Source of the DNA: a virus
Length of the DNA stretch: 64,000 nt
Virus record (IMG/VR): IMGVR_UViG_3300024298_000006
Coordinates: 46,418 to 110,417 of that record
Strand: one strand, 5' to 3'
The notes beneath the pieces were generated by a model, which ran no database searches, had not been told where the DNA came from, and saw only the letters and a list, made by a program, of their open reading frames with translations. A program made the position numbers and the translations under genes. This document shows positions 1 to 64,000 of this stretch, piece after piece (position 1 is the first letter of the stretch; each line of letters starts with the position of its first letter).

Positions 1-984
1 AATAACAAATGTGCCTAGAATTTCTGATCCATCAGGCTTTTTAAACCAAATATCACTGCCTGGAATGTATCCGCCCTGAACTTCTAAAATTTTAGCCCAC
101 TCTAAAGGCGCACCATTAGCATATTCTTTTTGATCCAATCCTAATGCCAGTACAGCGTGTGTAGGATTAACTAGAGTTAGGTCGTACTGATGATCATTTA
201 AGTTACCTGTATTAGATTTAAACAATAATACTCTATATCTATTAGTAGTAGTACCAAATGCTCCAATTCTTTGATTGTATATTAAATCATCTAAGTTAAT
301 AATATCGCCACTGTCCATAAACACATTAGATATGACACTCTGCACAATGCCTAGTTTCTTAACCTTAGCAGGAGGAGTTAACCATATAGGCATTTCAAAT
401 TCTAATGATGAAATATCAATTTCACTTTCGGCTCCTGCTGGAATAGATCGTGAAGTCCAAGTAGGAGTTGTAAGATATAACGCACTTAAACTAGTCCAAT
501 CAATATAGTTGTCGGTGGTTTGTAATTCAAGGGACGGATTAAACAAAACCAGTATTTGTTCTAACAATTGCAATTTTTGATCAGTACTCGAAGTCCATAT
601 ATCTGCTTTCATTGTTAATTTAAATGGTGTAGGCATTAGACGTTCTACTGTATAATTACCGCCTTGTGTATTTTGATATTCTCTAGTCCCACCTGCATCT
701 GTAAATCTTCGTTCTCTAATATGAACTTTACTAACAAACGTAGGGTCAGATAACCTTGTAGTATCCATTTCTAACCCTGTAATATAACAGGCAATCTTTG
801 GAACTGAAGGCATTTTGTTTTCGCTATTTTCTTTAATTATATTTGCTACTTGTCTACTCATATCCCCGTACATTACAGGTACAGTTTGTTGAGTTCCATC
901 GCCAGCTTGCCATTTAAATCCAATAAACACACGCATAAACTGTGTTACATAGCGTCTTATTTGCCCGTCGTAAAAGTAATCCAT
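1..984 (-). CDS. 15: Tail sheath stabiliser/completion protein, gp15-like (partial, 3' end outside window)
   Basis: The frame reads leftward from the ATG at 984 to base 1 without a stop (328 codons visible), so the C-terminus lies outside the window. The N-terminus MDYFYDGQIRRYVTQFMRVF and the later segment LLEQILVLFNPSLEL match the pattern of T4 gp15 (MFGYFYNSSFRRY, then IVEQILPYFQPHF). In T4, gp15 forms a ring at the head-proximal tail end and joins the sheath and tube to the neck. The start overlaps the stop of the gp14-like gene (TAATG), so the two are translationally coupled. Confidence 0.85.
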   Translation of the reverse strand, partial: MDYFYDGQIRRYVTQFMRVFIGFKWQAGDGTQQTVPVMYGDMSRQVANIIKENSENKMPSVPKIACYITGLEMDTTRLSDPTFVSKVHIRERRFTDAGGTREYQNTQGGNYTVERLMPTPFKLTMKADIWTSSTDQKLQLLEQILVLFNPSLELQTTDNYIDWTSLSALYLTTPTWTSRSIPAGAESEIDISSLEFEMPIWLTPPAKVKKLGIVQSVISNVFMDSGDIINLDDLIYNQRIGAFGTTTNRYRVLLFKSNTGNLNDHQYDLTLVNPTHAVLALGLDQKEYANGAPLEWAKILEVQGGYIPGSDIWFKKPDGSEILGTFVI

Positions 985-2378
985 TATTCGTCCGCCTGTG
1001 GTCTAAGAGCCTTAGATAGGCTTTGTTTCTGTTTGATTGTATGTCCATCAATATTTGCAACTGATGTATTGTTAATAAACGATGTTTTTTGTGTTTGTCT
1101 AACATCCTTACCTTCAAACAATGCACTGGTAACAACATCACTAGCACCTAGGTTATCCATAGTCATACGAACGTTGTCTTCAAATTTCATCCAGCGTGTT
1201 CCGTTAAATCTAAACAATCTGTTAGGAAGATAATCTGTTCTAAGATGAAACTGACCTTCAACTGGATTGTACGGGAAAGAATAGCCTACAGAGACTGGAG
1301 CACCATTAGGTGCTATACCATCTTTAGTTAGATATCCTACATAACCTTTTCCATCTACAGACGGATAAGTTGAAGCAGCGTTAACGGCAGATACTTCATT
1401 GCCCTCAGCGTCTAATATAGGATTTCCATTTTTATCCGTTACAATATCAGTGTCGGCAGAATATTGATTAATTTGATCAGAGTCTACTGTAATCAAAGAA
1501 GCAGTACCGTCGTCCGATCTTTGAAGAGTCCAAAATTTAGAAGTGTCGTACCCACTTTTTGGAGCATCGGCTTCAGCTTGATTAAGGATAGCTTGAGTAA
1601 TCTCCATTTCTTTATTGTATGTACTCATTAAATCTCTTAACGTACCTGCTATTTGATAATATTCAGTATTAGGAGGATCAATACCAGTAACTTCTTTTAT
1701 TACTTCATACTTTACACCGTCCGGGCCAGTAATAATATCTCCAGGATAATAAGTAATCGATGAATTGTAATTACCTTTATCAGCGTCGCTGTTGGCTATT
1801 CCGTCAAGGATCTGTTTATATTCTTGACTATTAACTAGTGGTTTACATTTTGCACGATATAAATGGGGATACCAAGTTACTGAAAATCCTTCTGCTGCGC
1901 GATTAACTTCTTCAACAACATAAAATCTTTTCAATGCAAAACTTAGATCATTAAGAGCATATTCATCTTTTAAATGAGGCAGCTCTATAACATCTCCTGC
2001 AATAATTTTTCTGCCAAGTTTTTCTACTGTATCGTTGATATGAAATGTAATAAAAATTGTATCGTTTTGCAAGAAGAGCCCGAATTGACTTAGATTAAAG
2101 TCAATGTCTTGCATATTATAAACACCTCGCAATACATAAACATCTGGGTCATATTTTCGATCGCGATTTTCTAAAAATAACATATCCTGTATTTGAAAAG
2201 GATTATCAGAGTCGTAAGCAGGAGTGCTAGGAGTGTTTCCTTGGACAGAAATATCTGGTCCTAGGTACCTGTGTACACATACATCTGTACCCCCAACCTG
2301 GAACATTTCCCATACGGTTTTATCGATGAATTTATAGTCGTTGCCCTTTTGCGGGCGATATAACGAAAGTCTTGGCAT
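984..2378 (-). CDS. 14: Neck protein gp14-like
   Basis: About 464 residues starting MPRLSLYRPQKG. In T4-like phages gp14 joins gp13 in the neck that closes the filled head and accepts the tail. Features shared with the family are the segment PDVYVLRGVYNMQDIDFN and the aromatic block YVVEEVNRAAEGFSVTWYPH. It is longer than T4 gp14 (256 aa) because of an extra C-terminal region. The start is chosen at 2378, 8 nt downstream of a minus-strand TAAATA (2386-2391); an ATG at 2384 is the alternative. It is divergent from gp13, with about 30 bp between them. Confidence 0.75.
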   Translation of the reverse strand: MPRLSLYRPQKGNDYKFIDKTVWEMFQVGGTDVCVHRYLGPDISVQGNTPSTPAYDSDNPFQIQDMLFLENRDRKYDPDVYVLRGVYNMQDIDFNLSQFGLFLQNDTIFITFHINDTVEKLGRKIIAGDVIELPHLKDEYALNDLSFALKRFYVVEEVNRAAEGFSVTWYPHLYRAKCKPLVNSQEYKQILDGIANSDADKGNYNSSITYYPGDIITGPDGVKYEVIKEVTGIDPPNTEYYQIAGTLRDLMSTYNKEMEITQAILNQAEADAPKSGYDTSKFWTLQRSDDGTASLITVDSDQINQYSADTDIVTDKNGNPILDAEGNEVSAVNAASTYPSVDGKGYVGYLTKDGIAPNGAPVSVGYSFPYNPVEGQFHLRTDYLPNRLFRFNGTRWMKFEDNVRMTMDNLGASDVVTSALFEGKDVRQTQKTSFINNTSVANIDGHTIKQKQSLSKALRPQADE

Positions 2379-2385
2379 AGTCATA

Positions 2386-2406
2386 TATTTACCGCTACGA
2401 TAAATA
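2386..2406. promoter_or_regulatory. Divergent pair of late-type promoters between gp14 and gp13
   Basis: On the minus strand TAAATA lies at 2391-2386 (GGTAAATA) and serves gp14. On the plus strand TAAATA lies at 2401-2406 (GATAAATA), exactly 5 nt before the gp13 ATG. Both resemble the T4 late consensus TATAAATA. No Shine-Dalgarno sequence lies between box and start on the plus strand. Confidence 0.7.
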
Positions 2407-2411
2407 GTATT

Positions 2412-3170
2412 ATGAGTACAAACGACGAATCCCGCCAAAGCGTTTATAATTATTGCCGCACTATGCTAGGTGACGGTATGATTGATGTTGAGTTAGATCC
2501 AACTCACTACGAAACAGCTCTAAATAGAGCCCTTGCAGTTTTTAGGCAAAGAAGCGATAATGCTGTAGAGGAATCTTACGTGTTTTTAACACTGGTACAA
2601 GATCAAAACGAATATATTTTACCAAAAGAAATACAACAAGTCCGTCAAATTTTTAGACGAAGTGTTGGATCAAGGACTGGTAACGGCACGGGCGGAACAG
2701 TTTTTGAACCATTCAATTTAGCATACACAAACACATATTTGTTAAGCTCTACAAATATGGGAGGATTGCTAACATATGAATTATTTGCACAGTATCAAGA
2801 ATTAGTTGGTAAAATGTTTGGTAGTTTTATTAACTTTACTTGGCATCCACAGAGTCACAAACTCATTATTCAGCAAAGACCACGAGGCGAAGAAAGTGTA
2901 ATGCTTATGGTTTATAACAGTAAACCTGACTTTGCTATTATCGACGATATCTATTCAGGACAATGGGTTAAGGATTATGCACTGGCAAACTGCAAGATGA
3001 TGCTAGGTCAAGCCCGCGAGAAGTTTGCTCAAATCGCAGGCCCACAGGGCGGTTCTAGCCTAAACGGCGCAGCACTTAAAACTGAAGCTCAAGCCGAAAT
3101 GGACAAGCTCATTGATGATTTGATGAAACTTGTACCAGGCGGTATGGGCTATGGTTGGATTATAGGTTGA
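2412..3170 (+). CDS. 13: Neck protein gp13-like
   Basis: 252 residues. The N-terminal block (YCRTMLGDGMIDVELDP, then ALNRALAVFRQRS) and the C-terminal KDYALANCKMMLGQAREKF are typical of gp13 head-completion/neck proteins of marine T4-like phages. It acts with gp14 to close the portal vertex after packaging. It has its own late promoter and no visible ribosome-binding site. Its 3' end contains the -35 box of the next gene's promoter. Confidence 0.85.
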   Translation: MSTNDESRQSVYNYCRTMLGDGMIDVELDPTHYETALNRALAVFRQRSDNAVEESYVFLTLVQDQNEYILPKEIQQVRQIFRRSVGSRTGNGTGGTVFEPFNLAYTNTYLLSSTNMGGLLTYELFAQYQELVGKMFGSFINFTWHPQSHKLIIQQRPRGEESVMLMVYNSKPDFAIIDDIYSGQWVKDYALANCKMMLGQAREKFAQIAGPQGGSSLNGAALKTEAQAEMDKLIDDLMKLVPGGMGYGWIIG

Positions 3171-3195
3171 CCTTAATATTTTAGTATAGTATAAT
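3167..3195 (+). promoter_or_regulatory. Sigma70-type promoter for the dNMP kinase
   Basis: TTGACC (3167-3172), 17-nt spacer, TATAAT (3190-3195). The -35 box overlaps the gp13 stop codon. The expected start near 3202 leaves a short leader carrying GGAGG before the ATG at 3216. Confidence 0.8.
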
Positions 3196-3215
3196 AGTCT
3201 TAATTGGAGGCTATT

Positions 3216-3902
3216 ATGATTATAGGTATTTGTGGGTTTATCGGGTCAGGCAAGGATACAATTGCTGACTATCTAGTTAATTTTCACGAGTTTAGAAGAG
3301 AGTCTTTTGCTAATACACTAAAAGACGCAGTAAGTTCTGTGTTTGGCTGGGACAGGACGATGCTAGAAGGGCGAACTAAAGAAGCCCGGGAGTGGCGCGA
3401 ACAAGTCGATCCGTGGTGGGCAGAACGTTTAGATATGCCCACGCTCACACCTCGTTGGGTTCTACAGTATTGGGGCACAGAAGTATGCCGCAAAGGCTTC
3501 CACGATGACATTTGGATTGCTAGCCTAGAAAATAAACTTCGTAATTCCAAAGACAATGTTGTTATTTCAGATTGCCGGTTTCCTAATGAAATTGAAAGCA
3601 TCCGTAAAGCTGGTGGACAGATTGTATGGGTACAGCGAGGAGAGTTACCGGATTGGTACGATGTAGCAGTGGCCGCAAATCAAGGACATAATTGGGCTGT
3701 TCAAGAATTAAAGATGCGAAAAATTCACGCTAGTGAAACTGCTTGGGTAGGAACTGAATTTGATCACGTCGTAGATAATAACAGCACTATCGATAATCTG
3801 TATCAACAGGCAAGATCAATAGTCAGCGACCAAGTCCCCTTGACGCCAAGTGATGCCCTCCTTGTGAAGCACCTGAGCACAATTGGCACAGATTGTTTTT
3901 AA
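3216..3902 (+). CDS. 1: Deoxynucleoside monophosphate kinase (T4 gp1-like)
   Basis: 228 residues. It phosphorylates dNMPs to dNDPs for phage DNA synthesis. The P-loop is GFIGSGKD at residues 7-14, and the ASETAW motif characteristic of phage dNMP kinases lies near residue 174. The ATG at 3216 is preceded by TTGGAGG at good spacing; an in-frame TTG at 3204 lies within that Shine-Dalgarno region and is less likely. It has its own sigma70-type promoter, in keeping with an early or middle function among late genes. Its last 87 bp overlap the convergent HNH gene. Confidence 0.9.
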   Translation: MIIGICGFIGSGKDTIADYLVNFHEFRRESFANTLKDAVSSVFGWDRTMLEGRTKEAREWREQVDPWWAERLDMPTLTPRWVLQYWGTEVCRKGFHDDIWIASLENKLRNSKDNVVISDCRFPNEIESIRKAGGQIVWVQRGELPDWYDVAVAANQGHNWAVQELKMRKIHASETAWVGTEFDHVVDNNSTIDNLYQQARSIVSDQVPLTPSDALLVKHLSTIGTDCF

Positions 3903-4154
3903 GTTACTAGGGCGGCAGTTGTCTAAATTGCCGTCTATGTGAAATACCCTAAATACCTCCATGTGCGGGCTACGATGTCCGCACTTTTCACATTGTGACT
4001 TTATTTTATAACCAGAACGTTTCCAACGTGGTATATGTGCCTTAGGTCCGTGAGCTAGACACGCTTCGCAGAGCGTTCTATAATAAGGTTTTTTACCTTT
4101 ATAATAATTTAATGCTCTAGGCCGTTCATTACAGGCCTTACAAAGTGGTCTCAT
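3816..4154 (-). CDS. HNH endonuclease-like zinc protein
   Basis: 112 residues with paired cysteines (CKAC and CEAC near the N-terminus, CEKCG and CANC later) and the core FHIDGN followed by NLKTICANC. This is the layout of small HNH nucleases common in T4-like marine phages. Whether it is a free homing endonuclease or has a packaging or repair role cannot be read from sequence. TAAATA sits 5 nt before the ATG. The 3' end runs antisense into the dNMP kinase gene for 87 bp. Confidence 0.75.
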   Translation of the reverse strand: MRPLCKACNERPRALNYYKGKKPYYRTLCEACLAHGPKAHIPRWKRSGYKIKSQCEKCGHRSPHMEVFRVFHIDGNLDNCRPSNLKTICANCAQVLHKEGITWRQGDLVADY

Positions 4155-4159
4155 ATCAA

Positions 4160-4165
4160 TATTTA
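4160..4165 (-). promoter_or_regulatory. Late-type promoter core, leaderless geometry (HNH gene)
   Basis: Minus strand TAAATA, then TTGAT, then the ATG at 4154. Confidence 0.6.
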
Positions 4166-4221
4166 CACCTTTTCTTCCCCTTTTTCAGGTTGTATAACTA
4201 CCCATTTTTATAATAGTACGC

Positions 4222-4227
4222 TAAATA
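4222..4227 (+). promoter_or_regulatory. Late-type promoter core for the tail sheath gene
   Basis: GCTAAATAT lies 32 nt before the sheath ATG. Here a real leader follows, with CAGGAG as ribosome-binding site, unlike the leaderless late promoters elsewhere in the window. Confidence 0.6.
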
Positions 4228-4259
4228 TTATGAGCAACTATTACCAGGAGAAATAGGGA

Positions 4260-7200
4260 ATGGCAACATTACAATCACCGGGCGTAGCGGTTACAGTTAT
4301 CGACGAGAGTTTTTATACACCAGCAGAACCTGGTACTACTCCTCTTATCGTAGTAGCTACAGCGCAAGATAAAGCAAACGGATCGGGAACAGGTACCGCG
4401 TCCGCAACAACAAAAGCCAATGCTGGTAAGGCATTTAAATTAACCAGTCAGAGAGATCTAACAGATTTCTTCGGTGTTCCTTTCTTTGAACAGACAGCGA
4501 GTTCGACTCCTGTACACGGTTCAGAAAGAAACGAATACGGATTATTAGCAGCATATAGTTTATTGGGTGTTAGCAACGCGGCATTTATCGTTCGTGCTGA
4601 TATTAACTTAGACGAACTAGAGGCTCAAGTAGACGCCCCGGGAGCGAACCCAACAAACGGTCAATGGTGGATTGACACTCAAGCAACAACTTGGGGTATT
4701 CAAGAATGGAATGGATCTGCACCAACAGTAGTTGGCGGGCAGAAATTTACAAACAAAGTTCCATTAGTATTAACCGACGCAGATACAGCAAAAATTTCTA
4801 ACAATGCTCCAAAAACATCAGTTGGTGCAATTGGTGACTACGCTGTAGTTTTCCAAACCGTTACAGGTGATGGATCATTTGGTGCAAACGAAGAGTTTGC
4901 AAGAGTTTACTTTAAATCAGCTGGTGCTCCAGCTTCGACTGGCGGAGTTGACGCTGTTGATGCAGGTCAGTGGGTACTAGTAGGTTCTACAGACTGGAAA
5001 GCAAGTTGGCCAGTAGCATCTGGTTCAGCATATTCAGGTTCGATAAGTGGTAACTTATATGTTAACAACAGTTTAATTGCTGGCGGAACAGTAGCTACTA
5101 TTGCTTCAAACATTAATGCAGCAGCAATTACTGGTGTAAGTGCTCAAGCAATTAACAACAGATTGTACATTTATTCTAACGGCACATCAGCTGCTGACGG
5201 TGATGCAGGCGATTCAACTGGTGCTGACGGTGCAGTTAAATTAGAAAATGGTACAGCAAACTGGAGCACATTGGGTATCACAGCTGGTACTTATTTGAGC
5301 CCAGCATTACAACAAACTCCACATACTTCTGTTCCAGCATTTAAGATTTCTGACAACGTTGGCACAGTCGGCGGAAACCCAACTGGTTCTGTATGGATTA
5401 AAACAACTGAACCAAACAACGGCGCTCGTTGGAGAGTTAAGCGTTGGAGCGCAGGAACACTTTCTTGGGCATCATACGAAGCTCCAATCCACACATCAAC
5501 TGGTGCAGCAAACTATTATCTAGATCGTAGTGGCGGTGGTGCAAATATTTCCAAAGATTCTTTATTTGTACAATCAAATGCTACAGAAGCTGCTGGATTT
5601 GATGCAACTCCAGAAACTGCTGAATTTAGAGTATGGAAAAGAAACGTTTCTGCAAATGCTGTAACAAGCATTACATCAGCAGTTATTAAAGACAGCACAC
5701 TAGCTGCCGGCCCATACAGTTTTGATCTAGCAGAATCATTAAAAGGACAAGCAACTTTAGACACAGCAGTTACAATTAATTTCTCAGCAGCTGGCAACAG
5801 CGAAGATGCTGATGCAATTGCAACAGCAATTAACGCAGCAGGATTTACCAACATTGTAGCTTCTGTAACAACAGTAAGTTCAACCTCAGCTAAGTTGGTT
5901 ATTTCACACAAACTAGGCGGAGATTTCAGTCTAACAGACGGAACAGGTAGCCCAATTGGTGGATTGTTTACACCTTATAGTATCAACACATTATCTGGAA
6001 CTGAAAACTTATATGAAGCTCAATCAGCCGCAGGATATGATTATCTAGCTTCTGGTTGGATGCCATTGGCAGCAAGCAATCCAAGATTTGCAGCAAGCGG
6101 TGATGCTCCATTAAATGAGCCACAAGATGGACAAATGTGGTACAACCCTAACTTCTCAGAAGTTGACGTTATGGTACACAATGGCGCAACTTGGGTTGGT
6201 TATAGACACGCTTCTGCTCAGTACGCAGAAAGCGCGACATCAACAAGAATTGGTTATGCTCCACTAGTTTCAGCTAGCAATCCATATCAAGCAGGCAGCA
6301 CACAAACAGGTGACCTATGGATCAGCACAGCCGATATGGAAAACTTCCCAACTATCTACAGATTTAATAATAATCTAACTGATATTGCGGATGTTTCTCA
6401 ACGTTGGGAATTAGTTGATAAAACTGATCAAACAACAGAAGAGGGTATCTTGTTTGCTGATGCACGTTGGAACACAACAGGCACAACAAATGCAATGTCT
6501 ACTATCGAAGACCTATTGCAGAATAACTTCTTAGATCCAGACGCTCCAGATCCAGCACTATATCCAAAAGGTATGTTGCTATGGAATCTACGCAGAAGCG
6601 GCGGAAACGTTAAGAAATATATGAACGGTTACATTGATACAGCTAGCGATAACCCAAGAACAAGTACAGCTACCCTAGCAGGTAGTGCATTTGTAAGCGG
6701 TTCTGGTTTGTCAATGGAAGCGTATTGGACAGATCGTTGGGTGACAGCATCTGGTAATAACGAAGACGGTTCTGGTACATTTGGTCGTCACGCACAACGT
6801 AAGGTTGTTACACAAGCTCTTAAGAGTGTTGTTGATACAAGCAGCGAAATCCGTGATACAGAACGTCGCAACTTTAACTTGATTGCTTGCCCAGGATATC
6901 CTGAGCTAATGAGCAACCTAGTTAACTTAAACATTGACCGTGGAATTACAGCTTTTGTAATTGGTGACACACCATTGCGTTTAGCAGCAGATGCAACAAG
7001 CCTAACAACTTGGGGTACTAACGCTAACCTAGTAACAGACAACGGTGATGATGGTATTGTTACATATGACGAATATCTAGCAACTTACTATCCAAACGGT
7101 TACACAACAGACCTAAGCGGTGCAGGCGCAGTTGTTCCAGCATCACATATGATGTTGAAAACAATCGCACTAAGTGACAACGTAAGTTATCCTTGGTTTG

Positions 7201-7718
7201 CTCCAGCAGGTACAAGACGCGGTGGTATTACTAACGCAACAGCAGTTGGTTATATTGACGCAATGACAGGTGAATTCCAGACCGTAGCTCTAAACGAAGG
7301 TCAACGTGATACACTATATGATCTAAAGATTAACCCAATTCCATTCTTTAATGGTGTAGGTTTAGTTGCATATGGTCAAAAGACTCGTGCAAGAAATGCT
7401 TCTGCATTAGACAGAATCAACGTAGCACGTTTAGTTGTATACCTACGCAGCCAGTTGAACAAACTAGCTCGTCCATACATTTTTGAACCAAATGACAAGA
7501 TCACACGTGATGAGATCAAACAGGCAGCAGAAAGTTTGTTATTAGAGTTGGTAGGTTTGAGAGCAATTTATGACTTCGCAGTTGTTTGTGATGAAAGCAA
7601 CAACACTCCTAGCAGAATCGATCGTAATGAACTATATGTTGACATTGCAATTGAACCAGTTAAGGCTGTTGAATTCATTTACATCCCATTACGTGTCAAG
7701 AACACAGGAGAGATTTAA
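4260..7718 (+). CDS. 18: Contractile tail sheath protein gp18-like, oversized
   Basis: 1152 residues against 659 in T4 gp18. The N-terminus (MATLQSPGVAVTVIDESFY, then GLLAAYSLLGVSNAAFIVRAD) and the C-terminal third (from the NLIACPG region through INVARLVVYLRSQLNKLARPYIFEPND) are conserved sheath core; the C-terminal strands link neighbouring subunits around the tube. The middle holds inserted domains with four related Trp-containing units beginning GQWWID (about residue 134), GSVWIK (375), GQMWYN (622) and GDLWIS (683). Such insertions normally face the outside of the sheath. Codons are strikingly regular (GCA, ACA, GTT), as expected for a highly expressed structural gene. The tail tube gene follows after 2 bp. 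Confidence 0.93.
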   Translation: MATLQSPGVAVTVIDESFYTPAEPGTTPLIVVATAQDKANGSGTGTASATTKANAGKAFKLTSQRDLTDFFGVPFFEQTASSTPVHGSERNEYGLLAAYSLLGVSNAAFIVRADINLDELEAQVDAPGANPTNGQWWIDTQATTWGIQEWNGSAPTVVGGQKFTNKVPLVLTDADTAKISNNAPKTSVGAIGDYAVVFQTVTGDGSFGANEEFARVYFKSAGAPASTGGVDAVDAGQWVLVGSTDWKASWPVASGSAYSGSISGNLYVNNSLIAGGTVATIASNINAAAITGVSAQAINNRLYIYSNGTSAADGDAGDSTGADGAVKLENGTANWSTLGITAGTYLSPALQQTPHTSVPAFKISDNVGTVGGNPTGSVWIKTTEPNNGARWRVKRWSAGTLSWASYEAPIHTSTGAANYYLDRSGGGANISKDSLFVQSNATEAAGFDATPETAEFRVWKRNVSANAVTSITSAVIKDSTLAAGPYSFDLAESLKGQATLDTAVTINFSAAGNSEDADAIATAINAAGFTNIVASVTTVSSTSAKLVISHKLGGDFSLTDGTGSPIGGLFTPYSINTLSGTENLYEAQSAAGYDYLASGWMPLAASNPRFAASGDAPLNEPQDGQMWYNPNFSEVDVMVHNGATWVGYRHASAQYAESATSTRIGYAPLVSASNPYQAGSTQTGDLWISTADMENFPTIYRFNNNLTDIADVSQRWELVDKTDQTTEEGILFADARWNTTGTTNAMSTIEDLLQNNFLDPDAPDPALYPKGMLLWNLRRSGGNVKKYMNGYIDTASDNPRTSTATLAGSAFVSGSGLSMEAYWTDRWVTASGNNEDGSGTFGRHAQRKVVTQALKSVVDTSSEIRDTERRNFNLIACPGYPELMSNLVNLNIDRGITAFVIGDTPLRLAADATSLTTWGTNANLVTDNGDDGIVTYDEYLATYYPNGYTTDLSGAGAVVPASHMMLKTIALSDNVSYPWFAPAGTRRGGITNATAVGYIDAMTGEFQTVALNEGQRDTLYDLKINPIPFFNGVGLVAYGQKTRARNASALDRINVARLVVYLRSQLNKLARPYIFEPNDKITRDEIKQAAESLLLELVGLRAIYDFAVVCDESNNTPSRIDRNELYVDIAIEPVKAVEFIYIPLRVKNTGEI

Positions 7719-7720
7719 AA

Positions 7721-8368
7721 ATGTCAATTACATCACTAAACAATTTTGGTATTCCAACAACTAATCAGGCAGGAAGCACTCAGGTGCTTCTAATGCCTAA
7801 GTTGAAATATCGATTCCGTGTTACATTGCTAGGATTTGGTGTTGCAGCAGCAACTGAATTGACAAAGCAAGTTCAAGACGTTACTAGACCAAAAGTTTCA
7901 TTTGAAGAAATGACACTAGACATCTATAACTCAAAGGTGAAACTTGCAGGCAAGCATACATTAGAAAACGTAACATTAACATTACGTGATGATGCTAGCG
8001 GTCAAGTTCAGAAATTAGTTGGTCAACAAATCCAGAAACAATATGACTTTATGGAACAGGCATCCGCTCGTTCAGGTATTGACTATAAATTTACAACACG
8101 TATCGAAGTGTTAGATGGTGGTAATGGTACATTAACTCCAGAAACATTAGAAACTTTTGAAATGTATGGTTGCTTCCTACAAAACGTAGACTACGGCGAT
8201 GCTAACTACTCTACTAACGAACATATGACAGTTGCTTTAACAATTGCCTACGATAACTTAGTACAGTTTGCAGCAGGTGCAGCAGCAACAAGCCCAATCG
8301 GTGGTATTGGTGCAGCAGTAGGACGTACAATTGGAAACGCTGTAACAGGCGCAACAGGCGGCGCTTAA
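7721..8368 (+). CDS. 19: Tail tube protein gp19-like
   Basis: 215 residues. The segments PKLKYRFRVTLLGFG, VTRPKVSFEEMTLDIYNSK and GCFLQNVDYGDANYSTNE follow the gp19 tube fold pattern. Hexamers of this protein stack to form the inner tube. It follows the sheath directly, as in T4, and is closed by a strong intrinsic terminator. The C-terminal tail is rich in Gly and Ala. Confidence 0.92.
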   Translation: MSITSLNNFGIPTTNQAGSTQVLLMPKLKYRFRVTLLGFGVAAATELTKQVQDVTRPKVSFEEMTLDIYNSKVKLAGKHTLENVTLTLRDDASGQVQKLVGQQIQKQYDFMEQASARSGIDYKFTTRIEVLDGGNGTLTPETLETFEMYGCFLQNVDYGDANYSTNEHMTVALTIAYDNLVQFAAGAAATSPIGGIGAAVGRTIGNAVTGATGGA

Positions 8369-8387
8369 TTAACGTTAGTTCAAAAAG

Positions 8388-8412
8388 AGCTCGGTTAAAC
8401 CGGGCTTTTTTT
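8388..8412 (+). terminator. Intrinsic terminator after the tail tube gene
   Basis: An 8-bp stem (AGCTCGGT/ACCGGGCT, one G-U pair) with loop TAA is followed by seven T. Confidence 0.85.
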
Positions 8413-8418
8413 GTGGCA

Positions 8419-8424
8419 TAAATA
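8419..8424 (+). promoter_or_regulatory. Late-type promoter core, leaderless geometry
   Basis: CATAAATA, then TTAAT, then the ATG at 8430. It restarts transcription immediately after the terminator. Confidence 0.7.
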
Positions 8425-8429
8425 TTAAT

Positions 8430-9506
8430 ATGGCCAACTACTTTACTAGATTCCTTACCGGTGTATCTGAAGGATTATTAAATCCCAAAGGACAACAAGC
8501 CAATTGGCAACACGCCACACGACTATTCATTGATAATTCTTTTAGATTATCACCCAAGACTAAATTTTTATACTATGTTAGATTTGATTTAAACAAACAT
8601 ACAATTAGGTCTCCTGGATGGTCAAATGAAAATTCTCAAGAAGTTGGGATGTTGGTAAAGTCTTGCGATTTACCAAAATTTAATTTTGATTCTATTGTTA
8701 AAAATCAATATAATAGAAAAAAACTTGTATACAAAGGCATTAACTACGAGCCAATTAATATATCCTTACACGACGACAGTGACGGAGTAGTTAATGCGTT
8801 ATGGGCAATATACTATGGCTATTATATTGCTGATAGATTGAATCCTAATGCAGCATATTCAGCTACACATCTTCGACCTGCAAACACTAATTTAGATCTA
8901 TTCCGATACGGTTTAGATAACGATGTATCCGATCCATTTTTTAATTCAGTGAGTATATACACAATGAGTCGACGACGATTCATCGGATATACACTAGTGA
9001 ATCCAAGAATCAAATCTTGGCAACACGGTGCTATGGACTATTCTGCATCAGAATTTAATGAAAGTCAAATGACATTAGAATACGAAGCTGTAAAATATTC
9101 AGCAGGAACTGTGTCATACAATAATCCTAAAGGTTTTGCAAATCTTCATTACGATACAACACCAAGTCCTATCTCAGTTGCCGGCGGAGGCGTGGCCACA
9201 CTAACAGGTGAAGGCGGTGTACTAGACGGACTAGAATCAGTGTTCGGTGCAGTAGGTGACGGAACAGCATTTGATAGTTGGGGTGGATTTATGAGTACTG
9301 CTATCAAAGCAGTTAACACATACAAAAATGTTAAACAATTATCTACAGCACAATTAAAATCTGAAGCAATTAATATTCTAAGTAATCCTGGAAATATTTC
9401 ATCAGCAGTATCCACAGTTGGAGGTGTTGTTGGCGCAATATTTCCAAAGAGTGCATCAACAGAAAATACAACTACTGCATCACAAAGAAATCTAACAGGA
9501 AATTAA
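8430..9506 (+). CDS. Tail tube/baseplate-associated structural protein
   Basis: 358 residues. The first 250 resemble a structural protein found next to gp19 in cyanophage-like genomes: HATRLFIDNSFRLSPKTKFLYYV, then LVKSCDLPKFNFD, QYNRKKLVYKGINYEP and HDDSDGVVNALWAIYY. The phrasing suggests a tube-like fold, perhaps a gp54-type tube initiator, but I cannot settle which. The last 100 residues are Gly/Ser/Ala-rich with two hydrophobic stretches. The gene starts a co-directional run (gaps of 1-8 bp) through gp4 and gp16. Confidence 0.6.
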   Translation: MANYFTRFLTGVSEGLLNPKGQQANWQHATRLFIDNSFRLSPKTKFLYYVRFDLNKHTIRSPGWSNENSQEVGMLVKSCDLPKFNFDSIVKNQYNRKKLVYKGINYEPINISLHDDSDGVVNALWAIYYGYYIADRLNPNAAYSATHLRPANTNLDLFRYGLDNDVSDPFFNSVSIYTMSRRRFIGYTLVNPRIKSWQHGAMDYSASEFNESQMTLEYEAVKYSAGTVSYNNPKGFANLHYDTTPSPISVAGGGVATLTGEGGVLDGLESVFGAVGDGTAFDSWGGFMSTAIKAVNTYKNVKQLSTAQLKSEAINILSNPGNISSAVSTVGGVVGAIFPKSASTENTTTASQRNLTGN

Positions 9507-9507
9507 T

Positions 9508-9873
9508 ATGGCAACAAATTTACCCAGTCAAGTTGTAGAAGATAGTGCTGCCGGAACAAAACTATTTTTTGAAAGATATGGCGAAGCTCCGATGGAATTT
9601 TCGTCAATGGAAATTGACCTAGCACATTCATTTTTTCAATCTGCGGGATTTTCAAAAGATGCTGCCGATGTAGTTGCAATGACTTTGTTAAGGCAGGCCA
9701 AAATAGATTCGATTCCTGTGGGTCAATTATTAGATACTTTAAAAAATTTTAATTATTTAGAATTAAATCAAATAGTAGGTGAAGTTTTAAACAACAATCG
9801 AGTACCAACTTCTATACTAGGATTTAGAACAACTGACGTCAAACCTATTCAGATAAGAAACATAGCAGCATAA
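9508..9873 (+). CDS. Conserved phage protein of unknown function
   Basis: 121 residues with no recognised motif; mostly helical by composition, with an N-terminal segment of about 35 residues and a helical core (SFFQSAGFSKDAADVVAMTL). It lies between a tube-like protein and head-completion gp4, and its stop overlaps the gp4 start (TAATGG), so a virion or assembly role is likely from context only. Confidence 0.6.
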   Translation: MATNLPSQVVEDSAAGTKLFFERYGEAPMEFSSMEIDLAHSFFQSAGFSKDAADVVAMTLLRQAKIDSIPVGQLLDTLKNFNYLELNQIVGEVLNNNRVPTSILGFRTTDVKPIQIRNIAA

Positions 9874-10313
9874 TGGCAAAATTTGCACAGGGAAGATTTG
9901 AAATGAAAAATCCTGACAAGTATGTTGGGAAAAAAACTCCTTTGGCACGTAGTAGTTGGGAATTTGTTTTTATGCGAATGCTTGACGAACATCCTGGCGT
10001 ACAAAATTGGGCCAGTGAAAGTATACAAATACCTTATAGAGATCCCTTAACAGGAAAAAGCACAATCTATGTCCCAGACTTCTTTATTGTCTATGTTGAC
10101 AAGAATGGCAGTAAACACGCCGAAGTAGTAGAAGTTAAACCTAGCAATCATACTATTTTAGAAAAAGTTGGCAAGAGCTTGTACAACCAAGAACAGTATG
10201 TTAAGAATATGGCCAAATGGGAAGCAGCAAATAAATGGTGCAAACAACAGGGTGTTAGATTTCGAGTAGTTAGTGAAAATGATATTTTTCACCAAGGCGG
10301 CAAACGGAAATAA
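9873..10313 (+). CDS. 4: Head completion protein gp4-like (TnsA/PD-(D/E)XK nuclease fold)
   Basis: 146 residues, close to T4 gp4 (150). Shared blocks are RSSWEFVFMRMLDEHP, NWASESIQIPYRDP and the nuclease-like core PDFF followed by EVVEVKP. In T4, gp4 completes the packaged head before tail joining. The Asp and Glu-x-Lys core suggests a metal-dependent nuclease that trims or checks the DNA end. Confidence 0.85.
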   Translation: MAKFAQGRFEMKNPDKYVGKKTPLARSSWEFVFMRMLDEHPGVQNWASESIQIPYRDPLTGKSTIYVPDFFIVYVDKNGSKHAEVVEVKPSNHTILEKVGKSLYNQEQYVKNMAKWEAANKWCKQQGVRFRVVSENDIFHQGGKRK

Positions 10314-10320
10314 GTAAAGT

Positions 10321-10803
10321 ATGACCAAGAAACTTGAAGAACTCTTTAACTTAGATTCAGCTGAGGCTGTAAAGGCTGCTGAAGATACTACTCCTGTTCC
10401 AACCCACGAGCAGGTTAAAAGTTTAGATGATAGTTATGCTGAAGTAGCTAAAATTACCAGCACGTTGCCGCAGATACAAGAATTAGAAAATCTAGACGAA
10501 AACGAGCTAGATAACCTAGCTAAAAAAGCAGAGCAGGCCTACGACGATCTTATGGATTTAGGTATGAACGTAGAAGTACGTTATGCTAGTCGTATTTTTG
10601 AAGTAGCTAGTTCTATGATGGGCAACGCTATTACTGCTAAAACTAACAAAATTGAAAAGAAATTAAAAGCTGTTGACCTACAACTTAAAAAATTAAAAAT
10701 TGATAACGATGCGGGTAACGATCCAAACGATGTTATCAACGGCCAAGGGTATGTGATCACAGACCGCAATGAGCTACTGAAAAAATTAGGCGGAAAAGCA
10801 TAA
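10321..10803 (+). CDS. 16: Terminase small subunit gp16-like
   Basis: 160 residues, like T4 gp16 (164). The central long helices (AYDDLMDLGMNVEVRYASRIFE, then SMMGNAITAKTNKIEKKLK) match the oligomerising coiled-coil core; N- and C-termini are polar and flexible. It recognises DNA and stimulates the gp17 motor. The stop codon TAA is also the first part of the TAAATA box for the next gene. Confidence 0.8.
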   Translation: MTKKLEELFNLDSAEAVKAAEDTTPVPTHEQVKSLDDSYAEVAKITSTLPQIQELENLDENELDNLAKKAEQAYDDLMDLGMNVEVRYASRIFEVASSMMGNAITAKTNKIEKKLKAVDLQLKKLKIDNDAGNDPNDVINGQGYVITDRNELLKKLGGKA

Positions 10804-10806
10804 ATA
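10801..10806 (+). promoter_or_regulatory. Late-type promoter core, leaderless geometry
   Basis: CATAAATA overlaps the gp16 stop codon; CTACT separates it from the ATG at 10812. Confidence 0.7.
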
Positions 10807-10811
10807 CTACT

Positions 10812-11360
10812 ATGAAAACTTTTAAAGAATATCTTGCCGAAAGCAAAAAGAGCTACCCTTTTAGATTAAAGGTAGCAGGCGAATTGCCTGAAAATTTTGT
10901 TAAAGAACTCAAAGATTGCATCGGAAAAGCAAATCCAGCAATCATTGAAAAATCTAAAACACCTATTCAAGCAACTCCACTAGATTTTCCGGAACTAAGC
11001 AATGTTGAAGTTCACACATTTGAAGTAGTATGCGAATATCCAATTACTGCTCCTGAGCTTGCAGAACACGTAAAATACTTTGTTCCAGAATCTAATTTTA
11101 GAGTCAGAAACGGTGGTGATGCAGGCGAAGTAGAACACAATACAGCGGATATGGAACCAAGTGGTGAATCAGTATTAGCAGAGCCTTACAACGATAAGGT
11201 AAAGCACAAAGACTACTTCGGCGATGATTTTAATAAAAGTTTCTTGAAAGATTTAGCAAAGGCCGCCAAGGAACGCAAAAAAGACGGTGTGCAGACAGAA
11301 TACAAGCTGCCTAAGGCCAAACAAGACAAAGCAGGCGTTAAGAGCGCCTTAGGGAGTTAA
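10812..11360 (+). CDS. Putative head-internal or assembly protein with capsid-targeting-like N-terminus
   Basis: 182 residues. The start MKTFKEYLAESKK resembles the capsid-targeting peptide of T4 internal head proteins (MKTYQEFIAEA), and LAE fits the (L/I)XE consensus of the gp21 prohead protease. The middle is a small folded domain, and the C-terminus is Lys/Asp-rich (AKAAKERKKDG). No enzymatic motif is seen. It sits between the small and large terminase genes. The packaging role is an inference from the leader and location. Confidence 0.5.
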   Translation: MKTFKEYLAESKKSYPFRLKVAGELPENFVKELKDCIGKANPAIIEKSKTPIQATPLDFPELSNVEVHTFEVVCEYPITAPELAEHVKYFVPESNFRVRNGGDAGEVEHNTADMEPSGESVLAEPYNDKVKHKDYFGDDFNKSFLKDLAKAAKERKKDGVQTEYKLPKAKQDKAGVKSALGS

Positions 11361-11361
11361 T

Positions 11362-12009
11362 ATGAATTTTAATGATTTAATGGCAAGAATGAGAGAGCTT
11401 GATCAACCAGCAGTTGAGGCAGCTCCAGTTGTAACAGACGAGTGTGGAGAAATGCCTCCTAGCCCAATGGGCAATATGGGTAAACCAGATGCTCCTCCTC
11501 CAAGTATGAGCGTTAACTTAAATGCACAAGGTTTAGATAATATTGAAGAACTATTATCTTTAATCAAGGCAGTTAACCCAGGTATGGATAAGCCTGCTGC
11601 TCCAATGGGCGGTATGCCACACATTGAAATTGAACCAATGGACAAGCCAGAAGGCGGTATGCCTAAGCTAGGCGGTCTAGGCGATCTAGACAAAGGCCCA
11701 TTGAAAATGCTTCCTGATATGGATGCTGACAACGATGAAAAAGTAGGCGGCGAAGAAGGTCCTGAAGAAAAAGGCGAAGAAGATAAAGAAGACGAAGCAT
11801 TTGGAAATTCAGTTCCAGGTTCTGAGCCAGAAGTTAAAGATGTTAGCGCAGCTATTCCGGACGGTAATGATTTAAACAAACCTAAACAAATGGTTAAACA
11901 CAGCTATCGTCAAGGCGACAATCCAATGGCCATGGAAGGCGAAGAATTACGTGCTTCTATTAGAGCAGAATTACTGCGTAGATTAGAAGAAGCTAAAGGA
12001 GCGAAATAA
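11362..12009 (+). CDS. Acidic Met/Pro/Gly-rich low-complexity protein
   Basis: 215 residues beginning MNFNDLMARMRELDQ. The middle is rich in Pro, Met, Gly, Asp and Glu (GGMPKLGGLGDLDKG, then a Glu/Lys tract) and is probably disordered; the C-terminus ELRASIRAELLRRLEEAKG is an amphipathic helix. The composition recalls scaffold or core proteins, but there is no firm homology. Its stop overlaps the next start (TAATGG). Confidence 0.55.
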   Translation: MNFNDLMARMRELDQPAVEAAPVVTDECGEMPPSPMGNMGKPDAPPPSMSVNLNAQGLDNIEELLSLIKAVNPGMDKPAAPMGGMPHIEIEPMDKPEGGMPKLGGLGDLDKGPLKMLPDMDADNDEKVGGEEGPEEKGEEDKEDEAFGNSVPGSEPEVKDVSAAIPDGNDLNKPKQMVKHSYRQGDNPMAMEGEELRASIRAELLRRLEEAKGAK

Positions 12010-12458
12010 TGGCAGATTTATACGGCGACGCATTAGGTGGCGGTTTAACAGGTAACGTCGACAGTAATGCAAGAAAATTATTAGGTGACGGCGCATCAGG
12101 CGTTGGACCATATACTAGTTTTGGTACTCCAAAATTACAAGCAATTAAAGTTGTTTCTGCAACAATTGACTTTACAACAACTCCCGCAGCAGCTAACAGT
12201 AATTTAGCTAAAGCAGTTTTTGCCCTACAGTCTTTATCTGAAATTTATTATGTTGGTAAACCAACAGCATCTGGTGCTAACCAATTTGTTGCATTAGTTA
12301 ATATTAACAAAACAGATGCAGGAAATGGATATGCAGCATCGGGAAGCGCAGACGGTTCTTACGAAAACCTAGAAGATGTCATCGGTGCAGCGTTAGGTGT
12401 TGCCGAAAACGACATCACAATTACAGACGTAGCGTTAACTGGTTTAACATTCGCTTAA
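12009..12458 (+). CDS. Small Ala/Gly/Thr-rich putative virion protein
   Basis: 149 residues, low in charge and rich in Ala, Gly, Thr and Asn, with alternating beta-like segments (AIKVVSATIDFTTTP, YYVGKPTASGANQFVALVN). This is typical of decoration or tail structural proteins, but no family is recognised. It is the last gene of the run and is followed by a strong terminator. Confidence 0.5.
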   Translation: MADLYGDALGGGLTGNVDSNARKLLGDGASGVGPYTSFGTPKLQAIKVVSATIDFTTTPAAANSNLAKAVFALQSLSEIYYVGKPTASGANQFVALVNINKTDAGNGYAASGSADGSYENLEDVIGAALGVAENDITITDVALTGLTFA

Positions 12459-12473
12459 TTGTATAAACACTCA

Positions 12474-12500
12474 AATAGGGCCTCCGGGCCCTATTTTTTT
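12474..12500 (+). terminator. Intrinsic terminator before gp17
   Basis: A perfect 9-bp stem (AATAGGGCC/GGCCCTATT) with loop TCCG is followed by a T-run. Confidence 0.92.
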
Positions 12501-12503
12501 CAT

Positions 12504-12509
12504 TAAATA
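12504..12509 (+). promoter_or_regulatory. Late-type promoter core, leaderless geometry (gp17)
   Basis: ATTAAATA, then ATAGT, then the ATG at 12515. It follows the terminator directly. Confidence 0.7.
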
Positions 12510-12514
12510 ATAGT

Positions 12515-14101
12515 ATGGCAAAATCATTAGACGGTAATTTAGTTAAGAAAGCTCACGCTCAAACCAGGTATACACTTGAGGAAGTAGAACATCTTGAAAA
12601 GTGTATGGATCCTGTAAACGGGCCGTTGTACTTTGCTAGAAACTTTATTAAAATTCAACACCCGGTTAGAGGTAGCATACCTTTTGAACCTTATGAATAT
12701 CAGGTTAGACTAATACAGGCCTATCACGAAAACAAGCAATGTATTGCAATGTTACCGCGTCAGATGGGTAAAACAACCTGTGCAGTTGCTTACCTGCTGT
12801 GGTACACAATGTTTGTTCCAGACTGCCAAGTTCTTATTGCCGCACACAAATATGAAGGTGCTAAAGACATTATGGATCGTTACCGTTTTGGTTACGAAAA
12901 CTTACCTGACTTTATTCGTGCTGGTGTTTATTCATACAATAGAAACACAATCGAATACGATAACGGAGCACGTATTCAAGCTACCACAACAACAGAAAAC
13001 ACCGGTCGTGGTAAGTCTTTATCATTAATATACTGTGACGAGTTTGCATTTGTTCAACCACCTGAAAAGGCCAAAGAGTTTTGGACTGCCCTATCTCCTA
13101 CATTGGCTACAGGTGGTAAAGCACTGATTACATCAACACCAAACTCGGACGAAGATCAGTTTGCTCTTATCTGGACTGAAGCTAATAAACGTTTTGACGA
13201 GTACGGCAACGAGACAAAATTAGGACCTAACGGATTCTTTCCATTCTTTGCTCACTGGCGTGAAAACCCGTTACGCGACGATGCCTGGGCCTCTGTCGAA
13301 CGTGCTAAAATTGGTGAAGAACGTTTCCGCCGAGAGTTTGAATGTGAGTTCTTGATCTTCGACGAAACACTAATCAATTCAGTTAAACTTGCAGCATTAG
13401 AGGGAATTGATCCAACTATGACCATGGGTCAAACACGTTGGTATAAAGATATAGATTCTAGATGCACATATCTTGTTGCTCTAGATCCTAGTCTAGGTAC
13501 AGGCGGTGACTACGGTGCTATACAGGTTTTTGAAATGCCCTCAATGACTCAGGTAGCGGAATGGCATCATAATACTACTCCAGTACAGCAACAGGTCAAA
13601 CATATGCGTGAAATATTGAAATACATTCAATCACGCGGAGAAGAAAAAGGCGGTGTTCCGCAAATTTATTATTCTGTTGAAAATAATTCTCTAGGTGAAG
13701 CCGCTCTTATTGTTATTAACGACATAGGAGAAGAAAACTTTCCTGGTTTATTCTTAAGTGAGCCTATACGTAAAGGACACGTTCGTAAATTCCGTAAAGG
13801 ATTTAATACTACACATCGCAGTAAAGTTACTGCTTGTTCTCAGTTTAAAAATTTACTAGAAACTAATAAGATGACAATTACATCTAAACCGCTGATTTCT
13901 GAGTTAAAAACGTATGTTGCCAGCGGACTTGGTTTTAAGGCCAAAACAGGAGAACACGACGACCTAGTGAGCTCTACGTTACTGATCATACGTATGGCAG
14001 ACGTACTAGCAGATTGGGATCCTACAGTTTACGAAAAAATGACTGAAAAAATTACAGAGGAATCTATGCCGCTGCCTATCTTTGTAAGCAGCGGGTTTTG
14101 A
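12515..14101 (+). CDS. 17: Terminase large subunit gp17-like
   Basis: 528 residues (T4 gp17 is 610). The ATPase domain has Walker A LPRQMGKTT near residues 79-88 and Walker B LSLIYCDEF near 170-176; the RNase H-like nuclease domain starts with LVALDPSLG near 319. It powers DNA translocation and cuts the concatemer during headful packaging. It is shorter than T4 gp17, mainly at the termini. The TGA stop overlaps the late promoter of the next gene. Confidence 0.96.
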   Translation: MAKSLDGNLVKKAHAQTRYTLEEVEHLEKCMDPVNGPLYFARNFIKIQHPVRGSIPFEPYEYQVRLIQAYHENKQCIAMLPRQMGKTTCAVAYLLWYTMFVPDCQVLIAAHKYEGAKDIMDRYRFGYENLPDFIRAGVYSYNRNTIEYDNGARIQATTTTENTGRGKSLSLIYCDEFAFVQPPEKAKEFWTALSPTLATGGKALITSTPNSDEDQFALIWTEANKRFDEYGNETKLGPNGFFPFFAHWRENPLRDDAWASVERAKIGEERFRREFECEFLIFDETLINSVKLAALEGIDPTMTMGQTRWYKDIDSRCTYLVALDPSLGTGGDYGAIQVFEMPSMTQVAEWHHNTTPVQQQVKHMREILKYIQSRGEEKGGVPQIYYSVENNSLGEAALIVINDIGEENFPGLFLSEPIRKGHVRKFRKGFNTTHRSKVTACSQFKNLLETNKMTITSKPLISELKTYVASGLGFKAKTGEHDDLVSSTLLIIRMADVLADWDPTVYEKMTEKITEESMPLPIFVSSGF

Positions 14102-14107
14102 TAAATA
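14102..14107 (+). promoter_or_regulatory. Late-type promoter core, leaderless geometry
   Basis: GATAAATA overlaps the gp17 stop; TAACT separates it from the ATG at 14113. Confidence 0.7.
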
Positions 14108-14112
14108 TAACT

Positions 14113-15867
14113 ATGGACGCAAGAAACAATATCGCTACAGATTTATTCTATAAAATTAGAAGCCGTTTTAAGAACCTAAAATTAGGTGCTGAAACAGGCC
14201 AAATTACCATCAATCCTGAAGAAGCTAGATTCTTTGATTTTGATTATATGGAAGGTCAAACACCGATGGGTCACGTTAGTGTTAGCCTAGCAGAACCAAA
14301 TTCTATGAAGGTATACTTCAGTCACGGAATTGCCGAAGGTATGGATGATCATCAGAAAGGTAATTGGTATAAGTTTTTGCGAGAATTACGTGAATTTGCT
14401 AAACGCAGACTATTAGCATTTGACACAAGAGATATTGCTAAGGATAATTTAGATCGTAGAGATTATGAATTTTTAGCTGCAAATGCGCAACCTAAGCAAA
14501 CACAACCAAACACAATACAGAAACCAGTCGGAGAAAGCATTATGGCAGAAAGCTCAATGTACGGTAGCAGATTAATGAGTTACCAGAATTTAATGGATAC
14601 TAAATTGATTATCAAACATAGTCAAGCAGTAATGGATGATCAACAACCTGGCGCACGAACAAGACACATTGCAGCACTTTTTGTAGAAAATCAAGACGGT
14701 GAAAGATTTAAATATCCTTTCATCCACCTAGCTGGTGCTCGTGCTATGCAACGCCACGTGGCCAACGGTGGTGTACCCTATGACGACATTGGTAAAAGTA
14801 TTATTCAAATGAGTGAAGAAATTGCTCAATTAAAGAGCTTTGGTGGTTATGTTGTTCGTAACGATCTAATGAATTCAGAAACAAATTCAGTGGTTGAACG
14901 TTCTACACAATACCTAAATAGCCTACGCGAGCAAATTAAGGCCCTAGCAAAACAAAGTCACTACGAAGCATATAGAGAAAATTTCCAGGCATATGACAGC
15001 GAAGAAGTACCGCAGGATGTAGTTGAAGATTTCAAAGAAAAATTTACAGTACGATCATTTAAAGAAGACATTGCATCAGTATTTCCGGTCTTATATAGAC
15101 TAATGAAAGAAGGAAACACTATAGGCTACGACGACATAGTCGCTTTAACACAAGAAGATATGCAAGAAGACATCGAAGTTGAGCAGACACAAGATGATCC
15201 ATTTGCCAAGTTTGAAAACTGGGTAATGGGTCTTGGAGAAGAGTCTGCTATAACTTCTGAAGATCCAGAAGAACAACAATCAGCCTTACAAAAATTACAA
15301 GAATTAGTTGGACAAGAATTTCCTGCAGGTACAGATGGCACAAACGCAATTGAAAGTTTAAAAGGCCTAATTGAAGATCCAGAATTATACAAACGAATTA
15401 AGGCAACAGCGGCGGAAGATGCAAATGCAGACGTCCGCCCTCAAATCCAAGGTTGGTTAGAATTAAATGCACCAGAGGCACTAGAGTCATTAGACTTTGG
15501 CGATATGGGAGCAGCCGCAGCTGAAGAACCAGCAGCAGCAGAAGTTCCTGCAGAAGAACCGGCAGAAGTTCCAGCAGCAGCACCTGCAGAAGAACCACAA
15601 ATGGCCAGCGATGATCCAGAAGAAAGACACGAGGGCAAGATGGGCGTTAAAGAATTAGCTGAATTCATTCATTCATTTTACGACCAAGAATCAGGTACAT
15701 TCCCCAAAGGCCCAGAAGGTGTTTGCACAATGGTAGGCAAGAAGTTTGGTGAGCAGGCAGAGCAGGTTGCTCGCAAATTTGTTGAAAGAATGGCTCCTGA
15801 GCAGACTACAGAACAAAATCCTGAATTGGCTGAACTAGCAAGAGTCAGAGAACTAGCAGGCCTGTAA
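14113..15867 (+). CDS. Large conserved phage protein next to terminase, function unknown
   Basis: 584 residues. The first 120 form one conserved block (DLFYKIRSRFKNLKLG to DRRDYEFLAANAQ), followed by a helical region to about 430 and an Ala/Pro/Glu repeat linker (about residues 472-500, units like AEEPAAAEVP). A C-terminal domain ends AELARVRELAGL. An in-frame TTG at 14098 falls inside the promoter and is rejected as start. Position suggests a virion or head protein; similar proteins sit by gp17 in marine T4-like phages. Confidence 0.6.
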   Translation: MDARNNIATDLFYKIRSRFKNLKLGAETGQITINPEEARFFDFDYMEGQTPMGHVSVSLAEPNSMKVYFSHGIAEGMDDHQKGNWYKFLRELREFAKRRLLAFDTRDIAKDNLDRRDYEFLAANAQPKQTQPNTIQKPVGESIMAESSMYGSRLMSYQNLMDTKLIIKHSQAVMDDQQPGARTRHIAALFVENQDGERFKYPFIHLAGARAMQRHVANGGVPYDDIGKSIIQMSEEIAQLKSFGGYVVRNDLMNSETNSVVERSTQYLNSLREQIKALAKQSHYEAYRENFQAYDSEEVPQDVVEDFKEKFTVRSFKEDIASVFPVLYRLMKEGNTIGYDDIVALTQEDMQEDIEVEQTQDDPFAKFENWVMGLGEESAITSEDPEEQQSALQKLQELVGQEFPAGTDGTNAIESLKGLIEDPELYKRIKATAAEDANADVRPQIQGWLELNAPEALESLDFGDMGAAAAEEPAAAEVPAEEPAEVPAAAPAEEPQMASDDPEERHEGKMGVKELAEFIHSFYDQESGTFPKGPEGVCTMVGKKFGEQAEQVARKFVERMAPEQTTEQNPELAELARVRELAGL

Positions 15868-15881
15868 TAGAAGGATAATCA

Positions 15882-17297
15882 ATGAACGGTATTTTAGGAA
15901 CTTGGACCTTACTTCCAAATATTAATCAGGCAATTTACACAAATGCCTACGATACTCCTAGTGTCGTTATTATCAATTTGTGTAATAGAGGAAGCACCAT
16001 AGCCAACGTAAGAGTTGCTATTAGCACAAGTGCAACCTCACCAGCCGCCGGTGAATTTATTGTTTATGACCAACCAATAGATCCAAAAACTACTTTAGAA
16101 AAACAAAGTATAATGGTATCACCTGGCAAAAGCGTGGTCGTTAGATCGTCATCTAGTGATGTAAATGCTGTTATCTATGGAGTTACAAATAGAACCACTG
16201 CACCCCCAGGGATAGCAACAAACTACGGAACTGCACCTATGTGGGTAACGAACCCTACATTGCCTACATTTTATGCAGCGGATTCTTCTACGTCTATTCA
16301 ATTAAGTGCTACTGACAGCGAAGGAGAAGCAGTTACTTATGCAGTGACTTCTGGATCTTTGCCAACAGGAACTAGTTTATCGTCATCTGGATTAATCACA
16401 GGCACACCAACGGCCACAGGATATTCTTTTGGATTACCAGATACAAATAGTACTGTTCAGATAACTGCAACTGATTCTAGAAGCAACGGAACTCCTCAAA
16501 CTTTTAATATTGTTAAACGTTGGGCAGACGGTTCATCACAGGCGCTGGCAGCAACCAACGCACAAACAATTTATAATCTTAGTGCTACTTATCAAGGTGC
16601 TGGTGCATCTAATTGGTACTGGATTAAAGGCAACACCACAGATACTAGCCAGGCAAGAAGAATGTACTGTAGTATGAACGGTGCAGGCTATATGCTTTGG
16701 TATCATTACAGAGATCCTATGAGTGGTAGCTTAACCATTTCAGATCCAGGCAACTCTGGTACAACCTATACATTAACCAGCACAACAGCTATGTTTATGT
16801 ATGCATTACCGGCTGCGATTGTTAATAACGTAACGTACCTATATTTAAATTCAGATAATGATGCTAGCTATACAACTCCAGCATTTGCTAATTTTAAATA
16901 TGCAGTTGGATTAAATTCTGAATTACGAGCATGGTTAAGAGCAACCAAAGATCGAGGTAATTATTGGGGAGTTGATCTCAACCTTGTAAACAATATACGT
17001 ACTCAAAATGATGTAAACTATCCAAACTATAGATTCGGTACACTAATTGGCGAAATGCAGTACGGACACAATAACGGTGGCTCAGACGAAGTAGACGGAT
17101 ACACATTTAGAAATAGTTATAATACCGGAGGATTTAAGTGGACATCTTCTAGCGATATTTGGAACTACGCTGGATGGGGACCAATCGATGCTTCAAGCCC
17201 AACTAGCGTAAACACAGGTTGGGGTTCTACAGGTCTTGACGAAGGTACATGGGGCGGTACTAACCGACAATATCACTTATATGCCTGGATAAAATAA
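15882..17297 (+). CDS. Fibre/adhesin-like protein with an Ig-like (He_PIG type) domain
   Basis: 471 residues. An N-terminal beta domain (GTWTLLPNINQAIYTN) is followed near residues 120-215 by an Ig-like unit of the putative-Ig family (SATDSEGEAVTYAV, GSLPTGTSLSSSGLITG, VQITATDSRSNG). The C-terminal half is rich in Trp, Tyr and Asn and could be a receptor-binding head. The last module before a terminator is a usual place for host-range genes. GAAGGAT precedes the ATG. Role inferred from composition. Confidence 0.6.
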   Translation: MNGILGTWTLLPNINQAIYTNAYDTPSVVIINLCNRGSTIANVRVAISTSATSPAAGEFIVYDQPIDPKTTLEKQSIMVSPGKSVVVRSSSSDVNAVIYGVTNRTTAPPGIATNYGTAPMWVTNPTLPTFYAADSSTSIQLSATDSEGEAVTYAVTSGSLPTGTSLSSSGLITGTPTATGYSFGLPDTNSTVQITATDSRSNGTPQTFNIVKRWADGSSQALAATNAQTIYNLSATYQGAGASNWYWIKGNTTDTSQARRMYCSMNGAGYMLWYHYRDPMSGSLTISDPGNSGTTYTLTSTTAMFMYALPAAIVNNVTYLYLNSDNDASYTTPAFANFKYAVGLNSELRAWLRATKDRGNYWGVDLNLVNNIRTQNDVNYPNYRFGTLIGEMQYGHNNGGSDEVDGYTFRNSYNTGGFKWTSSSDIWNYAGWGPIDASSPTSVNTGWGSTGLDEGTWGGTNRQYHLYAWIK

Positions 17298-17304
17298 TAA
17301 TTCA

Positions 17305-17332
17305 AAAAAGGCTCTTAGGAGCCTTTTTTTTT
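17305..17332 (+). terminator. Intrinsic terminator closing the virion gene block
   Basis: A perfect 10-bp stem (AAAAAGGCTC/GAGCCTTTTT) with loop TTAG runs into further T. Confidence 0.9.
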
Positions 17333-17374
17333 GGATAAAATATTTGTCAACTTTTTTGTATGCTAGAACGTTAA

Positions 17375-17380
17375 TATAAT
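17375..17380 (+). promoter_or_regulatory. Possible -10 box for the exported-protein cassette
   Basis: TATAAT lies 48 nt before the ATG at 17428. No -35 box is found at 16-18 nt spacing (the position is T-rich); TTGTCA at 17344-17349 is 25 nt away. Confidence 0.4.
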
Positions 17381-17427
17381 ACACAGGGAAGGTTTTTCTG
17401 TGTTTAACCTAAAAAAAGGAAATTACT

Positions 17428-17601
17428 ATGAAACTAGTAGCAACTTTAGTAGCATCATTATTTGCAGTATCCGCTTTCGCTGCTGATGCACCTAAGAAAG
17501 AAGAAAAGAAAGCAGAAGCCAAACCAGCTGCATCTGCGCCAGCACCTGCTGCTAAGGAAGCTCCAAAAGCTCCTGCTAAGAAAGAAGAAGCTAAGAAGTA
17601 A
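17428..17601 (+). CDS. Small exported Lys/Ala/Pro-rich protein
   Basis: 57 residues: a Sec signal peptide MKLVATLVASLFAVSAFA with cleavage expected after AFA, then a mature chain made almost wholly of Ala, Lys, Pro and Glu (PAKKEEAKK at the end). It resembles the small signal-peptide-bearing Asr-like proteins of betaproteobacteria, which suggests host origin. The ribosome-binding site AAAGGAAA precedes the ATG. First of three consecutive exported proteins; a role in the periplasm is likely but unspecified. Confidence 0.75.
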   Translation: MKLVATLVASLFAVSAFAADAPKKEEKKAEAKPAASAPAPAAKEAPKAPAKKEEAKK

Positions 17602-17609
17602 TTTTAATT

Positions 17610-17640
17610 GCCCCTTGTCAACGAAAGTTGGCACTGGGGC
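17610..17640 (+). promoter_or_regulatory. RNA stem-loop with GAAA tetraloop between two exported-protein genes
   Basis: Outer stem GCCCC/GGGGC (17610-17614 with 17636-17640) encloses an inner 6-bp stem GTCAAC/GTTGGC closed by a GAAA tetraloop (17623-17626). It is followed by GTTATTATA rather than a clean T-run, so it may be a weak terminator or an RNA-processing or stability element. Confidence 0.55.
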
Positions 17641-17666
17641 GTTATTATAATATCAAGGAGGGTTTT

Positions 17667-17963
17667 ATGAAAAAACTCTTAATTGCAGGTTTAATTGGTT
17701 TATCTGCTTTTGGTGCGCAAGCAGGTCCATACCACGGACATCATGGTGGACACCATATGCATCATAGGGGTAGTTGGAATTGGGTAGTTCCAGCTGTTGT
17801 TGGAGGTGCTGTAGTATATGCCGCAACTCGCCCTGTAGTTGTTCAACAACCGCCAACGGTTATTCAACAACCGCCCGTTTATACGCAACAACAAGTATGT
17901 GGTCCTTGGACTGAAATACGCAATCCAGACGGTAGCGTGACAATTACAAGGACTTGTCAATAA
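17667..17963 (+). CDS. Small exported His-rich protein
   Basis: 98 residues: signal peptide MKKLLIAGLIGLSAFGAQA, a His/Gly-rich stretch (GHHGGHHMHHRG, residues 23-34) that could bind metal, one hydrophobic segment (WVVPAVVGGAVVYAA), then Val/Pro/Gln repeats (VVQQPPTVIQQPP) and a C-terminal piece with two Cys. A strong AAGGAGGG ribosome-binding site precedes the start. Such proteins occur in proteobacterial envelopes; function unknown. Confidence 0.75.
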   Translation: MKKLLIAGLIGLSAFGAQAGPYHGHHGGHHMHHRGSWNWVVPAVVGGAVVYAATRPVVVQQPPTVIQQPPVYTQQQVCGPWTEIRNPDGSVTITRTCQ

Positions 17964-17981
17964 TGTTAATGAGGACTAGAA

Positions 17982-18380
17982 ATGAAAAGGTTAGCAGTGA
18001 TTCTTACTGCGATGATTACAATTGGGATAAGCCAAGTAAGTATGGCTCAGAAAAACCTCTTTGGGAATCATACCATTACAGAATCGTCAGCGAAGACTGC
18101 GACCAAAAAAGGACCAGTCCTTGTAAAATCCCTAAGATTACCCAAGAATAAAATTTTTACAGGTAATCCTCATAAAATTACTTTATTTGCAGACGATAAA
18201 GAATATGATATTATAGAAGTTGACGATATTATTACATCTTATCGTCGACGCGATCTTCAAAGAATTCAAACAGACCCAACACCAGATGATCCGGACGGGT
18301 TAATTACTGAAGAAATACGGTGGAAACTATTTTTAGCAAGAACAGCGGCTATGATTCGTTATCACCAAATCCACTCATAG
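17982..18380 (+). CDS. Exported protein, third of the cassette
   Basis: 132 residues with signal peptide MKRLAVILTAMITIGISQVSMA, then a charged mature domain (KYDIIEVDD-like segment near residue 73 and RRRDLQRIQTDPTPDDPDG). No family recognised. GAGGA precedes the ATG. The stop codon lies inside the terminator hairpin. Confidence 0.7.
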   Translation: MKRLAVILTAMITIGISQVSMAQKNLFGNHTITESSAKTATKKGPVLVKSLRLPKNKIFTGNPHKITLFADDKEYDIIEVDDIITSYRRRDLQRIQTDPTPDDPDGLITEEIRWKLFLARTAAMIRYHQIHS

Positions 18381-18392
18381 AGTGGATTTTTT
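18368..18392 (+). terminator. Intrinsic terminator overlapping the stop codon
   Basis: A 9-bp stem (AATCCACTC/GAGTGGATT) with loop ATA, then eight T. The TAG stop of the preceding gene is part of the loop and stem. Confidence 0.88.
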
Positions 18393-18419
18393 TTGGTGAA
18401 ATAAAATCTTAAAAACCCT

Positions 18420-18448
18420 TTGACTTTGCTAAATAAAAAGCGCATAAT
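18420..18448 (+). promoter_or_regulatory. Sigma70-type promoter for gp32
   Basis: TTGACT, 17-nt spacer, CATAAT. The -10 box lies in the 5' arm of an inverted repeat. Confidence 0.75.
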
Positions 18449-18497
18449 AGTTGTTATGCGATAGGCATAAAGTCATTTACATTAAAGGCATAAGGAG
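18441..18497 (+). promoter_or_regulatory. gp32 leader with alternative base-pairing elements
   Basis: CGCATAA (18441-18447) pairs with TTATGCG (18454-18460). GCATAA recurs at 18465-18470 and 18488-18493, the last touching the ribosome-binding site AAGGAGG. The single TTATGC can pair with any of the three copies, so the leader can switch structures. T4 gp32 represses its own translation through a structured leader; a similar role here is inferred. Confidence 0.45.
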
Positions 18498-18505
18498 GCT
18501 ATAAA

Positions 18506-19516
18506 ATGGCAACATTAGCAGAAATTCGTGCAAAACTTCAAGAAGCACAAGGCAAGTCCACAGGACAATCAACAGGCGGCGGCGATAACGCAATTTACCC
18601 ACACTGGAATATGCAGGAAGGTAAAGAAGCCGTAGTACGTTTTCTACCAGACGGTAACCCAAACAACACTTTCTTTTGGGTAGAGCGTGCAATGATCAAA
18701 CTCCCATTTGCAGGTATTAAAGGTGAAACAGATTCACGTCCAGTTCAAGTACAGGTTCCCTGTGTTGAAATGTACAACGATGGTTCAGTTTGTCCTATTC
18801 TATCTGAAGTGCGTGGTTGGTTTAAAGACAAATCACTAGAAGAAATGGGTCGTAAATATTGGAAGAAGCGTTCATACATTTTCCAAGGCTTTGTAGTTGA
18901 AGATGCACTCAAAGAAGATAATACACCAGACAATCCGATTCGTAGATTCATTATCGGTCCTCAGATTTTCCAAACTATTAAATCTGCTCTTATGGACCCT
19001 GAGTTGGAAGAATTGCCAACTGACTACCTCCGTGGTGTAGATTTCCGTATTGCTAAAACCAGCAAAGGCGGATTTGCTGACTACTCTACTTCAAAGTGGA
19101 GCCGTCGTGAACGTTCAATTTCTGATGCAGATAAGGCAGCGATTGAACAATTTGGTTTGTTTAATCTATCAGACTTCCTACCTAAGAAGCCGACAGACGT
19201 TGAACTCAAGGTTATGAAAGAAATGTTTGAAGCGTCAGTTGACGGTGAAGCATATGATATGGACCGTTGGGGACAATACTTCAAACCAGCAGGTATGGGT
19301 CAAGCAACTGGTGATCCTAACAAAGCAGCCGCTCCGGCAGCTCGCGTTAGCGCACCTGCTCCTCAAACATCTAGTGAAGAAGATCTTCCTTGGGAAGATT
19401 CTGCTCCTGCAGAAGCACCTGCTCCAAAGGCAGCACCTGCTCCAGCAGCCGGCGGTGAAAACGCATCACGTGCTCAAGACATCTTGGCAATGATTCGTAA
19501 TCGTCAAAAGCAATAA
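18506..19516 (+). CDS. 32: Single-stranded DNA-binding protein gp32-like
   Basis: 336 residues (T4 gp32 is 301). The N-terminal basic helix (AEIRAKLQEAQGK), the core OB-type domain (about 25-245, with YPHWNMQEGKEAVVRFLPDG) and an acidic C-terminal tail (SSEEDLPWEDSAPAEA) are in the usual order. Two cysteines (VPCVEMYNDGSVCPIL, near 83-94) stand where T4 has its zinc site; a full Cys/His set is not obvious. It coats ssDNA and organises replication and recombination; uvsX and uvsY follow. Confidence 0.93.
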   Translation: MATLAEIRAKLQEAQGKSTGQSTGGGDNAIYPHWNMQEGKEAVVRFLPDGNPNNTFFWVERAMIKLPFAGIKGETDSRPVQVQVPCVEMYNDGSVCPILSEVRGWFKDKSLEEMGRKYWKKRSYIFQGFVVEDALKEDNTPDNPIRRFIIGPQIFQTIKSALMDPELEELPTDYLRGVDFRIAKTSKGGFADYSTSKWSRRERSISDADKAAIEQFGLFNLSDFLPKKPTDVELKVMKEMFEASVDGEAYDMDRWGQYFKPAGMGQATGDPNKAAAPAARVSAPAPQTSSEEDLPWEDSAPAEAPAPKAAPAPAAGGENASRAQDILAMIRNRQKQ

Positions 19517-19524
19517 TCAACACG

Positions 19525-19559
19525 GCTCGGGCCACTGTGACTTAGTCATACGCCCGGGC
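19525..19559 (+). promoter_or_regulatory. Two-tier stem-loop between gp32 and uvsX genes
   Basis: Outer stem GCTCGGGC/GCCCGGGC (one G-U pair) and inner stem TGAC/GTCA with loop TTA. It lacks a T-run (CTCTCTTCAC follows), so it may be a partial terminator or an mRNA-stabilising 3' end for the abundant gp32 message. Confidence 0.5.
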
Positions 19560-19584
19560 TCTCTTCACTATTTAGGAGATAATA

Positions 19585-19773
19585 ATGAAACTAGACAAAC
19601 TAACAAAAGTAAATGAGTCAATTACTATCAATCGTTACGACAACGGTTGGATGGTTGAAATTGGCGGCAGAAATAAAAAAGAAGATTGGGCAAATACCAA
19701 GACCCTTTGCAACACAGAAGAAGAAGTAATCACTCTAATTAAAGAGTGGAATAAACTACCATTGGATCAATAA
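19585..19773 (+). CDS. Small conserved phage protein upstream of uvsX
   Basis: 62 residues; a beta-rich N-terminal half (ITINRYDNGWMVEIGG) and a C-terminal helix (EEEVITLIKEWNKL). TAGGAG precedes the ATG, and uvsX follows after 2 bp. Function unknown; co-transcription with recombination genes is the only clue. Confidence 0.65.
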   Translation: MKLDKLTKVNESITINRYDNGWMVEIGGRNKKEDWANTKTLCNTEEEVITLIKEWNKLPLDQ

Positions 19774-19775
19774 TT

Positions 19776-20852
19776 ATGGCAAAAGCATTTGATATTTCTA
19801 AATTTAGAAAGTCAATTACTAAGTCTATTGACGGTCTTAGTATTGGCTTTAACGACCCTACTGATTGGGTCAGCACAGGCAATTTTGCCTTAAACTATTT
19901 GATCAGCGGCGATTTCCATAAAGGGGTTCCGTTGGGAAAAGTGACTGTATTTGCCGGTGAATCAGGTGCAGGTAAATCATATATCTGTTCCGGTAACCTT
20001 ATCAAGGCAGCACAGGCACAGGGAATTTATCCTATCTTGATCGATACAGAAAATGCTCTTGACGAAGATTGGCTCAAGGCATTAGGCGTCGATACTTCAG
20101 AAGATAAGTTGCTAAAACTTAATATGGCAATGATCGATGATGTAGCAAAGACCATTACAGAATTTGTTGCTGAATATAAAACAATGCCAGAGGATACTCG
20201 TCCTAAAGTATTGTTTATCCTTGACTCTTTAGGTATGTTGCTTACTCCAACAGATGTTAATCAGTTTGAAGCAGGTGATTTGAAAGGCGATATGGGTCGT
20301 AAGCCTAAGGCATTGACAGCACTTGTTCGTAACTGTGTTAATATGTTTGGATCACTTAACATTGGCCTGGTTGCAACTAATCACACATACGCTTCACAAG
20401 ATATGTTTGATCCAGATGACAAGATTTCAGGTGGTCAGGGCTTTATCTACGCTAGCTCTATTGTAGTTGCTATGCGTAAGTTAAAGTTAAAAGAAGATGA
20501 AGATGGTAACAAGATTTCAGAAGTTAAGGGTATTCGTGCCGCTTGTAAGATTATGAAAACTCGTTATGCTAAACCATTTGAAAGTGTACAAGTGAAGATT
20601 CCTTATGAAACAGGTATGAATCCATATAGTGGACTGGTAGATCTGGCAGAAGAAAAAGGTCTTCTAAAGAAAGAAGGTAACAGTCTTGTTTACACAACTA
20701 AAGATGGTGAAATCATCAAACAGTTCCGCAAAGCCTGGGAAAGAAATGAAAATGGTGGCTTAGATGCTATTATGTCTGACATTTCAAAACATGGTGAAAA
20801 TTCCGTTTCTGAGATAACTACTAATGTCGAACCTGAAACGGAGAGCGTATAA
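19776..20852 (+). CDS. uvsX: UvsX RecA-like recombinase
   Basis: 358 residues. Walker A GESGAGKS at about 61-69, Walker B VLFILDSLG, and the DNA-binding loop region around DKISGGQGFIYASS. It catalyses strand exchange for recombination-dependent replication with UvsY and gp32, both encoded nearby. The stop overlaps the next ATG (TAATG). Confidence 0.96.
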   Translation: MAKAFDISKFRKSITKSIDGLSIGFNDPTDWVSTGNFALNYLISGDFHKGVPLGKVTVFAGESGAGKSYICSGNLIKAAQAQGIYPILIDTENALDEDWLKALGVDTSEDKLLKLNMAMIDDVAKTITEFVAEYKTMPEDTRPKVLFILDSLGMLLTPTDVNQFEAGDLKGDMGRKPKALTALVRNCVNMFGSLNIGLVATNHTYASQDMFDPDDKISGGQGFIYASSIVVAMRKLKLKEDEDGNKISEVKGIRAACKIMKTRYAKPFESVQVKIPYETGMNPYSGLVDLAEEKGLLKKEGNSLVYTTKDGEIIKQFRKAWERNENGGLDAIMSDISKHGENSVSEITTNVEPETESV

Positions 20853-21097
20853 TGAAAGAAGACTTAATTGCAGATCTTTGGTCTGTTGTTGTTGAGGTAA
20901 TTCCAGAAAAACAACGTGCCAATGTGGCAGCAGACTTTGTCAACACTTTAATGGACTATGGTATTAAAGAATCAACTTTAGATAGTCTATTAGGGGTTGA
21001 CCCTTACCTAGATAATGCTATAGAATATGTTATCGATGGTGAGGAGATTGAAAGTGATGAGGAAGAAAATTACGGTTACGATGACGACGAGGAATAA
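20852..21097 (+). CDS. Small acidic protein between uvsX and uvsY
   Basis: 81 residues with a helical N-terminal domain (LIADLWSVVVEVIPEKQ) and an extremely acidic C-terminal tail (GEEIESDEEENYGYDDDEE). Conserved at this place in marine T4-like phages as far as I recall. A DNA-mimic or gp32-tail-like interaction role is possible but unproven. Confidence 0.65.
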   Translation: MKEDLIADLWSVVVEVIPEKQRANVAADFVNTLMDYGIKESTLDSLLGVDPYLDNAIEYVIDGEEIESDEEENYGYDDDEE

Positions 21098-21553
21098 ATG
21101 AATTGGTATGATCGAGTTTCAAAGGATATTTCAAATATTCCAGATGCTGTGGCTTATTATGAAGCCCAATTAACTGAGGCAAAACAAGATGCCCGTATAG
21201 CGGGGAACATCGAGAAAGCGTCTGCGCAGATGCCCGGCATTGTTGAAAATCGATTTAATCAACTTCAAGAAATTGAAGCAATTTTAGAATACCTAAACAT
21301 TGAACTTCGTCGGCTTCGTAGTCAACATTTTCGTAAGTATCTTGAAAACTATCAACGTAGCCTCTCCTCTAGAGATTGTGAAAAATTTGTAGAGGGCGAG
21401 GCCGACGTTGTAGACTTTGAAAAAATTATCAATGACTTTGCCCTACTTAGAAATAAGTGGTTGGGTATTATCAAAGCATTAGATCAAAAACAATGGCATC
21501 TAAGCAACATTGTTAAACTACGTGTAGCTGGTTTAGAAGACGCTACTCTTTAA
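21098..21553 (+). CDS. uvsY: UvsY recombination mediator
   Basis: 151 residues (T4 UvsY is 137). Long helices with a basic centre (LNIELRRLRSQHFRKYLENY) and the C-terminal LRNKWLGIIKALDQKQWHLSNI resemble UvsY. It loads UvsX on gp32-covered ssDNA. The stop overlaps the convergent UDP-sugar dehydrogenase by 4 bp. Confidence 0.8.
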   Translation: MNWYDRVSKDISNIPDAVAYYEAQLTEAKQDARIAGNIEKASAQMPGIVENRFNQLQEIEAILEYLNIELRRLRSQHFRKYLENYQRSLSSRDCEKFVEGEADVVDFEKIINDFALLRNKWLGIIKALDQKQWHLSNIVKLRVAGLEDATL

Positions 21554-22344
21554 AACCTCATACCAGGAAATACAGTTTTCTTAACCTGGTTATTATCGTG
21601 ATCCATAGTTTTAAATAAATCAAATGGTAGATCTAATTGTTTGCATAGGTCTGCCATTGCTTTTGTGTCTTTAGGCAAACACATTCCTCCATACCCTCGC
21701 ATTTCTGGTCCGCAGCTAAGATAATCAGGACTTGATGTTTTTCTTAATAAAAAAGTTTCTAATACTTTGTCGTAGTCTGAATTTAGTTTATCACAGACTT
21801 CGTACATAACGTTTGCAAATACTACTCGCAAAGCATTAAAAGTGTTTGAATAATACTTTAATATCTCTGCTTCAGTGGGCGTCATTCTAACTGTATTCTT
21901 AGGAAGCCAAGAATGTGCTTCACAGACCTTGTGCCAGGACCTGTCTGTATAACATCCTACTGCTAGTACATCGTGATTTCTTACAAAATCTTCTAGGGCA
22001 GATCGTTCTCTTAAAAATTCAGGAACAAAGCAAATATCTTTATCATTATATTTTTCAATTATAGATTGTGTGGTTCCTGGCACCGATGTTGATTTAAGAG
22101 CGATCACACCCTGATATTTTAAATTTTTTAAATTAGATATTGTTTGATGCACAATTGACAAATCGCATTCGCCATTTTCACCCGACGGTGTTGGCACACA
22201 AACAAATACAATTTCAGTATCCAATACACTATCGATAGTTGTATTAAATTTAGGATCGTGTTTAGTTACATCGTGTCCTAACATCTTAAATCCTTCACCA
22301 ACAGCACTACCTACTGCTCCCCAACCAATAATTCCTATTTTCAT
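21550..22344 (-). CDS. UDP-glucose/GDP-mannose 6-dehydrogenase-like protein, short form
   Basis: 264 residues against about 400-450 for full UDP-glucose dehydrogenases. The Rossmann motif GWGAVG (7-12) and the catalytic cysteine in GYGGMCLPKD (about 222) are both kept; the C-terminal UDP-binding domain is missing. It would oxidise a UDP-hexose to UDP-uronate. It is coupled by a 4-bp ATGA overlap to an epimerase/decarboxylase-type SDR, suggesting a uronate to pentose route. How it binds substrate without the third domain is unclear. Confidence 0.85.
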   Translation of the reverse strand: MKIGIIGWGAVGSAVGEGFKMLGHDVTKHDPKFNTTIDSVLDTEIVFVCVPTPSGENGECDLSIVHQTISNLKNLKYQGVIALKSTSVPGTTQSIIEKYNDKDICFVPEFLRERSALEDFVRNHDVLAVGCYTDRSWHKVCEAHSWLPKNTVRMTPTEAEILKYYSNTFNALRVVFANVMYEVCDKLNSDYDKVLETFLLRKTSSPDYLSCGPEMRGYGGMCLPKDTKAMADLCKQLDLPFDLFKTMDHDNNQVKKTVFPGMRF

Positions 22345-23198
22345 ATTAAGCTCTCAACAGTTTTCTTTAATCCGTCTTTCAATGATGTATATTCTGTAAA
22401 TCCGGTTAATTTTTTCATCAGGGTAGTATCGGGGCAACGTCTTTTTGCACTACCTTTTGGACCTGGAAGTATTTCTAATTTCTCCGGATCTACTCCCATT
22501 ATGTCTAAAATAATTCTTGCTACTTCAGCAATTTCATTTTCTTCTTGTCTGCCTACGTTAACTATATAATTTTTATTATTTGTCACTAGTCTATGAGTTA
22601 TTTCAACAGCATCGTCGATATAACAAAAACTTCTTGTATCATTGCCTTTGATATAATACTCACCTTTGGCAACACGTTCAACAAATTCGCTGATGAAATG
22701 ATCTACCTGACCAGGACCGTAGATATTAAAGTATCTAATAATTAACCAATCTAATCCAGAATTAGCAACTAAGTTTTCTCCTAGTGCTTTTGGTAAACTA
22801 TAGCTCCAGCGAGGATTGATCACATCTTCAAACATCACAGGAACTGATTCATCAGTGGGAACTGGATATAGTCCTTTATCAATAGCACCATTAAAAATTT
22901 CACAAGTGCTTGTAAAAACAAATTTAGTATCTGTACCTTTATATCTATTAATTAAATTAAATGTTGGTAAAGTATTATTAAATGCAACTTCAGTTGGTTT
23001 TTCGTAGAACAGTTTGGTTCCATTGGTCGCGGCCATATGAACAACGACATCACAATTTGGAGAAGAATTTGTTATGTCTGGTAAACAAAGGTCTTGGCCT
23101 TCTCTTTTATCAAATACTACGGTTTCGTGTTTATCTTTAATTAAATTATAATAATGGCTACCAATAAATCCTCTATGGCCTGTAAGTAATATTTTCAT
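22341..23198 (-). CDS. NAD-dependent nucleotide-sugar epimerase/decarboxylase (extended SDR)
   Basis: 285 residues. NAD-binding GHRGFIG (7-13), Thr/Ser of FTSTCEIF, catalytic YSLPK (about residue 132) and the RSFCYIDD motif are typical of UDP-glucuronate decarboxylase and UDP-glucose 4-epimerase families. With the neighbouring dehydrogenase, a UDP-xylose type product is plausible. The promoter is a minus-strand TAAATA 5 nt before the ATG, so the gene is late. Confidence 0.85.
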   Translation of the reverse strand: MKILLTGHRGFIGSHYYNLIKDKHETVVFDKREGQDLCLPDITNSSPNCDVVVHMAATNGTKLFYEKPTEVAFNNTLPTFNLINRYKGTDTKFVFTSTCEIFNGAIDKGLYPVPTDESVPVMFEDVINPRWSYSLPKALGENLVANSGLDWLIIRYFNIYGPGQVDHFISEFVERVAKGEYYIKGNDTRSFCYIDDAVEITHRLVTNNKNYIVNVGRQEENEIAEVARIILDIMGVDPEKLEILPGPKGSAKRRCPDTTLMKKLTGFTEYTSLKDGLKKTVESLI

Positions 23199-23203
23199 AG
23201 AAA

Positions 23204-23209
23204 TATTTA
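23204..23209 (-). promoter_or_regulatory. Late-type promoter core, leaderless geometry (sugar genes)
   Basis: Minus strand GATAAATA, then TTTCT, then the ATG at 23198. Confidence 0.7.
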
Positions 23210-23214
23210 TCGAC

Positions 23215-23220
23215 TAAATA
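23215..23220 (+). promoter_or_regulatory. Late-type promoter core for the rightward glycan operon
   Basis: ACTAAATA lies 26 nt before the ATG at 23247 and back-to-back with the minus-strand box. Confidence 0.5.
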
Positions 23221-23246
23221 TGAGCAGTTAATAGAATTGGACTACA

Positions 23247-23987
23247 ATGCGATCTTTTAGAGTAGTGACTACACAACATAAACCTTACTATGACCTTATC
23301 GGTAAGGAATGTATTCAATCCTTTTTGAAATATTGGCCTAAAGAGGTTTCAATCGAATTATGGGCAGAAAATTTTGAACCCGACATAACAGACCCTAGAT
23401 TAATAATTAAAGATTTTAATAAAATAAATCCTAGATTTGAAAACTTTAAACAATTAATGTTTTCGTCAACAACAAATGACAAAGTATTATCTAAGAAAAC
23501 ATTTTGGCTAAAAGGACACGTAGTTTTAACAGCTCTTGAAACTTTTGATTCCGATGTGTTTATATGGTTAGACAGTGATGTAATAACTCATAATTATGTT
23601 ACCATTGAATATTTGAATTCTTTAATTCCAGAAGACACATTAGCTGTTGATGTTCCTGCAGGAGGAAAAGGTCGTGATAAAGAAGCAGAAACAGGATTTT
23701 TTGGATTAAATCTAAAAATGAAAGAATCAAAATCTGTTATCGATTACTATAGAGAATATCATACAACACTAAAAATGTTAGATACACCTAGATATATGGA
23801 AACATCCGTATGGTGGTCGGCTATAAAAAATTCAGGTGCAAAAGCTAATCATTTAAAAACATCTAAGGATCATTTGATGCCGTTTATGTATACTGAATTA
23901 GCTCAATATATGCGTCATTGGGTAGCACAAAAAAATAAGGCTAATTATTCTAAAGGCAGCAGAGAAAAAACTCAGGAAGAACAATGA
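23247..23987 (+). CDS. GT-A-like glycosyltransferase 1
   Basis: 246 residues. The start VVTTQHKPYYDLIGKECIQSFLKYWP and the metal/nucleotide-sugar motif FIWLDSDVITH define a family repeated three more times in this cluster (26821, 28430 and 29155). Residues ETGFFGLNL follow, where acceptor-side contacts are expected. It starts an operon of eight genes with 4-bp overlaps through 29179. Confidence 0.75.
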   Translation: MRSFRVVTTQHKPYYDLIGKECIQSFLKYWPKEVSIELWAENFEPDITDPRLIIKDFNKINPRFENFKQLMFSSTTNDKVLSKKTFWLKGHVVLTALETFDSDVFIWLDSDVITHNYVTIEYLNSLIPEDTLAVDVPAGGKGRDKEAETGFFGLNLKMKESKSVIDYYREYHTTLKMLDTPRYMETSVWWSAIKNSGAKANHLKTSKDHLMPFMYTELAQYMRHWVAQKNKANYSKGSREKTQEEQ

Positions 23988-24562
23988 AATCAACAGCCCA
24001 AGCATATCAAGATTTATTCGTATATTCTTTATTCGGTAATAATGGAACATACATTGAAGTTGGTGCTCATAAACCAATAAAAAACAGTAACACTTATAAT
24101 TTAGAAGTAACGTGCGGCTGGAAAGGATTTGGCATAGAATTCAATGATTCTTTAAAAGAGTTTTGGGAAAAATCTCCTGAAAGAAAAAATAAAATTTATT
24201 GGGAAGATGCATTGACATTTAATTACATCAATGCATTAACAGAAAATCTTTTACCAACACACATAAATTATTTGTCTTGTGATATAGAACCTCCAGAAAA
24301 TACATTTAATGCTCTTAAGAATATTGTTGGTCAAGGAATTACTTTTGATATAATTACATTTGAACACGATTTATATAATTCAACAGTTGACTATAATTTA
24401 ATTGCTACTGAGTTTTTATTAAACAACGGGTATAAAGTAGCAGTTACCGATGTATATTATAAAAAAGAAGAAAATTTATTCGAAACATGGTTTTTAAAAG
24501 ACAACATAGAATTTAAAACTTGTTCGTTTAATGAATGGAAAGAAAGAACAAATTTGTTATGA
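23984..24562 (+). CDS. FkbM-like methyltransferase
   Basis: 192 residues. The SAM motif GTYIEVGAHKP near residue 20 and YLSCDIEPPE near 95 match FkbM-type sugar O-methyltransferases; the spacing is compact. Overlaps both neighbours by 4 bp. Confidence 0.7.
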   Translation: MKSTAQAYQDLFVYSLFGNNGTYIEVGAHKPIKNSNTYNLEVTCGWKGFGIEFNDSLKEFWEKSPERKNKIYWEDALTFNYINALTENLLPTHINYLSCDIEPPENTFNALKNIVGQGITFDIITFEHDLYNSTVDYNLIATEFLLNNGYKVAVTDVYYKKEENLFETWFLKDNIEFKTCSFNEWKERTNLL

Positions 24563-25320
24563 AAAAAATTGTTTTAATTACCGGAGGCTTTGATCCTCTA
24601 CATTCTGGTCATATTGCTTATTTTAAAGCAGCAAAGGCATTGGGTGATATTTTAGTTGTAGGCGTAAATTCTGACGCTTGGCTAACACGCAAAAAAGGTG
24701 CTCCTTTTATGCCTTATATGGAACGTGCATCAATTGTACGGAATATAGTTGGTGTAGATTTTGTTATAGACTTTAATGACAGTGACGGTAGTGCTAAACA
24801 CGCCATACAAATGGTGCGTCAAAGTTATCCTCAAGAACGTATTATTTTTGCCAACGGTGGAGATAGAACCAAAGAAAATATTCCCGAAATGGACATCAAA
24901 GACGACAACCTAGAATTTGTGTTTGGTGTTGGCGGAGAAGATAAAAAGAATTCTAGTTCTTGGATTTTACAGGAATGGAAAGCACCTAAGACTGAACGTC
25001 AATGGGGTTACTATCGTGTTCTGCACGAAGTTCCTGGAATGAAAGTTAAGGAACTAACAGTTAATCCAGGTTGCAAATTATCAATGCAAAGACATAAGTA
25101 TCGTTCAGAATATTGGATAGTGAGTGAAGGTAGAGCCGATGTTAACAAAATGATGGACAGCGGTTACTCGTTGCCGACTGCTAGATTAGAATTGCACGAC
25201 GAAGAAGATATTCCAGTCGGACAATGGCACCAATTAACAAACCCTTACGATGTGCCTTGTAGAATTGTAGAAATTCAATACGGTGAGCGTTGCGAAGAAG
25301 AGGACATAGAAAGAAAATGA
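24559..25320 (+). CDS. Fusion: cytidylyltransferase-like domain plus cupin (mannose-6-phosphate isomerase type II like)
   Basis: 253 residues. The N-terminal 1-135 is a nucleotidyltransferase with GGFDPLHSGHI (HxGH signature), like RfaE/TagD. The C-terminal 145-253 is a cupin (YYRVLHEVPGMKVKEL, MQRHKYRSEYWIV) like the tail of bifunctional mannose-1-phosphate guanylyltransferase/isomerases. Fusing an NDP-sugar activator to a sugar isomerase-type cupin is unusual. The ATG at 24559 overlaps the upstream stop as ATGA; an ATG at 24535 is less likely. Confidence 0.85.
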   Translation: MKKIVLITGGFDPLHSGHIAYFKAAKALGDILVVGVNSDAWLTRKKGAPFMPYMERASIVRNIVGVDFVIDFNDSDGSAKHAIQMVRQSYPQERIIFANGGDRTKENIPEMDIKDDNLEFVFGVGGEDKKNSSSWILQEWKAPKTERQWGYYRVLHEVPGMKVKELTVNPGCKLSMQRHKYRSEYWIVSEGRADVNKMMDSGYSLPTARLELHDEEDIPVGQWHQLTNPYDVPCRIVEIQYGERCEEEDIERK

Positions 25321-25997
25321 TTAGAATATTCATTGGGTACGATCCTCGTGAAGCCGTGGCGTTTCACGTGTGTTCGAACAGTATTATTAGACAGGCTAGT
25401 TGCCCTGTTAGTATTACTCCCCTGGCGTTGAATACATTCAATGAGTACAAAGAAACACACAGCGATGGTAGTAATCAATTTATCTACTCTAGATTCTTAA
25501 CACCTGCCCTATCGGACTTTATGGGCTGGGCTATATTTGTCGACGGCGATATGATTTTAAGAGATGATATTTTAAAATTATGGAATCTAAGAGACGAGTC
25601 AAAGGCAGTAATGGTAGTCAAACACGACTATAAAACTAAGATGACAGAAAAATATCTAGGCAGTAAGAACGAAGACTATCCTAGAAAAAATTGGTCTAGT
25701 GTTATCTTATGGAATTGCAGCCATCCTAAAAATAGAATCTTAACACCTAACTTCATTGAAAAATCTACAGGTGCACAGCTACATAGATTTACTTGGTTAG
25801 AAGACAATGACATTGGCGAATTGCCTAAAGAATGGAACTGGCTGGATGTCGAATATGATTATAACCCAGATGCAAAATTAGTTCATTATACGTTAGGTAC
25901 ACCTTGCTTCCACGAATTTGCACATCAAGGAAGTTTTTCAGGCGAATGGCATCTTGAAAGAATTTATGCAGATTGGTGTCAACAAAGGAATCTATGA
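25317..25997 (+). CDS. Glycosyltransferase, GT8-like
   Basis: 226 residues. IFIGYDPREAVAFHVC at the N-terminus, the DGD motif in AIFVDGDMI near 82, and HYTLGTPCFHEF near the C-terminus fit retaining GT-A/GT8-like enzymes seen in cyanophage genomes. Distinct from the other GT-A family of this cluster. ATGA overlap sets the start. Confidence 0.75.
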   Translation: MIRIFIGYDPREAVAFHVCSNSIIRQASCPVSITPLALNTFNEYKETHSDGSNQFIYSRFLTPALSDFMGWAIFVDGDMILRDDILKLWNLRDESKAVMVVKHDYKTKMTEKYLGSKNEDYPRKNWSSVILWNCSHPKNRILTPNFIEKSTGAQLHRFTWLEDNDIGELPKEWNWLDVEYDYNPDAKLVHYTLGTPCFHEFAHQGSFSGEWHLERIYADWCQQRNL

Positions 25998-26824
25998 ACA
26001 ATTGGTTATTTTTAAGCAAAGACGGCCAGGACGAATATATTAATATGTTTGCTATCGGCACCGGAGGAAGAGTGGTGTCGACTGAAGATTTTATCTTTGA
26101 AGATTCCGAAGATCCTATTGTGATGAGAGGAATATTAAAAAAGAAAATAATTCAACAATGCTGGCGTGAACAACGAGATTTTTATTTTATTGACACTGGA
26201 TATTTAGGAAATCAAAAAAGTCCTGTAAATCCAATGGGTTGGAAATACTATCATAGAATTGTAAAAAACGATTTGCAATACGAAGGAGATATAATTCCTA
26301 GACCTAATGATAGATTTAAACAGTTAGCTATTCCGATTAGCGATTGGAAAAAAGGCGGAAGAAAAGTTTTAATTGCTGCACCCGATGAAAAACCTATGAG
26401 GTTCTACGGATTAGATCGAGAACAATGGTTGGAAGAAACTATAGAAACAATTAAGAAATATACCGATAGACCGATTGTTGTTAGGGATAGAGTTAAGAGT
26501 AGATTAGATCGTGTAATTCATAATACACTAAAAGAAGCACTCGATGACGATGTTCATTGCCTAGTTACTTTTAATAGTAATTCTGCAACTGAGTCAGTCC
26601 TACACGGAATACCAGCATTTATACTTGCTCCAAGCCATGCGGCTAGTCCAGTAACATTAAGAGACTTAAGCAAGATTGAAAATCCGTATTATGCAGACAA
26701 GGATAAAGTTTATGCTTGGGCTTGTCATCTAGCATATCTGCAATATCATAACAACGAACTTAGAGATGGTTCTGCAAAAAAGATGTTAGAAGAAACATAT
26801 GAGTTAATAAAGGAACATAGATGA
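25994..26824 (+). CDS. GT-B-like transferase, capsule-transferase (KpsC/S) type 1
   Basis: 276 residues. The C-terminal half has DRPIVVRDR and LVTFNSNSATESVLHGIPAFI, similar in layout to the donor-binding half of KpsC/KpsS transferases (RPHP motif and N-S-x-x-x-E-x-x-x-x-G-x-P). Two paralogues follow at 27501 and 30400. Acceptor unknown. Confidence 0.65.
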   Translation: MNNWLFLSKDGQDEYINMFAIGTGGRVVSTEDFIFEDSEDPIVMRGILKKKIIQQCWREQRDFYFIDTGYLGNQKSPVNPMGWKYYHRIVKNDLQYEGDIIPRPNDRFKQLAIPISDWKKGGRKVLIAAPDEKPMRFYGLDREQWLEETIETIKKYTDRPIVVRDRVKSRLDRVIHNTLKEALDDDVHCLVTFNSNSATESVLHGIPAFILAPSHAASPVTLRDLSKIENPYYADKDKVYAWACHLAYLQYHNNELRDGSAKKMLEETYELIKEHR

Positions 26825-27504
26825 ACTTAAATTTTATTACCAGTCTTTCTAAAGAATATTGGGAAGGAACAGGAAAATTTTGTCTAAAGACTTGGAAAAA
26901 TTTTCCAGGCACAGTGACAGTTTATATCGATCAACAAGAAGGTGACATAGCCTGGATCAATGAACTACCATCATCCTTTGTTAAAAAATTAGTTCGTGTT
27001 CCTAATCTAAATTTAGAAGATAGAGATTCTACAAAAATTAGAAAATTCTGGGGTAAAGCCTGCGCCCAGATATCTGCAATGAGAGAACGAGGTAAAGATG
27101 AAAGAATAGTTTGGATAGATGCTGACGTTGAACAAACAGCATCCACTTTACCAGAATCTATTTTTTCTTTTAGTTTTATGGAACCAATTGCAATGTTAAA
27201 CTCCGGTGACGGCGAAGACTGTTGGGAATCCGGCATAGTTGTTTTTAATCAAACTGCCGATAAGATCGATTTGGTTGTTAGAAAATATGAAAATATGTAT
27301 CTAAATCAAGATAACTTGTTTAGTCTATGGAAACCTTACGATGCACAGGCATTAGGTGCTGTGGCAATGGAAAGAGGATTTTTAAATTTATGCAAGAAAA
27401 AATGTCCTAATGCAGAAGCATTAGCTAATAGTCACTTTGCTCCATATTTTAAACATTGGATTAATAAAGATAATAAAAAATTATTAATTGAAAAGAATAA
27501 ATGA
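26821..27504 (+). CDS. GT-A-like glycosyltransferase 2
   Basis: 227 residues; NFITSLSKEYWEGTGKFCLKTW and IVWIDADVEQ are the family's first strand and DxD-like motif. CWESGIVVFN corresponds to the substrate loop. Overlaps both neighbours by 4 bp. Confidence 0.7.
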   Translation: MNLNFITSLSKEYWEGTGKFCLKTWKNFPGTVTVYIDQQEGDIAWINELPSSFVKKLVRVPNLNLEDRDSTKIRKFWGKACAQISAMRERGKDERIVWIDADVEQTASTLPESIFSFSFMEPIAMLNSGDGEDCWESGIVVFNQTADKIDLVVRKYENMYLNQDNLFSLWKPYDAQALGAVAMERGFLNLCKKKCPNAEALANSHFAPYFKHWINKDNKKLLIEKNK

Positions 27505-28433
27505 CAACAGTAGCGGTATACCACGGTTCTGTACCAAACAAAAAGAGCCAAGAAAAAATTGATCTTTTAAGATACTTCTCTGAAGGTGCTAGAAGAACAG
27601 GATCAATAGTCTACGACTATCTTGATCACTCTTATCGACCATCGGATGTGGCCATTATACAAGGTTGGGTCGCTCCCGGTCGGCCAACTGGTAAGCATTT
27701 ACTCTTAAGAAATACTGTTATTCAACAACAACTTAAAAATAAAAGACACGTAATAGGTGTTGACAGCAATTTATTTCTTTATAAAAATAAAGAAAATCCT
27801 TTGCATTATCTCAGATACAGTTTTGATGGAATATTTCCTAATACAGGAATTTATTGTGATACGGAAATTGATCCATTTCGATGGAAAAAAATTAGTCATA
27901 ATTTAAAAATTCAACCTAAAGAGTGGAGAACTAACGGAGACCATATTTTGTTGTTGCTACAAAGAAACGGCGGATGGAGTATGGGAAATCTTGATGTACA
28001 AGACTGGGCTAACGATGTTATAGCTCAGGTAAGACAATATTCCGATCGACACATAATTATACGACCACATCCTGGAGATAAAGATGCTATAAATTATCTT
28101 AATCCTAGACTAGGTAGATGTAAAATTAAATTTTCTAAAAGAATCACTCTTAGCTATAATAAAAATTTAGAAGATGATTTAGTAGATTGTTGGGCAGCAA
28201 TTAATTATAATTCAAGTCCTGCTGTAGGAGCAGCGATTGAAGGTGTTCCTATTTTTGTAATGGATCCTGCCCGTAGTCAGTGCGCAGAAATTGCTAATAC
28301 TGATTTATCTCAAATTGAAAATCCACAAATGCCCTATAGAGACAGATGGCTTGAACGATTAGCCATGTTTCATTGGAATTTTGACGAACTAAGATCCGGC
28401 GAATGCTGGAGCCATATGAAAAAATTTATATGA
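27501..28433 (+). CDS. GT-B-like transferase, KpsC/S type 2
   Basis: 310 residues. HIIIRPHPGD (about 180-190) and AINYNSSPAVGAAIEGVPIFV (about 232-252) are the clearest capsule-transferase-type motifs of the three paralogues; DLSQIENPQMPYRDRWLERL at the end is shared with 30400. Confidence 0.7.
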   Translation: MTTVAVYHGSVPNKKSQEKIDLLRYFSEGARRTGSIVYDYLDHSYRPSDVAIIQGWVAPGRPTGKHLLLRNTVIQQQLKNKRHVIGVDSNLFLYKNKENPLHYLRYSFDGIFPNTGIYCDTEIDPFRWKKISHNLKIQPKEWRTNGDHILLLLQRNGGWSMGNLDVQDWANDVIAQVRQYSDRHIIIRPHPGDKDAINYLNPRLGRCKIKFSKRITLSYNKNLEDDLVDCWAAINYNSSPAVGAAIEGVPIFVMDPARSQCAEIANTDLSQIENPQMPYRDRWLERLAMFHWNFDELRSGECWSHMKKFI

Positions 28434-29179
28434 AAAAGATTTCTGTTATTACAAGTTTTAACGAAAAATATTATGAGTTAATTGGCAAATATTGTGTTGC
28501 TACATTTTTAAAAAATTGGCCAACTGACATTAATTTAACCTGTTACGTGGAAGAAATGTCATTAACTCCCGATCCACGTATTATACAAATTCCTTTTACA
28601 GAACTTCCTGTTGAATATTTTGATTTGCAAAAAACAAAATTTAAACAAAGAGTAAAAACTTTTTCTAAAAAAGGTTATTCTGTAATTCACGCTATGGAAA
28701 ACATAGATTGCGATCTATTAATATGGATTGATTCTGATGTATTAACACATACAGCGGTTCCTAGAGAATTTTTAGAAAATTTATGTTCGTCTAAAGATCT
28801 AACTACGTTTATGGGTGTATGGCACGAAGCAAATGACAAAGAATATTTCAGTTGTGAATCAAGTTTTTTTGTTGTAAACAAAACTCATCAAAATTTTTCA
28901 TTATTTTCAAAGAGATATCGTGAATATTATGATAATCGATTAACTGAGAATTTAAGAAGATTCTATGACGGTGAAGTCCTTGGAGCAACTATTAAAGATT
29001 TAGAAAAATTAGGAGGTATGAATGAAATTAATCCTAACTTTCACAAAACTCCGATGCCAAGAACCATACTAAAAGATTATTTTACTCATTTTAAGGCAGG
29101 ACTAAAAGAAGATGATGACCTTGATACGAGTATTGAAGAATTAATTGGCAATATTCAAACTGTTCCAGTTTGCCAATAA
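28430..29179 (+). CDS. GT-A-like glycosyltransferase 3
   Basis: 249 residues; VITSFNEKYYELIGKYCVATF and LLIWIDSDVLTH. The ATG overlaps the upstream stop (ATGA). Its 3' end overlaps the convergent GT gene by 25 bp. Confidence 0.7.
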   Translation: MKKISVITSFNEKYYELIGKYCVATFLKNWPTDINLTCYVEEMSLTPDPRIIQIPFTELPVEYFDLQKTKFKQRVKTFSKKGYSVIHAMENIDCDLLIWIDSDVLTHTAVPREFLENLCSSKDLTTFMGVWHEANDKEYFSCESSFFVVNKTHQNFSLFSKRYREYYDNRLTENLRRFYDGEVLGATIKDLEKLGGMNEINPNFHKTPMPRTILKDYFTHFKAGLKEDDDLDTSIEELIGNIQTVPVCQ

Positions 29180-29970
29180 CTTTCTTTTCTTCTAACCTTT
29201 AGATCTTGAGGCTTACTACGGCCTAGATCTTTTCTACCGCCTTTCAAATGGTCAAGATATGCTCCCCATTCACTGTTAATCAGCGGATGACCTTCTCCAG
29301 TGATAAGATGGCTGCTCCAATCTAATTCATTTAAGGTTGAATTTCGTCGTACGACATCAAATACAAAACTATCATGCCATTCTTCTAAGGTAAAAATTCC
29401 TAATTCTGCACAATCGTACATCCATTGAAATTTTTCTAAGAATTTTTGAACAGCAGGTGAACGCAAATTCATTGCGTAAAGGCCACATTCACTAAATTTT
29501 CCTTTTCTTCCAAGAAAACACAAATCTTTGTCTGCCGGAATTAGACGTTGAATTGTTTCCATGGTAATTGGACTATGACAAATGGTATCTGCGTCCATCC
29601 AAACTAAAATATCTGCGTCAGTTTCCTTAGCACAGTGAAAAATTGCATAGACTTTGTGGGCAAATCTAACAGCATCCCATTTAAAACCTTTGCCAGCATC
29701 TTTTCTTCGACTTCGAATAGGATCTGCTGATACATCGCCGTTAGCCTTGGGAACATTTTTCCACTTTTCTTTAAATTTCATAAGCTCTTCAACTTCTTCA
29801 AGGCGTTTTAATGTCACGTGATTGTGATTTCGTATTGCAGGATTACAAAGTTCTGGATAAATGTGAAGGGTGACCTCTTCTGGCCACTTTTCACAAAAAC
29901 TATCTATCATTTTTTGGCCGTATTTTGCACGACCCGCATCATTAAAAGTTGTTACCACTGCATATTTCAT
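29155..29970 (-). CDS. GT-A-like glycosyltransferase 4
   Basis: 271 residues; VVTTFNDAGRAKYGQKMIDSF and ILVWMDADTICHSP. It is the longest family member, with an inserted basic loop (RSRRKDAGKGF). ATGA-coupled to the upstream small gene on the minus strand, and convergent with the rightward operon. Confidence 0.7.
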   Translation of the reverse strand: MKYAVVTTFNDAGRAKYGQKMIDSFCEKWPEEVTLHIYPELCNPAIRNHNHVTLKRLEEVEELMKFKEKWKNVPKANGDVSADPIRSRRKDAGKGFKWDAVRFAHKVYAIFHCAKETDADILVWMDADTICHSPITMETIQRLIPADKDLCFLGRKGKFSECGLYAMNLRSPAVQKFLEKFQWMYDCAELGIFTLEEWHDSFVFDVVRRNSTLNELDWSSHLITGEGHPLINSEWGAYLDHLKGGRKDLGRSKPQDLKVRRKESYWQTGTV

Positions 29971-30365
29971 TTTCTTTTTTCCCAAACGTGAAATTTTTTA
30001 TCAACCGAGGTGCATACCCAGCCTGTATTGTATAGAGCCTTCATTGTTTTTTTGTCTACTATAGAATTTCCTTCGACTATTACAACAGATTTAAATCTTG
30101 TCCAAAAATTATTCAATTTTTCCAGCCTATCTATTTTATCTAGGTTAAAGTATATGGCCTTTATTTCATATAATGTTTCAATATAGTCAAAATTTTCTCT
30201 ATAAATTAATTTTTTTGATTTTAAAGATCTATCTTCTGCTTCTATTATAAAAGTTGTGTTATGTAAAGACACTATGTCCTGCAACATTCCAAAACCGTCA
30301 CCAATTACCAAAGCATTTTCTGCTCTGCCAATAATTTTTTTGATCTTTTTTTCAAACGAGGCCAT
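29967..30365 (-). CDS. Small Rossmann-like protein, possibly degenerate methyltransferase
   Basis: 132 residues. ENALVIGDGFGMLQDI near residue 16 and TTFIIEAEDRS near 38 mimic the first two motifs of class I SAM methyltransferases, but the rest of the catalytic domain is absent. It is coupled to a glycosyltransferase. Function uncertain. Confidence 0.5.
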   Translation of the reverse strand: MASFEKKIKKIIGRAENALVIGDGFGMLQDIVSLHNTTFIIEAEDRSLKSKKLIYRENFDYIETLYEIKAIYFNLDKIDRLEKLNNFWTRFKSVVIVEGNSIVDKKTMKALYNTGWVCTSVDKKFHVWEKRK

Positions 30366-30373
30366 AAATTAAT

Positions 30374-30391
30374 TAAATACTCTGATATTTA
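30374..30391. promoter_or_regulatory. Back-to-back late-type promoter cores
   Basis: Plus-strand TAAATA at 30374-30379 (20 nt before the ATG at 30400) and minus-strand TAAATA at 30391-30386 (20 nt before the ATG at 30365). The two boxes point away from each other across a 12-bp overlap zone. Confidence 0.45.
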
Positions 30392-30399
30392 TTACTCCT

Positions 30400-31224
30400 A
30401 TGCGCTTCAAACTTTATCGTGAATACGGTGCCTTAAACAGCGCACCAATTTTTAATGCAGTCGAACAAGGACTGCGTTCACTTGGCCACGAAATTGTTAA
30501 TAAAGACGAAGACATACCGGTAATTTGGTCAGTTTTATGGTCAGGCAGGATGAAAAACAATCAAGCCATATATCATAATGCTATAAAAAATAAAAAATCT
30601 GTTTTAATTATAGAAGTTGGAAATTTAAAAAGGAACGAGACCTGGAGAATTTCTTTAAACCATATAAACGGATTAGGCGTTTTTAATAATCTTACAAATT
30701 TAGACTCCTCGAGACCAGGAAAATTAGGTATAGAATTAAAATCTCCTCCTAACAAAACAAGAGGAGAGATACTAGTGGCTTGCCAACATCAAGAAAGTCT
30801 TCAATGGGAAGGTATGCCAACTATGGCAGAATGGTGTAAGGATACGATTTCTAAAATTAGACGGCACTCACAGCGCAGGATTATAGTTAGACCACATCCA
30901 AGGTCTCCATTTCCGTTTAGTGTGCCTAATGTAATATTAGAGAGGCCTAGACATATTCCAAACACCTATGATAATTTTGATATTTTTTACAACTATCATT
31001 GCGTGATTAATTATAATGCAGGACCGTCTGTTCAAGCTCCTATAAATGGGATTCCCGTGCTCTGTGATTCTTCTAGCCTAGCTGGCGAATTAAGCATTAA
31101 ATGGGAAAATCTTGAAAATCCCACATTGCCAGATAGAGAAGAATGGTTTCTCAAACTCTGCCATACCGAATGGACTGTTGACGAAATAAGTCAAGGTATT
31201 CCTTTGGCAAGATTGTTCGGTTGA
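30400..31224 (+). CDS. GT-B-like transferase, KpsC/S type 3
   Basis: 274 residues; RRIIVRPHPRSP (about 162-173) and VINYNAGPSVQAPINGIPVL (about 205-224). Similar to 27501 in the C-terminal half. The start MRFKLYREYGALNSAPIF differs from the paralogues. Its 3' end carries the -35 box of the next promoter. Confidence 0.65.
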   Translation: MRFKLYREYGALNSAPIFNAVEQGLRSLGHEIVNKDEDIPVIWSVLWSGRMKNNQAIYHNAIKNKKSVLIIEVGNLKRNETWRISLNHINGLGVFNNLTNLDSSRPGKLGIELKSPPNKTRGEILVACQHQESLQWEGMPTMAEWCKDTISKIRRHSQRRIIVRPHPRSPFPFSVPNVILERPRHIPNTYDNFDIFYNYHCVINYNAGPSVQAPINGIPVLCDSSSLAGELSIKWENLENPTLPDREEWFLKLCHTEWTVDEISQGIPLARLFG

Positions 31225-31249
31225 CTTTCATATCTGCCTGTTATATAAT
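31221..31249 (+). promoter_or_regulatory. Sigma70-type promoter, leaderless geometry (helicase operon)
   Basis: TTGACT (31221-31226), 17-nt spacer, TATAAT (31244-31249), then exactly 6 nt to the ATG at 31256. Confidence 0.85.
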
Positions 31250-31255
31250 AATTAA

Positions 31256-32443
31256 ATGTTAAGCTCTGTGTATGCCGAAGACATTTTTCTTCGTTTTTAT
31301 ACTCTTGTTCAATCTGGTCAACTACACGTTCAGCACCAGGACTTCTCGCCTATTCTTAGTTTTCACGAGAAAATTTCCAATGACAGCGAACTAACAAAAA
31401 ATCAAGCTAACTACATTTTAAAAATATTAGAAAAATACAAAAATGTATCGGCATTATTGGGTTTTGATTACAAAGACGCATTGTTAACAGCGCAATGGCA
31501 AAGACCTTTTAGAGTACTAGATCTTACAAAAAAAATCTATGTAGAAAACAAAGATGGATCTTTAGAAATTTGTCTAAAATTTCCATATCAATTGAAAAAA
31601 GAGTTTGACGATGAAATAAATGTTAACTTGCCTAATTCAACTAGAGTCAGTCATTGGGATCAAGAAGACAAAGTTCGACGTTTAAAATTTTACGAATACA
31701 ACTTGATCAGTCTATATGAATTTGCTAATAAACACAACTTTGTAATTGACGACAGTTTTATGAGTGTGTTGTCAGATGTTGAAGAAATATGGCAAAATTC
31801 AGACAACATTATTCCCTGTTCGGAAATAATTAATTCAAAAGTTGAATTAGTAAATGCTGATCCAGAAACCGAAGAATGGTGGTCAAATACTCGCACCGAA
31901 TCATTAAACAATGATTTATTACTGGCTAAGAGTATGGGATTTCCATTGAAAAAAAATCCGGTAAGTTTAGTAGAAAAAATAGCATCTTCGTCTGAAAATT
32001 TATTCTGGATTAAAAATGTTCAAGATTTCTTTAACATTAGCACTACCGTTAAAGGCAGAGTCTGTATAATTTTAGATAGAACATCTGACACACTAAAATG
32101 GTTACAAGAATTTGTAAAAGCAGCTGATCAAAATAGTGTTCCTAGAGAAGAAATTAAGGTATGTTTTAGAGATACTAAAGATTCAAAGACCGGTCTTAAT
32201 GACTGGATTAAACTAGCAGGTGTTGGCGGCAAAGTGGATACTGGAAAATTTTTAATATTTGAATCTAAGCCAGCTAAATGGTTGTTTAAAGATAACCTTG
32301 ATGTTAAAATGTTAGTAACAAATAACATTTATCCGCCAACAAGTGTTATTACAAAAGATTGGTTTGATTCTCATCCTTGTGTAATTTATCTAGGTGCAGC
32401 AAAACCAAGCACTCATAAAGGAAGAAAGATTGTCGAATTGTAA
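31256..32443 (+). CDS. Conserved phage protein preceding UvsW, function unknown
   Basis: 395 residues with an N-terminal helical region (to about 75), a beta-rich middle with WQRPFRVLDLTKKIYV, and a C-terminal alpha/beta region (GRVCIILDRTSDTLKWLQEF, EIKVCFRDTKDSKTGLNDW). No known catalytic motif. It is co-transcribed with UvsW and overlaps it by 14 bp, suggesting a partner of the helicase. The ATG would be the first base of the mRNA; a GTG at 31268 is the alternative start. Confidence 0.65.
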   Translation: MLSSVYAEDIFLRFYTLVQSGQLHVQHQDFSPILSFHEKISNDSELTKNQANYILKILEKYKNVSALLGFDYKDALLTAQWQRPFRVLDLTKKIYVENKDGSLEICLKFPYQLKKEFDDEINVNLPNSTRVSHWDQEDKVRRLKFYEYNLISLYEFANKHNFVIDDSFMSVLSDVEEIWQNSDNIIPCSEIINSKVELVNADPETEEWWSNTRTESLNNDLLLAKSMGFPLKKNPVSLVEKIASSSENLFWIKNVQDFFNISTTVKGRVCIILDRTSDTLKWLQEFVKAADQNSVPREEIKVCFRDTKDSKTGLNDWIKLAGVGGKVDTGKFLIFESKPAKWLFKDNLDVKMLVTNNIYPPTSVITKDWFDSHPCVIYLGAAKPSTHKGRKIVEL

Positions 32444-33884
32444 ACTTACAATTAGAGATGAAGTTAACATTAAAGTCGATGGACTTAGTGTTGAAACACG
32501 AAGAAAAATTGTCAACAAATTAAAATTTGACCTTCCCTATGCAAGGCATATGCCAGCCTACAAACTAGGTCGCTGGGACGGAACTAAAACATATTTTAGC
32601 ATTGGTGGCAACGGTTATCTTGCACACTTAGATGTTATTCTTCCTATAATAGATGAAGCAGGATACGACATTGAAGTTGAAGATTTAAGATCTTCTCATG
32701 ATTTTAAATTCGATCCAGTAACTGAAAACTATTGGGCAGACAAAGGAAAAACTTGGCCTAAAGGTCATCCTGCCGAAGGACAGCCAATTGTTTTACGTGA
32801 TTATCAATATGACGTTGTTAATAAATTTTTAGAAAATCCACAAGCTCTACAGGAGGTAGCAACAGGTGCCGGCAAGACAATTACTACTGCGACGTTATCG
32901 CATCTTTGTGAACCGTATGGCCGTACGATGGTTATTGTTCCGAACAAATCGCTTGTTGTCCAAACTGAAGAAGACTACAAAAATTTAGGATTAGATGTAG
33001 GAGTTTATTTTGGTGATAGAAAAGAACTTAACAGAACGCACACTATCTGTACTTGGCAAAGTCTTAACGTCTTGGATAAAAAGAGTTATGACGAAGAGAG
33101 TCTTTCGTTAGCAGAGTTTTGTGAAGGAGTAGTAGCAATCATTGTTGACGAAGTCCATCAGGCTAAGGCAGATGTATTAACAAAACTTCTTACACAAAAC
33201 TTTAGAAATTGTGCCATTCGTTGGGGATTAACTGGAACTGTCCCTAAGGAAAATTGGGAATTTCAAGGTATCCTTGCTAGCATTGGTCCAGTTATTAATA
33301 ACGTATCTGCACACGATCTACAACAAAAAGGAGTGTTGGCAAATCTTAATATTAATATTGTTCAAACTAACGATGTTGAGGTGTTTAGAAGTTATCAAGA
33401 AGAGTATACTTGGTTAGTAACTGATCCAAAAAGATTAACTTGGATAGCAAATAAAATTAAAGAATTAAGTCAATCAGGCAACACCCTAGTCCTCATCAAT
33501 CGCATTGATACTGGAAATAAACTAATGGAGCAATTGCCAGATGCGGTGTTTATCAACGGTAGCGTTAAGTTAGATGATCGAAAGGAAGAATACGATGAAG
33601 TACGGACTAGCAATGAAAAGATTATTGTGGCGACTTATGGTGTGGCCGCTGTGGGTATTAATATCCCTAGGATTTTTAATTTGGTTCTTTTGGAACCCGG
33701 AAAGAGCTTTGTTAGGGTTATACAATCTATTGGGCGAGGTATTAGAAAAGCAGAAGACAAAGACCACGTTGAAATCTGGGATATAACTAGTACCTGCAAA
33801 TATGCAAAACGACATTTAACAGAACGTAAAAAATACTATAAGGAGGCGAAATACCCCTTTACAATTATTAAGGTGAATACATGA
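32430..33884 (+). CDS. uvsW: UvsW RNA-DNA/DNA helicase (SF2)
   Basis: 484 residues (T4 UvsW is 503). Walker A ATGAGKT near 145-151, DEVH in IIVDEVHQAK near 238, WGLTGT motif III, and the C-terminal IQSIGRGIRK motif VI. It unwinds R-loops and remodels forks, switching replication from origin to recombination mode. The TTG at 32430 is preferred because AAGGA lies 7 nt upstream; an in-frame GTG at 32394 has no ribosome-binding site. Confidence 0.92.
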   Translation: MSNCKLTIRDEVNIKVDGLSVETRRKIVNKLKFDLPYARHMPAYKLGRWDGTKTYFSIGGNGYLAHLDVILPIIDEAGYDIEVEDLRSSHDFKFDPVTENYWADKGKTWPKGHPAEGQPIVLRDYQYDVVNKFLENPQALQEVATGAGKTITTATLSHLCEPYGRTMVIVPNKSLVVQTEEDYKNLGLDVGVYFGDRKELNRTHTICTWQSLNVLDKKSYDEESLSLAEFCEGVVAIIVDEVHQAKADVLTKLLTQNFRNCAIRWGLTGTVPKENWEFQGILASIGPVINNVSAHDLQQKGVLANLNINIVQTNDVEVFRSYQEEYTWLVTDPKRLTWIANKIKELSQSGNTLVLINRIDTGNKLMEQLPDAVFINGSVKLDDRKEEYDEVRTSNEKIIVATYGVAAVGINIPRIFNLVLLEPGKSFVRVIQSIGRGIRKAEDKDHVEIWDITSTCKYAKRHLTERKKYYKEAKYPFTIIKVNT

Positions 33885-34387
33885 AAATTTTAACATTAAA
33901 CAATCAGGCATTTGATTTAAATGACCTGCCCGACGAAGTAGATGAAGACACTAGGTTTAGTGTATTAGATAACAGTAATCCGCAAGAACCTGATTTCTTT
34001 TTTATGCCGTTGATATTCTTAGAATCATTTAACAGTCCTGCTATTTTATTGAATATAGGAGGACACGAAATTCAAATGCCGTTGGATTGGTGTATGGTAG
34101 TAGGAGATAAAGATTGCGGTATGGATCCCGAAGTTCTTCCGTTAACAAGTATTAATGAACGAGGATTTGACGCATTAGTATTCAATCCTATTAAAGGGTT
34201 TAGAGCAGAATTTATGCCAATTGAAATTGTTAATATCTTTCAAGATGTTCGATGGTATTTTCCAAAAATGAAAAACGGACAGTTATTAACAGTTCCGTTA
34301 ACTGACGGTGTTAATCCTCCTTGTGTATATTTTGTAAAAGAAGTTAGCCGTCAAAGTGAAGTGTTACAACTACATAAGTTATTATGA
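33881..34387 (+). CDS. Conserved phage protein downstream of UvsW
   Basis: 168 residues; hallmark segments are FSVLDNSNPQEPDFFFMPL, MPLDWCMVVGDKD and VRWYFPKMKNGQLLTVPL. I recall similar proteins in cyanophages beside replication genes but know no function. Overlaps its neighbours by 4 bp on both sides. Confidence 0.65.
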   Translation: MKILTLNNQAFDLNDLPDEVDEDTRFSVLDNSNPQEPDFFFMPLIFLESFNSPAILLNIGGHEIQMPLDWCMVVGDKDCGMDPEVLPLTSINERGFDALVFNPIKGFRAEFMPIEIVNIFQDVRWYFPKMKNGQLLTVPLTDGVNPPCVYFVKEVSRQSEVLQLHKLL

Positions 34388-34602
34388 TGTGGGACGACGA
34401 GGCGTTTAAGCGGAGATGTATTGGCTGGGTTGATAAGTTTGTTATAATCCCTCGCAAGTGTCACTACACAAGTAAATATTTGTGGTTGAAACGTGCTTAT
34501 CTTGGCACAGCAATGATAACAGGTCCGGGTGAACCTGTATTTGAATATAGATGGTGTGATAAAGATCAATATCTATTTCTTAAAATTAAAGGTATCGTAT
34601 GA
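34384..34602 (+). CDS. Small conserved phage protein
   Basis: 72 residues, rich in Trp, Tyr and Lys (KCHYTSKYLWLKRAYLG). No motif recognised. ATGA start overlap; the next gene overlaps by 4 bp. Confidence 0.6.
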   Translation: MMWDDEAFKRRCIGWVDKFVIIPRKCHYTSKYLWLKRAYLGTAMITGPGEPVFEYRWCDKDQYLFLKIKGIV

Positions 34603-34952
34603 AAGCTGGAAAAGTTTGGGGTGTTACAGAATTATTAGAAGCCAACGGTGTATTAGAGTTTCATCGCATTGAAGCCAAAGCAGGCGGAGTCTGTTCTAAA
34701 CATAAACACAAATATAAGTGGAACGGATTCTTTGTTGAAAAAGGAAAGATGATTATTCGTGTATGGAAGAATAATTATGATCTAGTAGATGAAACGCTAT
34801 TAGAGGCTGGACAATATACTAAAGTTGCTCCTGGCGAATATCATCAGTTTGAAGCAATTGAAGACTGTGTTGCTTTTGAATTATATTGGGCAGAATTTGA
34901 TCACGACGACATTGAAAGAGAAACTGTGGGGTACAATAATGGGATCGCTTAA
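34599..34952 (+). CDS. Small cupin-domain protein
   Basis: 117 residues forming a single cupin. Motif 1 is around CSKHKHKYKWNGFFVEKG (metal-binding His residues) and motif 2 around VAPGEYHQFEAIE. Could act on a sugar nucleotide or small ligand; the link to the glycan cluster is speculative. Confidence 0.75.
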   Translation: MKAGKVWGVTELLEANGVLEFHRIEAKAGGVCSKHKHKYKWNGFFVEKGKMIIRVWKNNYDLVDETLLEAGQYTKVAPGEYHQFEAIEDCVAFELYWAEFDHDDIERETVGYNNGIA

Positions 34953-35235
34953 ACCAGGAGCAGAATATATCTATGAGCGCCAAGGCGGCACAGTTTATGC
35001 ACGTGAGTTTGGTTCAGACCCGTCAACAAGAGTTGCCATAGGTTGGGATTATGAGCAGGAAACTAATCCGGCAAGGGTCAGAGGATTAGATCAAAAAACA
35101 GGAAAAGCCGAACTCGACGATCATAATGAATGGATTAAGATCAGGTTAGCCGGAAAAAAGAATCCTACTTTACAAGAGGCTATTGATCGTGTTAAAATAA
35201 TATATCATTTGAGTAAAGACGATGGGCAAAAATAA
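34939..35235 (+). CDS. Small conserved phage protein
   Basis: 98 residues: MGSLKPGAEYIYERQGG, then GWDYEQETNPARVRGL and a C-terminal helix. Start set at ATG 34939, overlapping the cupin gene by 14 bp. Function unknown. Confidence 0.6.
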   Translation: MGSLKPGAEYIYERQGGTVYAREFGSDPSTRVAIGWDYEQETNPARVRGLDQKTGKAELDDHNEWIKIRLAGKKNPTLQEAIDRVKIIYHLSKDDGQK

Positions 35236-35701
35236 ACACGTAGACCTTTTTAAAGATATGATTCCTGCTGTGGATATGGGCTTAAAAGAGCTTTGGGATG
35301 CCGCCACTGAAGAAGGTCGTAAAGAGATCAAAGGCGACCTGTGGAATCTTAATCGCTATATTAGTAATGTAAAAAGTAACAATTCAGAGTTACAAGAACA
35401 TTACCTAATGACAGTGAATGAATTTTACAATAAGAATTGGGCAGACATTAGTAAGCATCCAAAACTGCAATGGCTTACTCTCGCAATGTGCAGCCATGAA
35501 AGTAAGAAAACACAATTCCACGAGTGGTTACCGTTAAAACGTGAAAAGAATAAGAAAGAAGAATTTTTAGCAGAACTATTTCCTAATATGAAGAGAGCAG
35601 ACATTGAAACACTTGCAGCCATTACCTCAGACAAAGAAATCAAACAATATTGCGAGTCTCTTGGTTGGGATAAAAAAGAAGTCAATGGAATTAAATTATA
35701 A
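35222..35701 (+). CDS. Possible clamp-loader small subunit gp62-like
   Basis: 159 helical residues. KDMIPAVDMGLKELWDAA and the pattern HPKLQWLTLAMCSHES, then FLAELFPNMKRADIETLAAI, resembles cyanophage proteins annotated as gp62, which bridges the gp44 ATPase ring of the sliding-clamp loader. gp44 and gp45 are not in this window, so the call rests on my recollection of the family. Overlaps both neighbours. Confidence 0.5.
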   Translation: MGKNKHVDLFKDMIPAVDMGLKELWDAATEEGRKEIKGDLWNLNRYISNVKSNNSELQEHYLMTVNEFYNKNWADISKHPKLQWLTLAMCSHESKKTQFHEWLPLKREKNKKEEFLAELFPNMKRADIETLAAITSDKEIKQYCESLGWDKKEVNGIKL

Positions 35702-36368
35702 ATGTGAATATTGCGGTAAGTTATTTGCCAAAGAAAAAACTTTGGTAGTTCATATTTGCGAACAAAAACGTCGACATCTTAGCAAAAATGAGAAGCACGT
35801 TCAGATGGGTCTAATGACCTATCAAAAATTCTACGAGATCGCACAAAAAGGGAAAAGTCAAAAATCATTTGACGAATTTGCATCTAGCCCGTACTACACC
35901 GCTTTTATCAAGTTTGGTAGTTTTATGGTTAATACTGCACCAATACATCCAGACAAATTTATTGAATTTGTAATCAAGAGCGGCGTGAAACTTGATCACT
36001 GGTGTAGAGACGAACTCTACGAAACATATGTAAAAGAATTAATTAAAATAGAACCAGCAGACGGAGCCATACAGCGTACAATACAGACTATGATGGACTG
36101 GGGTGAGAAAAACAATTCGTCTTGGGAACATTATTTTGCCTACGTGAATCTTAATCGTGCAACTCACGATATTAAAGAAGGATTGATTAGTCCTTGGGTA
36201 ATTTTAAATACTAAAGAAGGCAAAACAATGCTTCAAAAAATGAACGACGAACAATTAGAAATCGTTGGACAATATATCGATCCTCAGTTTTGGATGCGTA
36301 GATTTAAGTCATTGCCAGCAGACACAGAACTAGTAAAAGATGTTATTAAAGAGGCAAAAATATTATGA
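35685..36368 (+). CDS. Zinc-finger protein conserved in T4-like marine phages
   Basis: 227 residues. The N-terminal C2H2-like finger CEYCGKLFAKEKTLVVHICE is followed by a helical domain with YYTAFIKFGSFMVNTAPIHP and YIDPQFWMRRFKSLPAD. It may bind DNA or RNA; expressed with replication genes. The start at 35685 gives an intact finger at residues 6-28. Confidence 0.65.
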   Translation: MELNYKCEYCGKLFAKEKTLVVHICEQKRRHLSKNEKHVQMGLMTYQKFYEIAQKGKSQKSFDEFASSPYYTAFIKFGSFMVNTAPIHPDKFIEFVIKSGVKLDHWCRDELYETYVKELIKIEPADGAIQRTIQTMMDWGEKNNSSWEHYFAYVNLNRATHDIKEGLISPWVILNTKEGKTMLQKMNDEQLEIVGQYIDPQFWMRRFKSLPADTELVKDVIKEAKIL

Positions 36369-36553
36369 AAGACAATGAAGAATATATTTCAAGAGATGAT
36401 CTTGATATTGAAGTTATGAGCACCTCTGATGAAGAGCCCTGCGTTTATGTTAAATTTTCAAATTTTGCAGACGCTGAAGATGCAGAAGAATATGCAGATT
36501 TTTTAGCAGAAACATTACCTCTATTGTTATTTGAAACTACTAGGATGCAATAA
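36365..36553 (+). CDS. Small acidic phage protein
   Basis: 62 residues with Asp/Glu throughout (FADAEDAEEYADFLAE). ATGA-coupled to the zinc-finger gene. No function recognised. Confidence 0.55.
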   Translation: MKDNEEYISRDDLDIEVMSTSDEEPCVYVKFSNFADAEDAEEYADFLAETLPLLLFETTRMQ

Positions 36554-36554
36554 T

Positions 36555-37133
36555 ATGCCTGATATCGATATTGACTTTGTTGATAGAGACAATGCCTTAA
36601 AACACTTTAAACACGTTAAGGCAAGTCGTATTGACGACGGAAAATTAGTCAAGCACAATACGGGCGTGTATATGCACGAAGTACCTATGAGTTCCCTCGA
36701 AGCAGTATGTGCGGTACCTTACGACAAAGCAGAAGAACAGGGTTATTTTAAAATTGACTTTTTGAATGTAGGTTTATACAAAGGTGTTCGAGACGAAGAA
36801 CATCTTGTACAATTAATGAACACGGAGCCACTATGGGATCTTCTAGAGCAAGACGATTTCGTCAACTTACTCTTTCACGTAAACGGGCATGGTTCTATAT
36901 TAAGGCAAATGAAGCCGACGAGTGTGGAACAACTGGCGGCCATTCTAGCAATGATACGCCCAGCGAAACGTTATCTGATTGGCAAAGATTGGACTACGGT
37001 GATGACGGAAGTTTGGACGAAACCGGAGAATGACGAATACTATTTTAAAAAATCACACGCTACAGCGTATGCGGTAGCTATTGTGGTTCAGATGAATTTA
37101 ATCTGCGAAGGTATTAGTTACGGATTTAGTTAA
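36555..37133 (+). CDS. Miniature DNA polymerase III alpha (DnaE)-like protein
   Basis: 192 residues. Motifs occur in the order found in bacterial DnaE: PDIDIDF (2-8; catalytic Asp pair), KHNTGVYMHEVP (compare KHAGGVVIAP), YFKIDFLNV (about 67-75; third catalytic Asp as in KFDFLGL), IRPAKRYLIG (compare FRPGP) and FKKSHATAYAV (compare FNKSHSAAYAL). PHP, thumb and C-terminal domains are gone. Full DnaE exceeds 1000 residues, so this is a compact relic or a repurposed active-site module. The ATG at 36555 follows the upstream stop by 1 bp. Confidence 0.7.
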   Translation: MPDIDIDFVDRDNALKHFKHVKASRIDDGKLVKHNTGVYMHEVPMSSLEAVCAVPYDKAEEQGYFKIDFLNVGLYKGVRDEEHLVQLMNTEPLWDLLEQDDFVNLLFHVNGHGSILRQMKPTSVEQLAAILAMIRPAKRYLIGKDWTTVMTEVWTKPENDEYYFKKSHATAYAVAIVVQMNLICEGISYGFS

Positions 37134-37501
37134 GAACTTTTTCTGACCAAAGTAATAGATTTTCTTTTAATTCTTTTAACAATGATATCATTTAAACTGG
37201 TACAGGGTCCAAGAATTATTTTAACATCTTTTGTACTAAAGTTTTTAATGACATATTTGAATACAGCAATTTCTTTAAGTAAGAAAATGTTAATAGGAAT
37301 CTGCCTATTAGATTCCCACCACCAGGCTTCGCCCAGTTCTAGAAATCGTTGTTTTTCTGTTTCTGTACGTATTGCAGAGTAGTCGTAAAAGCTAGTTACT
37401 TGTGCATCCTGGTTGATAATGATTCCTACGTACTCTTGATTAACGTGGGTTATAACGCTGATGAACGGAAAGTTTTCTTGTAAGTTAGTTGTTATTCTCA
37501 T
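37130..37501 (-). CDS. Conserved phage protein, convergent to the DnaE-like gene
   Basis: 123 residues; FISVITHVNQEYVGIIINQD, ELGEAWWWESNRQIPINIFL and a basic C-terminus (KRIKRKSITLVRK). Seen in cyanophage-type genomes as far as I recall; function unknown. Overlaps the convergent stop by 4 bp. Confidence 0.6.
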   Translation of the reverse strand: MRITTNLQENFPFISVITHVNQEYVGIIINQDAQVTSFYDYSAIRTETEKQRFLELGEAWWWESNRQIPINIFLLKEIAVFKYVIKNFSTKDVKIILGPCTSLNDIIVKRIKRKSITLVRKSS

Positions 37502-37505
37502 TCGA

Positions 37506-37511
37506 TAAATA
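37506..37511 (+). promoter_or_regulatory. Late-type promoter core for the BppU-like structural gene
   Basis: CGATAAATA is followed 18 nt later by the ATG at 37530, with AAAGG in between as ribosome-binding site. Confidence 0.55.
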
Positions 37512-37529
37512 TGCTAAAGGTCCGTAAAA

Positions 37530-38609
37530 ATGCAATTTAATCCAGTTTATTTATACACAAATAAGTTAGACGTATTTACAAGTCCCTCGGACGCTTGGTC
37601 ATCAGAGAGGTATCGTAAAGTGTACAATCGCAATTTAAAAATATATCGTGGTGTTGATAATCGCATTGACATCCAAGTTCGTAATCCCGATCAAAAAGCC
37701 AGTAACATAACTGGTTCTACTTTGGTATTTAATCTAATTTCTAAAGTGACAAAAGATTTAGTATTACAGAAAGATTTTGACACAATGGATTTATCTACAG
37801 GAAAAGTAACAGTAATTTTAACTGACAACGAATTGTTAAACGTTGATAACGGATTCTACGAATATAGTATTGTTAAAGAAATTAGAGAAACAGTTGATTC
37901 AACAGATTACCGAGTAACTTCTAAGATGCCATTGTATGTTGACAGTCAATACGGACCAACTGGGGTTTTAGAAATCCTAGGTGATGTTTATGGAACTGTA
38001 GAAAGCAGTAAGATAATCAATACCTTTAATTACGTCAATCCATTTACACAAGGAGATACTACTCCTGCTTGGTTTGAAAGCGAAATTATAGATGCAAGAC
38101 CGAAAATAAAAACAGGAAATGCCCTACACACATTTCAATTTTACTCTACTAACTACGACGGATCAGTAATCATACAAGGAAGTCTAGACGATCAAGGAGC
38201 ATCGCCTAGGCACGATAAATGGGTCAATATCGATTCTGTAGATCTAACTGTTGAAAGCTATAAAAACATAATTGGTAATTGGAGTTGGTTTAGAATTAAA
38301 CATATTCCTTCGAGGTCATCTAACACAGCTCAATTTGTTATTAGCCAAACAATGTTATTGAATTATCAGGCATCTGTTTACAGCCCAGGTCAAGGATACC
38401 AAATTGGAGACACAATTACTATACCAGGAAATCAATTAGGCGGTGAACTAGGTACTAATGATCTAGTTATTACAGTCACAGGCGTAAGTCCCGGTGGTGC
38501 AATTGTATCTATAGATTGGACAGGTCTTTCTTATAACGGCGTCAAAACTTTTGTTCTTTCTGGCACAACTTCCGGCATTGGAAGTCTTGACAAAGTTCTC
38601 TATAGATAA
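37530..38609 (+). CDS. Putative baseplate/virion protein with BppU-like N-terminal domain
   Basis: 359 residues. Residues 30-125 (LKIYRGVDNRIDIQVRNPDQ, then GKVTVILTDNELLNVDNGFYEYSI) follow the pattern of a BppU N-terminal-type domain from phage baseplates. A second beta domain (about 195-275) and a Gly-rich tail (SPGQGYQIGDTITIPG) follow. Late promoter upstream. The gene end contains the primase promoter. Confidence 0.6.
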   Translation: MQFNPVYLYTNKLDVFTSPSDAWSSERYRKVYNRNLKIYRGVDNRIDIQVRNPDQKASNITGSTLVFNLISKVTKDLVLQKDFDTMDLSTGKVTVILTDNELLNVDNGFYEYSIVKEIRETVDSTDYRVTSKMPLYVDSQYGPTGVLEILGDVYGTVESSKIINTFNYVNPFTQGDTTPAWFESEIIDARPKIKTGNALHTFQFYSTNYDGSVIIQGSLDDQGASPRHDKWVNIDSVDLTVESYKNIIGNWSWFRIKHIPSRSSNTAQFVISQTMLLNYQASVYSPGQGYQIGDTITIPGNQLGGELGTNDLVITVTGVSPGGAIVSIDWTGLSYNGVKTFVLSGTTSGIGSLDKVLYR

Positions 38610-38615
38610 TATACT
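38587..38615 (+). promoter_or_regulatory. Sigma70-type promoter, leaderless geometry (primase)
   Basis: TTGACA, 17-nt spacer, TATACT, then exactly 6 nt to the ATG at 38622. It sits inside the 3' end of the preceding gene. Confidence 0.85.
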
Positions 38616-38621
38616 ATATCT

Positions 38622-39671
38622 ATGACACTAGTCGTAGATAAATTTCGAACGTTACTTCCTCCGCGAGCCAAACACTCGCCGTCTGGTTGGACATCGTTTA
38701 ACGCCCCTTGTTGCCAGCATCGTGGCCATAGTCCCGATACTCGCAAACGTGGTGGTATTAGGTTTGACGGAAATAGTGTAGTTTATAATTGCTTTAACTG
38801 CAAGTTTTCTACAGGCTGGCAACCAGGGGCACCCTTTGGTGAAAAAATGAAAACACTGGCGCGATGGATGGGCGCCAGTGAAGACCTTATAAAAGATCTA
38901 GTGTTTGAAGCTCTTAAAACAGAAGGTCCCGATTATCACGAATATCATTCAGAAGATAACACCCCAATAAATTTTACAGATAAAGCATTACCAGAAGGTG
39001 CGATGCCTTTGGCAGAATGGGGGAATTTAATAGAAGGCGAAGTTGAAGAACAGATTGGTGAAGACTATTCAAACGTATTAAGATATCTAATCAGCAGAGG
39101 ATATAACAATCCATTTGAATATGATTTTTATTGGAGCCCGGCTCCTGGATATATTGATAGAGTTATTGTTCCTTTTAGATGGGAAGGAAGAATAGTAGGA
39201 AATACAGCTAGAAAAGTTAGAGACGGAAAACCAAAATATCTTTCAGATCAACATCCACATTTTGTATTCAACTTTGACCGTCAAAAAGAAAATCAGAAGT
39301 ATATATTTGTCTGCGAAGGTCCATTTGATGCATTGGCAATAGACGGTGTTGCTCTTCTTACTAACGATATAGCTGAACAACAATCTAGGATAATTAATAG
39401 TCTAGGTGCTGAAGTTATTGTAATTCCGGATCAAGATCAAGCAGGACTAGTATTATTTGACAGAGCTGCCGAATTAAATTGGTCAGTGGCTATGCCTAAC
39501 TGGGACGACGATGTAAAAGACGTTGCAGATGCTGTAAAATCCTACGGAAAATTATTTGTTATTGTTGATGCAATAAAGACAGCACAAAAAGGATCGATTA
39601 AAATTAATATGGCTAAGAAGCAACAAGAACACAAATTGGAGAGACTCGAATATGCTAAAGAAAATACTTAA
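38622..39671 (+). CDS. 61: DNA primase gp61-like
   Basis: 349 residues. An N-terminal zinc-binding domain (PCCQHRGH near 29-36 and CFNCKF near 57-62) is followed by a Toprim core with FVCEGPFDALAI (about 230-241) and VIPDQDQAG (about 265-273). It makes RNA primers for lagging-strand synthesis with helicase gp41, encoded 1.7 kb downstream. Confidence 0.93.
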   Translation: MTLVVDKFRTLLPPRAKHSPSGWTSFNAPCCQHRGHSPDTRKRGGIRFDGNSVVYNCFNCKFSTGWQPGAPFGEKMKTLARWMGASEDLIKDLVFEALKTEGPDYHEYHSEDNTPINFTDKALPEGAMPLAEWGNLIEGEVEEQIGEDYSNVLRYLISRGYNNPFEYDFYWSPAPGYIDRVIVPFRWEGRIVGNTARKVRDGKPKYLSDQHPHFVFNFDRQKENQKYIFVCEGPFDALAIDGVALLTNDIAEQQSRIINSLGAEVIVIPDQDQAGLVLFDRAAELNWSVAMPNWDDDVKDVADAVKSYGKLFVIVDAIKTAQKGSIKINMAKKQQEHKLERLEYAKENT

Positions 39672-39768
39672 TATCATTTTATATCCCTACAGAAAATATC
39701 AAGAACATCAAAGATTTAAAAAACGGATCGCTGAATTAAGAAAACGGGATCCTTTCATTTACAAATGA
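39652..39768 (+). CDS. Very small basic protein ending DPFIYK
   Basis: 38 residues: a hydrophobic start (MLKKILNIILYPYRKY), then a basic helix and KKRIAELRKRDPFIYK (counted within 20 residues). Overlaps primase by 20 bp and the carbamoyltransferase start by 4 bp (ATGA). I recall similar tiny proteins with the same ending in cyanophages; function unknown, possibly membrane-associated. Confidence 0.6.
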   Translation: MLKKILNIILYPYRKYQEHQRFKKRIAELRKRDPFIYK

Positions 39769-40709
39769 TAAGCTGGGGAATAAACGCACTTAATCACGGC
39801 TCTAGTCTTGCCGTGTTTAAAGACGGAAAATTTATTTCAAATACCTTTGATAAGACTGACACGTTAGATACTAAGACTATTACAACTGCTCTACATCACG
39901 GAGCACCTTCGGATATATTTTGGTACGAAAGGCCTTGGATTAAAAAAGCAAGACAGGCCTATGCAGGTCAATGGCATAGAGTCTTTGATTTTCAAGCAAT
40001 ACCTAGTGCCTATATTAGAAGTATACGTGCTAATTATGCAAAGATGCATTATACTCCGCATCACGCAAGTCACGCTGCCGCTGGTTACTATACCAGTCCA
40101 TTTAACCATTGTGCCATTGTTGTGCTTGATGCGATTGGCGAATGGGAATGCGCTACAATATGGGAAGGTAAACACGGCGAAATGAAAAAAGTATGGAGTA
40201 AGACATATCCTAACAGTTTAGGATTATTTTATTCCGCTTTCACTGAGTTAATAGGGCATACTCCTATTCAAGATGAATTTCTTTTACAAAAAGATGCAGA
40301 ACTAGGCGATCCTAACAAATATTATTTTGATGTAAAAGAATATATGGGCAGCGTTATTAATGCGCATCAAAATATGCATCAAGGCATTTGGAATTGGCCG
40401 TATGAAATTACCAATGAAGACAAGGTACACATTGCCGCTGCCGTTCAGGAAGTGTTTGAAGAACAAATTGATATGGTAATGAAAATTGCCAAAGATTTAA
40501 CAGGAGCCGATTGTCTAGTATATATGGGTGGCTGTGCTATGAATAGTCGAGCAAACAAAAAGGTAGTAGAACCAAAATTTAATTACATTTGGTCATTGCC
40601 GCAACCTGGCGATCCTAGTAGCAGTATTGGCGCTGTACTGTATCACACTAAGCAAAGAGTTTGGGATGCAAACCTTGGGGTTGTAAAACATATCGAGATT
40701 CGTGTATAA
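39765..40709 (+). CDS. Carbamoyltransferase (NodU/TobZ family, Kae1-like domain)
   Basis: 314 residues. The N-terminal GINALNHGSSLAVF, metal/ATP motif HHASHAAAGYY (about 97-107), DAIGEWE and GGCAMNSRANKKV are family hallmarks. The C-terminal YrdC-like extension of full enzymes is absent. It transfers a carbamoyl group to a hydroxyl, often on a sugar, so it may finish glycans made by the 21-31 kb cluster. Confidence 0.88.
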   Translation: MISWGINALNHGSSLAVFKDGKFISNTFDKTDTLDTKTITTALHHGAPSDIFWYERPWIKKARQAYAGQWHRVFDFQAIPSAYIRSIRANYAKMHYTPHHASHAAAGYYTSPFNHCAIVVLDAIGEWECATIWEGKHGEMKKVWSKTYPNSLGLFYSAFTELIGHTPIQDEFLLQKDAELGDPNKYYFDVKEYMGSVINAHQNMHQGIWNWPYEITNEDKVHIAAAVQEVFEEQIDMVMKIAKDLTGADCLVYMGGCAMNSRANKKVVEPKFNYIWSLPQPGDPSSSIGAVLYHTKQRVWDANLGVVKHIEIRV

Positions 40710-40710
40710 T
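40681..40710 (+). promoter_or_regulatory. Sigma70-type promoter with leaderless geometry (oxygenase 1)
   Basis: TTGTAA (weak -35), 18-nt spacer, TATAAT (40705-40710), then 6 nt to the ATG at 40717. Confidence 0.55.
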
Positions 40711-40716
40711 AGTATT

Positions 40717-41334
40717 ATGTTGAGTACAGAAAAAAAATTTACTAGCGGAAATCAATGGATCATCGATTCGGAATATCCTAACTATAAAAATTTGTATAAA
40801 TTTTTATTGCCTAGTAACGAGCAAGAATATAGTTCCGAGACATCGGCGCATTTTGCAAAACAATATCCATTGTGGAGAGATCCTAATCTTTCTGACGAAT
40901 ACTATTCACATAAAAAATTCAATAACGATAATTCTTCAATACCTTGGCAGCAAGAACTCGACAACATTACAAAATGGACTCAGGCAAAATTAATAGAGCA
41001 TCATATCATTAAACAAATCACGCCTGTAATATCTTGGTGGATGGACTATGAGCCAGGTGGCTGGCAGGCGATGCATACGCATAGTGTAAATTGTATTACA
41101 CAGGTAATTTATATGGATGAGCCCAATATTAATGAAAGTACTGCGGCAAAGGATTATACGCCTGGATCAATGTATGCGTTAATGACAGATGGAAAACCAG
41201 TATATATTCCATTTGTTGGATTTCCTGGTAGAAGTATTTTAATGACAGGAGATGTATTTCACGGAGTATATCCTGTTAAGACCACACCAAGAAGATCAAT
41301 TATTATAGATTACATTTACAACAAAAATGATTAA
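40717..41334 (+). CDS. 2-oxoglutarate/Fe(II) oxygenase-like protein 1
   Basis: 205 residues. MHTHSVNCITQVIYM gives the first metal His, and HGVYPVKTTPRRSIIIDYIY the distal His and the Arg that binds 2-oxoglutarate. The usual HxD appears as HxH, so the metal triad needs checking. Substrate unknown; protein or nucleotide hydroxylation are both possible. Overlaps the gp41 start by 8 bp. Confidence 0.7.
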   Translation: MLSTEKKFTSGNQWIIDSEYPNYKNLYKFLLPSNEQEYSSETSAHFAKQYPLWRDPNLSDEYYSHKKFNNDNSSIPWQQELDNITKWTQAKLIEHHIIKQITPVISWWMDYEPGGWQAMHTHSVNCITQVIYMDEPNINESTAAKDYTPGSMYALMTDGKPVYIPFVGFPGRSILMTGDVFHGVYPVKTTPRRSIIIDYIYNKND

Positions 41335-42766
41335 AGACTACGGATACGAACTACAAAAATTATATCTTGAGCTAATGCTAGCAGACGCAGAAGTGTTTGT
41401 ACGTTGCCAAGGTATTTTTGATCACACACTTTTTGACAGAAAATTACAAGATGCAGCAGAGTTTATTAATCTCTATGCAAAAGAATATTCTGTTATGCCT
41501 GACTACGAAATGGTTAATGCATCGTGTAGATCAGATCTTAAAAAGCCAGAAGATATCAAAGAAGGTCACAACGATTGGCTAATGGACGAGTTTGAAAACT
41601 TTACTCGCCATAAGGCATTAGAACGTGCAATTATTAATTCTGCAGATTTACTTGAAAAGAAAGACTACGGTCAAGTAGAATCTATGATTAAAGAAGCAGT
41701 ACAAATTTCTTTAACTAAAGATCTAGGCACTGATTATTTTGAAGATCCTAGACAGCGATTAATGCGTATCAAAGACAAGAATGGTCAAATTAGCACAGGC
41801 TGGCCTACTCTTGATCGTAGACTATTTGGAGGAATGAATCGTGGAGAACTTAACATTTTTGCTGGTGGATCAGGTGCAGGTAAATCCCTCTTTCTTGCTA
41901 ACCTTGGCGTGAATTGGTGTCTACAAGGACTTAATGTTTTATATCTAACATTAGAACTTTCAGAAGACCTAGTAGCTATGCGTATTGATGCAATGACTAC
42001 TGGTATTTCAACAAAAGAGATTTTTAAAGATCTAGAAAACGTTGAAATGAAAGTTCGTGTTATTGGTAAGAAGGCTGGTAAACTACAAATCAAATATATG
42101 CCTAGTGGCAAGACTGCCAATGACCTTAGAGCATATATGAAAGAGTTTGAAATCAAAACAGGTGCTAAGATTGATGTATTACTAGTAGATTACTTAGACT
42201 TGTTAATGCCAGCAAGTCGTAAGATTTCAGCAGAAAACTTGTTTATTAAAGACAAGTATGTTTCTGAAGAATTACGCAACCTAGCAATGGAAAAACAATG
42301 TATTCTAGTTACTGCGGCACAGTTGAACCGTGGTGCTGTTGAAGAAGTTGAATTTGACCACAGTCATATTTCAGGCGGTCTTTCTAAGATTCAAACAGCA
42401 GATAACGTGTTTGGTATCTTTACGTCACGTGCTATGCGTGAGCGTGGACGTTATCAAATACAATTAATGAAAACTCGTTCTAGTTCAGGTGTAGGACAAA
42501 AGGTAGATCTAGAGTTTAATCTAGAAACGCTTAAGATTAGCGATTTGCCCGAAGATGAACAAGAGTCGCATAACGGAGCAAATAGAGGCACAAGCAGTAT
42601 CATTGACAGCATTAAACGTAAAACAGAAATTAATAAAGTAGATCCAGAAACAGGCGAAATAGATCCAACCCAAGGCGCTAGCATAGGCAAAGTTCGAGCA
42701 AATGTAGGTTCGTCAAAACTACGTGAAATCTTGAACAGTATGGGTGGTGATGATGAAGACATCTAA
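41327..42766 (+). CDS. 41: Replicative DNA helicase gp41-like (DnaB family)
   Basis: 479 residues. An N-terminal helical domain (to about 150), Walker A GGSGAGKS near 180-187, Walker B VLLVDYLDLL near 285-294, and the arm QLMKTRSSSGVG. The acidic C-terminal end (NSMGGDDEDI) may dock partners. It forms a hexamer at the fork with primase gp61. Confidence 0.95.
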   Translation: MIKDYGYELQKLYLELMLADAEVFVRCQGIFDHTLFDRKLQDAAEFINLYAKEYSVMPDYEMVNASCRSDLKKPEDIKEGHNDWLMDEFENFTRHKALERAIINSADLLEKKDYGQVESMIKEAVQISLTKDLGTDYFEDPRQRLMRIKDKNGQISTGWPTLDRRLFGGMNRGELNIFAGGSGAGKSLFLANLGVNWCLQGLNVLYLTLELSEDLVAMRIDAMTTGISTKEIFKDLENVEMKVRVIGKKAGKLQIKYMPSGKTANDLRAYMKEFEIKTGAKIDVLLVDYLDLLMPASRKISAENLFIKDKYVSEELRNLAMEKQCILVTAAQLNRGAVEEVEFDHSHISGGLSKIQTADNVFGIFTSRAMRERGRYQIQLMKTRSSSGVGQKVDLEFNLETLKISDLPEDEQESHNGANRGTSSIIDSIKRKTEINKVDPETGEIDPTQGASIGKVRANVGSSKLREILNSMGGDDEDI

Positions 42767-42989
42767 GGTAGAGCTGTTAAAGTGGTTACCACACGAGGGC
42801 GAATATATTGAAATCGATTGGCCTAAAGTACACCGTACGATTGGTGTAGATCATACTAAATGGTTGTTAAATCAAAATCATACTAATTGTCAGGTTGTGC
42901 TTGAAAGAAACGATATGTATTGTCGTTTAATAGCAGAATTCTACGATGAACGCACCTTAGCTACTTACTATCTAATGTGGGCTAAATAA
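42753..42989 (+). CDS. Small conserved phage protein after gp41
   Basis: 78 residues; KWLPHEGEYIEIDWPKVHRTIG, then LERNDMYCRLIAEFYD. Start chosen among GTG-GTG-ATG-ATG because GGGTGG sits 6 nt before the second ATG. Function unknown. The stop codon lies in the next gene's late box. Confidence 0.55.
   Translation: MKTSKVELLKWLPHEGEYIEIDWPKVHRTIGVDHTKWLLNQNHTNCQVVLERNDMYCRLIAEFYDERTLATYYLMWAK
42983..42988 (+). promoter_or_regulatory. Late-type promoter core, leaderless geometry
   Basis: GCTAAATA overlaps the upstream stop; ATGAT separates it from the ATG at 42994. Confidence 0.7.
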
Positions 42990-42993
42990 TGAT

Positions 42994-43374
42994 ATGCGAG
43001 CCAAAGAATTTATTAACGAAGCTAGAGAAGGCAGTATCCAAGACGATGTTGCTGATGCACTACCATCAACCTTTTCTATTCCATCATTACAGAACCAAGA
43101 TCCGTACAAACAATACAGATTTGGTATGGCCCTAGCTAGAGCAGGTGGAAGTAAGCCTGCAGATCGAGACCAGTTTTCCCCTAACACTCCTTGGGGCGAA
43201 AACGCTATTGTTGTAGCATATGACAACGAAAGCGAAAAAATGGTCAAGCAGGCAGCAAAAGAAGTTCACGCAGGTGCCGTTAAACTAATTAGCACTCCAA
43301 AATCAACCGAAGCTAAAGATGTTAATATAACAAGTTCTGTAGCAAAGCCAAAACGTAACAAATACGGAGTTTAA
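42994..43374 (+). CDS. Phage protein with capsid-targeting-like N-terminus
   Basis: 126 residues. MRAKEFINEAREG resembles the MK-x-x-EF-x-x-E leader of T4 head-internal proteins. The conserved centre STFSIPSLQNQDPYKQYRFG is followed by a Lys-rich C-terminus. Late promoter. Packaging into the head is inferred, not shown. Confidence 0.5.
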   Translation: MRAKEFINEAREGSIQDDVADALPSTFSIPSLQNQDPYKQYRFGMALARAGGSKPADRDQFSPNTPWGENAIVVAYDNESEKMVKQAAKEVHAGAVKLISTPKSTEAKDVNITSSVAKPKRNKYGV

Positions 43375-43375
43375 T

Positions 43376-44089
43376 ATGCGTTTACGTGAATTAGATGAAT
43401 CTTCAGATTTTGTTACCGTAAACTCAAAACTAAACCCTAAAATTTGGGCAAGTGACAAACTCAATCCAGAAGTTAGAAATAAATTAATTGAAATTGCACA
43501 CGCCTTTGAAGAATTTGTAGGCATTGATCTAGAAGTAGAAGATTACACAATCACCGGATCTAATGCTAATTATACTTGGACACAGTATTCAGATCTAGAT
43601 TTACACATTATCATCCCAGGCACAGCAACAGACGAACAACGTGAATTATTTTCCGCTAAAAAGGCACTTTGGGCAGAACAACACGACATCACTATCAAAG
43701 GCTTGCCCGTAGAATGCTACGTACAAGGCGCAGATGAACCACATCACTCAACAGGCGTTTTTTCTCTGTTAGATGATAAGTGGCTCGTAGAGCCCAAGAA
43801 GGTAAAACCTCAAGTAGACGATGCTGCAATTGAAGCCAAAAAAGATGCAATACTGCGTCAGATCGAACACGCATTATTGAGCAAGGATATCGATAAGTTA
43901 CGCACAGTAAAAGATAAAGTTACACAGATGCGCAAGAGCGGATTGGAACGTGCGGGCGAGTGGTCAGTAGAAAATCTTGTATTCAAAATACTTCGTAACC
44001 TTGGACTTATCGACGAGCTCACTGACAAAATTAGAGAATTGGAAGATCAAGAACTTTCTCTAGAACAGGCTATACAACCGCTTGACTAA
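43376..44089 (+). CDS. Predicted nucleotidyltransferase-fold protein
   Basis: 237 residues. TGSNANYTWTQYSDLDLHII (about 60-80) is the GS-x-DxD core of the polymerase-beta superfamily; the C-terminal 100 residues are helical and charged. It starts MRLRELDESSDF and lies 2 bp after a late gene, so it may also be a head-internal protein. Acceptor and nucleotide unknown. Confidence 0.7.
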   Translation: MRLRELDESSDFVTVNSKLNPKIWASDKLNPEVRNKLIEIAHAFEEFVGIDLEVEDYTITGSNANYTWTQYSDLDLHIIIPGTATDEQRELFSAKKALWAEQHDITIKGLPVECYVQGADEPHHSTGVFSLLDDKWLVEPKKVKPQVDDAAIEAKKDAILRQIEHALLSKDIDKLRTVKDKVTQMRKSGLERAGEWSVENLVFKILRNLGLIDELTDKIRELEDQELSLEQAIQPLD

Positions 44090-44117
44090 TGACATTTTTT
44101 GTCTTATAATATAAATA
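44082..44117 (+). promoter_or_regulatory. Tandem sigma70-type and late promoters
   Basis: TTGACT (44082-44087), 17-nt spacer, TATAAT (44105-44110), overlapped by a perfect T4 late consensus TATAAATA at 44110-44117. The gene could be read in both phases. Confidence 0.75.
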
Positions 44118-44138
44118 CGCATATTATGGGGCACAAAA

Positions 44139-44576
44139 ATGTTACACATCATCCAAGACTTATCAGATAATCTACTTAATTTAATCAAAGACGATCCTGT
44201 TCGTCCTGAAATTCCCGTTGAACAAAGAGTTAATCAAAACTCAAAAATCTTTGTTCTTCGCGACGAAACCACACAAGAACCTCTGGCAGTGACCTGCGTA
44301 AAGTTCTTAGAAAAAATTCCTAGTTCTGTGAACGATCTAGCCGAAGCTGCAATTAACACAAATACCGCAGTATTCTATACTATTTGGTCATATGCTGCTG
44401 GTGCAGGCCGTACTCTAATCGAACAGGCTCAAGAGCACATTAAAAAGGAACACCCTGAAGTGGAAACCTATGTTACTCTAAGTCCTAAGACAGAAATGGC
44501 CAAGAGATTTCACTTGAAAAACGGTGCTGAGATTCATAGAGAAAACGAAGATAGTGTAAACTACCTATACCACTAA
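44139..44576 (+). CDS. GNAT-like acetyltransferase
   Basis: 145 residues; the C-terminal YVTLSPKTEMAKRFHLKNGAEIH resembles the last GNAT helices and strands (LN-x-x-A-x-x-FY-x-x-x-G). The acetyl-CoA pyrophosphate loop is replaced by AAGAGRTLIEQ. Target unknown. Confidence 0.55.
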   Translation: MLHIIQDLSDNLLNLIKDDPVRPEIPVEQRVNQNSKIFVLRDETTQEPLAVTCVKFLEKIPSSVNDLAEAAINTNTAVFYTIWSYAAGAGRTLIEQAQEHIKKEHPEVETYVTLSPKTEMAKRFHLKNGAEIHRENEDSVNYLYH

Positions 44577-45496
44577 CCAGCGTGGTATCCTCTAGACTGC
44601 ATAACTTTTTCTACCCCAGACCGCTTTTTCCAAGGCAGGTTCCATTTTGAAGTCTGTATTTCTTTGATAAAGAATTCTACGGCCTGGGGATTCAATTCAC
44701 CTTCGACAAGATCCTGGTCAGACAGCCAATCTGGACCAATCAGCTCTGTATGAAATCCTGAGGTAAGATCCAAGGGTTGACCTTTGACCAAGGTGTCTAG
44801 AATCTTTTTAACTAGGACATCGTGATTGCACAGGCACATATGATTGTATCTACAGTCTCCGCCCTGGAAATATCCCGAGTGTCCTTGGTCCAGCATTTCA
44901 TCTAGTTTTTTCTTATCCTTGTATTCGCCCCATTGAATAAAAGATAAATTTCCCTGAGCAAACAACAGATGTTCATATTGATCGCAGCCAACTAGGTCCA
45001 TATCAAAGCCCGGAATAACTAGAGCACGATTTAGACCTCTTCTGGCAATTTCGTAGGCAATGAGTCCTAGGCGCGATCGCATTGCTAGACTATCAATGTG
45101 TGGTCTTTGTATGTGCTTGATAAACAGTTCAATGGCCTTGGCCTGTTCTGAAGATATGTGTTGATCAAGATCCATGATATTCCAGTTACTGATCGTAGGT
45201 TCATCTTCAAAGTACCAAAATCTTGCTGGACTGGTTAGAATAAAGATCACAATGTCATTGGGATCTATTAAATGAACAACTTTTAGGAATTCATTTAGGG
45301 CCCAGTCCTGTGCAGAACCTACCAATGAATTATTGCGTAACTGTATTACTTCACCTAGCTCAGTGGCCAAGGCGTGACTCAGTTGACGTGTCCATACGCG
45401 AATAGGATCGCGATCGGGCCACAGCGCAGACCAGCTATCACCAAATATCCATAGTCTGCGAGGATCTTTTTTAGCTTCTGGGTGTGTATGATTCAA
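44573..45496 (-). CDS. SGNH/GDSL hydrolase-like protein
   Basis: 307 residues from TTG 45496. LWIFGDSWSALWP near residue 15 gives the GDS nucleophile block; RNNSLVGSAQDWALNEF could supply the Gly/Asn oxyanion residues, and YNHMCLCNHD a C-terminal His. The TTG at 45496 has GGAAGG upstream; the frame is open to TTG 45568, which would overlap the upstream gene by 98 bp. Could remove acyl groups from glycans. Convergent with the GNAT-like gene. Confidence 0.65.
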   Translation of the reverse strand: MNHTHPEAKKDPRRLWIFGDSWSALWPDRDPIRVWTRQLSHALATELGEVIQLRNNSLVGSAQDWALNEFLKVVHLIDPNDIVIFILTSPARFWYFEDEPTISNWNIMDLDQHISSEQAKAIELFIKHIQRPHIDSLAMRSRLGLIAYEIARRGLNRALVIPGFDMDLVGCDQYEHLLFAQGNLSFIQWGEYKDKKKLDEMLDQGHSGYFQGGDCRYNHMCLCNHDVLVKKILDTLVKGQPLDLTSGFHTELIGPDWLSDQDLVEGELNPQAVEFFIKEIQTSKWNLPWKKRSGVEKVMQSRGYHAG

Positions 45497-45662
45497 CTTC
45501 TGCCTTCCATTGATCCAGCGTTCGCTGCTCTTGTTGAACAGCAAAATCTTGGGCCAATCTCCAGGCAAGGTCTTCGTTGGTGATTAGACGGCCGTCGATC
45601 TGCTGTCTTTCTATTCTAATGCGTGTTTTTAAATTTCGGGCCATTACTCTATATGCTATCAC
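45471..45662 (-). CDS. Small phage protein with GTG start
   Basis: 63 charged, helical residues (TRIRIERQQIDGRLITNEDLA counted within 21 is split here: TRIRIERQQ and RLITNEDLAWRLAQDF). CAGGAG lies 7 nt before the GTG at 45662, and a perfect TATAAATA lies further upstream at 45691-45684. Function unknown. Confidence 0.55.
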   Translation of the reverse strand: MIAYRVMARNLKTRIRIERQQIDGRLITNEDLAWRLAQDFAVQQEQRTLDQWKAEVESYTPRS

Positions 45663-45683
45663 GGGTCGTCTCCTGTAATAGTA

Positions 45684-45691
45684 TATTTATA
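45684..45691 (-). promoter_or_regulatory. Late promoter, perfect T4 consensus
   Basis: Minus strand TATAAATA, 21 nt before the GTG at 45662; it overlaps the stop of oxygenase 2. Confidence 0.7.
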
Positions 45692-46274
45692 CCCTTGTGG
45701 TTGTGTAATTGAAGATCACACAGATACGCTGTTGATGTTCTTGAGGACGTCCAGTCCAGCGCCAGTGTGTGCCGTCAAAGTCGTACCAAGTACCACCACG
45801 GGGTTCTAGACGATGCACAATGTTCTCCAAATTCTGGGGTAATTCCCAGTCCTGCATCCAAGAACGTTCACGAAGAATGTCTGTGGTGCCGTCGGAATCC
45901 ATGGGGAAATAAATGCCAGTTTGATGTGGGCCTGTGATGTCAATGTGCGGTTGGCTATTGCCACGATCTCCGGGTAGAGAATTAACTACTCTTATTTTAA
46001 AAATTCTACTTAGGTTTTTGCCCTGATGATCCAAGGCTCGGAATAGGATCATTTGACAGATGTCCATTAGTTCTTCGTTGATCACGGTGTCGTTGTCATA
46101 GACCACATTGGTATATTGGTGCCAGTCGTATCTGCGAATATCTCGGGCCATTTCTGGAGGAAAAAATCCCCAATTAGTCAATGGGTTGCCGATGCGTTCA
46201 GCTAGCCAGCCCCGGACCTGACCCTCAAAAAGGTCATCAATTTGAGTCAGTTTAGGCAACAGTTCTTCAGTCAT
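45687..46274 (-). CDS. 2-oxoglutarate/Fe(II) oxygenase-like protein 2
   Basis: 195 residues. QPHIDITGPHQTGIYFPM contains the HxD metal pair (about 110-128), and the C-terminal GTHWRWTGRPQEHQQRICVI holds a distal His and Arg. AAGGAG sits 7 nt before the ATG. Divergent from oxygenase 3. Confidence 0.7.
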   Translation of the reverse strand: MTEELLPKLTQIDDLFEGQVRGWLAERIGNPLTNWGFFPPEMARDIRRYDWHQYTNVVYDNDTVINEELMDICQMILFRALDHQGKNLSRIFKIRVVNSLPGDRGNSQPHIDITGPHQTGIYFPMDSDGTTDILRERSWMQDWELPQNLENIVHRLEPRGGTWYDFDGTHWRWTGRPQEHQQRICVIFNYTTTRV

Positions 46275-46319
46275 AGTATCTCCTTGTCACATACTTATCC
46301 CATAAACTGGTCAGTGAAT

Positions 46320-46325
46320 TAAATA
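46320..46325 (+). promoter_or_regulatory. Late-type promoter core, leaderless geometry (oxygenase 3)
   Basis: ATTAAATA, then TTGAT, then the ATG at 46331. Confidence 0.7.
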
Positions 46326-46330
46326 TTGAT

Positions 46331-46954
46331 ATGCAGACCCTAGGCTTATTTTCCGAACCCGTGACTCGCCAACAGATTTGGCCCGGAACCTGGCAACAGC
46401 AGCTTGATCAGATTCCCTGTGAATATCAGACCAATCACTGTTACTCCCTGTCCCAGAGAGTTTTGGACACAGTTCCAGATCTACACCAAATAATTGAACA
46501 AAGGGTTCAACAGTGGGCTGAACAGGTTCTGGGCATCACGGATACACTCTACATCACAGAAAGTTGGATCAATGTCTATAATACCGGCGACTCCATACAT
46601 CAGCACAGCCACCCTAATTCCATAGTGTCGGGAACTTGGTATTGGTCAACACCCGAAACAGAGATTAGATTTCACAAACAGGGCTTAAACTCATCTACAC
46701 ACTGGACTATGAAACTGGATCAAAGGCCCACAGCCTGGTCACAGACAGAAGTCATACTGCCCGTAGAACAAGGTGATCTACTCCTATGGCCCAGTTATCT
46801 ACAGCACTCAACCACAGCACACACCAGCGAAGAACCAAGAAAAACTCTGAGCTTTAATGCAATGCCTAGATCTTGGGGAAGTAATTTCTATAGAGTCGGC
46901 GAAGCCGCAGCGCAAATTCCTGAGCGCGAAGCGCAGCAGCGCAAGATTTTTTAG
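46331..46954 (+). CDS. 2-oxoglutarate/Fe(II) oxygenase-like protein 3
   Basis: 207 residues. ESWINVYNTGDSIHQHSHPN gives the first metal His cluster (HxH rather than HxD), and LLLWPSYLQHSTTAHTSEEP with RKTLSFN the distal His and 2-oxoglutarate-binding Arg. This layout is that of the putative 2OG oxygenases found repeatedly in T4-like phages. The GC-rich, Ala/Gln/Glu-rich C-terminal tail (AAAQIPEREAQQRK) is unlike the rest. Confidence 0.78.
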   Translation: MQTLGLFSEPVTRQQIWPGTWQQQLDQIPCEYQTNHCYSLSQRVLDTVPDLHQIIEQRVQQWAEQVLGITDTLYITESWINVYNTGDSIHQHSHPNSIVSGTWYWSTPETEIRFHKQGLNSSTHWTMKLDQRPTAWSQTEVILPVEQGDLLLWPSYLQHSTTAHTSEEPRKTLSFNAMPRSWGSNFYRVGEAAAQIPEREAQQRKIF

Positions 46955-46986
46955 AAGAATTATCTGCGCATATATCCGCAGAAGCC

Positions 46987-47250
46987 CTATCTACAAGAGA
47001 ATTTAGTCAGTAAATCTTGATCAAAGTCTTCGAACAGAGTGCGCATTATACGCGAGTGTTCAGGATACTGTAGAAGCCATTGTGTGGCCAATTTTGGCAC
47101 TCCAAAAAGCAGCCAGTAGTCTGTGGGAATAGCAGAGTTATAGGCATCAGTGTGAGCATAACTACGAGGCCAATAGTGTACTGAGTCGCGCCAAGAATTA
47201 AGTAAGGTAATCTGCGACTGGCGAAATGGCTCTAGGTACACAAGTAGCAT
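46987..47250 (-). CDS. Small phage protein, unknown
   Basis: 87 residues rich in aromatics (LLNSWRDSVHYWPRSYAH, WLLFGVPKLATQWLLQYP). A minus-strand TAAATA lies 8 nt before the ATG with no ribosome-binding site. No family recognised. Confidence 0.5.
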   Translation of the reverse strand: MLLVYLEPFRQSQITLLNSWRDSVHYWPRSYAHTDAYNSAIPTDYWLLFGVPKLATQWLLQYPEHSRIMRTLFEDFDQDLLTKFSCR

Positions 47251-47258
47251 TACACTAG

Positions 47259-47264
47259 TATTTA
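47259..47264 (-). promoter_or_regulatory. Late-type promoter core
   Basis: Minus strand TGTAAATA, 8 nt before the ATG at 47250. Confidence 0.45.
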
Positions 47265-47312
47265 CATCAAACCCTTATATCTATGTGAGATCCCAAGGGC
47301 AGTTTGCGTCGT

Positions 47313-47513
47313 TTAAGCCACTGATGTTGATGAGTTATGAATCTGTGCATTGGCGAGACTGAACTTGTGTATAACAGGATCTATGACAAACTCTAGAGTC
47401 TGCTTATGAGCTAGAATGGGATCCGGTTTAAATGACAGATCTAGAGTGGATACATACTGCGCCGTAAACTCAAAGGTTCGGCGCCAATCGGGGTGGGGAC
47501 TAAATGTCTGCAT
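47313..47513 (-). CDS. Small phage protein, unknown
   Basis: 66 residues, MQTFSPHPDWRRTFEF at the start. Lies 3 bp after the stop of the upstream small gene in a run from the methyltransferase. No motif. Confidence 0.4.
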   Translation of the reverse strand: MQTFSPHPDWRRTFEFTAQYVSTLDLSFKPDPILAHKQTLEFVIDPVIHKFSLANAQIHNSSTSVA

Positions 47514-47516
47514 ACA

Positions 47517-47702
47517 CTATATATCATCTAGAACACGAAACACTGAAGTAAACCGTAGTAAAAACTCAGTTAATATAGGACTGGAATCAATCCATACACG
47601 AGTACGATTTAAGTGGATTTCGTGACGGAGACTGTGTTGCTCTATAAAAGCAAAGAATTCTCTAAGCTGGGGATCAGAGTTTAGGAGTGCGTACTGTGGC
47701 AT
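47517..47702 (-). CDS. Small phage protein, unknown
   Basis: 61 residues (LREFFAFIEQHSLRHEIHLN). Overlaps the methyltransferase 3' end by 22 bp. No motif recognised. Confidence 0.45.
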   Translation of the reverse strand: MPQYALLNSDPQLREFFAFIEQHSLRHEIHLNRTRVWIDSSPILTEFLLRFTSVFRVLDDI

Positions 47703-48181
47703 ATAACTAGATTGTTAGTAACAGAGCCAAGAGTAAAGTACTGACTAAGCTGACTTAGCCACCATTCTAGGGGTTCTTGTATAAGATGAAGATTTTGTCC
47801 GTTAGGGAATGAACTACGTGCAGGCACTGACGATATGTTAACATAGGCTACTTTTAGAGTCAAAGACTGTAGATGTGCCAAGACTGAGTGAATACACTGA
47901 GGTTCTATGTGCTCTAAGACATCTACGCAGACTACGAGATCTCTAGGTTGTGGCAGAGTAGAATAAGCTGGGATTCCGGGATCATAGTTATCCACAGGGA
48001 CTAGATCGCCGATTTTTTTACTGAGCAGAGCTTGTCCACAGCCGTAGTCCAAGATGTGCGCACAGGAGTATTGATGATAAAGCTCTAAGATATGTTCAGA
48101 GTAACGATGACCAACATCGCCCCAGGGTCTGCGCAGATGTTCTTGAACCAGCATCTGTTGATATTTGGGTGTATAAAGCAT
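47681..48181 (-). CDS. Class I SAM-dependent methyltransferase
   Basis: 166 residues. Motif I HILDYGCGQALLS near 42-54, an acidic loop at VDNYDPGIPAYS, and motif IV LVVCVDVLEHIEPQ near 83-96. Related proteins are common in cyanophages; target unknown. Start ATG 48181 with no strong ribosome-binding site. Confidence 0.8.
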   Translation of the reverse strand: MLYTPKYQQMLVQEHLRRPWGDVGHRYSEHILELYHQYSCAHILDYGCGQALLSKKIGDLVPVDNYDPGIPAYSTLPQPRDLVVCVDVLEHIEPQCIHSVLAHLQSLTLKVAYVNISSVPARSSFPNGQNLHLIQEPLEWWLSQLSQYFTLGSVTNNLVICHSTHS

Positions 48182-48343
48182 AGACTAGTATATACTAAGA
48201 AAAGGGTTTTAGAGGTCAAAAATTTGGCCGCGCAAAAAATTTGGGTGGAGTACTTTTCATTTCAGGGTGGTGATTTTAGACCCCATACCGCTAGTAAAAC
48301 TACTACTATAGTATACACACTATACCGGCCACCCCCCACCACC
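48182..48343. other. Non-coding stretch with a possible minus-strand promoter
   Basis: 162 bp between two leftward gene groups. On the minus strand TTGACC (48219-48214) and TAGTAT (48197-48192, 16-nt spacer) could serve the methyltransferase run. The remainder holds tracts such as GGCCACCCCCCACCACC and no other recognised signal. Confidence 0.35.
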
Positions 48344-48544
48344 TCAGCACCGGTCGGTCATCTCCGGTGTCCTCAGTTCAGGTCTAACCTGACCTCCACA
48401 GCGTCGAAGAGCCTCGCCAGGTTGATTGGGAATCTGATCAAACTTCTGATGATAGGGCCGTGACCAAGCTGCGTCTCTACGATCGTAGGCTGTACAGGCA
48501 GCTAGATTAGCTAGAGCTAAGGCTACGAATAAGCGCACGAACAT
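48344..48544 (-). CDS. Small lipoprotein
   Basis: 66 residues. Signal peptide MFVRLFVALALANLAAC ends in a lipobox (LAAC), so the mature protein would begin with a lipid-anchored Cys and carry about 50 residues (TAYDRRDAAWSRPYHQKFD). Its place after a two-helix membrane protein recalls lysis gene order, and a spanin-like role is possible but unproven. Overlaps the upstream gene by 38 bp. Confidence 0.6.
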   Translation of the reverse strand: MFVRLFVALALANLAACTAYDRRDAAWSRPYHQKFDQIPNQPGEALRRCGGQVRPELRTPEMTDRC

Positions 48545-48734
48545 CTTCAGTGATCTCCATATGTTGATCCATCACAGCAGCGATCATTAGATCGTGTATG
48601 ACTACAGCATCCTTTTGATATGCGGGGGGCAGGTTCCGTATAAGCCGCTCAACATCTGCTTGCGATTCACAGCTCCAGATCATGTCTGCGATCTGATGTT
48701 GTTGACGATTAAGTCCGTGTAGTTCTATAGTCAT
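48507..48734 (-). CDS. Small helical phage protein
   Basis: 75 residues (LNRQQHQIADMIWSCESQAD, then VRALIRSLSSS). Start overlaps the upstream stop by 4 bp. A similar small protein type recurs in T4-like phages; function unknown. Confidence 0.55.
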   Translation of the reverse strand: MTIELHGLNRQQHQIADMIWSCESQADVERLIRNLPPAYQKDAVVIHDLMIAAVMDQHMEITEDVRALIRSLSSS

Positions 48735-48913
48735 TGCTGAGCCCTCTGGATCATAAGTGTACCTGCATACATTGCACCTAGTCCAGTTACTGCAACAGCT
48801 AGGGCCTGTAGCAGCTCTGTGTTGGTGATGCTATTCTCTACACCACCTGTGCCCAACATAGTGATCACAAGTCCTACTATGACGACAAACATTCCCTGAC
48901 CTTCTGTAACCAT
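48731..48913 (-). CDS. Small two-helix membrane protein
   Basis: 60 residues with two hydrophobic segments (FVVIVGLVITMLGTGG and ALAVAVTGLGAMYAGTLMI) and a short polar link. Size and topology fit a class II holin-like protein, but an early promoter drives it, which would be odd for a holin. TAGGAG precedes the ATG. Confidence 0.6.
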   Translation of the reverse strand: MVTEGQGMFVVIVGLVITMLGTGGVENSITNTELLQALAVAVTGLGAMYAGTLMIQRAQQ

Positions 48914-48945
48914 TTTCAGCTCCTAGTTGTTTAGTGTATGTGTAT

Positions 48946-48974
48946 ATTATACGATCGAACTGGCCGTTTGTCAA
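48946..48974 (-). promoter_or_regulatory. Early promoter P1
   Basis: TTGACA, 17 nt, TATAAT; serves the operon 48913-48344. TTGG precedes the -35 box. Confidence 0.9.
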
Positions 48975-48979
48975 CCAAT

Positions 48980-49216
48980 TTAGGCCACTTCTTTGAACAC
49001 ACGATAGCCACGGCCCTGAAGCACACGGATCGCGGCCTGTACTTCTTGATAGTTCTTTTCTTCCCAATCCAACATCTCTTTGGCGCCTTTGATGGTGTCT
49101 TCATCGCAGGTGTTACCTGTGGCAAAGTGACGGTAGAAGTAGTAGCGGCCTTCGTCACCCTCGACTGCCTGGATAGAGCCGATGTTCTTGTAGAGTTGAA
49201 CTTCGTTGTGTTTCAT
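48980..49216 (-). CDS. Small early protein
   Basis: 78 charged residues (GDEGRYYFYRHFATGNTCDE, then AAIRVLQGRGYRVFKEVA). Monocistronic, with leader GGGAGCGC. No family recognised. Confidence 0.6.
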   Translation of the reverse strand: MKHNEVQLYKNIGSIQAVEGDEGRYYFYRHFATGNTCDEDTIKGAKEMLDWEEKNYQEVQAAIRVLQGRGYRVFKEVA

Positions 49217-49245
49217 TTGCGCTCCCTATTTGTTAATATGCGTGT

Positions 49246-49274
49246 ATTATACGATCTTTTGGAAGACCTGTCAA
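49246..49274 (-). promoter_or_regulatory. Early promoter P2
   Basis: TTGACA, 17 nt, TATAAT. Upstream flank and spacer (CCTAGAGG, GGTCTTCCAAAAGA) are nearly identical to those of P3, pointing to local duplication. Confidence 0.9.
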
Positions 49275-49286
49275 CCTCTAGGGTCT

Positions 49287-49460
49287 TTAGGCGGCAGCAA
49301 ACAGCGCACGGAATTGTGACATCACGTTGTAGAAACTACGCAGTTCAGCGATAGTGAACTCGCCAGTGTTGTTTTCGATATAGATCAGGGTTTCCAGCAC
49401 GGGCAGTTGGCCCAGGCGTTCTTGGATTCCTGCGATTACTCTAAGGTCTTGATTGATCAT
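49287..49460 (-). CDS. Small early protein
   Basis: 57 residues from the ATG at 49460, MINQDLRVIAGIQERLGQLP; a leucine-rich amphipathic helical protein. GGAGCGAA precedes the start. Function unknown. Confidence 0.6.
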   Translation of the reverse strand: MINQDLRVIAGIQERLGQLPVLETLIYIENNTGEFTIAELRSFYNVMSQFRALFAAA

Positions 49461-49492
49461 CTTTCGCTCCTTGTTTGTTTGTGTATGTGTCA

Positions 49493-49521
49493 ATTATACT
49501 GTCTTTTGGAAGACCTGTCAA
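49493..49521 (-). promoter_or_regulatory. Early promoter P3
   Basis: TTGACA, 17 nt, TATAAT for the gene starting at 49460. The -35 flank lies in the 3' end of the next leftward gene. Confidence 0.9.
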
Positions 49522-49778
49522 CCTCTAGGGTTATTGCGCACAAACTGCCACATCTTAAACGCTTCCCCACGCAGACCCATTAGAATCCCTTCGTAGTCTG
49601 CATAGGAGCAGCAGGCCCAAAGACTCTGAGGACGATAGGTGTAGCTGCCTGAGCCATCGCCCCAATCATACTCGCGTTCTGTGTTGTGCTGTGTGACGAT
49701 CCTTTTCGCAGTTGCAGCCAGCTTGTAATACTTCTGCATATGACCCGAACGCTGATCGTAGACTACCCAACCTGACAC
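49518..49778 (-). CDS. Small early protein with GTG start
   Basis: 86 residues (MSGWVVYDQRSGHMQKYYKL, then TYRPQSLWACCSYADYEG). The GTG is coupled to the stop of the upstream membrane peptide (TGATGTG) and preceded by GGAGG. Function unknown. Confidence 0.6.
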   Translation of the reverse strand: MSGWVVYDQRSGHMQKYYKLAATAKRIVTQHNTEREYDWGDGSGSYTYRPQSLWACCSYADYEGILMGLRGEAFKMWQFVRNNPRG

Positions 49779-49779
49779 A

Positions 49780-49893
49780 TCAACCTCCGAAGACTATGGT
49801 TCCCGCAGCAGCGGCCGTGATTAAGATGGCCTGAGCAATGCCAAAGTGGAACAGAGCCCAGGTAACTGCAATCCATCCGATGAGTTTGATCAT
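49780..49893 (-). CDS. Very small membrane peptide
   Basis: 37 residues almost wholly hydrophobic: MIKLIGWIAVTWALFHFGIA, then ILITAAAAGTIVFGG. One or two membrane spans. GGAGCGAA leader. Coupled to the downstream GTG gene. Confidence 0.6.
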   Translation of the reverse strand: MIKLIGWIAVTWALFHFGIAQAILITAAAAGTIVFGG

Positions 49894-49920
49894 TGTTCGC
49901 TCCTTTGTTTCAGTGTTTAT

Positions 49921-49949
49921 AGTATAGGATCTTTAGCCCAAACTGTCAA
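49921..49949 (-). promoter_or_regulatory. Early promoter P4
   Basis: TTGACA, 17 nt, TATACT; serves 49893-49518. Confidence 0.88.
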
Positions 49950-50170
49950 CCAAAATAGTGGAATAACCCTGCGGCGCATACGGATATGCCCGCTAGGTTA
50001 ACGATCATCTGTGGCTTATTTGCCACACGGTAGCTCCAAGCAAAATAGCACAGGCCACCGCAGAGTCCCAAGACGATCTGCAGAGGATGCAGAGTGTGGA
50101 AGAAGTTCATAACCACATACATTCCTAAGAGGAATGCAGTACCGGACCATTGGAGTAAGTTGTTTATCAT
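49946..50170 (-). CDS. Small polytopic membrane protein
   Basis: 74 residues with three hydrophobic segments (WSGTAFLLGMYVVMNFF, LQIVLGLCGGLCYFAWSY, MIVNLAGISVCAAGLFHYF). The layout resembles small CBU_0592-type membrane proteins. The ATG is exactly 6 nt after the -10 box, so the mRNA would be leaderless. Confidence 0.65.
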   Translation of the reverse strand: MINNLLQWSGTAFLLGMYVVMNFFHTLHPLQIVLGLCGGLCYFAWSYRVANKPQMIVNLAGISVCAAGLFHYFG

Positions 50171-50176
50171 ATGTGT

Positions 50177-50205
50177 ATTTTAACAGCCTTTTACCAATCT
50201 GTCAA
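50177..50205 (-). promoter_or_regulatory. Early promoter P5, leaderless geometry
   Basis: TTGACA, 17 nt, TAAAAT, then 6 nt to the ATG at 50170. Confidence 0.8.
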
Positions 50206-50210
50206 CCATA

Positions 50211-50522
50211 TTAGCCCAGGTGTTTGCAGGCACCTCTAAATGTAAATCCTGGACAGGTACAGGTTTTCTCTGCGTCGTTGACTGTGTAAGTTTTGCCGTT
50301 TGAGCCTTGGACTGTGCGTGTGTCATTTGATGCCTTTACTTTGAATGGGTTTGGTGTTACGGTTTGGAACTTCCGGCCTCGCTTGTCGAAGCCTTTGATT
50401 CCTGACTTGAAATAGAATGGCGTAGTTTCCCCTTGCTTGATATAGGCAACCAGCGTTGTGCCATCGAGTAGGTAAGTGTGGGCAGGAAACTGCCCCCCAG
50501 TGGTTTCCTGTAGGGCTTCCAT
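50211..50522 (-). CDS. SWIM-type zinc-finger protein
   Basis: 103 residues. The C-terminal KTCTCPGFTFRGACKHLG has the CxC-x(n)-CxH pattern of SWIM fingers, which bind DNA or proteins. The N-terminal half is beta-rich (YLLDGTTLVAYIKQGE). Start overlaps the upstream stop (TAATGG). Confidence 0.75.
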   Translation of the reverse strand: MEALQETTGGQFPAHTYLLDGTTLVAYIKQGETTPFYFKSGIKGFDKRGRKFQTVTPNPFKVKASNDTRTVQGSNGKTYTVNDAEKTCTCPGFTFRGACKHLG

Positions 50523-50704
50523 TACGCTGCCTCTTCAGTGTTCTCTTGTATAAAGTCCAGCACGTCATCCGCTGAGTTTTCAATTTGTGTGTGGATGTAG
50601 TAGCATTCGTCGCTGGCGCCCATTGCTGACTGTACCAATGCGTCTGCTTCCTGCAGTAGTTCCACAGCCCTGAGCAGTTGCTGGTTTTGCTTGTTTGTTA
50701 ACAT
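50522..50704 (-). CDS. Small early helical protein
   Basis: 60 residues (QQLLRAVELLQEADALVQSA). First gene of the SWIM protein operon. Leader GGAGCGAAG. Confidence 0.6.
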   Translation of the reverse strand: MLTNKQNQQLLRAVELLQEADALVQSAMGASDECYYIHTQIENSADDVLDFIQENTEEAA

Positions 50705-50729
50705 CTTCGCTCCTTGTTAGTATGTGTAT

Positions 50730-50758
50730 ATTGTATGCCCAAACAGCCAATCTGTCAA
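50730..50758 (-). promoter_or_regulatory. Early promoter P6
   Basis: TTGACA, 17 nt, TACAAT; serves 50704-50211. Confidence 0.88.
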
Positions 50759-50776
50759 CCAATTTGTAATAACCCT

Positions 50777-51169
50777 TTAGCTTGTAGGGCTATCCTTGAT
50801 CATATACTCATTGCCTTCCACTACGGTACAGCGAACATTGCGCAGTGACTCAGCCATACGATTGATGAGTTCTTCACGTGAAGTGCCTTGGCCTAGGAAC
50901 CGATCGTTGTCCTTGCGGAAAGCATAGAGCATTTCACCGTGCTTTTCCACCTTGATTTCGATGTGATCTAACTCAGGTTCATCATGCTCAGGTTCAGGGA
51001 TAGTGAGGCCATTGGCACGAGCCACACGAATCAAATCCTGATTCTTCACGCCCAACTCCTTGAGGATCATGGAGAAAGCAGTGAGATGAATGCGGGTCGC
51101 AGCCCTGTTACCTAGGAACCAACCCAGGGCAAAGAATATAGCTAGTGTGATCCAATCAATAAGTTCCAT
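50777..51169 (-). CDS. Early protein with N-terminal membrane anchor
   Basis: 130 residues: hydrophobic LIDWITLAIFFALGWFLGN at the N-terminus, then a soluble charged domain (LDHIEIKVEKHGEMLYAF). Probably anchored in the inner membrane. Leader GGAGAGCG. Function unknown. Confidence 0.6.
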   Translation of the reverse strand: MELIDWITLAIFFALGWFLGNRAATRIHLTAFSMILKELGVKNQDLIRVARANGLTIPEPEHDEPELDHIEIKVEKHGEMLYAFRKDNDRFLGQGTSREELINRMAESLRNVRCTVVEGNEYMIKDSPTS

Positions 51170-51188
51170 CGCGCTCTCCTATTGTTTA

Positions 51189-51217
51189 ATTATATATTCA
51201 AAAACGCCAGTTGTCAA
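51189..51217 (-). promoter_or_regulatory. Early promoter P7
   Basis: TTGACA, 17 nt, TATAAT for the gene starting at 51169; it directly abuts the terminator of the preceding unit. Confidence 0.9.
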
Positions 51218-51218
51218 C

Positions 51219-51254
51219 CAAAAAAAACCCTACTGTACGTGTATACAGTAGGGT
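51219..51254 (-). terminator. Strong intrinsic terminator
   Basis: Minus strand: 11-bp perfect stem (ACCCTACTGTA/TACAGTAGGGT), 6-nt loop, eight U in the RNA. Confidence 0.93.
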
Positions 51255-51287
51255 GTTAAGACCGCCGATACCGGGAGCGAATCGGGT
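51219..51287 (-). ncRNA. Candidate 3'UTR-derived antisense RNA, copy 1
   Basis: Between the stop at 51288 and the terminator, the transcript carries CCGATTCGCTCCCGG (51285-51271). CCGAT and a downstream ATCGG (51269-51265 region) can close a stem that exposes TCGCTCC in the loop. TTCGCTCC is the exact complement of GGAGCGAA, the ribosome-binding motif of most early genes. A single seed loop plus a strong terminator is the usual architecture of a bacterial sRNA. Whether a separate RNA is released is unknown. Confidence 0.4.
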
Positions 51288-51599
51288 TTATTCGGCGATA
51301 GCTTCTGTCTTCGCGACAGTAGTCTTACTTACCTTGGCAGCTGTGGCCAAAGGGTTCTTCTTGACAATGTAAGCAACAGCAGCTTCTACAGCAGCATTGC
51401 CCTTGCCAAAGCCAGTTTCGACCATATAGGCACCAATCTCAGCCTTGGTCATTTCACGTGGAAGATCCACGAGGTTGATGTCAGTGTGACCATTCTTGGC
51501 AAGGATCTTGATGCGCATCACGTCATTAGCGAAACGAACCTTGGTCTTACCTGCTTGAGTGGAAACACCAGCAACCGCAAACTTCTTATCTGTAGCCAT
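51288..51599 (-). CDS. Basic conserved early protein
   Basis: 103 residues, Lys/Ala-rich: MATDKKFAVAGVSTQAGKTK, FANDVMRIKILAKNGH, and a Lys-rich C-terminus. Possibly nucleic-acid binding. Its own ribosome-binding site (AGAGGTAA) differs from the GGAGCGAA set. Its 3'UTR carries the candidate antisense element. Confidence 0.6.
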   Translation of the reverse strand: MATDKKFAVAGVSTQAGKTKVRFANDVMRIKILAKNGHTDINLVDLPREMTKAEIGAYMVETGFGKGNAAVEAAVAYIVKKNPLATAAKVSKTTVAKTEAIAE

Positions 51600-51653
51600 T
51601 TAAATTACCTCTTTCTGTGTGTGTTAAAAAATATACCTTTTTGGTATGTTATA

Positions 51654-51682
51654 AATGTAGCATCAAGTGCCACTTCTGTCAA
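51654..51682 (-). promoter_or_regulatory. Early promoter P8
   Basis: TTGACA, 17 nt, TACATT; leader of about 50 nt before 51599 with an inverted repeat ACCAAAAAGGT near 51640. Confidence 0.8.
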
Positions 51683-51869
51683 CCATTCGGTTGTCCAATT
51701 TAGACACTCGAATGGTCACAGACTCTTTCTCGTCTAGGGCGGCGATAAACTCGTCGTCATAGACCAGATCCTGAAAGGCCAAATCGAGCATTTCCTCGAC
51801 CCGGACCTCGTCCGCTGTGCCTGAACCTCCACAGATGACTTCTAATCGATAGTTAAAGGTTCTCGACAT
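51663..51869 (-). CDS. Small early protein
   Basis: 68 acidic residues (RVEEMLDLAFQDLVYDDEF). Third gene of the operon from P9, overlapping the upstream gene by 17 bp; its 3' end contains the P8 -35 region. Function unknown. Confidence 0.5.
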   Translation of the reverse strand: MSRTFNYRLEVICGGSGTADEVRVEEMLDLAFQDLVYDDEFIAALDEKESVTIRVSKLDNRMVDRSGT

Positions 51870-52167
51870 TTTCCCAAAATTCCTTGCGTAACATAAACAT
51901 CGTGTAGGCTTCCTTGCTCAGATACAGCGATGATTTCTCTGCATCCCAGGCCCAAACCGGCTGATGTCCATCGAAGTAAGTGGGCCGGGCGCAGAACAAT
52001 TCTCCTGAAGGACCAAACTGTTGCCACAGCCAGTTGCGAGCTCGAACCCATTGTGCAATTCGAGTCTGCTTCTGGCCATGTGGCTGATAGCCTGTGAACT
52101 CGACTCTATGACTGAAGCGATCGTGCCCGTCATAGCGTCGGTCCATTTTGACCACAGTCATTGTCAT
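51853..52167 (-). CDS. Early protein, unknown
   Basis: 104 residues, rich in Trp and Arg (QWVRARNWLWQQFGPSGELF, then YTMFMLRKEFWENVENL). ATGA-coupled to the upstream gene. Confidence 0.6.
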   Translation of the reverse strand: MTMTVVKMDRRYDGHDRFSHRVEFTGYQPHGQKQTRIAQWVRARNWLWQQFGPSGELFCARPTYFDGHQPVWAWDAEKSSLYLSKEAYTMFMLRKEFWENVENL

Positions 52168-52787
52168 AGAGACTTCAACTCCAGGTTCTTGTCAACACCA
52201 TCTTTGATCCACTCTGTGAGTTCTTCTTCTTCCTCTTCCTGGAACTCACGGATAGCCTCAGCGATGCAGAACGCTTCGTCTAGTTCTGGGTAATCCCGTT
52301 CGATCTCATCAGCAGTCATGCCTTCGAGGCTAAAGTCCTCGCAGTTGCCGTCCTCATATACACCAGCAAAAGCCATACCTGATTCATAGAACTGTGCAGA
52401 AACTCGGAAGCCTAGTTGCTCTAACTTCTGATAAGCATTCACGGGTGGAGACCATGCTGAATCAAAGGTAGTGAACAGCGTCTTACCATCAGGGTGAATA
52501 TCAGTCTGTCCATCGCCACCTACATCCCATTTGGTTCCCCACTCGCCGACGCAGTAGTCATACCAGTTGCTGTAGCCAAACTTTTCAACATTGGACTTCA
52601 TCTGTGCTTCCAATGCGGCCTGCTTGTCTCCGTCCCCGTAGGAACCAGCCATGGTTTCTGTGAGTTCTTTGGGCACAGGAATGAACTCCTGCAGGAACTC
52701 TCCACGATCCAGTGCTTCTTTGGCACGAGTAATCATTGCTGGATCATCGTGCTCAAGGGTCAATGTGTTGTTGCACCAATTTGGCAT
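52164..52787 (-). CDS. DUF1281/Api92-like early protein
   Basis: 207 residues from ATG 52787. The start MPNWCNNTLTLEHDDPAMI is the signature of the ferredoxin-like DUF1281/YubB family found on phages and plasmids. A very acidic C-terminal stretch (FQEEEEEELTEW) follows. GGAGCG precedes the start. Function of the family is not established. Confidence 0.75.
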   Translation of the reverse strand: MPNWCNNTLTLEHDDPAMITRAKEALDRGEFLQEFIPVPKELTETMAGSYGDGDKQAALEAQMKSNVEKFGYSNWYDYCVGEWGTKWDVGGDGQTDIHPDGKTLFTTFDSAWSPPVNAYQKLEQLGFRVSAQFYESGMAFAGVYEDGNCEDFSLEGMTADEIERDYPELDEAFCIAEAIREFQEEEEEELTEWIKDGVDKNLELKSL

Positions 52788-52788
52788 A

Positions 52789-52986
52789 TCACGCTCCTTC
52801 TGTTTCAGTATTAGTATTATACAACCGATCTTCGATGTTGTCAACCAAATTCTGTTCCAAAGTGTCAGCGGAGCGACTCAGAATCTGGGCCATAGTGCGT
52901 TCCACCTTAATCCTCTCTGGAAGGCTCATGGGTGTTTCCAAGGCCTTGACGGCTCGTTGAATGTATTGAAATTCCGTAGGGGTCAT
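52789..52986 (-). CDS. Small early helical protein
   Basis: 65 residues from ATG 52986 (MTPTEFQYIQRAVKALETPM). ATGA-coupled to the upstream gene. Its last 19 codons run through promoter P9. Confidence 0.55.
   Translation of the reverse strand: MTPTEFQYIQRAVKALETPMSLPERIKVERTMAQILSRSADTLEQNLVDNIEDRLYNTNTETEGA
52816..52844 (-). promoter_or_regulatory. Early promoter P9
   Basis: TTGACA, 17 nt, TATAAT; serves 52787-51663. It lies inside the 3' end of the next gene. Confidence 0.9.
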
Positions 52987-53231
52987 CGCCAATCCTTCTT
53001 GTTACCATCACGCTCGTTGTCGTTGTAGCCGGCCATGTATTCAGCCACTGAAGCCTCGTCGTTGACCGAGACTCGGGCGCCGGAATCGCCTCCCACTCCA
53101 CCGTAGTGAGGATCACGTGCCCTACCGTAGTAGGAGTCTGCGGATCCACGATCATACAAGCAACCATGGGTTCCACGCACGAACTGCCAACCCTTTAGGG
53201 CATTTACAACACGCTGTTTTTCTGTTATCAT
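52983..53231 (-). CDS. Small early protein
   Basis: 82 residues, Gly/Tyr/Asp-rich centre (DSYYGRARDPHYGGVGGDSG), N-terminal helix with KGWQFVRGTHGC. GGAGCGAA leader. The DUF-like opening (VVNALKGWQFVRGTHGCLYD) may be a small ligand or DNA module; function unknown. Confidence 0.55.
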   Translation of the reverse strand: MITEKQRVVNALKGWQFVRGTHGCLYDRGSADSYYGRARDPHYGGVGGDSGARVSVNDEASVAEYMAGYNDNERDGNKKDWR

Positions 53232-53254
53232 CGTTCGCTCCTTATCATAGTTCT

Positions 53255-53283
53255 ATTGTATGATCAAGCAGCCAATTTGTCAA
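53255..53283 (-). promoter_or_regulatory. Early promoter P10
   Basis: TTGACA, 17 nt, TACAAT; serves 53231-52789. The whole promoter lies in the coding end of the gene 53404-53264. Confidence 0.88.
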
Positions 53284-53404
53284 CCAATTTCAACTCAGGT
53301 TTTCCTACAACACGGCCGCCGTTGATTGTGGCGTACATTTCCGCTACAGCCCGAACGTAGAACTTCTGGGAGTTGCCATTGGGGTAAATCACGGTGTATT
53401 CCAT
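53264..53404 (-). CDS. Very small early protein
   Basis: 46 residues: MEYTVIYPNGNSQKFYVRAV, then GKPELKLVDKLAA. The last codons (LVDKLAA) are written by the -35 box and spacer of P10. Leader GGAGAGCGAA. Function unknown. Confidence 0.6.
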   Translation of the reverse strand: MEYTVIYPNGNSQKFYVRAVAEMYATINGGRVVGKPELKLVDKLAA

Positions 53405-53426
53405 TCGCTCTCCTAACTATGTGTCA

Positions 53427-53455
53427 ATTATAGCAAGGATCAGCCAAAGTGTCAA
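53427..53455 (-). promoter_or_regulatory. Early promoter P11
   Basis: TTGACA, 17 nt, TATAAT for the gene starting at 53404. Confidence 0.9.
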
Positions 53456-53718
53456 CCAGTTTTTTTAGCGATATGTGGATAACCTTTGAGTTTGGCGGGT
53501 TTCTTCTTGACCTTAAACTCTTTCTCAACATAGTATTTGAGCAGCTCTGTTTGGATCATTTTGACCAAATCCGAACCGTTAGATTCCGGGCAGATGAACC
53601 GAACCGGACAGTGACCCCAACTCATATGCTCTAGGAATTGGTTGTAGTAGCGTCTGTGCATCTTGTTCCTTGGATCAAAGGCTACAAGGGGGCGGGCGTA
53701 GTATTCTAATTTGCTCAC
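53452..53718 (-). CDS. Small early protein with GTG start
   Basis: 88 residues (FDPRNKMHRRYYNQFLEHMS, then LVKMIQTELLKYYVEKEF) with a Lys-rich end. Start GTG overlaps the upstream stop (GTGA). Function unknown. Confidence 0.6.
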   Translation of the reverse strand: MSKLEYYARPLVAFDPRNKMHRRYYNQFLEHMSWGHCPVRFICPESNGSDLVKMIQTELLKYYVEKEFKVKKKPAKLKGYPHIAKKTG

Positions 53719-53891
53719 GAATTTACAGTCTCAAACGGATCGTAGGAATCGTCTGTGGTTAGCCCGTTACCGGCGATCCAATCATAGACCATCTCTGTGG
53801 GGCACTCCAACATGAGAGCAATCATCTTAGGCGAATGACCTTCGATATACAGTTGCTCGATATCATAGGCAAGATCTGCGACTTTACTCAT
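53715..53891 (-). CDS. Small helix-turn-helix-like protein
   Basis: 58 residues. DIEQLYIEGHSPKMIALMLE and CPTEMVYDWI resemble a homeodomain/resolvase-type HTH (helix, G-x-S, helix, V-x-x-W). It could be a small DNA-binding regulator. ATGA overlap with the upstream gene. Confidence 0.6.
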   Translation of the reverse strand: MSKVADLAYDIEQLYIEGHSPKMIALMLECPTEMVYDWIAGNGLTTDDSYDPFETVNS

Positions 53892-54019
53892 TTAGCATTC
53901 TCCATAACTCCAGTTACAACCGTGTGGGTGGTATCAACAGCATTACCAACGATGGTCTTAGTAACAGCAGGGTACAGGACAGCCAATGTTAAAAATACTC
54001 CTAACAAGAATTTAAGCAT
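53888..54019 (-). CDS. Very small membrane or exported peptide
   Basis: 43 residues: MLKFLLGVFLTLAVLYPAVT, then VGNAVDTTHTVVTGVMENAK. One hydrophobic segment at the N-terminus, signal-anchor like. Similar peptides occur in cyanophages as far as I recall. Leader AAGGAGTG. Confidence 0.6.
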   Translation of the reverse strand: MLKFLLGVFLTLAVLYPAVTKTIVGNAVDTTHTVVTGVMENAK

Positions 54020-54051
54020 TTTATCACTCCTTACTTTGTTACGATATCTAT

Positions 54052-54080
54052 ATTATACAACCAATCTACCTATCTGTCAA
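54052..54080 (-). promoter_or_regulatory. Early promoter P12
   Basis: TTGACA, 17 nt, TATAAT; serves 54019-53452. Confidence 0.9.
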
Positions 54081-54104
54081 GACCTAGATTCACGCACACA
54101 CGTA

Positions 54105-54118
54105 GCAGCGGGGCCACT
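54105..54118. repeat. GC-rich 11-14 bp repeat, copy 1
   Basis: GCAGCGGGGCCACT in a short intergenic gap. Other copies lie at 62643, 62869, 63069 and 63431. Confidence 0.7.
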
Positions 54119-54122
54119 TAGG

Positions 54123-54144
54123 AAGTTGTGGCTTTTTAGCCACA
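54123..54144. other. Perfect hairpin after the VWA gene
   Basis: 9-bp stem GTTGTGGCT/AGCCACAAC with a 4-nt loop, in the 3'UTR of the leftward VWA gene. No U-run follows on the minus strand, so it may stabilise the message rather than terminate. Confidence 0.55.
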
Positions 54145-54160
54145 ACCCCCGGCACTCCGG

Positions 54161-55366
54161 TTAGCCCGTTTCCTTTTCGTAGATAACAGTCTGACCAAAG
54201 GGTGCTTGAGCAGATGTGTTACCTTTAACGATAAAGATTGTGTCGCAGTAGTCCTCAGGACCCCAACTACCGCAGGGATAGCCGTCTGTGAACATAATGA
54301 ACTTCTTAGGGCGAATGTCATTCTCTTCCATAAAGGTAAAGTTGACATCGAAGTCTGTGCCACCGCCACCTTGAGGTTCATACTCAACCAAGTCTTCAGC
54401 GTTGTCGTGGCTGATGCTTTGGTGATTGTAGATCTCTGTGTCAAAACACCACAGGTTGATCTTGAAGTCCTCGTATTGATCCATAATGCCTTTGATCTCA
54501 GAAAGGAATACAGTTGCATCCTCTTCACCGATCGAACCCGACATATCGATTGCAATAGCCACGTCAATGGTAGTTGCTTCTTTCATACCAGGAAGCACCG
54601 CACCTGAGTGTTGGCTCTTACGATTGTAGCGAGCGAATGAGTAGTCATTACGCACAATAGATTGGATCTCTTGCTGAACCAATTGGCGCCAGTCCATTTT
54701 AGGCTCAGTCATAGTCTTGATCATACGCATAATGCCCGCAGGAGTCTTACCTGCACCAGCGGCCGCGGCACTTTGGATCATAGCCTCTTTGATCTCTTGA
54801 CGCAGTTTCTCAGCTTCTTCCTTACTGAGCGTAGGCTTCTCTTTGCCGTCTTTGGTCTTGTCGCCAGGGCTACCAGCACCTTCTTCTTCTTTAATGTGCT
54901 CGTCCAAAAGGTCACCCAATTGCTTCAGCAGTTGATCCATAGGGATCTTCTCTGCTTGTTCATACAATTGATCGTAGATTTCTTCCCAAGCCATACCACG
55001 ATACTTGGGATCGTAGCAGATCTTAACCTCGGTGATCTTCTCACCGATGCGTTCGTCTACAAGGATTTGGTTTACGGCATAGTCCTGTGCGATGTTAGAC
55101 AGCATACGATCACGTGAACCTACGCGACCAAAGTGATCAAAAACGCAGTGGCAGATCTCGTGTGCCAGCAGGAACTCTAACTTCTTAACAGACAGTTTGT
55201 TAATGAAGTCCTTGTTATACATAAAGTCACGGCCGTTAGTTGCCGCGGTAGGGCACCAGTCTGAAGCGTCCATCAAACGCATACGGGTGGCCATATTGCC
55301 GAAGAAGGGTGCTTTCAAAAGCAGGCCTACTCGTGCAGTAGTTAGTTTCTCAACGATTGGATCCAT
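54161..55366 (-). CDS. VWA-domain protein with N-terminal metallopeptidase-like domain (DUF2201 type)
   Basis: 401 residues. The N-terminal part has HEICHCVFDHFGR (zinc HExxH, about residue 69); a charged linker spans about 150-195; the VWA domain follows, with MIDAS IDMSGS near 272-277 and TDGYPCGSWG near the end. It is the partner type of MoxR ATPases; such pairs act as chaperones that insert metals or remodel proteins. The MoxR gene lies just upstream under a separate promoter. Leader GGAGAGCGA. Confidence 0.88.
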   Translation of the reverse strand: MDPIVEKLTTARVGLLLKAPFFGNMATRMRLMDASDWCPTAATNGRDFMYNKDFINKLSVKKLEFLLAHEICHCVFDHFGRVGSRDRMLSNIAQDYAVNQILVDERIGEKITEVKICYDPKYRGMAWEEIYDQLYEQAEKIPMDQLLKQLGDLLDEHIKEEEGAGSPGDKTKDGKEKPTLSKEEAEKLRQEIKEAMIQSAAAAGAGKTPAGIMRMIKTMTEPKMDWRQLVQQEIQSIVRNDYSFARYNRKSQHSGAVLPGMKEATTIDVAIAIDMSGSIGEEDATVFLSEIKGIMDQYEDFKINLWCFDTEIYNHQSISHDNAEDLVEYEPQGGGGTDFDVNFTFMEENDIRPKKFIMFTDGYPCGSWGPEDYCDTIFIVKGNTSAQAPFGQTVIYEKETG

Positions 55367-55391
55367 AAGTCGCTCTCCTTAGTATGTATAT

Positions 55392-55420
55392 ATTATAGCA
55401 CCGGAAATCCAATGCGTCAA
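55392..55420 (-). promoter_or_regulatory. Early promoter P13
   Basis: TTGACG, 17 nt, TATAAT for the VWA gene. The -35 box begins right after the MoxR terminator U-run. Confidence 0.88.
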
Positions 55421-55423
55421 CCG

Positions 55424-55455
55424 TAAAAAAAGGGTGTTGTATTTCTACAACACCC
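55424..55455 (-). terminator. Intrinsic terminator of the MoxR gene
   Basis: Minus strand: 10-bp stem GGGTGTTGTA/TACAACACCC with GAAA tetraloop, then seven U. Confidence 0.93.
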
Positions 55456-55472
55456 CCGCAATGGGCGAGGTC

Positions 55473-56558
55473 TTAATTCTCCATTGCTGAAAGAACATAC
55501 TTGCCGAAACGCTTGTGGAACTCGTCGAACGACTTCATCTTAGTAGCGTCCAGGGGCAGGTCGTAGTTAGTAAGAGCAGTCTTTGCACCCATAACAACCA
55601 ACTCTGTTGGGAAGTTAGCCATCATATAGGCAAAGAAGTTATCTGCCATACCGTCCCAGTCCTTGACCTTCTTCTCAGCACGGTCTTTCAACTCGTAGCA
55701 GAGTGAAACAGTCAACGAATACATCGCAGACACTTCTTTGATCTGCAGGTCCTTGACCTTGCCATCCAAAATGTCTTCTGCCTTAGGCAGTTTGCCTGCG
55801 ATCTTACGGTGAGCCATAAACTTATTGCTCAGACCGTCACCAACGGCACCCGCAATCAGGGTAGCCAAAGTCTCGTTGTCAACATCGTCGTCGCTGAGCA
55901 GGTCAGAAACGAACATCCAAGAACGAGGAGTAGCAAATGACTTGCTAGGGCTCTTAGGATCGAAGTCATACAGGTCTTGCTTGGCAAAGCCTACATAACC
56001 TACGACATCTGGATGCACCTTGTTCAAGGTAGCCCAGTCTTGCCAGTCATCAAAGTCCACTTTCATTTCCAAGTGAACGAAACGGTTAGCCAGCGGAGCA
56101 GGCATACGGTAGGTAACACCACGGTCACCTTCACGGTTACCAGCGGCGACTACGTCAACACCCTTAGGCAGTTCGTAGGTACCAACACGACGGTTCAGAA
56201 TCAACTGATAGGCCGCGGCCTGAACAGCAGGAGGAGCAGAGTTCAATTCATCCAAGAAGATGATTGCCTTGCTATCTGGGTCCACAGGCAGTTCTGCAGG
56301 AGGAGCCCAAGTCATTTTGCCTTGATCGGCATTGTAATAAGGAATACCCTTGATGTCGGTGGGCTCCCAAAGTGCTAGGCGGACGTCGATGACCTCACGA
56401 CCTGCGTCTTCACCGATCTGCTTGACGAGATCGGATTTACCAATGCCTGGAGGACCCCACAGGAACACTGGACGGCGAACATTGACCGCCTTACGAATTG
56501 CCTTCTTGGCGTTTTTAGGACCAACTTGGCGAACGGAAACATCTACTTGCTTTGACAT
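55473..56558 (-). CDS. MoxR-family AAA+ ATPase
   Basis: 361 residues. Walker A GPPGIGKS (35-42), Walker B IIFLDELN (about 95-102), sensor I in VVAAGN, and an Arg-rich stretch near PLANRF. The C-terminal helical domain is typical of MoxR. It probably works with the adjacent VWA protein to remodel a host or phage target. The leader uses GCGAGG rather than GGAGCGAA and has a 43-nt AT-rich 5'UTR. Confidence 0.92.
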   Translation of the reverse strand: MSKQVDVSVRQVGPKNAKKAIRKAVNVRRPVFLWGPPGIGKSDLVKQIGEDAGREVIDVRLALWEPTDIKGIPYYNADQGKMTWAPPAELPVDPDSKAIIFLDELNSAPPAVQAAAYQLILNRRVGTYELPKGVDVVAAGNREGDRGVTYRMPAPLANRFVHLEMKVDFDDWQDWATLNKVHPDVVGYVGFAKQDLYDFDPKSPSKSFATPRSWMFVSDLLSDDDVDNETLATLIAGAVGDGLSNKFMAHRKIAGKLPKAEDILDGKVKDLQIKEVSAMYSLTVSLCYELKDRAEKKVKDWDGMADNFFAYMMANFPTELVVMGAKTALTNYDLPLDATKMKSFDEFHKRFGKYVLSAMEN

Positions 56559-56607
56559 AAGACCTCGCTTAAAAAACAGTTAAAACAATTACTCTCTCAG
56601 TATCATT

Positions 56608-56636
56608 ATTGTAGCACCAGGTGCCCAACCTGTCAA
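56608..56636 (-). promoter_or_regulatory. Early promoter P14
   Basis: TTGACA, 17 nt, TACAAT for the MoxR gene. The -35 overlaps the stop of the next gene. Confidence 0.88.
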
Positions 56637-57274
56637 CTGATGATTTTCACATAATTTAGGGCTGTTGTTTTATCGCCACGATGCTGTTTGATCTTGGCCT
56701 TCACCCGCAGTTCACCTTCTACAGCACGTGAGAACCAAAAGTCCACAAATGACTCACCTGCACGGGCGTAGATCTTGAACTTGTTGTATTCAGGATTGTA
56801 ACGCGAACGTATTACAGTCAGAGAGATCACAACAGTATCCCCTACAGCGCCCGGGAGTTGCTCACTTTGGAACAGTTCTCGTTTCATCTCCGTCCGGGAT
56901 TGCTCCATGCGAGCTGACTGGGGCAAGCAGCTGACAATGGCGAAGTCCAACATATCACGGCCCGTGAACTCGTCCTTTTGGGCAATCTTGAGAGCAGTCT
57001 GCTCGAAGTCTGTGATCTTCCCAGTCAGCAGCTTCATGGTGAAGGTGTTGATCTGTGCGCGATATTGCTGTCCCTGAGCGATCTCTTCTGCTGTAGGCTG
57101 CACATTGTCGCGGAGCCATTGCTTGACCAAGACCTTGTTTGGTTGCTTGATCACGGTGTTGTAGTCTATCCCGTGGGTGGCAGTAGCAGCATAGACTGGC
57201 TCTTTGCAGTAGCCGCCATTTTGAACATCAGCCCTAACAGCCAGGCCCCATACTTGATCTGCTGTGAATTGCAT
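56633..57274 (-). CDS. Early phage protein, unknown
   Basis: 213 residues: MQFTADQVWGLAVRADVQNG at the start, KFKIYARAGESFVDFWFSRA and a basic beta-rich end (RVKAKIKQHRGDK). Related phage proteins exist, but I know no function. Leader GGAGCGAAG. Confidence 0.6.
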   Translation of the reverse strand: MQFTADQVWGLAVRADVQNGGYCKEPVYAATATHGIDYNTVIKQPNKVLVKQWLRDNVQPTAEEIAQGQQYRAQINTFTMKLLTGKITDFEQTALKIAQKDEFTGRDMLDFAIVSCLPQSARMEQSRTEMKRELFQSEQLPGAVGDTVVISLTVIRSRYNPEYNKFKIYARAGESFVDFWFSRAVEGELRVKAKIKQHRGDKTTALNYVKIIS

Positions 57275-57301
57275 TCTTCGCTCCGTTGTCTAACTGTCTC
57301 T

Positions 57302-57330
57302 ATTATATAGCTGATCGCCCAAGTTGTCAA
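57302..57330 (-). promoter_or_regulatory. Early promoter P15
   Basis: TTGACA, 17 nt, TATAAT for the gene starting at 57274. Confidence 0.9.
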
Positions 57331-57378
57331 CCGGTTTGGAGAGTGCCGGCCGGTGTGGCATTTTTGCAACATCCAGCC

Positions 57379-57405
57379 AAAAGAAAAGCCGCTGTAGTAG
57401 CGGCT
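57379..57405 (-). terminator. Intrinsic terminator
   Basis: Minus strand: 7-bp stem AGCCGCT/AGCGGCT, loop ACTAC, then UUUUCUUUU. Confidence 0.88.
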
Positions 57406-57455
57406 CAAAGAAAGTCCCCGGGAGCGAATCGGATCGTTTACTTTAGGAGCGACTC
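57379..57455 (-). ncRNA. Candidate 3'UTR-derived antisense RNA, copy 2
   Basis: Between the stop at 57456 and the terminator the RNA carries the same 15-mer CCGATTCGCTCCCGG (57432-57418) and, earlier, GTCGCTCC (57453-57446). UCCG/CGGG can close a hairpin exposing ATTCGCTCC, complementary to GGAGCGAAT. As in copy 1, a strong terminator follows at once. Confidence 0.42.
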
Positions 57456-57728
57456 TTAAAGAGTGATACCCATTGCGCGAGCTTTGTAGCCAAGTGCTAC
57501 GATCTCACGGCTTGGTTGGCCCAACTCGTATTCGGTAACAGTCACACCGTTGCCAGCAACACGAGTGTTGGCATAAACAGCGTAACCATGCTGACGAATG
57601 CGGCTTGCTTCAGCAGCCAAGTTACCTACGCCGAAACGCTTAGTTGCTTCGGATTGGGTAAGTTTTGCACCATTGTAAAGTGCGTTGAAGACCTTGAAAG
57701 TCTTGGTGTCTTTAGAAATGCGTTTCAT
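57456..57728 (-). CDS. Small winged-helix-like early protein
   Basis: 90 basic residues: TFKVFNALYNGAKLTQSEAT, KRFGVGNLAAEASRIRQHGY and AVYANTRVAG. The helix, turn, recognition-helix and wing order fits a winged HTH DNA-binding protein. An inverted repeat spans its own promoter, so it may regulate itself. Ribosome-binding site AAGGAAA, not GGAGCGAA. Confidence 0.65.
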   Translation of the reverse strand: MKRISKDTKTFKVFNALYNGAKLTQSEATKRFGVGNLAAEASRIRQHGYAVYANTRVAGNGVTVTEYELGQPSREIVALGYKARAMGITL

Positions 57729-57770
57729 TTTGTTTCCTTTTAAGTTAATATAGCTGATTACTTGTTCTTC

Positions 57771-57797
57771 AGCGTTCTTAAATATTAGCAGAACGCT
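57771..57797. promoter_or_regulatory. Operator-like inverted repeat over promoter P16
   Basis: AGCGTTCT (57771-57778) and AGAACGCT (57790-57797) are perfect 8-bp inverted repeats separated by 11 bp that contain the -10 box. Confidence 0.65.
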
Positions 57798-57810
57798 CTG
57801 GAAGAATCAA
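57782..57810 (-). promoter_or_regulatory. Promoter P16
   Basis: TTGATT, 17 nt, TAATAT for the winged-helix-like gene. It is weaker than its neighbours and lies within an operator-like dyad. Confidence 0.7.
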
Positions 57811-57812
57811 CC

Positions 57813-58010
57813 TCAATCTTTCCTTTTTACGGATACATTCGCTCGAAAGAAAGTTCCTAGGATCACAACAGCAGCCCAAGTAGCCAAACCAAATTCAATA
57901 GCCAGGCTAGGGAACAGCGTGTTCAGTGACCAGATCACAAGCCACGGTCCAATCGCCAACAATACAACGATCAGCAAGAATGCCAATGCGATCTTAATTA
58001 CGGTACTCAT
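57813..58010 (-). CDS. Small two-helix membrane protein
   Basis: 65 residues with segments IALAFLLIVVLLAIGPWLVI and LATWAAVVILGTFF and a basic end VSVKRKD. Similar small membrane proteins with WSLNTLFP occur in T4-like phages. Overlaps the upstream gene by 4 bp; AGGAG precedes the ATG. Confidence 0.65.
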   Translation of the reverse strand: MSTVIKIALAFLLIVVLLAIGPWLVIWSLNTLFPSLAIEFGLATWAAVVILGTFFRANVSVKRKD

Positions 58011-58237
58011 AGTAATTCTCCTATCTCTTCTGCTAGTTTAACAGACTCGATTTCCTTTTGCAAGAGCTTTTCTGCTCGTTTTCCATTTACTGAAGTGCCA
58101 CCCTGATATACTTTGTAGAAGTGGTCAGCACAGTAGCTCTTTCCAGTTAGATTGGGCTTACCGCAGTAGTGAACAGAACCCTTGCGGGGGTCCTGTTCGG
58201 GCCCAATCCACTGACAGGTCAGCGGACGGTAATCCAT
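58007..58237 (-). CDS. GcrA-like zinc-binding protein
   Basis: 76 residues. CQWIGPEQD, HYCGKPNLTGKSYCADHF and YQGG follow the C-terminal cysteine/histidine pattern of GcrA-type regulators; the DNA-binding N-terminus is missing. It might interact with RNA polymerase or DNA. Coupled to the AAA ATPase gene (TAATGG). Confidence 0.6.
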   Translation of the reverse strand: MDYRPLTCQWIGPEQDPRKGSVHYCGKPNLTGKSYCADHFYKVYQGGTSVNGKRAEKLLQKEIESVKLAEEIGELL

Positions 58238-59343
58238 TATGCAATTCCTTTCATAACAGTGACCTTGGCCATATTCTGCCAGTTAGATGGGAAGCTCTTG
58301 CGCAGGTCTGCGACTTTGAGCACAGTACGCAGGCTCAGTTCACGCATAGTAGCGCGATTGTCGTCGATGAAGCTGACAACCTCATCTTTGGCAATGTCCT
58401 CCAGCTCGTAGCTATCCAACATACCATCCTTGACAATCTGCTTGATACGCAGTACCTTCTCGCGATCTGTGTCCATACGCAGATCAATATAGTGACAGCG
58501 TGACTCTAGGGCCGCCAAGTGCTCCTGCAGTTTCTTAGAGCGAACGTTCTCAAACTTCAAGTTAGTGATAAAGATAGCACCACCCTTGAACTCGAAACGA
58601 TCTGGCACTCCTTCTGAACGAAGCAGACGGCTGTCAGTGTTCCACGAAATGGTACGCTTCTTGCTAGAGTCCAAAGCGGCCTTAAGAATGTTAAGTGCAA
58701 TGTCGTCCAAAAGAATTGAGTCACAGTCGTCGAACACAAGAATGTTCTTAGCGTCTGAGTATTTGTAGAGCTTAGTGTACAGACCAATGGCTGACATTGC
58801 GCCCTTGACGATCTCATATTTGGGCTTACGCTGACCCATCATATCAAACAGATCGTCTTTGGCAAGTACTTCTTCAACGCCAAAGGATTTGCCCACACCT
58901 GGAGGGCCTGTGACGATCATAGCACGTACATCACCATTCTTGACAGCTTTAGTCATATCTTTGAGGATGTCAAAGCGCAGACGAGTGCGTTCGATGATGT
59001 CCTCGTCGGACTCGTGTGCTACAGCAGTATCGGGCACCTTGATCTGAGTGAAATCGGTGACCTCTGCGCCTTTGGCACTCTTTGACTTTAAAGCAGTCAG
59101 CATTGATACCCCTTGTGGAATTTGTGTTGCTTGAACAGTACCTGCGACAGCATAGTCGCCCTGACGGCACTTGATTCGGATATTGCGCTCAGGGAAGCCC
59201 TCTACACTAGTACCATCAACAGTAACATAGCCGTCGCCGTTCTTAGACACTTTGTAATCTTCTACAAGATTAAAAGTAAGTCCTGCAACGTTAACAGGTT
59301 GACCCTTGATGTTGTACCAGCCTTCAGTGAATGTAATCTGCAT
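58237..59343 (-). CDS. AAA ATPase with a beta-rich N-terminal domain
   Basis: 368 residues. Residues 1-75 form a beta-type domain (MQITFTEGWYNIKGQPVNVA); the ATPase has GPPGVGKS (about 144-151), Walker B ILVFDDCDS (about 200) and sensor IFITNL. Its C-terminal helical part resembles clamp-loader/RarA-like ATPases. It is distinct from the MoxR protein. Similar ATPases are common in marine T4-like phages; the substrate is unknown. Confidence 0.8.
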   Translation of the reverse strand: MQITFTEGWYNIKGQPVNVAGLTFNLVEDYKVSKNGDGYVTVDGTSVEGFPERNIRIKCRQGDYAVAGTVQATQIPQGVSMLTALKSKSAKGAEVTDFTQIKVPDTAVAHESDEDIIERTRLRFDILKDMTKAVKNGDVRAMIVTGPPGVGKSFGVEEVLAKDDLFDMMGQRKPKYEIVKGAMSAIGLYTKLYKYSDAKNILVFDDCDSILLDDIALNILKAALDSSKKRTISWNTDSRLLRSEGVPDRFEFKGGAIFITNLKFENVRSKKLQEHLAALESRCHYIDLRMDTDREKVLRIKQIVKDGMLDSYELEDIAKDEVVSFIDDNRATMRELSLRTVLKVADLRKSFPSNWQNMAKVTVMKGIA

Positions 59344-59373
59344 CTTCGCTCCGTTTTGTTTAACTATGACTCT

Positions 59374-59402
59374 ATTGTACCATCAAACAGCCAACCTGTC
59401 AA
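59374..59402 (-). promoter_or_regulatory. Early promoter P17
   Basis: TTGACA, 17 nt, TACAAT; serves 59343-57813. Confidence 0.9.
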
Positions 59403-59418
59403 CCCCTAAAAATAACCC

Positions 59419-59859
59419 TTAGTCTTCTAGGGTTTCTGCTTCCATCAACACAGCAGCGAGCAAGCGGTAGGGGCGTCCGTATTCGGAAACATACCACTGA
59501 TCGTCCGAACGGAAGATATACTCGTATTCCTCGTACTGGTGATCCTTGACGTAGGCTTCGTAGTTAGCGAAAACAGCAGCTTCAGTATCGCTCTCACCAC
59601 GATCTCGACCGTAGGCACAGGTCCAGTTGTTGCGGTGATCTTCGTTGGTATAGCGAGCATCGAAGTCGTGAGGCTCACCGATCTCAGGACGCAGCGAGCT
59701 GATCGATCCCAAGAGCATGAGTGCCAGGACCTTGGCACGATCTGTATAATGTTCGCTGAGAATTTGACCGTTGTGATCAATGTAGCCGTCCCAGTGGCAG
59801 TAGATCTGCATTACGCGGCCGTCGGGTTGCTCCATTGCAATAGTGCTTCGTGTAGCCAT
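59419..59859 (-). CDS. Conserved early protein (MATRSTIA type)
   Basis: 146 acidic residues: MATRSTIAMEQPDG, YCHWDGYIDHNGQILSEHY and GRDRGESD. This small family is widespread in phages and some bacteria; no function is established. Leader GGAGCGAAC. Confidence 0.72.
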   Translation of the reverse strand: MATRSTIAMEQPDGRVMQIYCHWDGYIDHNGQILSEHYTDRAKVLALMLLGSISSLRPEIGEPHDFDARYTNEDHRNNWTCAYGRDRGESDTEAAVFANYEAYVKDHQYEEYEYIFRSDDQWYVSEYGRPYRLLAAVLMEAETLED

Positions 59860-59888
59860 TGTTCGCTCCTGTGTGTTGCTAAGCCTAT

Positions 59889-59917
59889 ATTATAACAGGG
59901 CCCGTAGGCCCTGTCAA
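59889..59917 (-). promoter_or_regulatory. Early promoter P18 with palindromic spacer
   Basis: TTGACA, 17 nt, TATAAT. A perfect dyad ACAGGGCC/GGCCCTGT (59895-59914, 4-bp centre) fills the spacer; it could be an operator or the upstream gene's terminator hairpin. Confidence 0.88.
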
Positions 59918-59921
59918 CCCC

Positions 59922-60275
59922 TTAAATTGCTTCAAATGCCTTAAGGGCTTCTTGTGCGCTCTCGTCCAAATAGACAGCGTCCATAGCCCGTTGCTTCTCA
60001 GCGGCTACCAACTTGCGATATGCTTCCAGCTCTGCTTTCTTTGCTTCCATAGCAGGCCACTCCACGTCCGTAGGGTTGAGGTAAGGACCCGTGTAGTCTA
60101 CCTTGTCTGCTTTAAGGGTAATCTCGCCTGAGCGGATGCCCTCAAAGACCATACCCCACGTAGGCTGTTCTGGACGGCCACTTGCGCCGTAAAGTTCTAC
60201 AGCCTTAGCCTGCACCTTCTCTTGTGCTACTTCGTTAAGACGACGGACAAAATACTCACGTGCTTGCGCTTCCAT
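59922..60275 (-). CDS. Early protein, unknown
   Basis: 117 residues from ATG 60275: MEAQAREYFVRRLNEVAQEK, PEQPTWGMVFEGIRSGEITL, and Ala/Lys-rich helices. GGAGCGAA lies 4 nt before the start. No family recognised. Confidence 0.6.
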   Translation of the reverse strand: MEAQAREYFVRRLNEVAQEKVQAKAVELYGASGRPEQPTWGMVFEGIRSGEITLKADKVDYTGPYLNPTDVEWPAMEAKKAELEAYRKLVAAEKQRAMDAVYLDESAQEALKAFEAI

Positions 60276-60309
60276 AGTTTCGCTCCTTAGTTGCGTTGTT
60301 GAAGTGTTT

Positions 60310-60338
60310 ATTATACTGTCAAAAGCAGGGGCTGTCAA
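60310..60338 (-). promoter_or_regulatory. Early promoter P19 overlapping a terminator-like hairpin
   Basis: TTGACA, 17 nt, TATAAT for 60275. The stem CAGGGG/CCCCTG (60326-60344) has TTGACAG as its loop and is followed by UUUU on the minus strand. Confidence 0.88.
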
Positions 60339-60350
60339 CCCCTGTTGTTT

Positions 60351-60695
60351 TTATGCAAACAAATTAAACTTTGCATCCCACGCACTAATAAACGCAGCGC
60401 CTACGTCTAAGCTAACGTAATTGTCGCCTTGCATCCCTTGCTCGCTATAGTCTATGTCTAAGTTGTTAAGACCCTGCAGCGCGAGGAAGTTGCGCAAGTC
60501 TGTCATAAATCCCTCGTCTGTGTAAATGAGACCGTCTGTGTCTACATCCCAAAACTTAGTGTTAAAGTATACACGCAGCTCGCCGAAGTCTTTTTCGTCG
60601 TTTACATATGCAAGTCGCATATCTGTAACGTGTACAGGCTTTGCAACGTTAGACCAGTAGCCGTCGCCGCTAGTGCTAAAAATTGTCTGTTTCAT
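60351..60695 (-). CDS. Early protein, unknown
   Basis: 114 residues (VTDMRLAYVNDEKDFGELRV, YFNTKFWDVDTDG, NYVSLDVGAAFISAW). Beta-rich; related phage proteins exist without function. Leader GGAGCGCG. Confidence 0.6.
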   Translation of the reverse strand: MKQTIFSTSGDGYWSNVAKPVHVTDMRLAYVNDEKDFGELRVYFNTKFWDVDTDGLIYTDEGFMTDLRNFLALQGLNNLDIDYSEQGMQGDNYVSLDVGAAFISAWDAKFNLFA

Positions 60696-60724
60696 TTCGC
60701 GCTCCTTTGTGTTACTAAGTCTCT

Positions 60725-60753
60725 ATTGTATGCTCACGCAGCCAATTTGTCAA
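60725..60753 (-). promoter_or_regulatory. Early promoter P20
   Basis: TTGACA, 17 nt, TACAAT for the gene starting at 60695; it lies in the 3' end of the next gene (codons VDKLAA). Confidence 0.9.
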
Positions 60754-61102
60754 CCTCTACACGCAATAACCCTTCAATTAGCTCGGGTAATCGTTTCTTA
60801 GCTTCTTCCTCTGCTTGCCAGATCAGATCAGCAGCACAACCGTCCCTGAGAACCTCGCGAGCATCTTCGTAGAGGTAGCCACCGCAGATCGACGATCCCA
60901 GTTCCATGTCATTGAACATGACACGAGCCCTGAGCATAAACCAATCCAAATCGCCCCGGTTAACCTTGCGCTCTAAGTCCTCTACATCACAGCAGGTATC
61001 ATCAAAGAGATCGCGGATAGTGCAATCTTCCCAGGTCTTGTCCACGATCACAGTGACCCCATTGTGCTGTTCGCGCAGCAGTTCGTCCCAGTAACGCATC
61101 AT
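60734..61102 (-). CDS. Early protein, unknown
   Basis: 122 acidic residues: YWDELLREQHNGVTVIVD, DDTCCDVEDLERKVNRGDLD, and a C-terminal helix. ATGA-coupled to the upstream small gene with GGAG. Function unknown. Confidence 0.6.
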   Translation of the reverse strand: MMRYWDELLREQHNGVTVIVDKTWEDCTIRDLFDDTCCDVEDLERKVNRGDLDWFMLRARVMFNDMELGSSICGGYLYEDAREVLRDGCAADLIWQAEEEAKKRLPELIEGLLRVEVDKLAA

Positions 61103-61278
61103 GCAGTCTCCTTGATAGAATCAGCAACCAATTTGTGGCAGGTGTTCAGGGTCAGCATCATCACGTGTGCAGCCAGCGCAGCATCCTGGCCTGTGAACTG
61201 ATTGATTATATCGTGCAGCTCGTTGAGATCTGCGGGAGTGTGCCAAATATTGCTATGTGGAATCGGGTTAGTCATCAT
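61099..61278 (-). CDS. Small early protein
   Basis: 59 residues (WHTPADLNELHDIINQFTGQ, then AAHVMMTLNTCHKLVADSI). Two consecutive ATGs at 61278 and 61275; leader GGAGCGAATG. Function unknown. Confidence 0.6.
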   Translation of the reverse strand: MMTNPIPHSNIWHTPADLNELHDIINQFTGQDAALAAHVMMLTLNTCHKLVADSIKETA

Positions 61279-61304
61279 TCGCTCCTTAACGTTACAATAC
61301 CTGT

Positions 61305-61333
61305 ATTATACTGCCGAACACCCAAGGTGTCAA
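61305..61333 (-). promoter_or_regulatory. Early promoter P21
   Basis: TTGACA, 17 nt, TATAAT; serves 61278-60734. Confidence 0.9.
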
Positions 61334-61662
61334 TCACCTCGAATGTCCGTGTTCAGTGTAGGGTTAACAGCTCTACGGATTTCTACTTCCCTACGGTGTG
61401 CAGCCGCTTTGCCGCGGATGACCTCATGTACAAGTACTTCAATCTCGTTCTTGTTCGCGAGCTTGCGCAGTTCTTGACACAAGAGCCAGTTCTTCGACTC
61501 TGTTTTGGCACGATAGAAGTGTTTCGCGGCACGTGCCAACACTGACTTATTAATAGTTGACTCTGTCTTGGCAGTGACGCCAATGTAGTTTTGACCATTA
61601 ACACGCAGTTCGTAGATGATGTGATTGCGATCTACACGCTTCTTTCGTTGTACAGTGGTCAT
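61330..61662 (-). CDS. GIY-YIG nuclease-like protein
   Basis: 110 residues. IIYELRVNGQNYIGVTAKT gives the GIY-YIG-type strands (YEL, YIG), followed by KSVLARAAKHFYRAKTESKN (Arg/His helix) and HRREVEIRRAVNPTLNTD (Glu and Asn positions). A homing or anti-host nuclease is possible. Two starts are available: 61662 with GGAGCGAG, or an in-frame ATG at 61680 placed at the expected transcription start (adds MLKERA). Confidence 0.7.
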   Translation of the reverse strand: MTTVQRKKRVDRNHIIYELRVNGQNYIGVTAKTESTINKSVLARAAKHFYRAKTESKNWLLCQELRKLANKNEIEVLVHEVIRGKAAAHRREVEIRRAVNPTLNTDIRGD

Positions 61663-61686
61663 TGCTCGCTCCTTCAACATATGTAT

Positions 61687-61715
61687 ATTGTACGATCGAA
61701 CTGCCAAAATGTCAA
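61687..61715 (-). promoter_or_regulatory. Early promoter P22, leaderless geometry to an upstream in-frame ATG
   Basis: TTGACA, 17 nt, TACAAT, then 6 nt to the ATG at 61680. Confidence 0.88.
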
Positions 61716-61725
61716 CCAATTTGTT

Positions 61726-61748
61726 AAAGACCCTAGAGGGCCTAGGGT
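61726..61748 (-). terminator. Probable terminator overlapping the stop codon
   Basis: Minus strand stem ACCCTAG/CTAGGGT with a 5-nt loop, then CUUU; the stem begins in the stop codon of the 61876 gene. Confidence 0.55.
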
Positions 61749-61876
61749 TATTTGACGTGATCCTCGATTAGCTGCGCGAGTGCAGCAATTGCGTCTTGCT
61801 GAGCTTCGTCGTCGAGATCCGTGTAGTGCTGTATACGTGCTAAAGCAGCGTAGAAGACGTGCTGTAGTTCTGTCAT
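61748..61876 (-). CDS. Very small early protein
   Basis: 42 residues (MTELQHVFYAALARIQHYTD, then AQQDAIAALAQLIEDHVK), one or two amphipathic helices. Leader AAGGACAGC. Function unknown. Confidence 0.55.
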   Translation of the reverse strand: MTELQHVFYAALARIQHYTDLDDEAQQDAIAALAQLIEDHVK

Positions 61877-61898
61877 TGCTGTCCTTGTTTAAATGCAT

Positions 61899-61927
61899 AT
61901 TATACAAGCAAACAGCATTTTGGACAA
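61899..61927 (-). promoter_or_regulatory. Early promoter P23
   Basis: TTGTCC, 17 nt, TATAAT for the gene at 61876, immediately after the tRNA terminator. Confidence 0.75.
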
Positions 61928-61962
61928 GAAAAAACCCTATAGTTTACTAGGCTATAGGGTTT
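61928..61962 (-). terminator. Intrinsic terminator of the tRNA cluster
   Basis: Minus strand: 11-bp perfect stem AAACCCTATAG/CTATAGGGTTT, 9-nt loop, then UUUUC. Confidence 0.92.
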
Positions 61963-62009
61963 CTCCCGTGCTGCTGCACTCTGCGCCAGTGACTAGATGG
62001 CTCGCAGCT

Positions 62010-62087
<78 letters not shown>

Positions 62088-62091
62088 TAAC

Positions 62092-62168
62092 TGGCCACGC
62101 ATAAGGGATTCGAACCCCTGACCCACAGCTTAGAAGGCTGTTGCTCTATCCAACTGAGCTAATGCGTG
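62092..62168 (-). tRNA. tRNA-Arg (UCU)
   Basis: Acceptor CACGCAT/ATGCGTG, D-arm TAGCTCAGTTGGATAGAGCA, anticodon loop CTTCTAA, T-loop TTCGAAT, discriminator G, encoded CCA. It reads AGA/AGG, abundant in the AT-rich late genes. Confidence 0.92.
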
Positions 62169-62175
62169 ATTTAAA

Positions 62176-62260
62176 TGGTGCGACTGACCAGAATCGAACT
62201 GGTATGCATTGCTGCGAGGGATTTTAAGTCCCTTGTGTCTACCTATTTCACCACAGTCGC
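62176..62260 (-). tRNA. tRNA-Leu (UAA)
   Basis: 85 nt with long variable arm. Acceptor GCGACTG/CAGTCGC, anticodon loop CTTAAAA, T-loop TTCGATT, discriminator A, encoded CCA. It reads UUA/UUG, the most used Leu codons of this phage. Confidence 0.93.
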
Positions 62261-62276
62261 GACGTCTTACTAGTAG

Positions 62277-62540
62277 TTAATCTCGATTCTCTAAAGGTTG
62301 TGTTACTTCTGGATTGTACGCAGCAACCATCCTGTGCAGGGGTTCCATACGCTGCTGCATAACGTGAGGCGCTGCTCGTTCAATTTGATCTAGATCCCAC
62401 GATGAAGGATAGTGTCGTAAGATGCTGCGAGCTTCCTCACGAACTGCCTTGGGCACACGGGCATAATGCCCACCCGCTAGACGTTGAAGAAACTCTGCTG
62501 CGGTCTTAACACTACGATACCGCTCATCTGGAAGTGTCAT
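62277..62540 (-). CDS. BPSL0761-like early protein
   Basis: 87 residues starting MTLPDERYRSVKTAAEFLQR, then RVPKAVREEARSILRHYPSS and LDQIERAAPHVMQ. This matches my recollection of the BPSL0761 family of Burkholderiales and other betaproteobacteria, which hints at the host lineage. An in-frame ATG at 62579 on the expected transcription start would add MLKKRALTRSRES; 62540 has AGGAG upstream. Confidence 0.72.
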   Translation of the reverse strand: MTLPDERYRSVKTAAEFLQRLAGGHYARVPKAVREEARSILRHYPSSWDLDQIERAAPHVMQQRMEPLHRMVAAYNPEVTQPLENRD

Positions 62541-62585
62541 TGATTCTCTGCTCCTAGTTAGTGCTCGTTTCTTAAGCATATGTAT

Positions 62586-62614
62586 ATTATACGAGCAGAA
62601 CCCCAACTTGTCAA
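62586..62614 (-). promoter_or_regulatory. Early promoter P24, leaderless geometry to an upstream in-frame ATG
   Basis: TTGACA, 17 nt, TATAAT, then 6 nt to the ATG at 62579. May also drive the tRNAs, which follow without another promoter. Confidence 0.9.
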
Positions 62615-62628
62615 CTCTTTTTGGCAAA

Positions 62629-62856
62629 TTAGTCAGTATTCTGCAGCGGGGCCTTCCCCAGTTTCCGTGCTGCACGTTCACGAATTGCTGCAAAGATCTT
62701 ATAGTTGTGATTGTCCCGCCAGATCATCTCAGCTACGCAGCGTGCCAGAAAGCCCGTGGCCCAAATGAATGCCAGAGTCTTGTCTTGACTAGTATAGGGA
62801 TTAACTCCCGCGATCTCACGCAGAACCCATTCAGCTATGTCTTTTGAGTCTTTCAT
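62629..62856 (-). CDS. Small phage protein, unknown
   Basis: 75 residues (YTSQDKTLAFIWATGFLARC, VAEMIWRDNHNYKIFAAIRE, basic end). A repeat copy lies 12 bp before the ATG and another in its 3' end (codons GKAPLQ). GTAGG is a weak ribosome-binding site. Confidence 0.55.
   Translation of the reverse strand: MKDSKDIAEWVLREIAGVNPYTSQDKTLAFIWATGFLARCVAEMIWRDNHNYKIFAAIRERAARKLGKAPLQNTD
62643..62653. repeat. GC-rich repeat, copy 2 (within coding sequence)
   Basis: GCAGCGGGGCC, core only; may be coincidental. Confidence 0.4.
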
Positions 62857-62868
62857 TATGTTACCTAC

Positions 62869-62882
62869 GCAGCGGGGCCACT
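62869..62882. repeat. GC-rich repeat, copy 3
   Basis: GCAGCGGGGCCACT between two leftward genes; its last two bases belong to a stop codon. Confidence 0.7.
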
Positions 62883-63027
62883 ATAAGCAGAGACTCAGGA
62901 TAATGGCTAGACCACAGGCAAGCACTATACGAGCATGACGGCGCTCTAGCCAACTCTTACTGTATATAGATTCGTATATGAGTATGAGGACCAAGGGCAG
63001 AGTTGCACAGCATATATAGGTTAACAT
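62881..63027 (-). CDS. Small membrane protein
   Basis: 48 residues: MLTYICCATLPLVLILIYES, a basic middle (RRHAR) and IVLACGLAIILSLCL; two membrane spans. Leader AGGAGCGATCTG. Function unknown. Confidence 0.6.
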   Translation of the reverse strand: MLTYICCATLPLVLILIYESIYSKSWLERRHARIVLACGLAIILSLCL

Positions 63028-63068
63028 CAGATCGCTCCTGAGTATACAGTATATATCTAGAATCACTC

Positions 63069-63082
63069 GCAGCGGGGCCACT
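63069..63082. repeat. GC-rich repeat, copy 4
   Basis: GCAGCGGGGCCACT at the edge of the non-coding region. Confidence 0.7.
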
Positions 63083-63515
63083 GTATATAGGTCGTTAGAA
63101 CAGTCTAGAACGCTAGTTCTAGAGTGAATTCGTGTCTAGAAAACGGTCAAACGGTTCGAACTAGGGAGATCTACTGTAAATTTTATAGTAGACTAAAAGT
63201 CTAGAACGGTGGTATGAGAGGCTATGCTCAAATGGTCACACAATTTCACACTTTATCACACTTTCTACTACTTTTCTGCACCCTTTTCCAATCCCCACCA
63301 GGTCGCTAGACCTCTATACGCATCTTGGGGGTCAGTAAATCACACTTACTGAGCTTTTTCCAGCGTATATACGCACATTGAGCGTGCTCACGCTAGACTT
63401 ATTATGCGTATACGTATATGTCACTATAGCGCAGCGGGGCCTTTAATGACTTAGTATATAGTAAACATAGTATACACATACTACCGCTATGCTCACTACC
63501 AGTGCTTGTGTTCGA
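63083..63515. other. Non-coding, dyad-rich region; possible replication origin or control region
   Basis: About 430 bp without a credible gene. It holds a perfect dyad TCTAGAAC/GTTCTAGA (63104-63123), two further TCTAGAA copies (63135, 63200), palindromes GTTCGAAC (63154) and GCGTATATACGC (63363), hairpin AGCGTG/CACGCT (63381-63394), and repeat copy 5. Function is not shown. Confidence 0.5.
63431..63441. repeat. GC-rich repeat, copy 5
   Basis: GCAGCGGGGCC within the non-coding region. Confidence 0.65.
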
Positions 63516-63773
63516 TTATCCATTTGTAAATAACTCCTCACTCTCTATAGTATCTTCTACTATGCAGTAAGTTGCTTCTAGTATGTCTCCGTCTATGTTA
63601 CGACACAACTCTACTTCCCAGTTATCAAACATATATACACGTTCAATACGAGTTATGAAACCCAGTCTATGATTACGCGATCTCTGTGCTATACGAGCAC
63701 CAGCAAGAGTTCTGTACCATTTTAGGCGTCTCAGAGTATCTTTATGCACTAAGTAATAGACCGTTGTCTGCAT
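63516..63773 (-). CDS. Small phage protein, unknown
   Basis: 85 residues (YYLVHKDTLRRLKWYRTLAG, then NWEVELCRNIDGDILEATYC). Late box 5 nt before the ATG, no ribosome-binding site. No family recognised. Confidence 0.55.
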   Translation of the reverse strand: MQTTVYYLVHKDTLRRLKWYRTLAGARIAQRSRNHRLGFITRIERVYMFDNWEVELCRNIDGDILEATYCIVEDTIESEELFTNG

Positions 63774-63778
63774 AGGGA

Positions 63779-63784
63779 TATTTA
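63779..63784 (-). promoter_or_regulatory. Late-type promoter core, leaderless geometry
   Basis: Minus strand GTTAAATA, then TCCCT, then the ATG at 63773. Confidence 0.65.
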
Positions 63785-63792
63785 ACCAAGGT

Positions 63793-63999
63793 ATGCGAGA
63801 TACTAGATTATTTTGTTATAGATTACGCTCTGACGTTGACTATGATTCGGAGATTGTTTGGGCATATGTACAGCGTTCGGGCGGCCATATTAGTATTAGA
63901 GCAGACTCCATAGACTTTTGGGTCTCGCCCTCTGCGGAACTATTCTTGATCTGTGCGTGGCCTTTATTAGAGCGTAGGAGAAACGAAGACTATGTATAA
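63793..63999 (+). CDS. Small phage protein, unknown
   Basis: 68 residues (LFCYRLRSDVDYDSEIVWAY, then FWVSPSAELFLICAW). CAAGG precedes the ATG at short spacing. Divergent from the 63773 gene. No family recognised. Confidence 0.45.
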   Translation: MRDTRLFCYRLRSDVDYDSEIVWAYVQRSGGHISIRADSIDFWVSPSAELFLICAWPLLERRRNEDYV

Positions 64000-64000
64000 A

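Follow-up and report, generated by a model that had tools for sequence, protein, structure and literature searches.

The window analyzed in this work, the whole stretch of 64,000 nucleotides spanning positions 46,418 to 110,417 of the IMG/VR virus record IMGVR_UViG_3300024298_000006, contains on its minus strand two early genes, encoding the proteins P0001 and P0002, whose stop codons are each followed by the 15-mer CCGATTCGCTCCCGG (Table 1). Searches of Pfam, PHROGs and PADLOC at E 0.01 returned nothing for P0001. As the initial annotation had proposed, an exact-match search of the window located identical copies after both genes, each ahead of a hairpin resembling an intrinsic terminator, and neither the window nor the full record of 110,417 bases contains a third exact copy. 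The order stop codon, element, intrinsic terminator is that of 3'UTR-derived small RNAs. The 9-nt loop of the element, AUUCGCUCC, is complementary to GGAGCGA(A), as had also been claimed, although its conserved extent turned out to be the nine nucleotides ATTCGCTCC, closed by CCG/CGG. The second seed GTCGCTCC described for the copy downstream of P0002 is indeed present.

Table 1. Features of the putative antisense element and of its predicted targets in the window (pairing energies with the element under Remark)
Feature	Position	Strand	Remark
Carrier gene 1, P0001, 103 aa	51288..51599	-	Leader AGAAAGAGGTAATTTAAATG, without target motif
Carrier gene 2, P0002, 90 aa, winged-helix HTH_39	57456..57728	-	Leader AAAAGGAAACAAAATG, without target motif
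Putative antisense hairpin 1, CCG-ATTCGCTCC-CGG, 3'UTR of carrier 1	51271..51285 (loop 51274-51282)	-	Kept in relatives
Putative antisense hairpin 2, CCG-ATTCGCTCC-CGG, 3'UTR of carrier 2	57418..57432 (loop 57421-57429)	-	
Intrinsic-terminator-like hairpin, 3' of hairpin 1	51227..51254	-	
Intrinsic-terminator-like hairpin, 3' of hairpin 2	57386..57406	-	
Second seed GTCGCTCC, directly 3' of carrier 2 stop codon	57446..57453	-	One mismatch
Motif GGAGCGAA, leader of gene starting 49460	49463..49470	-	-14.1 kcal/mol
Motif GGAGCGAA, leader of gene starting 49893	49896..49903	-	-13.9 kcal/mol
Motif GGAGCGAA, leader of gene starting 50704	50706..50713	-	-14.1 kcal/mol
Motif GGAGCGAA, leader of gene starting 53231	53234..53241	-	-16.1 kcal/mol
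Motif GGAGCGAA, leader of gene starting 57274	57277..57284	-	-14.2 kcal/mol
Motif GGAGCGAA, leader of AAA-ATPase gene 58237-59343 (P0003)	59345..59352	-	-14.2 kcal/mol
Motif GGAGCGAA, leader of gene starting 59859	59862..59869	-	-15.3 kcal/mol
Motif GGAGCGAA, leader of gene starting 60275	60279..60286	-	-14.4 kcal/mol
Motif GGAGCGAA, leader of gene starting 61278	61278..61285	-	-15.6 kcal/mol
Motif GGAGCGA(G), leader of gene starting 61662	61666..61672	-	-13.7 kcal/mol
GGAGCGAA, sole plus-strand (late) leader, gene 12009-12458	11998..12005	+	-14.1 kcal/mol

The Predicted Target Motif in Early Gene Leaders

About ten early genes have GGAGCGA(A) as their ribosome-binding motif, and most of those searched lacked a named family. 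The window contains 13 copies of the octamer GGAGCGAA, where 1.1 would be expected, and none of 100 shuffles reached 13. Nine of these sites are on the minus strand directly upstream of start codons, with the first G 7-11 nt ahead of the start codon; in the gene starting at 61278 the last A of the motif doubles as the A of ATG. These are the nine early genes that the initial annotation had named, and its sites were real, although the positions it gave are those of the start codons. The four plus-strand sites comprise the complements of the two 15-mers, one leader (11998) and one position inside the tail-sheath gene (4641).

When the pairing of the element with leaders was computed for start codons chosen from the ORF table, and hence for a subset of the genes, 16 of the 34 early-strand leaders reached -12 kcal/mol or lower and 18 did not, compared with 2 of 39 plus-strand leaders. 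As a control, 500 random 15-mers with the same GC content were taken from the window, and 2 of them performed as well as the element. The leaders of P0001 and P0002 showed weak computed pairing (-4.6 and -3.1 kcal/mol, respectively).

Recurrence and Covariation of the Hairpin in Related Contigs

The hairpin recurs after both the P0001 and the P0002 genes in IMG/VR relatives, and other contigs usually carry two hairpins after an AAA-ATPase gene, one of them inside the terminator loop, so that the module was found 3' of three different genes. In one contig (L227) it follows the AAA-ATPase gene and is absent after the P0002 homologue. The 32 loci used for hairpin and terminator placement were picked by eye from the scan list, and per-locus counts are not independent because the loci overlap and many contigs are near-identical. 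The window's own AAA-ATPase, P0003, is similar at its C terminus to these third-carrier genes; one locus, L187, scored as a putative carrier whose AAA-ATPase is of the same type as P0003 and whose leader contains GGAGCGA.

Folded as single sequences, the copy after P0001 was good (z -4.1) but that after P0002 was unconvincing (z -1.0), and the claim of structure therefore rests on sequence comparison rather than on one fold. In the first AAA-linked hairpin (12 sequences), 89.6% of the cells were paired versus 54.1% in shuffles, and the covariation score was 0.953 versus 0.274, with none of 500 shuffles as high and at most 0.162 when the alignment was slid; two weaker measures, the pairs with two-sided changes and the pair types, were matched in 102 and 18 of 500 shuffles, respectively. 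RNAalifold left ATTCGCTCC as the tip loop. After removal of 380 occurrences antisense to a start codon, 11 of the 25 distinct 3-bp closings around the loop were fully paired, compared with 2.65 expected and a maximum of 8 in 2000 shuffles. The element after P0002 has in relatives a covarying outer stem on its flanks, whose 36 distinct arms scored 587 against 496 ± 16 (0 of 5000 permutations); in a first arm test, 4 of 50 P0002 arms outscored all their mismatched partners. The terminator arms of 23 sequences gave 24.7 when matched and 14.1 when mismatched. Because changes in the stems are compensated by matching changes in the paired bases and the loop is invariant, the hairpin is, on this comparative evidence, a conserved structured RNA presenting a putative seed. 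A chance origin of the element is ruled out by its conservation and covariation.

Among 631 distinct leaders of element-bearing contigs, 214 contain GGAGCGA; C, G and A follow GGAG at 61, 54 and 48%, and no enrichment was seen for bases able to pair with the stem or the loop's first A. By this count, the conserved span of the predicted target equals the loop. The full 15-nt complement, CCGGGAGCGAATCGG, lies 5' of ATG or GTG at ten loci of the 15-mer scan. No hairpin was found in the records with such leaders, seven of which were searched for TTCGCTCCCGG and four for P0002; one of these records (G004) has a P0002 homologue, with no hairpin in the 3 kb examined.

Co-occurrence of the Element and the Leader Motif

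The initial annotation had proposed covariation of the two motifs in related phages as a check. In 52 distinct P0002 rows (rows up to L120, identical P0002 proteins merged, motif scored as present at a cut-off of 12% of the GGAG leaders), element and motif were both present in 41, only the element in 4, only the motif in none and neither in 7. Co-occurrence thus held for 41 of the 45 element-bearing rows against 0 of the 7 element-less ones, but with exceptions, namely, the element-bearing L082, L107, L111 and L119, which have few or no GGAGCGA leaders, and L063, where the loop is absent from the 3'UTR and GGAGCGA is nonetheless found in 3 of 6 leaders. L063 falls outside the count because its P0002 protein repeats another row; its sequence diverges from that of L066 14 nt past the stop codon. 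Corrected for kinship, three independent pairs on supported branches remained, in which the motif went the same way in 2.4 on average and never the opposite way (sign test, p 0.25-1). Independent variation of the 15-mer and the leader motif, the outcome set in advance as speaking against the idea, was not the general pattern.

No contig among those examined had loop and leader jointly re-coded to a new matching pair, since in L070 the leader is changed and the element is absent, and in the contigs with the loop variant TAGTCGCTCC (L094, L096, L100 and L108) the loop is changed and the GGAGCGA leaders are retained. L070, which has neither element nor motif and uses GAGGGCAA, carries AAAGAGGGCAAA in its leaders; the complement TTTGCCCTC occurs four times in its 357-kb record, always on the leader-complement strand, and no terminator-linked TTTGCCCTC was seen within the 20-kb locus.

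It had also been claimed that the carrier genes use other ribosome-binding sites and would be exempt. This stands for P0001 and P0002, as GGAGCGA is present in none of the 69 distinct P0001/P0002 leaders that accompany an element, but not for the AAA-ATPase carrier, with GGAGCGA in 18 of 24 leaders. The 24 include that of L165, whose frame is cut by the contig end and has no true leader; the five others without the motif have T, G or C after GGAGCG. A general exemption of carrier genes is ruled out, and an AAA-ATPase carrier that usually has the leader motif would repress itself.

Comparison with Known RNAs and Databases

At gathering scores, Rfam returned tRNAs only and no small-RNA family in the window, and in four related loci it gave six matches, all below the gathering score (best E 0.29). 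The three tRNAs are confined to 62010-62260, and the element as a tRNA or Rfam remnant is ruled out. In a megablast search against annotated phages, the best 20 of 52 records all matched the tRNA cluster. No homologue of P0001 was found among annotated phages, and P0002 had only one, in Pelagibacter phage HTVC008M (36%). Querying with 42 nt of the element yielded a single match of 18 nt, inside a mycobacteriophage gene. A host or prophage origin was set aside, the at least 118 stretches returned by a bacterial genome scan, from many unrelated taxa, being presumed chance hits and excluded from all counts. No published description of the element was found, judged by titles and the opening parts of abstracts, and none of the literature matches listed for the bare sequence letters was on phages by its title.

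In the c4 RNA of phages P1 and P7, complementary sequences that are probably in loops block a ribosome-binding site on a phage mRNA; this RNA has been described as targeting ant mRNA and serves in immunity (PMC12197685). The element resembles c4 as a putative phage RNA with loop-borne complementarity to a ribosome-binding region, but it differs in that a single 9-nt loop matches about ten leaders of one genome and in that early genes carry the RNA as their 3'UTR. A single ant target as in c4 is ruled out by the about ten predicted early target genes, although an ant gene may be among them. In Staphylococcus aureus, RNAIII and the Rsa RNAs pair through unpaired C-rich loops (UCCC), several of them in RNAIII, with several Shine-Dalgarno sequences (PMC3861533). 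The C-rich loop AUUCGCUCC has the same kind of predicted complementarity to several Shine-Dalgarno sequences (the 16 leaders above), whereas the UCCC tetramer here straddles the loop end and the closing base, the element is viral and not bacterial, and its targets share the extended motif GGAGCGA that matches the loop. The element would work in the manner of c4 RNA and of the C-rich loops of RNAIII.

T4 RegB acts at the GGAG Shine-Dalgarno sequences of early phage mRNAs, its own message included, and thereby inactivates them (PMC3014915). The proposed outcome is similar, but RegB is a protein nuclease whereas here an RNA would act; the RegB family had no match in the phage record, nor in any of the 14 control genomes. 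For bacterial 3'UTR-derived small RNAs, autoregulation is reported (PMC7398697, PMC9438474); the element shares with them an mRNA 3'UTR hairpin plus intrinsic terminator, here predicted from sequence. Hfq had no match in the phage record and was detected in 5 of the 14 control genomes.

Proposed Mechanism and Alternative Readings

We consider it probable, from the comparisons described above, that the element is a trans-acting antisense RNA that blocks the Shine-Dalgarno sequence of a shared early regulon. The 3' end of an early mRNA would carry one or more small hairpins, just before or inside the intrinsic terminator, and a stable RNA would be released or persist from this 3'UTR. The 9-nt loop held by the hairpin would pair with GGAGCGA(A), which forms the Shine-Dalgarno sequence and spacer of the shared early genes, would block ribosome binding on these messages and would repress their translation. 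The P0001 and P0002 messages would stay translated in the absence of the motif, and the AAA-ATPase carriers of related contigs, mostly with the motif, would limit themselves. As a result, early gene expression would be shut off or kept within a limit.

The recurrence of one motif at leaders and at carrier 3' ends would also be expected if GGAGCGAA/TTCGCTCC were a double-stranded DNA site bound by a phage protein such as P0002, which is a winged-helix protein and itself a carrier. A duplex motif is equal in either orientation, but in the record the motif is sense where a start codon follows and antisense at the 3'UTRs; it keeps a constant spacing from the start codon but not from the promoter, its position is that of the Shine-Dalgarno sequence, and the 3' copies lie in RNA hairpins with compensatory stem changes that a duplex site does not need, so that we regard a DNA site as highly unlikely. 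We find it very unlikely that the 3' hairpin serves in stability or termination and that its complementarity to leaders has no regulatory role: it adjoins the intrinsic terminator and sometimes sits within the terminator loop, but a plain stability hairpin does not need an invariant 9-nt loop on variable stems, and this loop fits the leader motif and is mostly absent where the motif is absent. As symmetric pairing cannot alone separate regulator from target, the leaders might be the active partner, with early mRNAs acting as a sponge for the 3'UTR RNA or with pairing activating or protecting the targets; this is very improbable, given that covering the Shine-Dalgarno sequence itself is the repressive arrangement described for c4 RNA and RNAIII (PMC12197685, PMC3861533).

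Within antisense repression, the pairing may work as a steady homeostatic feedback on early gene dosage rather than as a timed switch, a version that we take seriously while leaning against it. The AAA-ATPase carriers, having the target motif, would damp themselves, and T4 RegB cleaves its own message in addition to shutting off early genes (PMC3014915); the lack of the target motif in P0001 and P0002, on the other hand, suits accumulation and a one-way shut-off. An RNA directed mainly against other phages has a precedent in the heteroimmunity of P1 and P7 through c4 RNA (PMC12197685), and three different carriers as well as divergent P0002 homologues go with one loop and leader code. Since this code is common to divergent contigs, the RNA of a resident phage would turn off early genes in co-infecting relatives; however, its own regulon would be silenced too, and we judge a mainly anti-phage role quite unlikely. 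A combined role, in which the RNA of one phage shuts down that phage's early regulon as the early phase gives way to the late one and does the same to early genes in co-infecting relatives, giving an RNA-based immunity across divergent phages, is unlikely as well.

Biological Implications

Judged by contig comparison, the 9-nt loop and the early leader motif are common to a large group of uncultured phages, and the element points to a putative built-in RNA brake on early protein production. Should this brake exist, the loop and leader code would provide a testable marker for a widespread phage group for which no close annotated relative was found. If the antisense reading is true, these phages would possess a regulon wired by RNA alone, in which one loop at a 3' end recognizes a shared extension of the Shine-Dalgarno sequence, and which would be an RNA counterpart of T4 RegB. 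Such a regulon would explain why CGA is kept after GGAG in these phages, and it would represent a portable part, with one short RNA controlling many genes tagged with one leader.

Early region, element copies and target motif

The window was taken from an uncultured tailed phage, whose record of 110,417 bases includes genes for tail sheath, large terminase, SSB and helicases. The minus strand of the window resembles an early region between about 46 and 63 kb, where many genes come with an individual promoter-like site (TTGACA-17-TATAAT) and a short leader; 22 such sites, with at most two mismatches, were located on the minus strand beyond 45 kb. Two genes of this region, P0001 (103 aa) and P0002 (90 aa, winged-helix HTH_39), carry in their 3'UTR the 15-mer CCGATTCGCTCCCGG, whose loop is complementary to GGAGCGA(A), and no further exact copy was found in the whole record.

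Features of the window and of related loci
Feature	Location	Strand	Remark
15-mer, copy 1	3' of P0001 gene 51288-51599	minus	terminator-like hairpin next
15-mer, copy 2	3' of P0002 gene 57456-57728	minus	terminator-like hairpin next
Small leader hairpin, P0001	~51600-51660
Small leader hairpin, P0002	~57729-57790
AAA gene	58237-59343
MoxR-type AAA ATPase gene adjoining DUF2201 metallopeptidase/VWA-like gene	54161-56558	minus
CCGGCACTCC-like motif	~57340-57353	minus	recurs 3' of P0002 terminator in many loci
CCGGCACTCC-like motif	54149-54161	plus
tRNA cluster	62010-62260	minus	three genes (Met, Arg, Leu)
CCGGGAGCGAATCGG	L130, L144, L146, L147, L157, L166, L167, L197, L200, L220		few bases before or overlapping start codon

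The motif GGAGCGAA occurs 13 times in the window against 1.1 expected, and nine of these occurrences are indeed leaders to which the initial annotation had assigned it. The whole record contains 20 GGAGCGA sites. Twelve are suitably spaced from a start codon, 11 of them on the early strand and one on the opposite strand; of the remaining eight, three are hairpin-seed complements and five lack a start codon. Pairing with the 15-mer reached −12 kcal/mol or better in 16 of 34 early-strand leaders and in 2 of 39 plus-strand leaders, the two carrier leaders giving −4.6 and −3.1 kcal/mol. When 500 random window 15-mers of equal GC were used as a control, the mean was 1.5 leaders, and 16 were reached by two of the 500.

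Conservation of the element and a third carrier

Homologues of the carriers were searched for irrespective of the element, yielding 40 loci for P0001 and 80 for P0002. Of 113 loci with a P0002 homologue, two ended before the 3'UTR and 111 were scored. TCGCTCC was present 3' of the P0002 stop codon in 103 of them (absent from L036, L063, L070, L106, L112, L113, L114 and L117). The element sequences, about 65-77 nt long, comprised 54 distinct ones. A 3'UTR with TTCGCTCC or TCGCTCCC followed the gene behind 23 of 37 distinct P0001 leaders, and TTCGCTCT was present in some of the remaining ones (L005, L008). A CGCTCC-bearing string, AACTCCGCTCCTCC, also recurs on the sense strand of L014, L015, L016, L021, L028, L061, L081, L082, L101 and others.

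An exact-match scan of viral contigs returned at least 119 stretches. Among the matches listed there were 122 occurrences in 115 new loci, with 48 after a P0002 homologue, 14 after a P0001 homologue and 60 after neither; by eye, these 60 included apparent chance matches in coding DNA, leader complements and one new class. The third carrier, an AAA-ATPase gene, was defined from 32 loci of this new class, chosen by eye among the matches listed, plus L080. In 31 of these 33, comparison by eye placed the C-terminus LRELSLR.VLK.ADL, which is also seen in the AAA gene of the window, in the longest of the frames that stop a short way upstream of the element; in L183 and L185 the frames before the element have only 5 and 21 codons. 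Exactly two seeds lie on the element strand in 28 of the 32 loci. Typically a first hairpin, for example GTAGACTGC-CCAACGATTCGCTCCCGGCAA-GCAGTCAGT in L150, precedes a second one in which TAAATCCGATTCGCTCCCGG forms the terminator loop itself. L206 and L080 have both AAA-linked and P0002-linked copies, and L227 has an AAA-linked copy and none after its P0002 homologue.

A fixed loop on varying stems

RNAalifold left unpaired at the tip of the first AAA-linked hairpin exactly ATTCGCTCC, and at least three contiguous pairs close this loop in 89 of 107 distinct 21-mers. Fully paired three-base closings, which include CCG/CGG, CTG/CAG, GTG/CAC, TTG/CAA, TGG/CCA, AGG/CCT and TCG/CGA, numbered 11 of 25 distinct ones against 2.65 expected (shuffle maximum 8, n=2000). 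In 12 sequences of the first AAA-linked hairpin, two-sided changes were observed at all eight stem pairs, 89.6% of cells were paired versus 54.1% after shuffling, and covariation was 0.953 versus 0.274 (0 of 500 shuffles as high; at most 0.162 in a slid register), two coarser measures being less extreme (102 and 18 of 500 shuffles). The AAA-type terminator arms scored 24.7 when matched and 14.1 when mismatched, 14 of 23 beating every mismatched partner. For the outer stem of the P0002 3'UTR, 36 distinct arms scored 587, whereas permuted partners gave 496 ± 16 and none of 5000 permutations scored as high, although in a cruder test just 4 of 50 arms outscored all of their mismatched partners; the single-sequence fold of the window copy after P0002 was unconvincing. 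A fixed loop on varying stems is the pattern expected for an RNA that would exist to present its loop.

Association between the element and the leader motif

GGAG alone would suffice as a Shine-Dalgarno sequence and the 16S anti-Shine-Dalgarno has no complement to CGA, so the frequency of CGA after GGAG needs another cause. Among 631 distinct GGAG leaders of element- and P0002-bearing contigs, the three bases 3' of GGAG were C in 61%, G in 54% and A in 48%, with full CGA in 214. The corresponding values were 74%, 58% and 58% in AAA-carrier contigs (all three bases in 84 of 201 leaders) and 32%, 14% and 27% in the 44 leaders of element-less contigs. GGAG is preceded by A in 80% of leaders, though the base able to pair with the hairpin stem there is G; at the position facing the first A of the loop, T is found in 21%. 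Therefore, the favoured target is a match to the loop that ends where the stem starts.

In 78 P0002-selected loci, GGAGCGA leaders averaged 0.52 per kb in the 64 with a TTCGCTCC 3'UTR versus 0.19 in the 14 without it (Mann-Whitney p 1.9e-5, kinship ignored). Seven of these 14 have TCGCTCC, six with 2-7 GGAGCGA leaders and L107 with 0/25; the seven with neither sequence showed 3/6 (L063), 1/16 (L070), 0/6 (L106), 1/20 (L112), 1/18 (L113), 0/10 (L114) and 0/12 (L117). The initial annotation had made covariation of element and motif in related phages a check on its proposal. With the motif scored as present at 12% or more of GGAG leaders, and rows sharing one P0002 protein merged (which left L063 out), 41 of 52 distinct rows had both, seven neither and none the motif alone, but four had the element alone (L082, L107, L111, L119). 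Supported tree branches gave just three independent comparisons, none in the wrong direction, and a sign test is unable to reach significance.

L070, whose P0002 is 82% identical, has GAGGGCAA leaders and lacks the hairpin. The locus spans 20 kb on a contig of 357 kb; downstream of most of its early promoters a different leader motif, (A)GAGGGCAAA, stands before ATG, and no terminator-linked complement of it was seen there. Ten loci contain CCGGGAGCGAATCGG, which is complementary to the hairpin over all 15 nt. In L167 and L220 it is separated from the start codon by a second ribosome-binding site, and there is a TAAATA sequence, which we take to resemble a T4-type late promoter, shortly upstream in L144, L146, L147, L166, L167 and L220; some of the genes preceded by CCGGGAGCGAATCGG presumably encode a secreted CsgF-like protein.

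The two carriers of the window had also been proposed to escape silencing. In line with this, GGAGCGA was present in none of the 69 distinct P0001 and P0002 leaders accompanying the element (0/23 and 0/46), but the AAA carriers have GGAGCGA in 18 of 24 leaders (53 of 58 distinct leaders in window-type AAA genes devoid of the element). Thus, two carriers would be exempt and the third would repress itself, much as T4 RegB cuts its own message (PMC3014915). Both P0001 and P0002, and many relatives, have a small leader hairpin, e.g. GCTGA...TCAGC before AAAGGAAA, perhaps an mRNA stabiliser or operator.

Proposed role of the element

Because P0002 is an HTH protein, the motif might be bound by it as DNA; the orientation of the motif, its constant spacing from the start codon and the RNA covariation make this unlikely. 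The best reading of the anatomy, complementarity, structure, conservation and motif association observed for the element is that the 3' end of carrier early mRNAs, intact or processed, would act in trans and block initiation on the early regulon, whose Shine-Dalgarno and spacer its loop would pair with; expression, repression and timing of this RNA are what we infer.

Like the P1/P7 c4 RNA, the element presents in a loop the complement of a phage ribosome-binding site (PMC12197685), and it resembles RNAIII-type RNAs in its C-rich loops (PMC3861533); it would achieve the effect of RegB. It shares the general features of these systems, whereas the targets specific to them and the sequence families they belong to are different. 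Rfam gave no matching family. Annotated phage records gave no match either, in a set that may omit close relatives of the window. The element may shut the early regulon off or restrain it by feedback, and it is best classed as a putative virus-encoded RNA against the Shine-Dalgarno sequences of a whole regulon, whose leaders carry the matching code.
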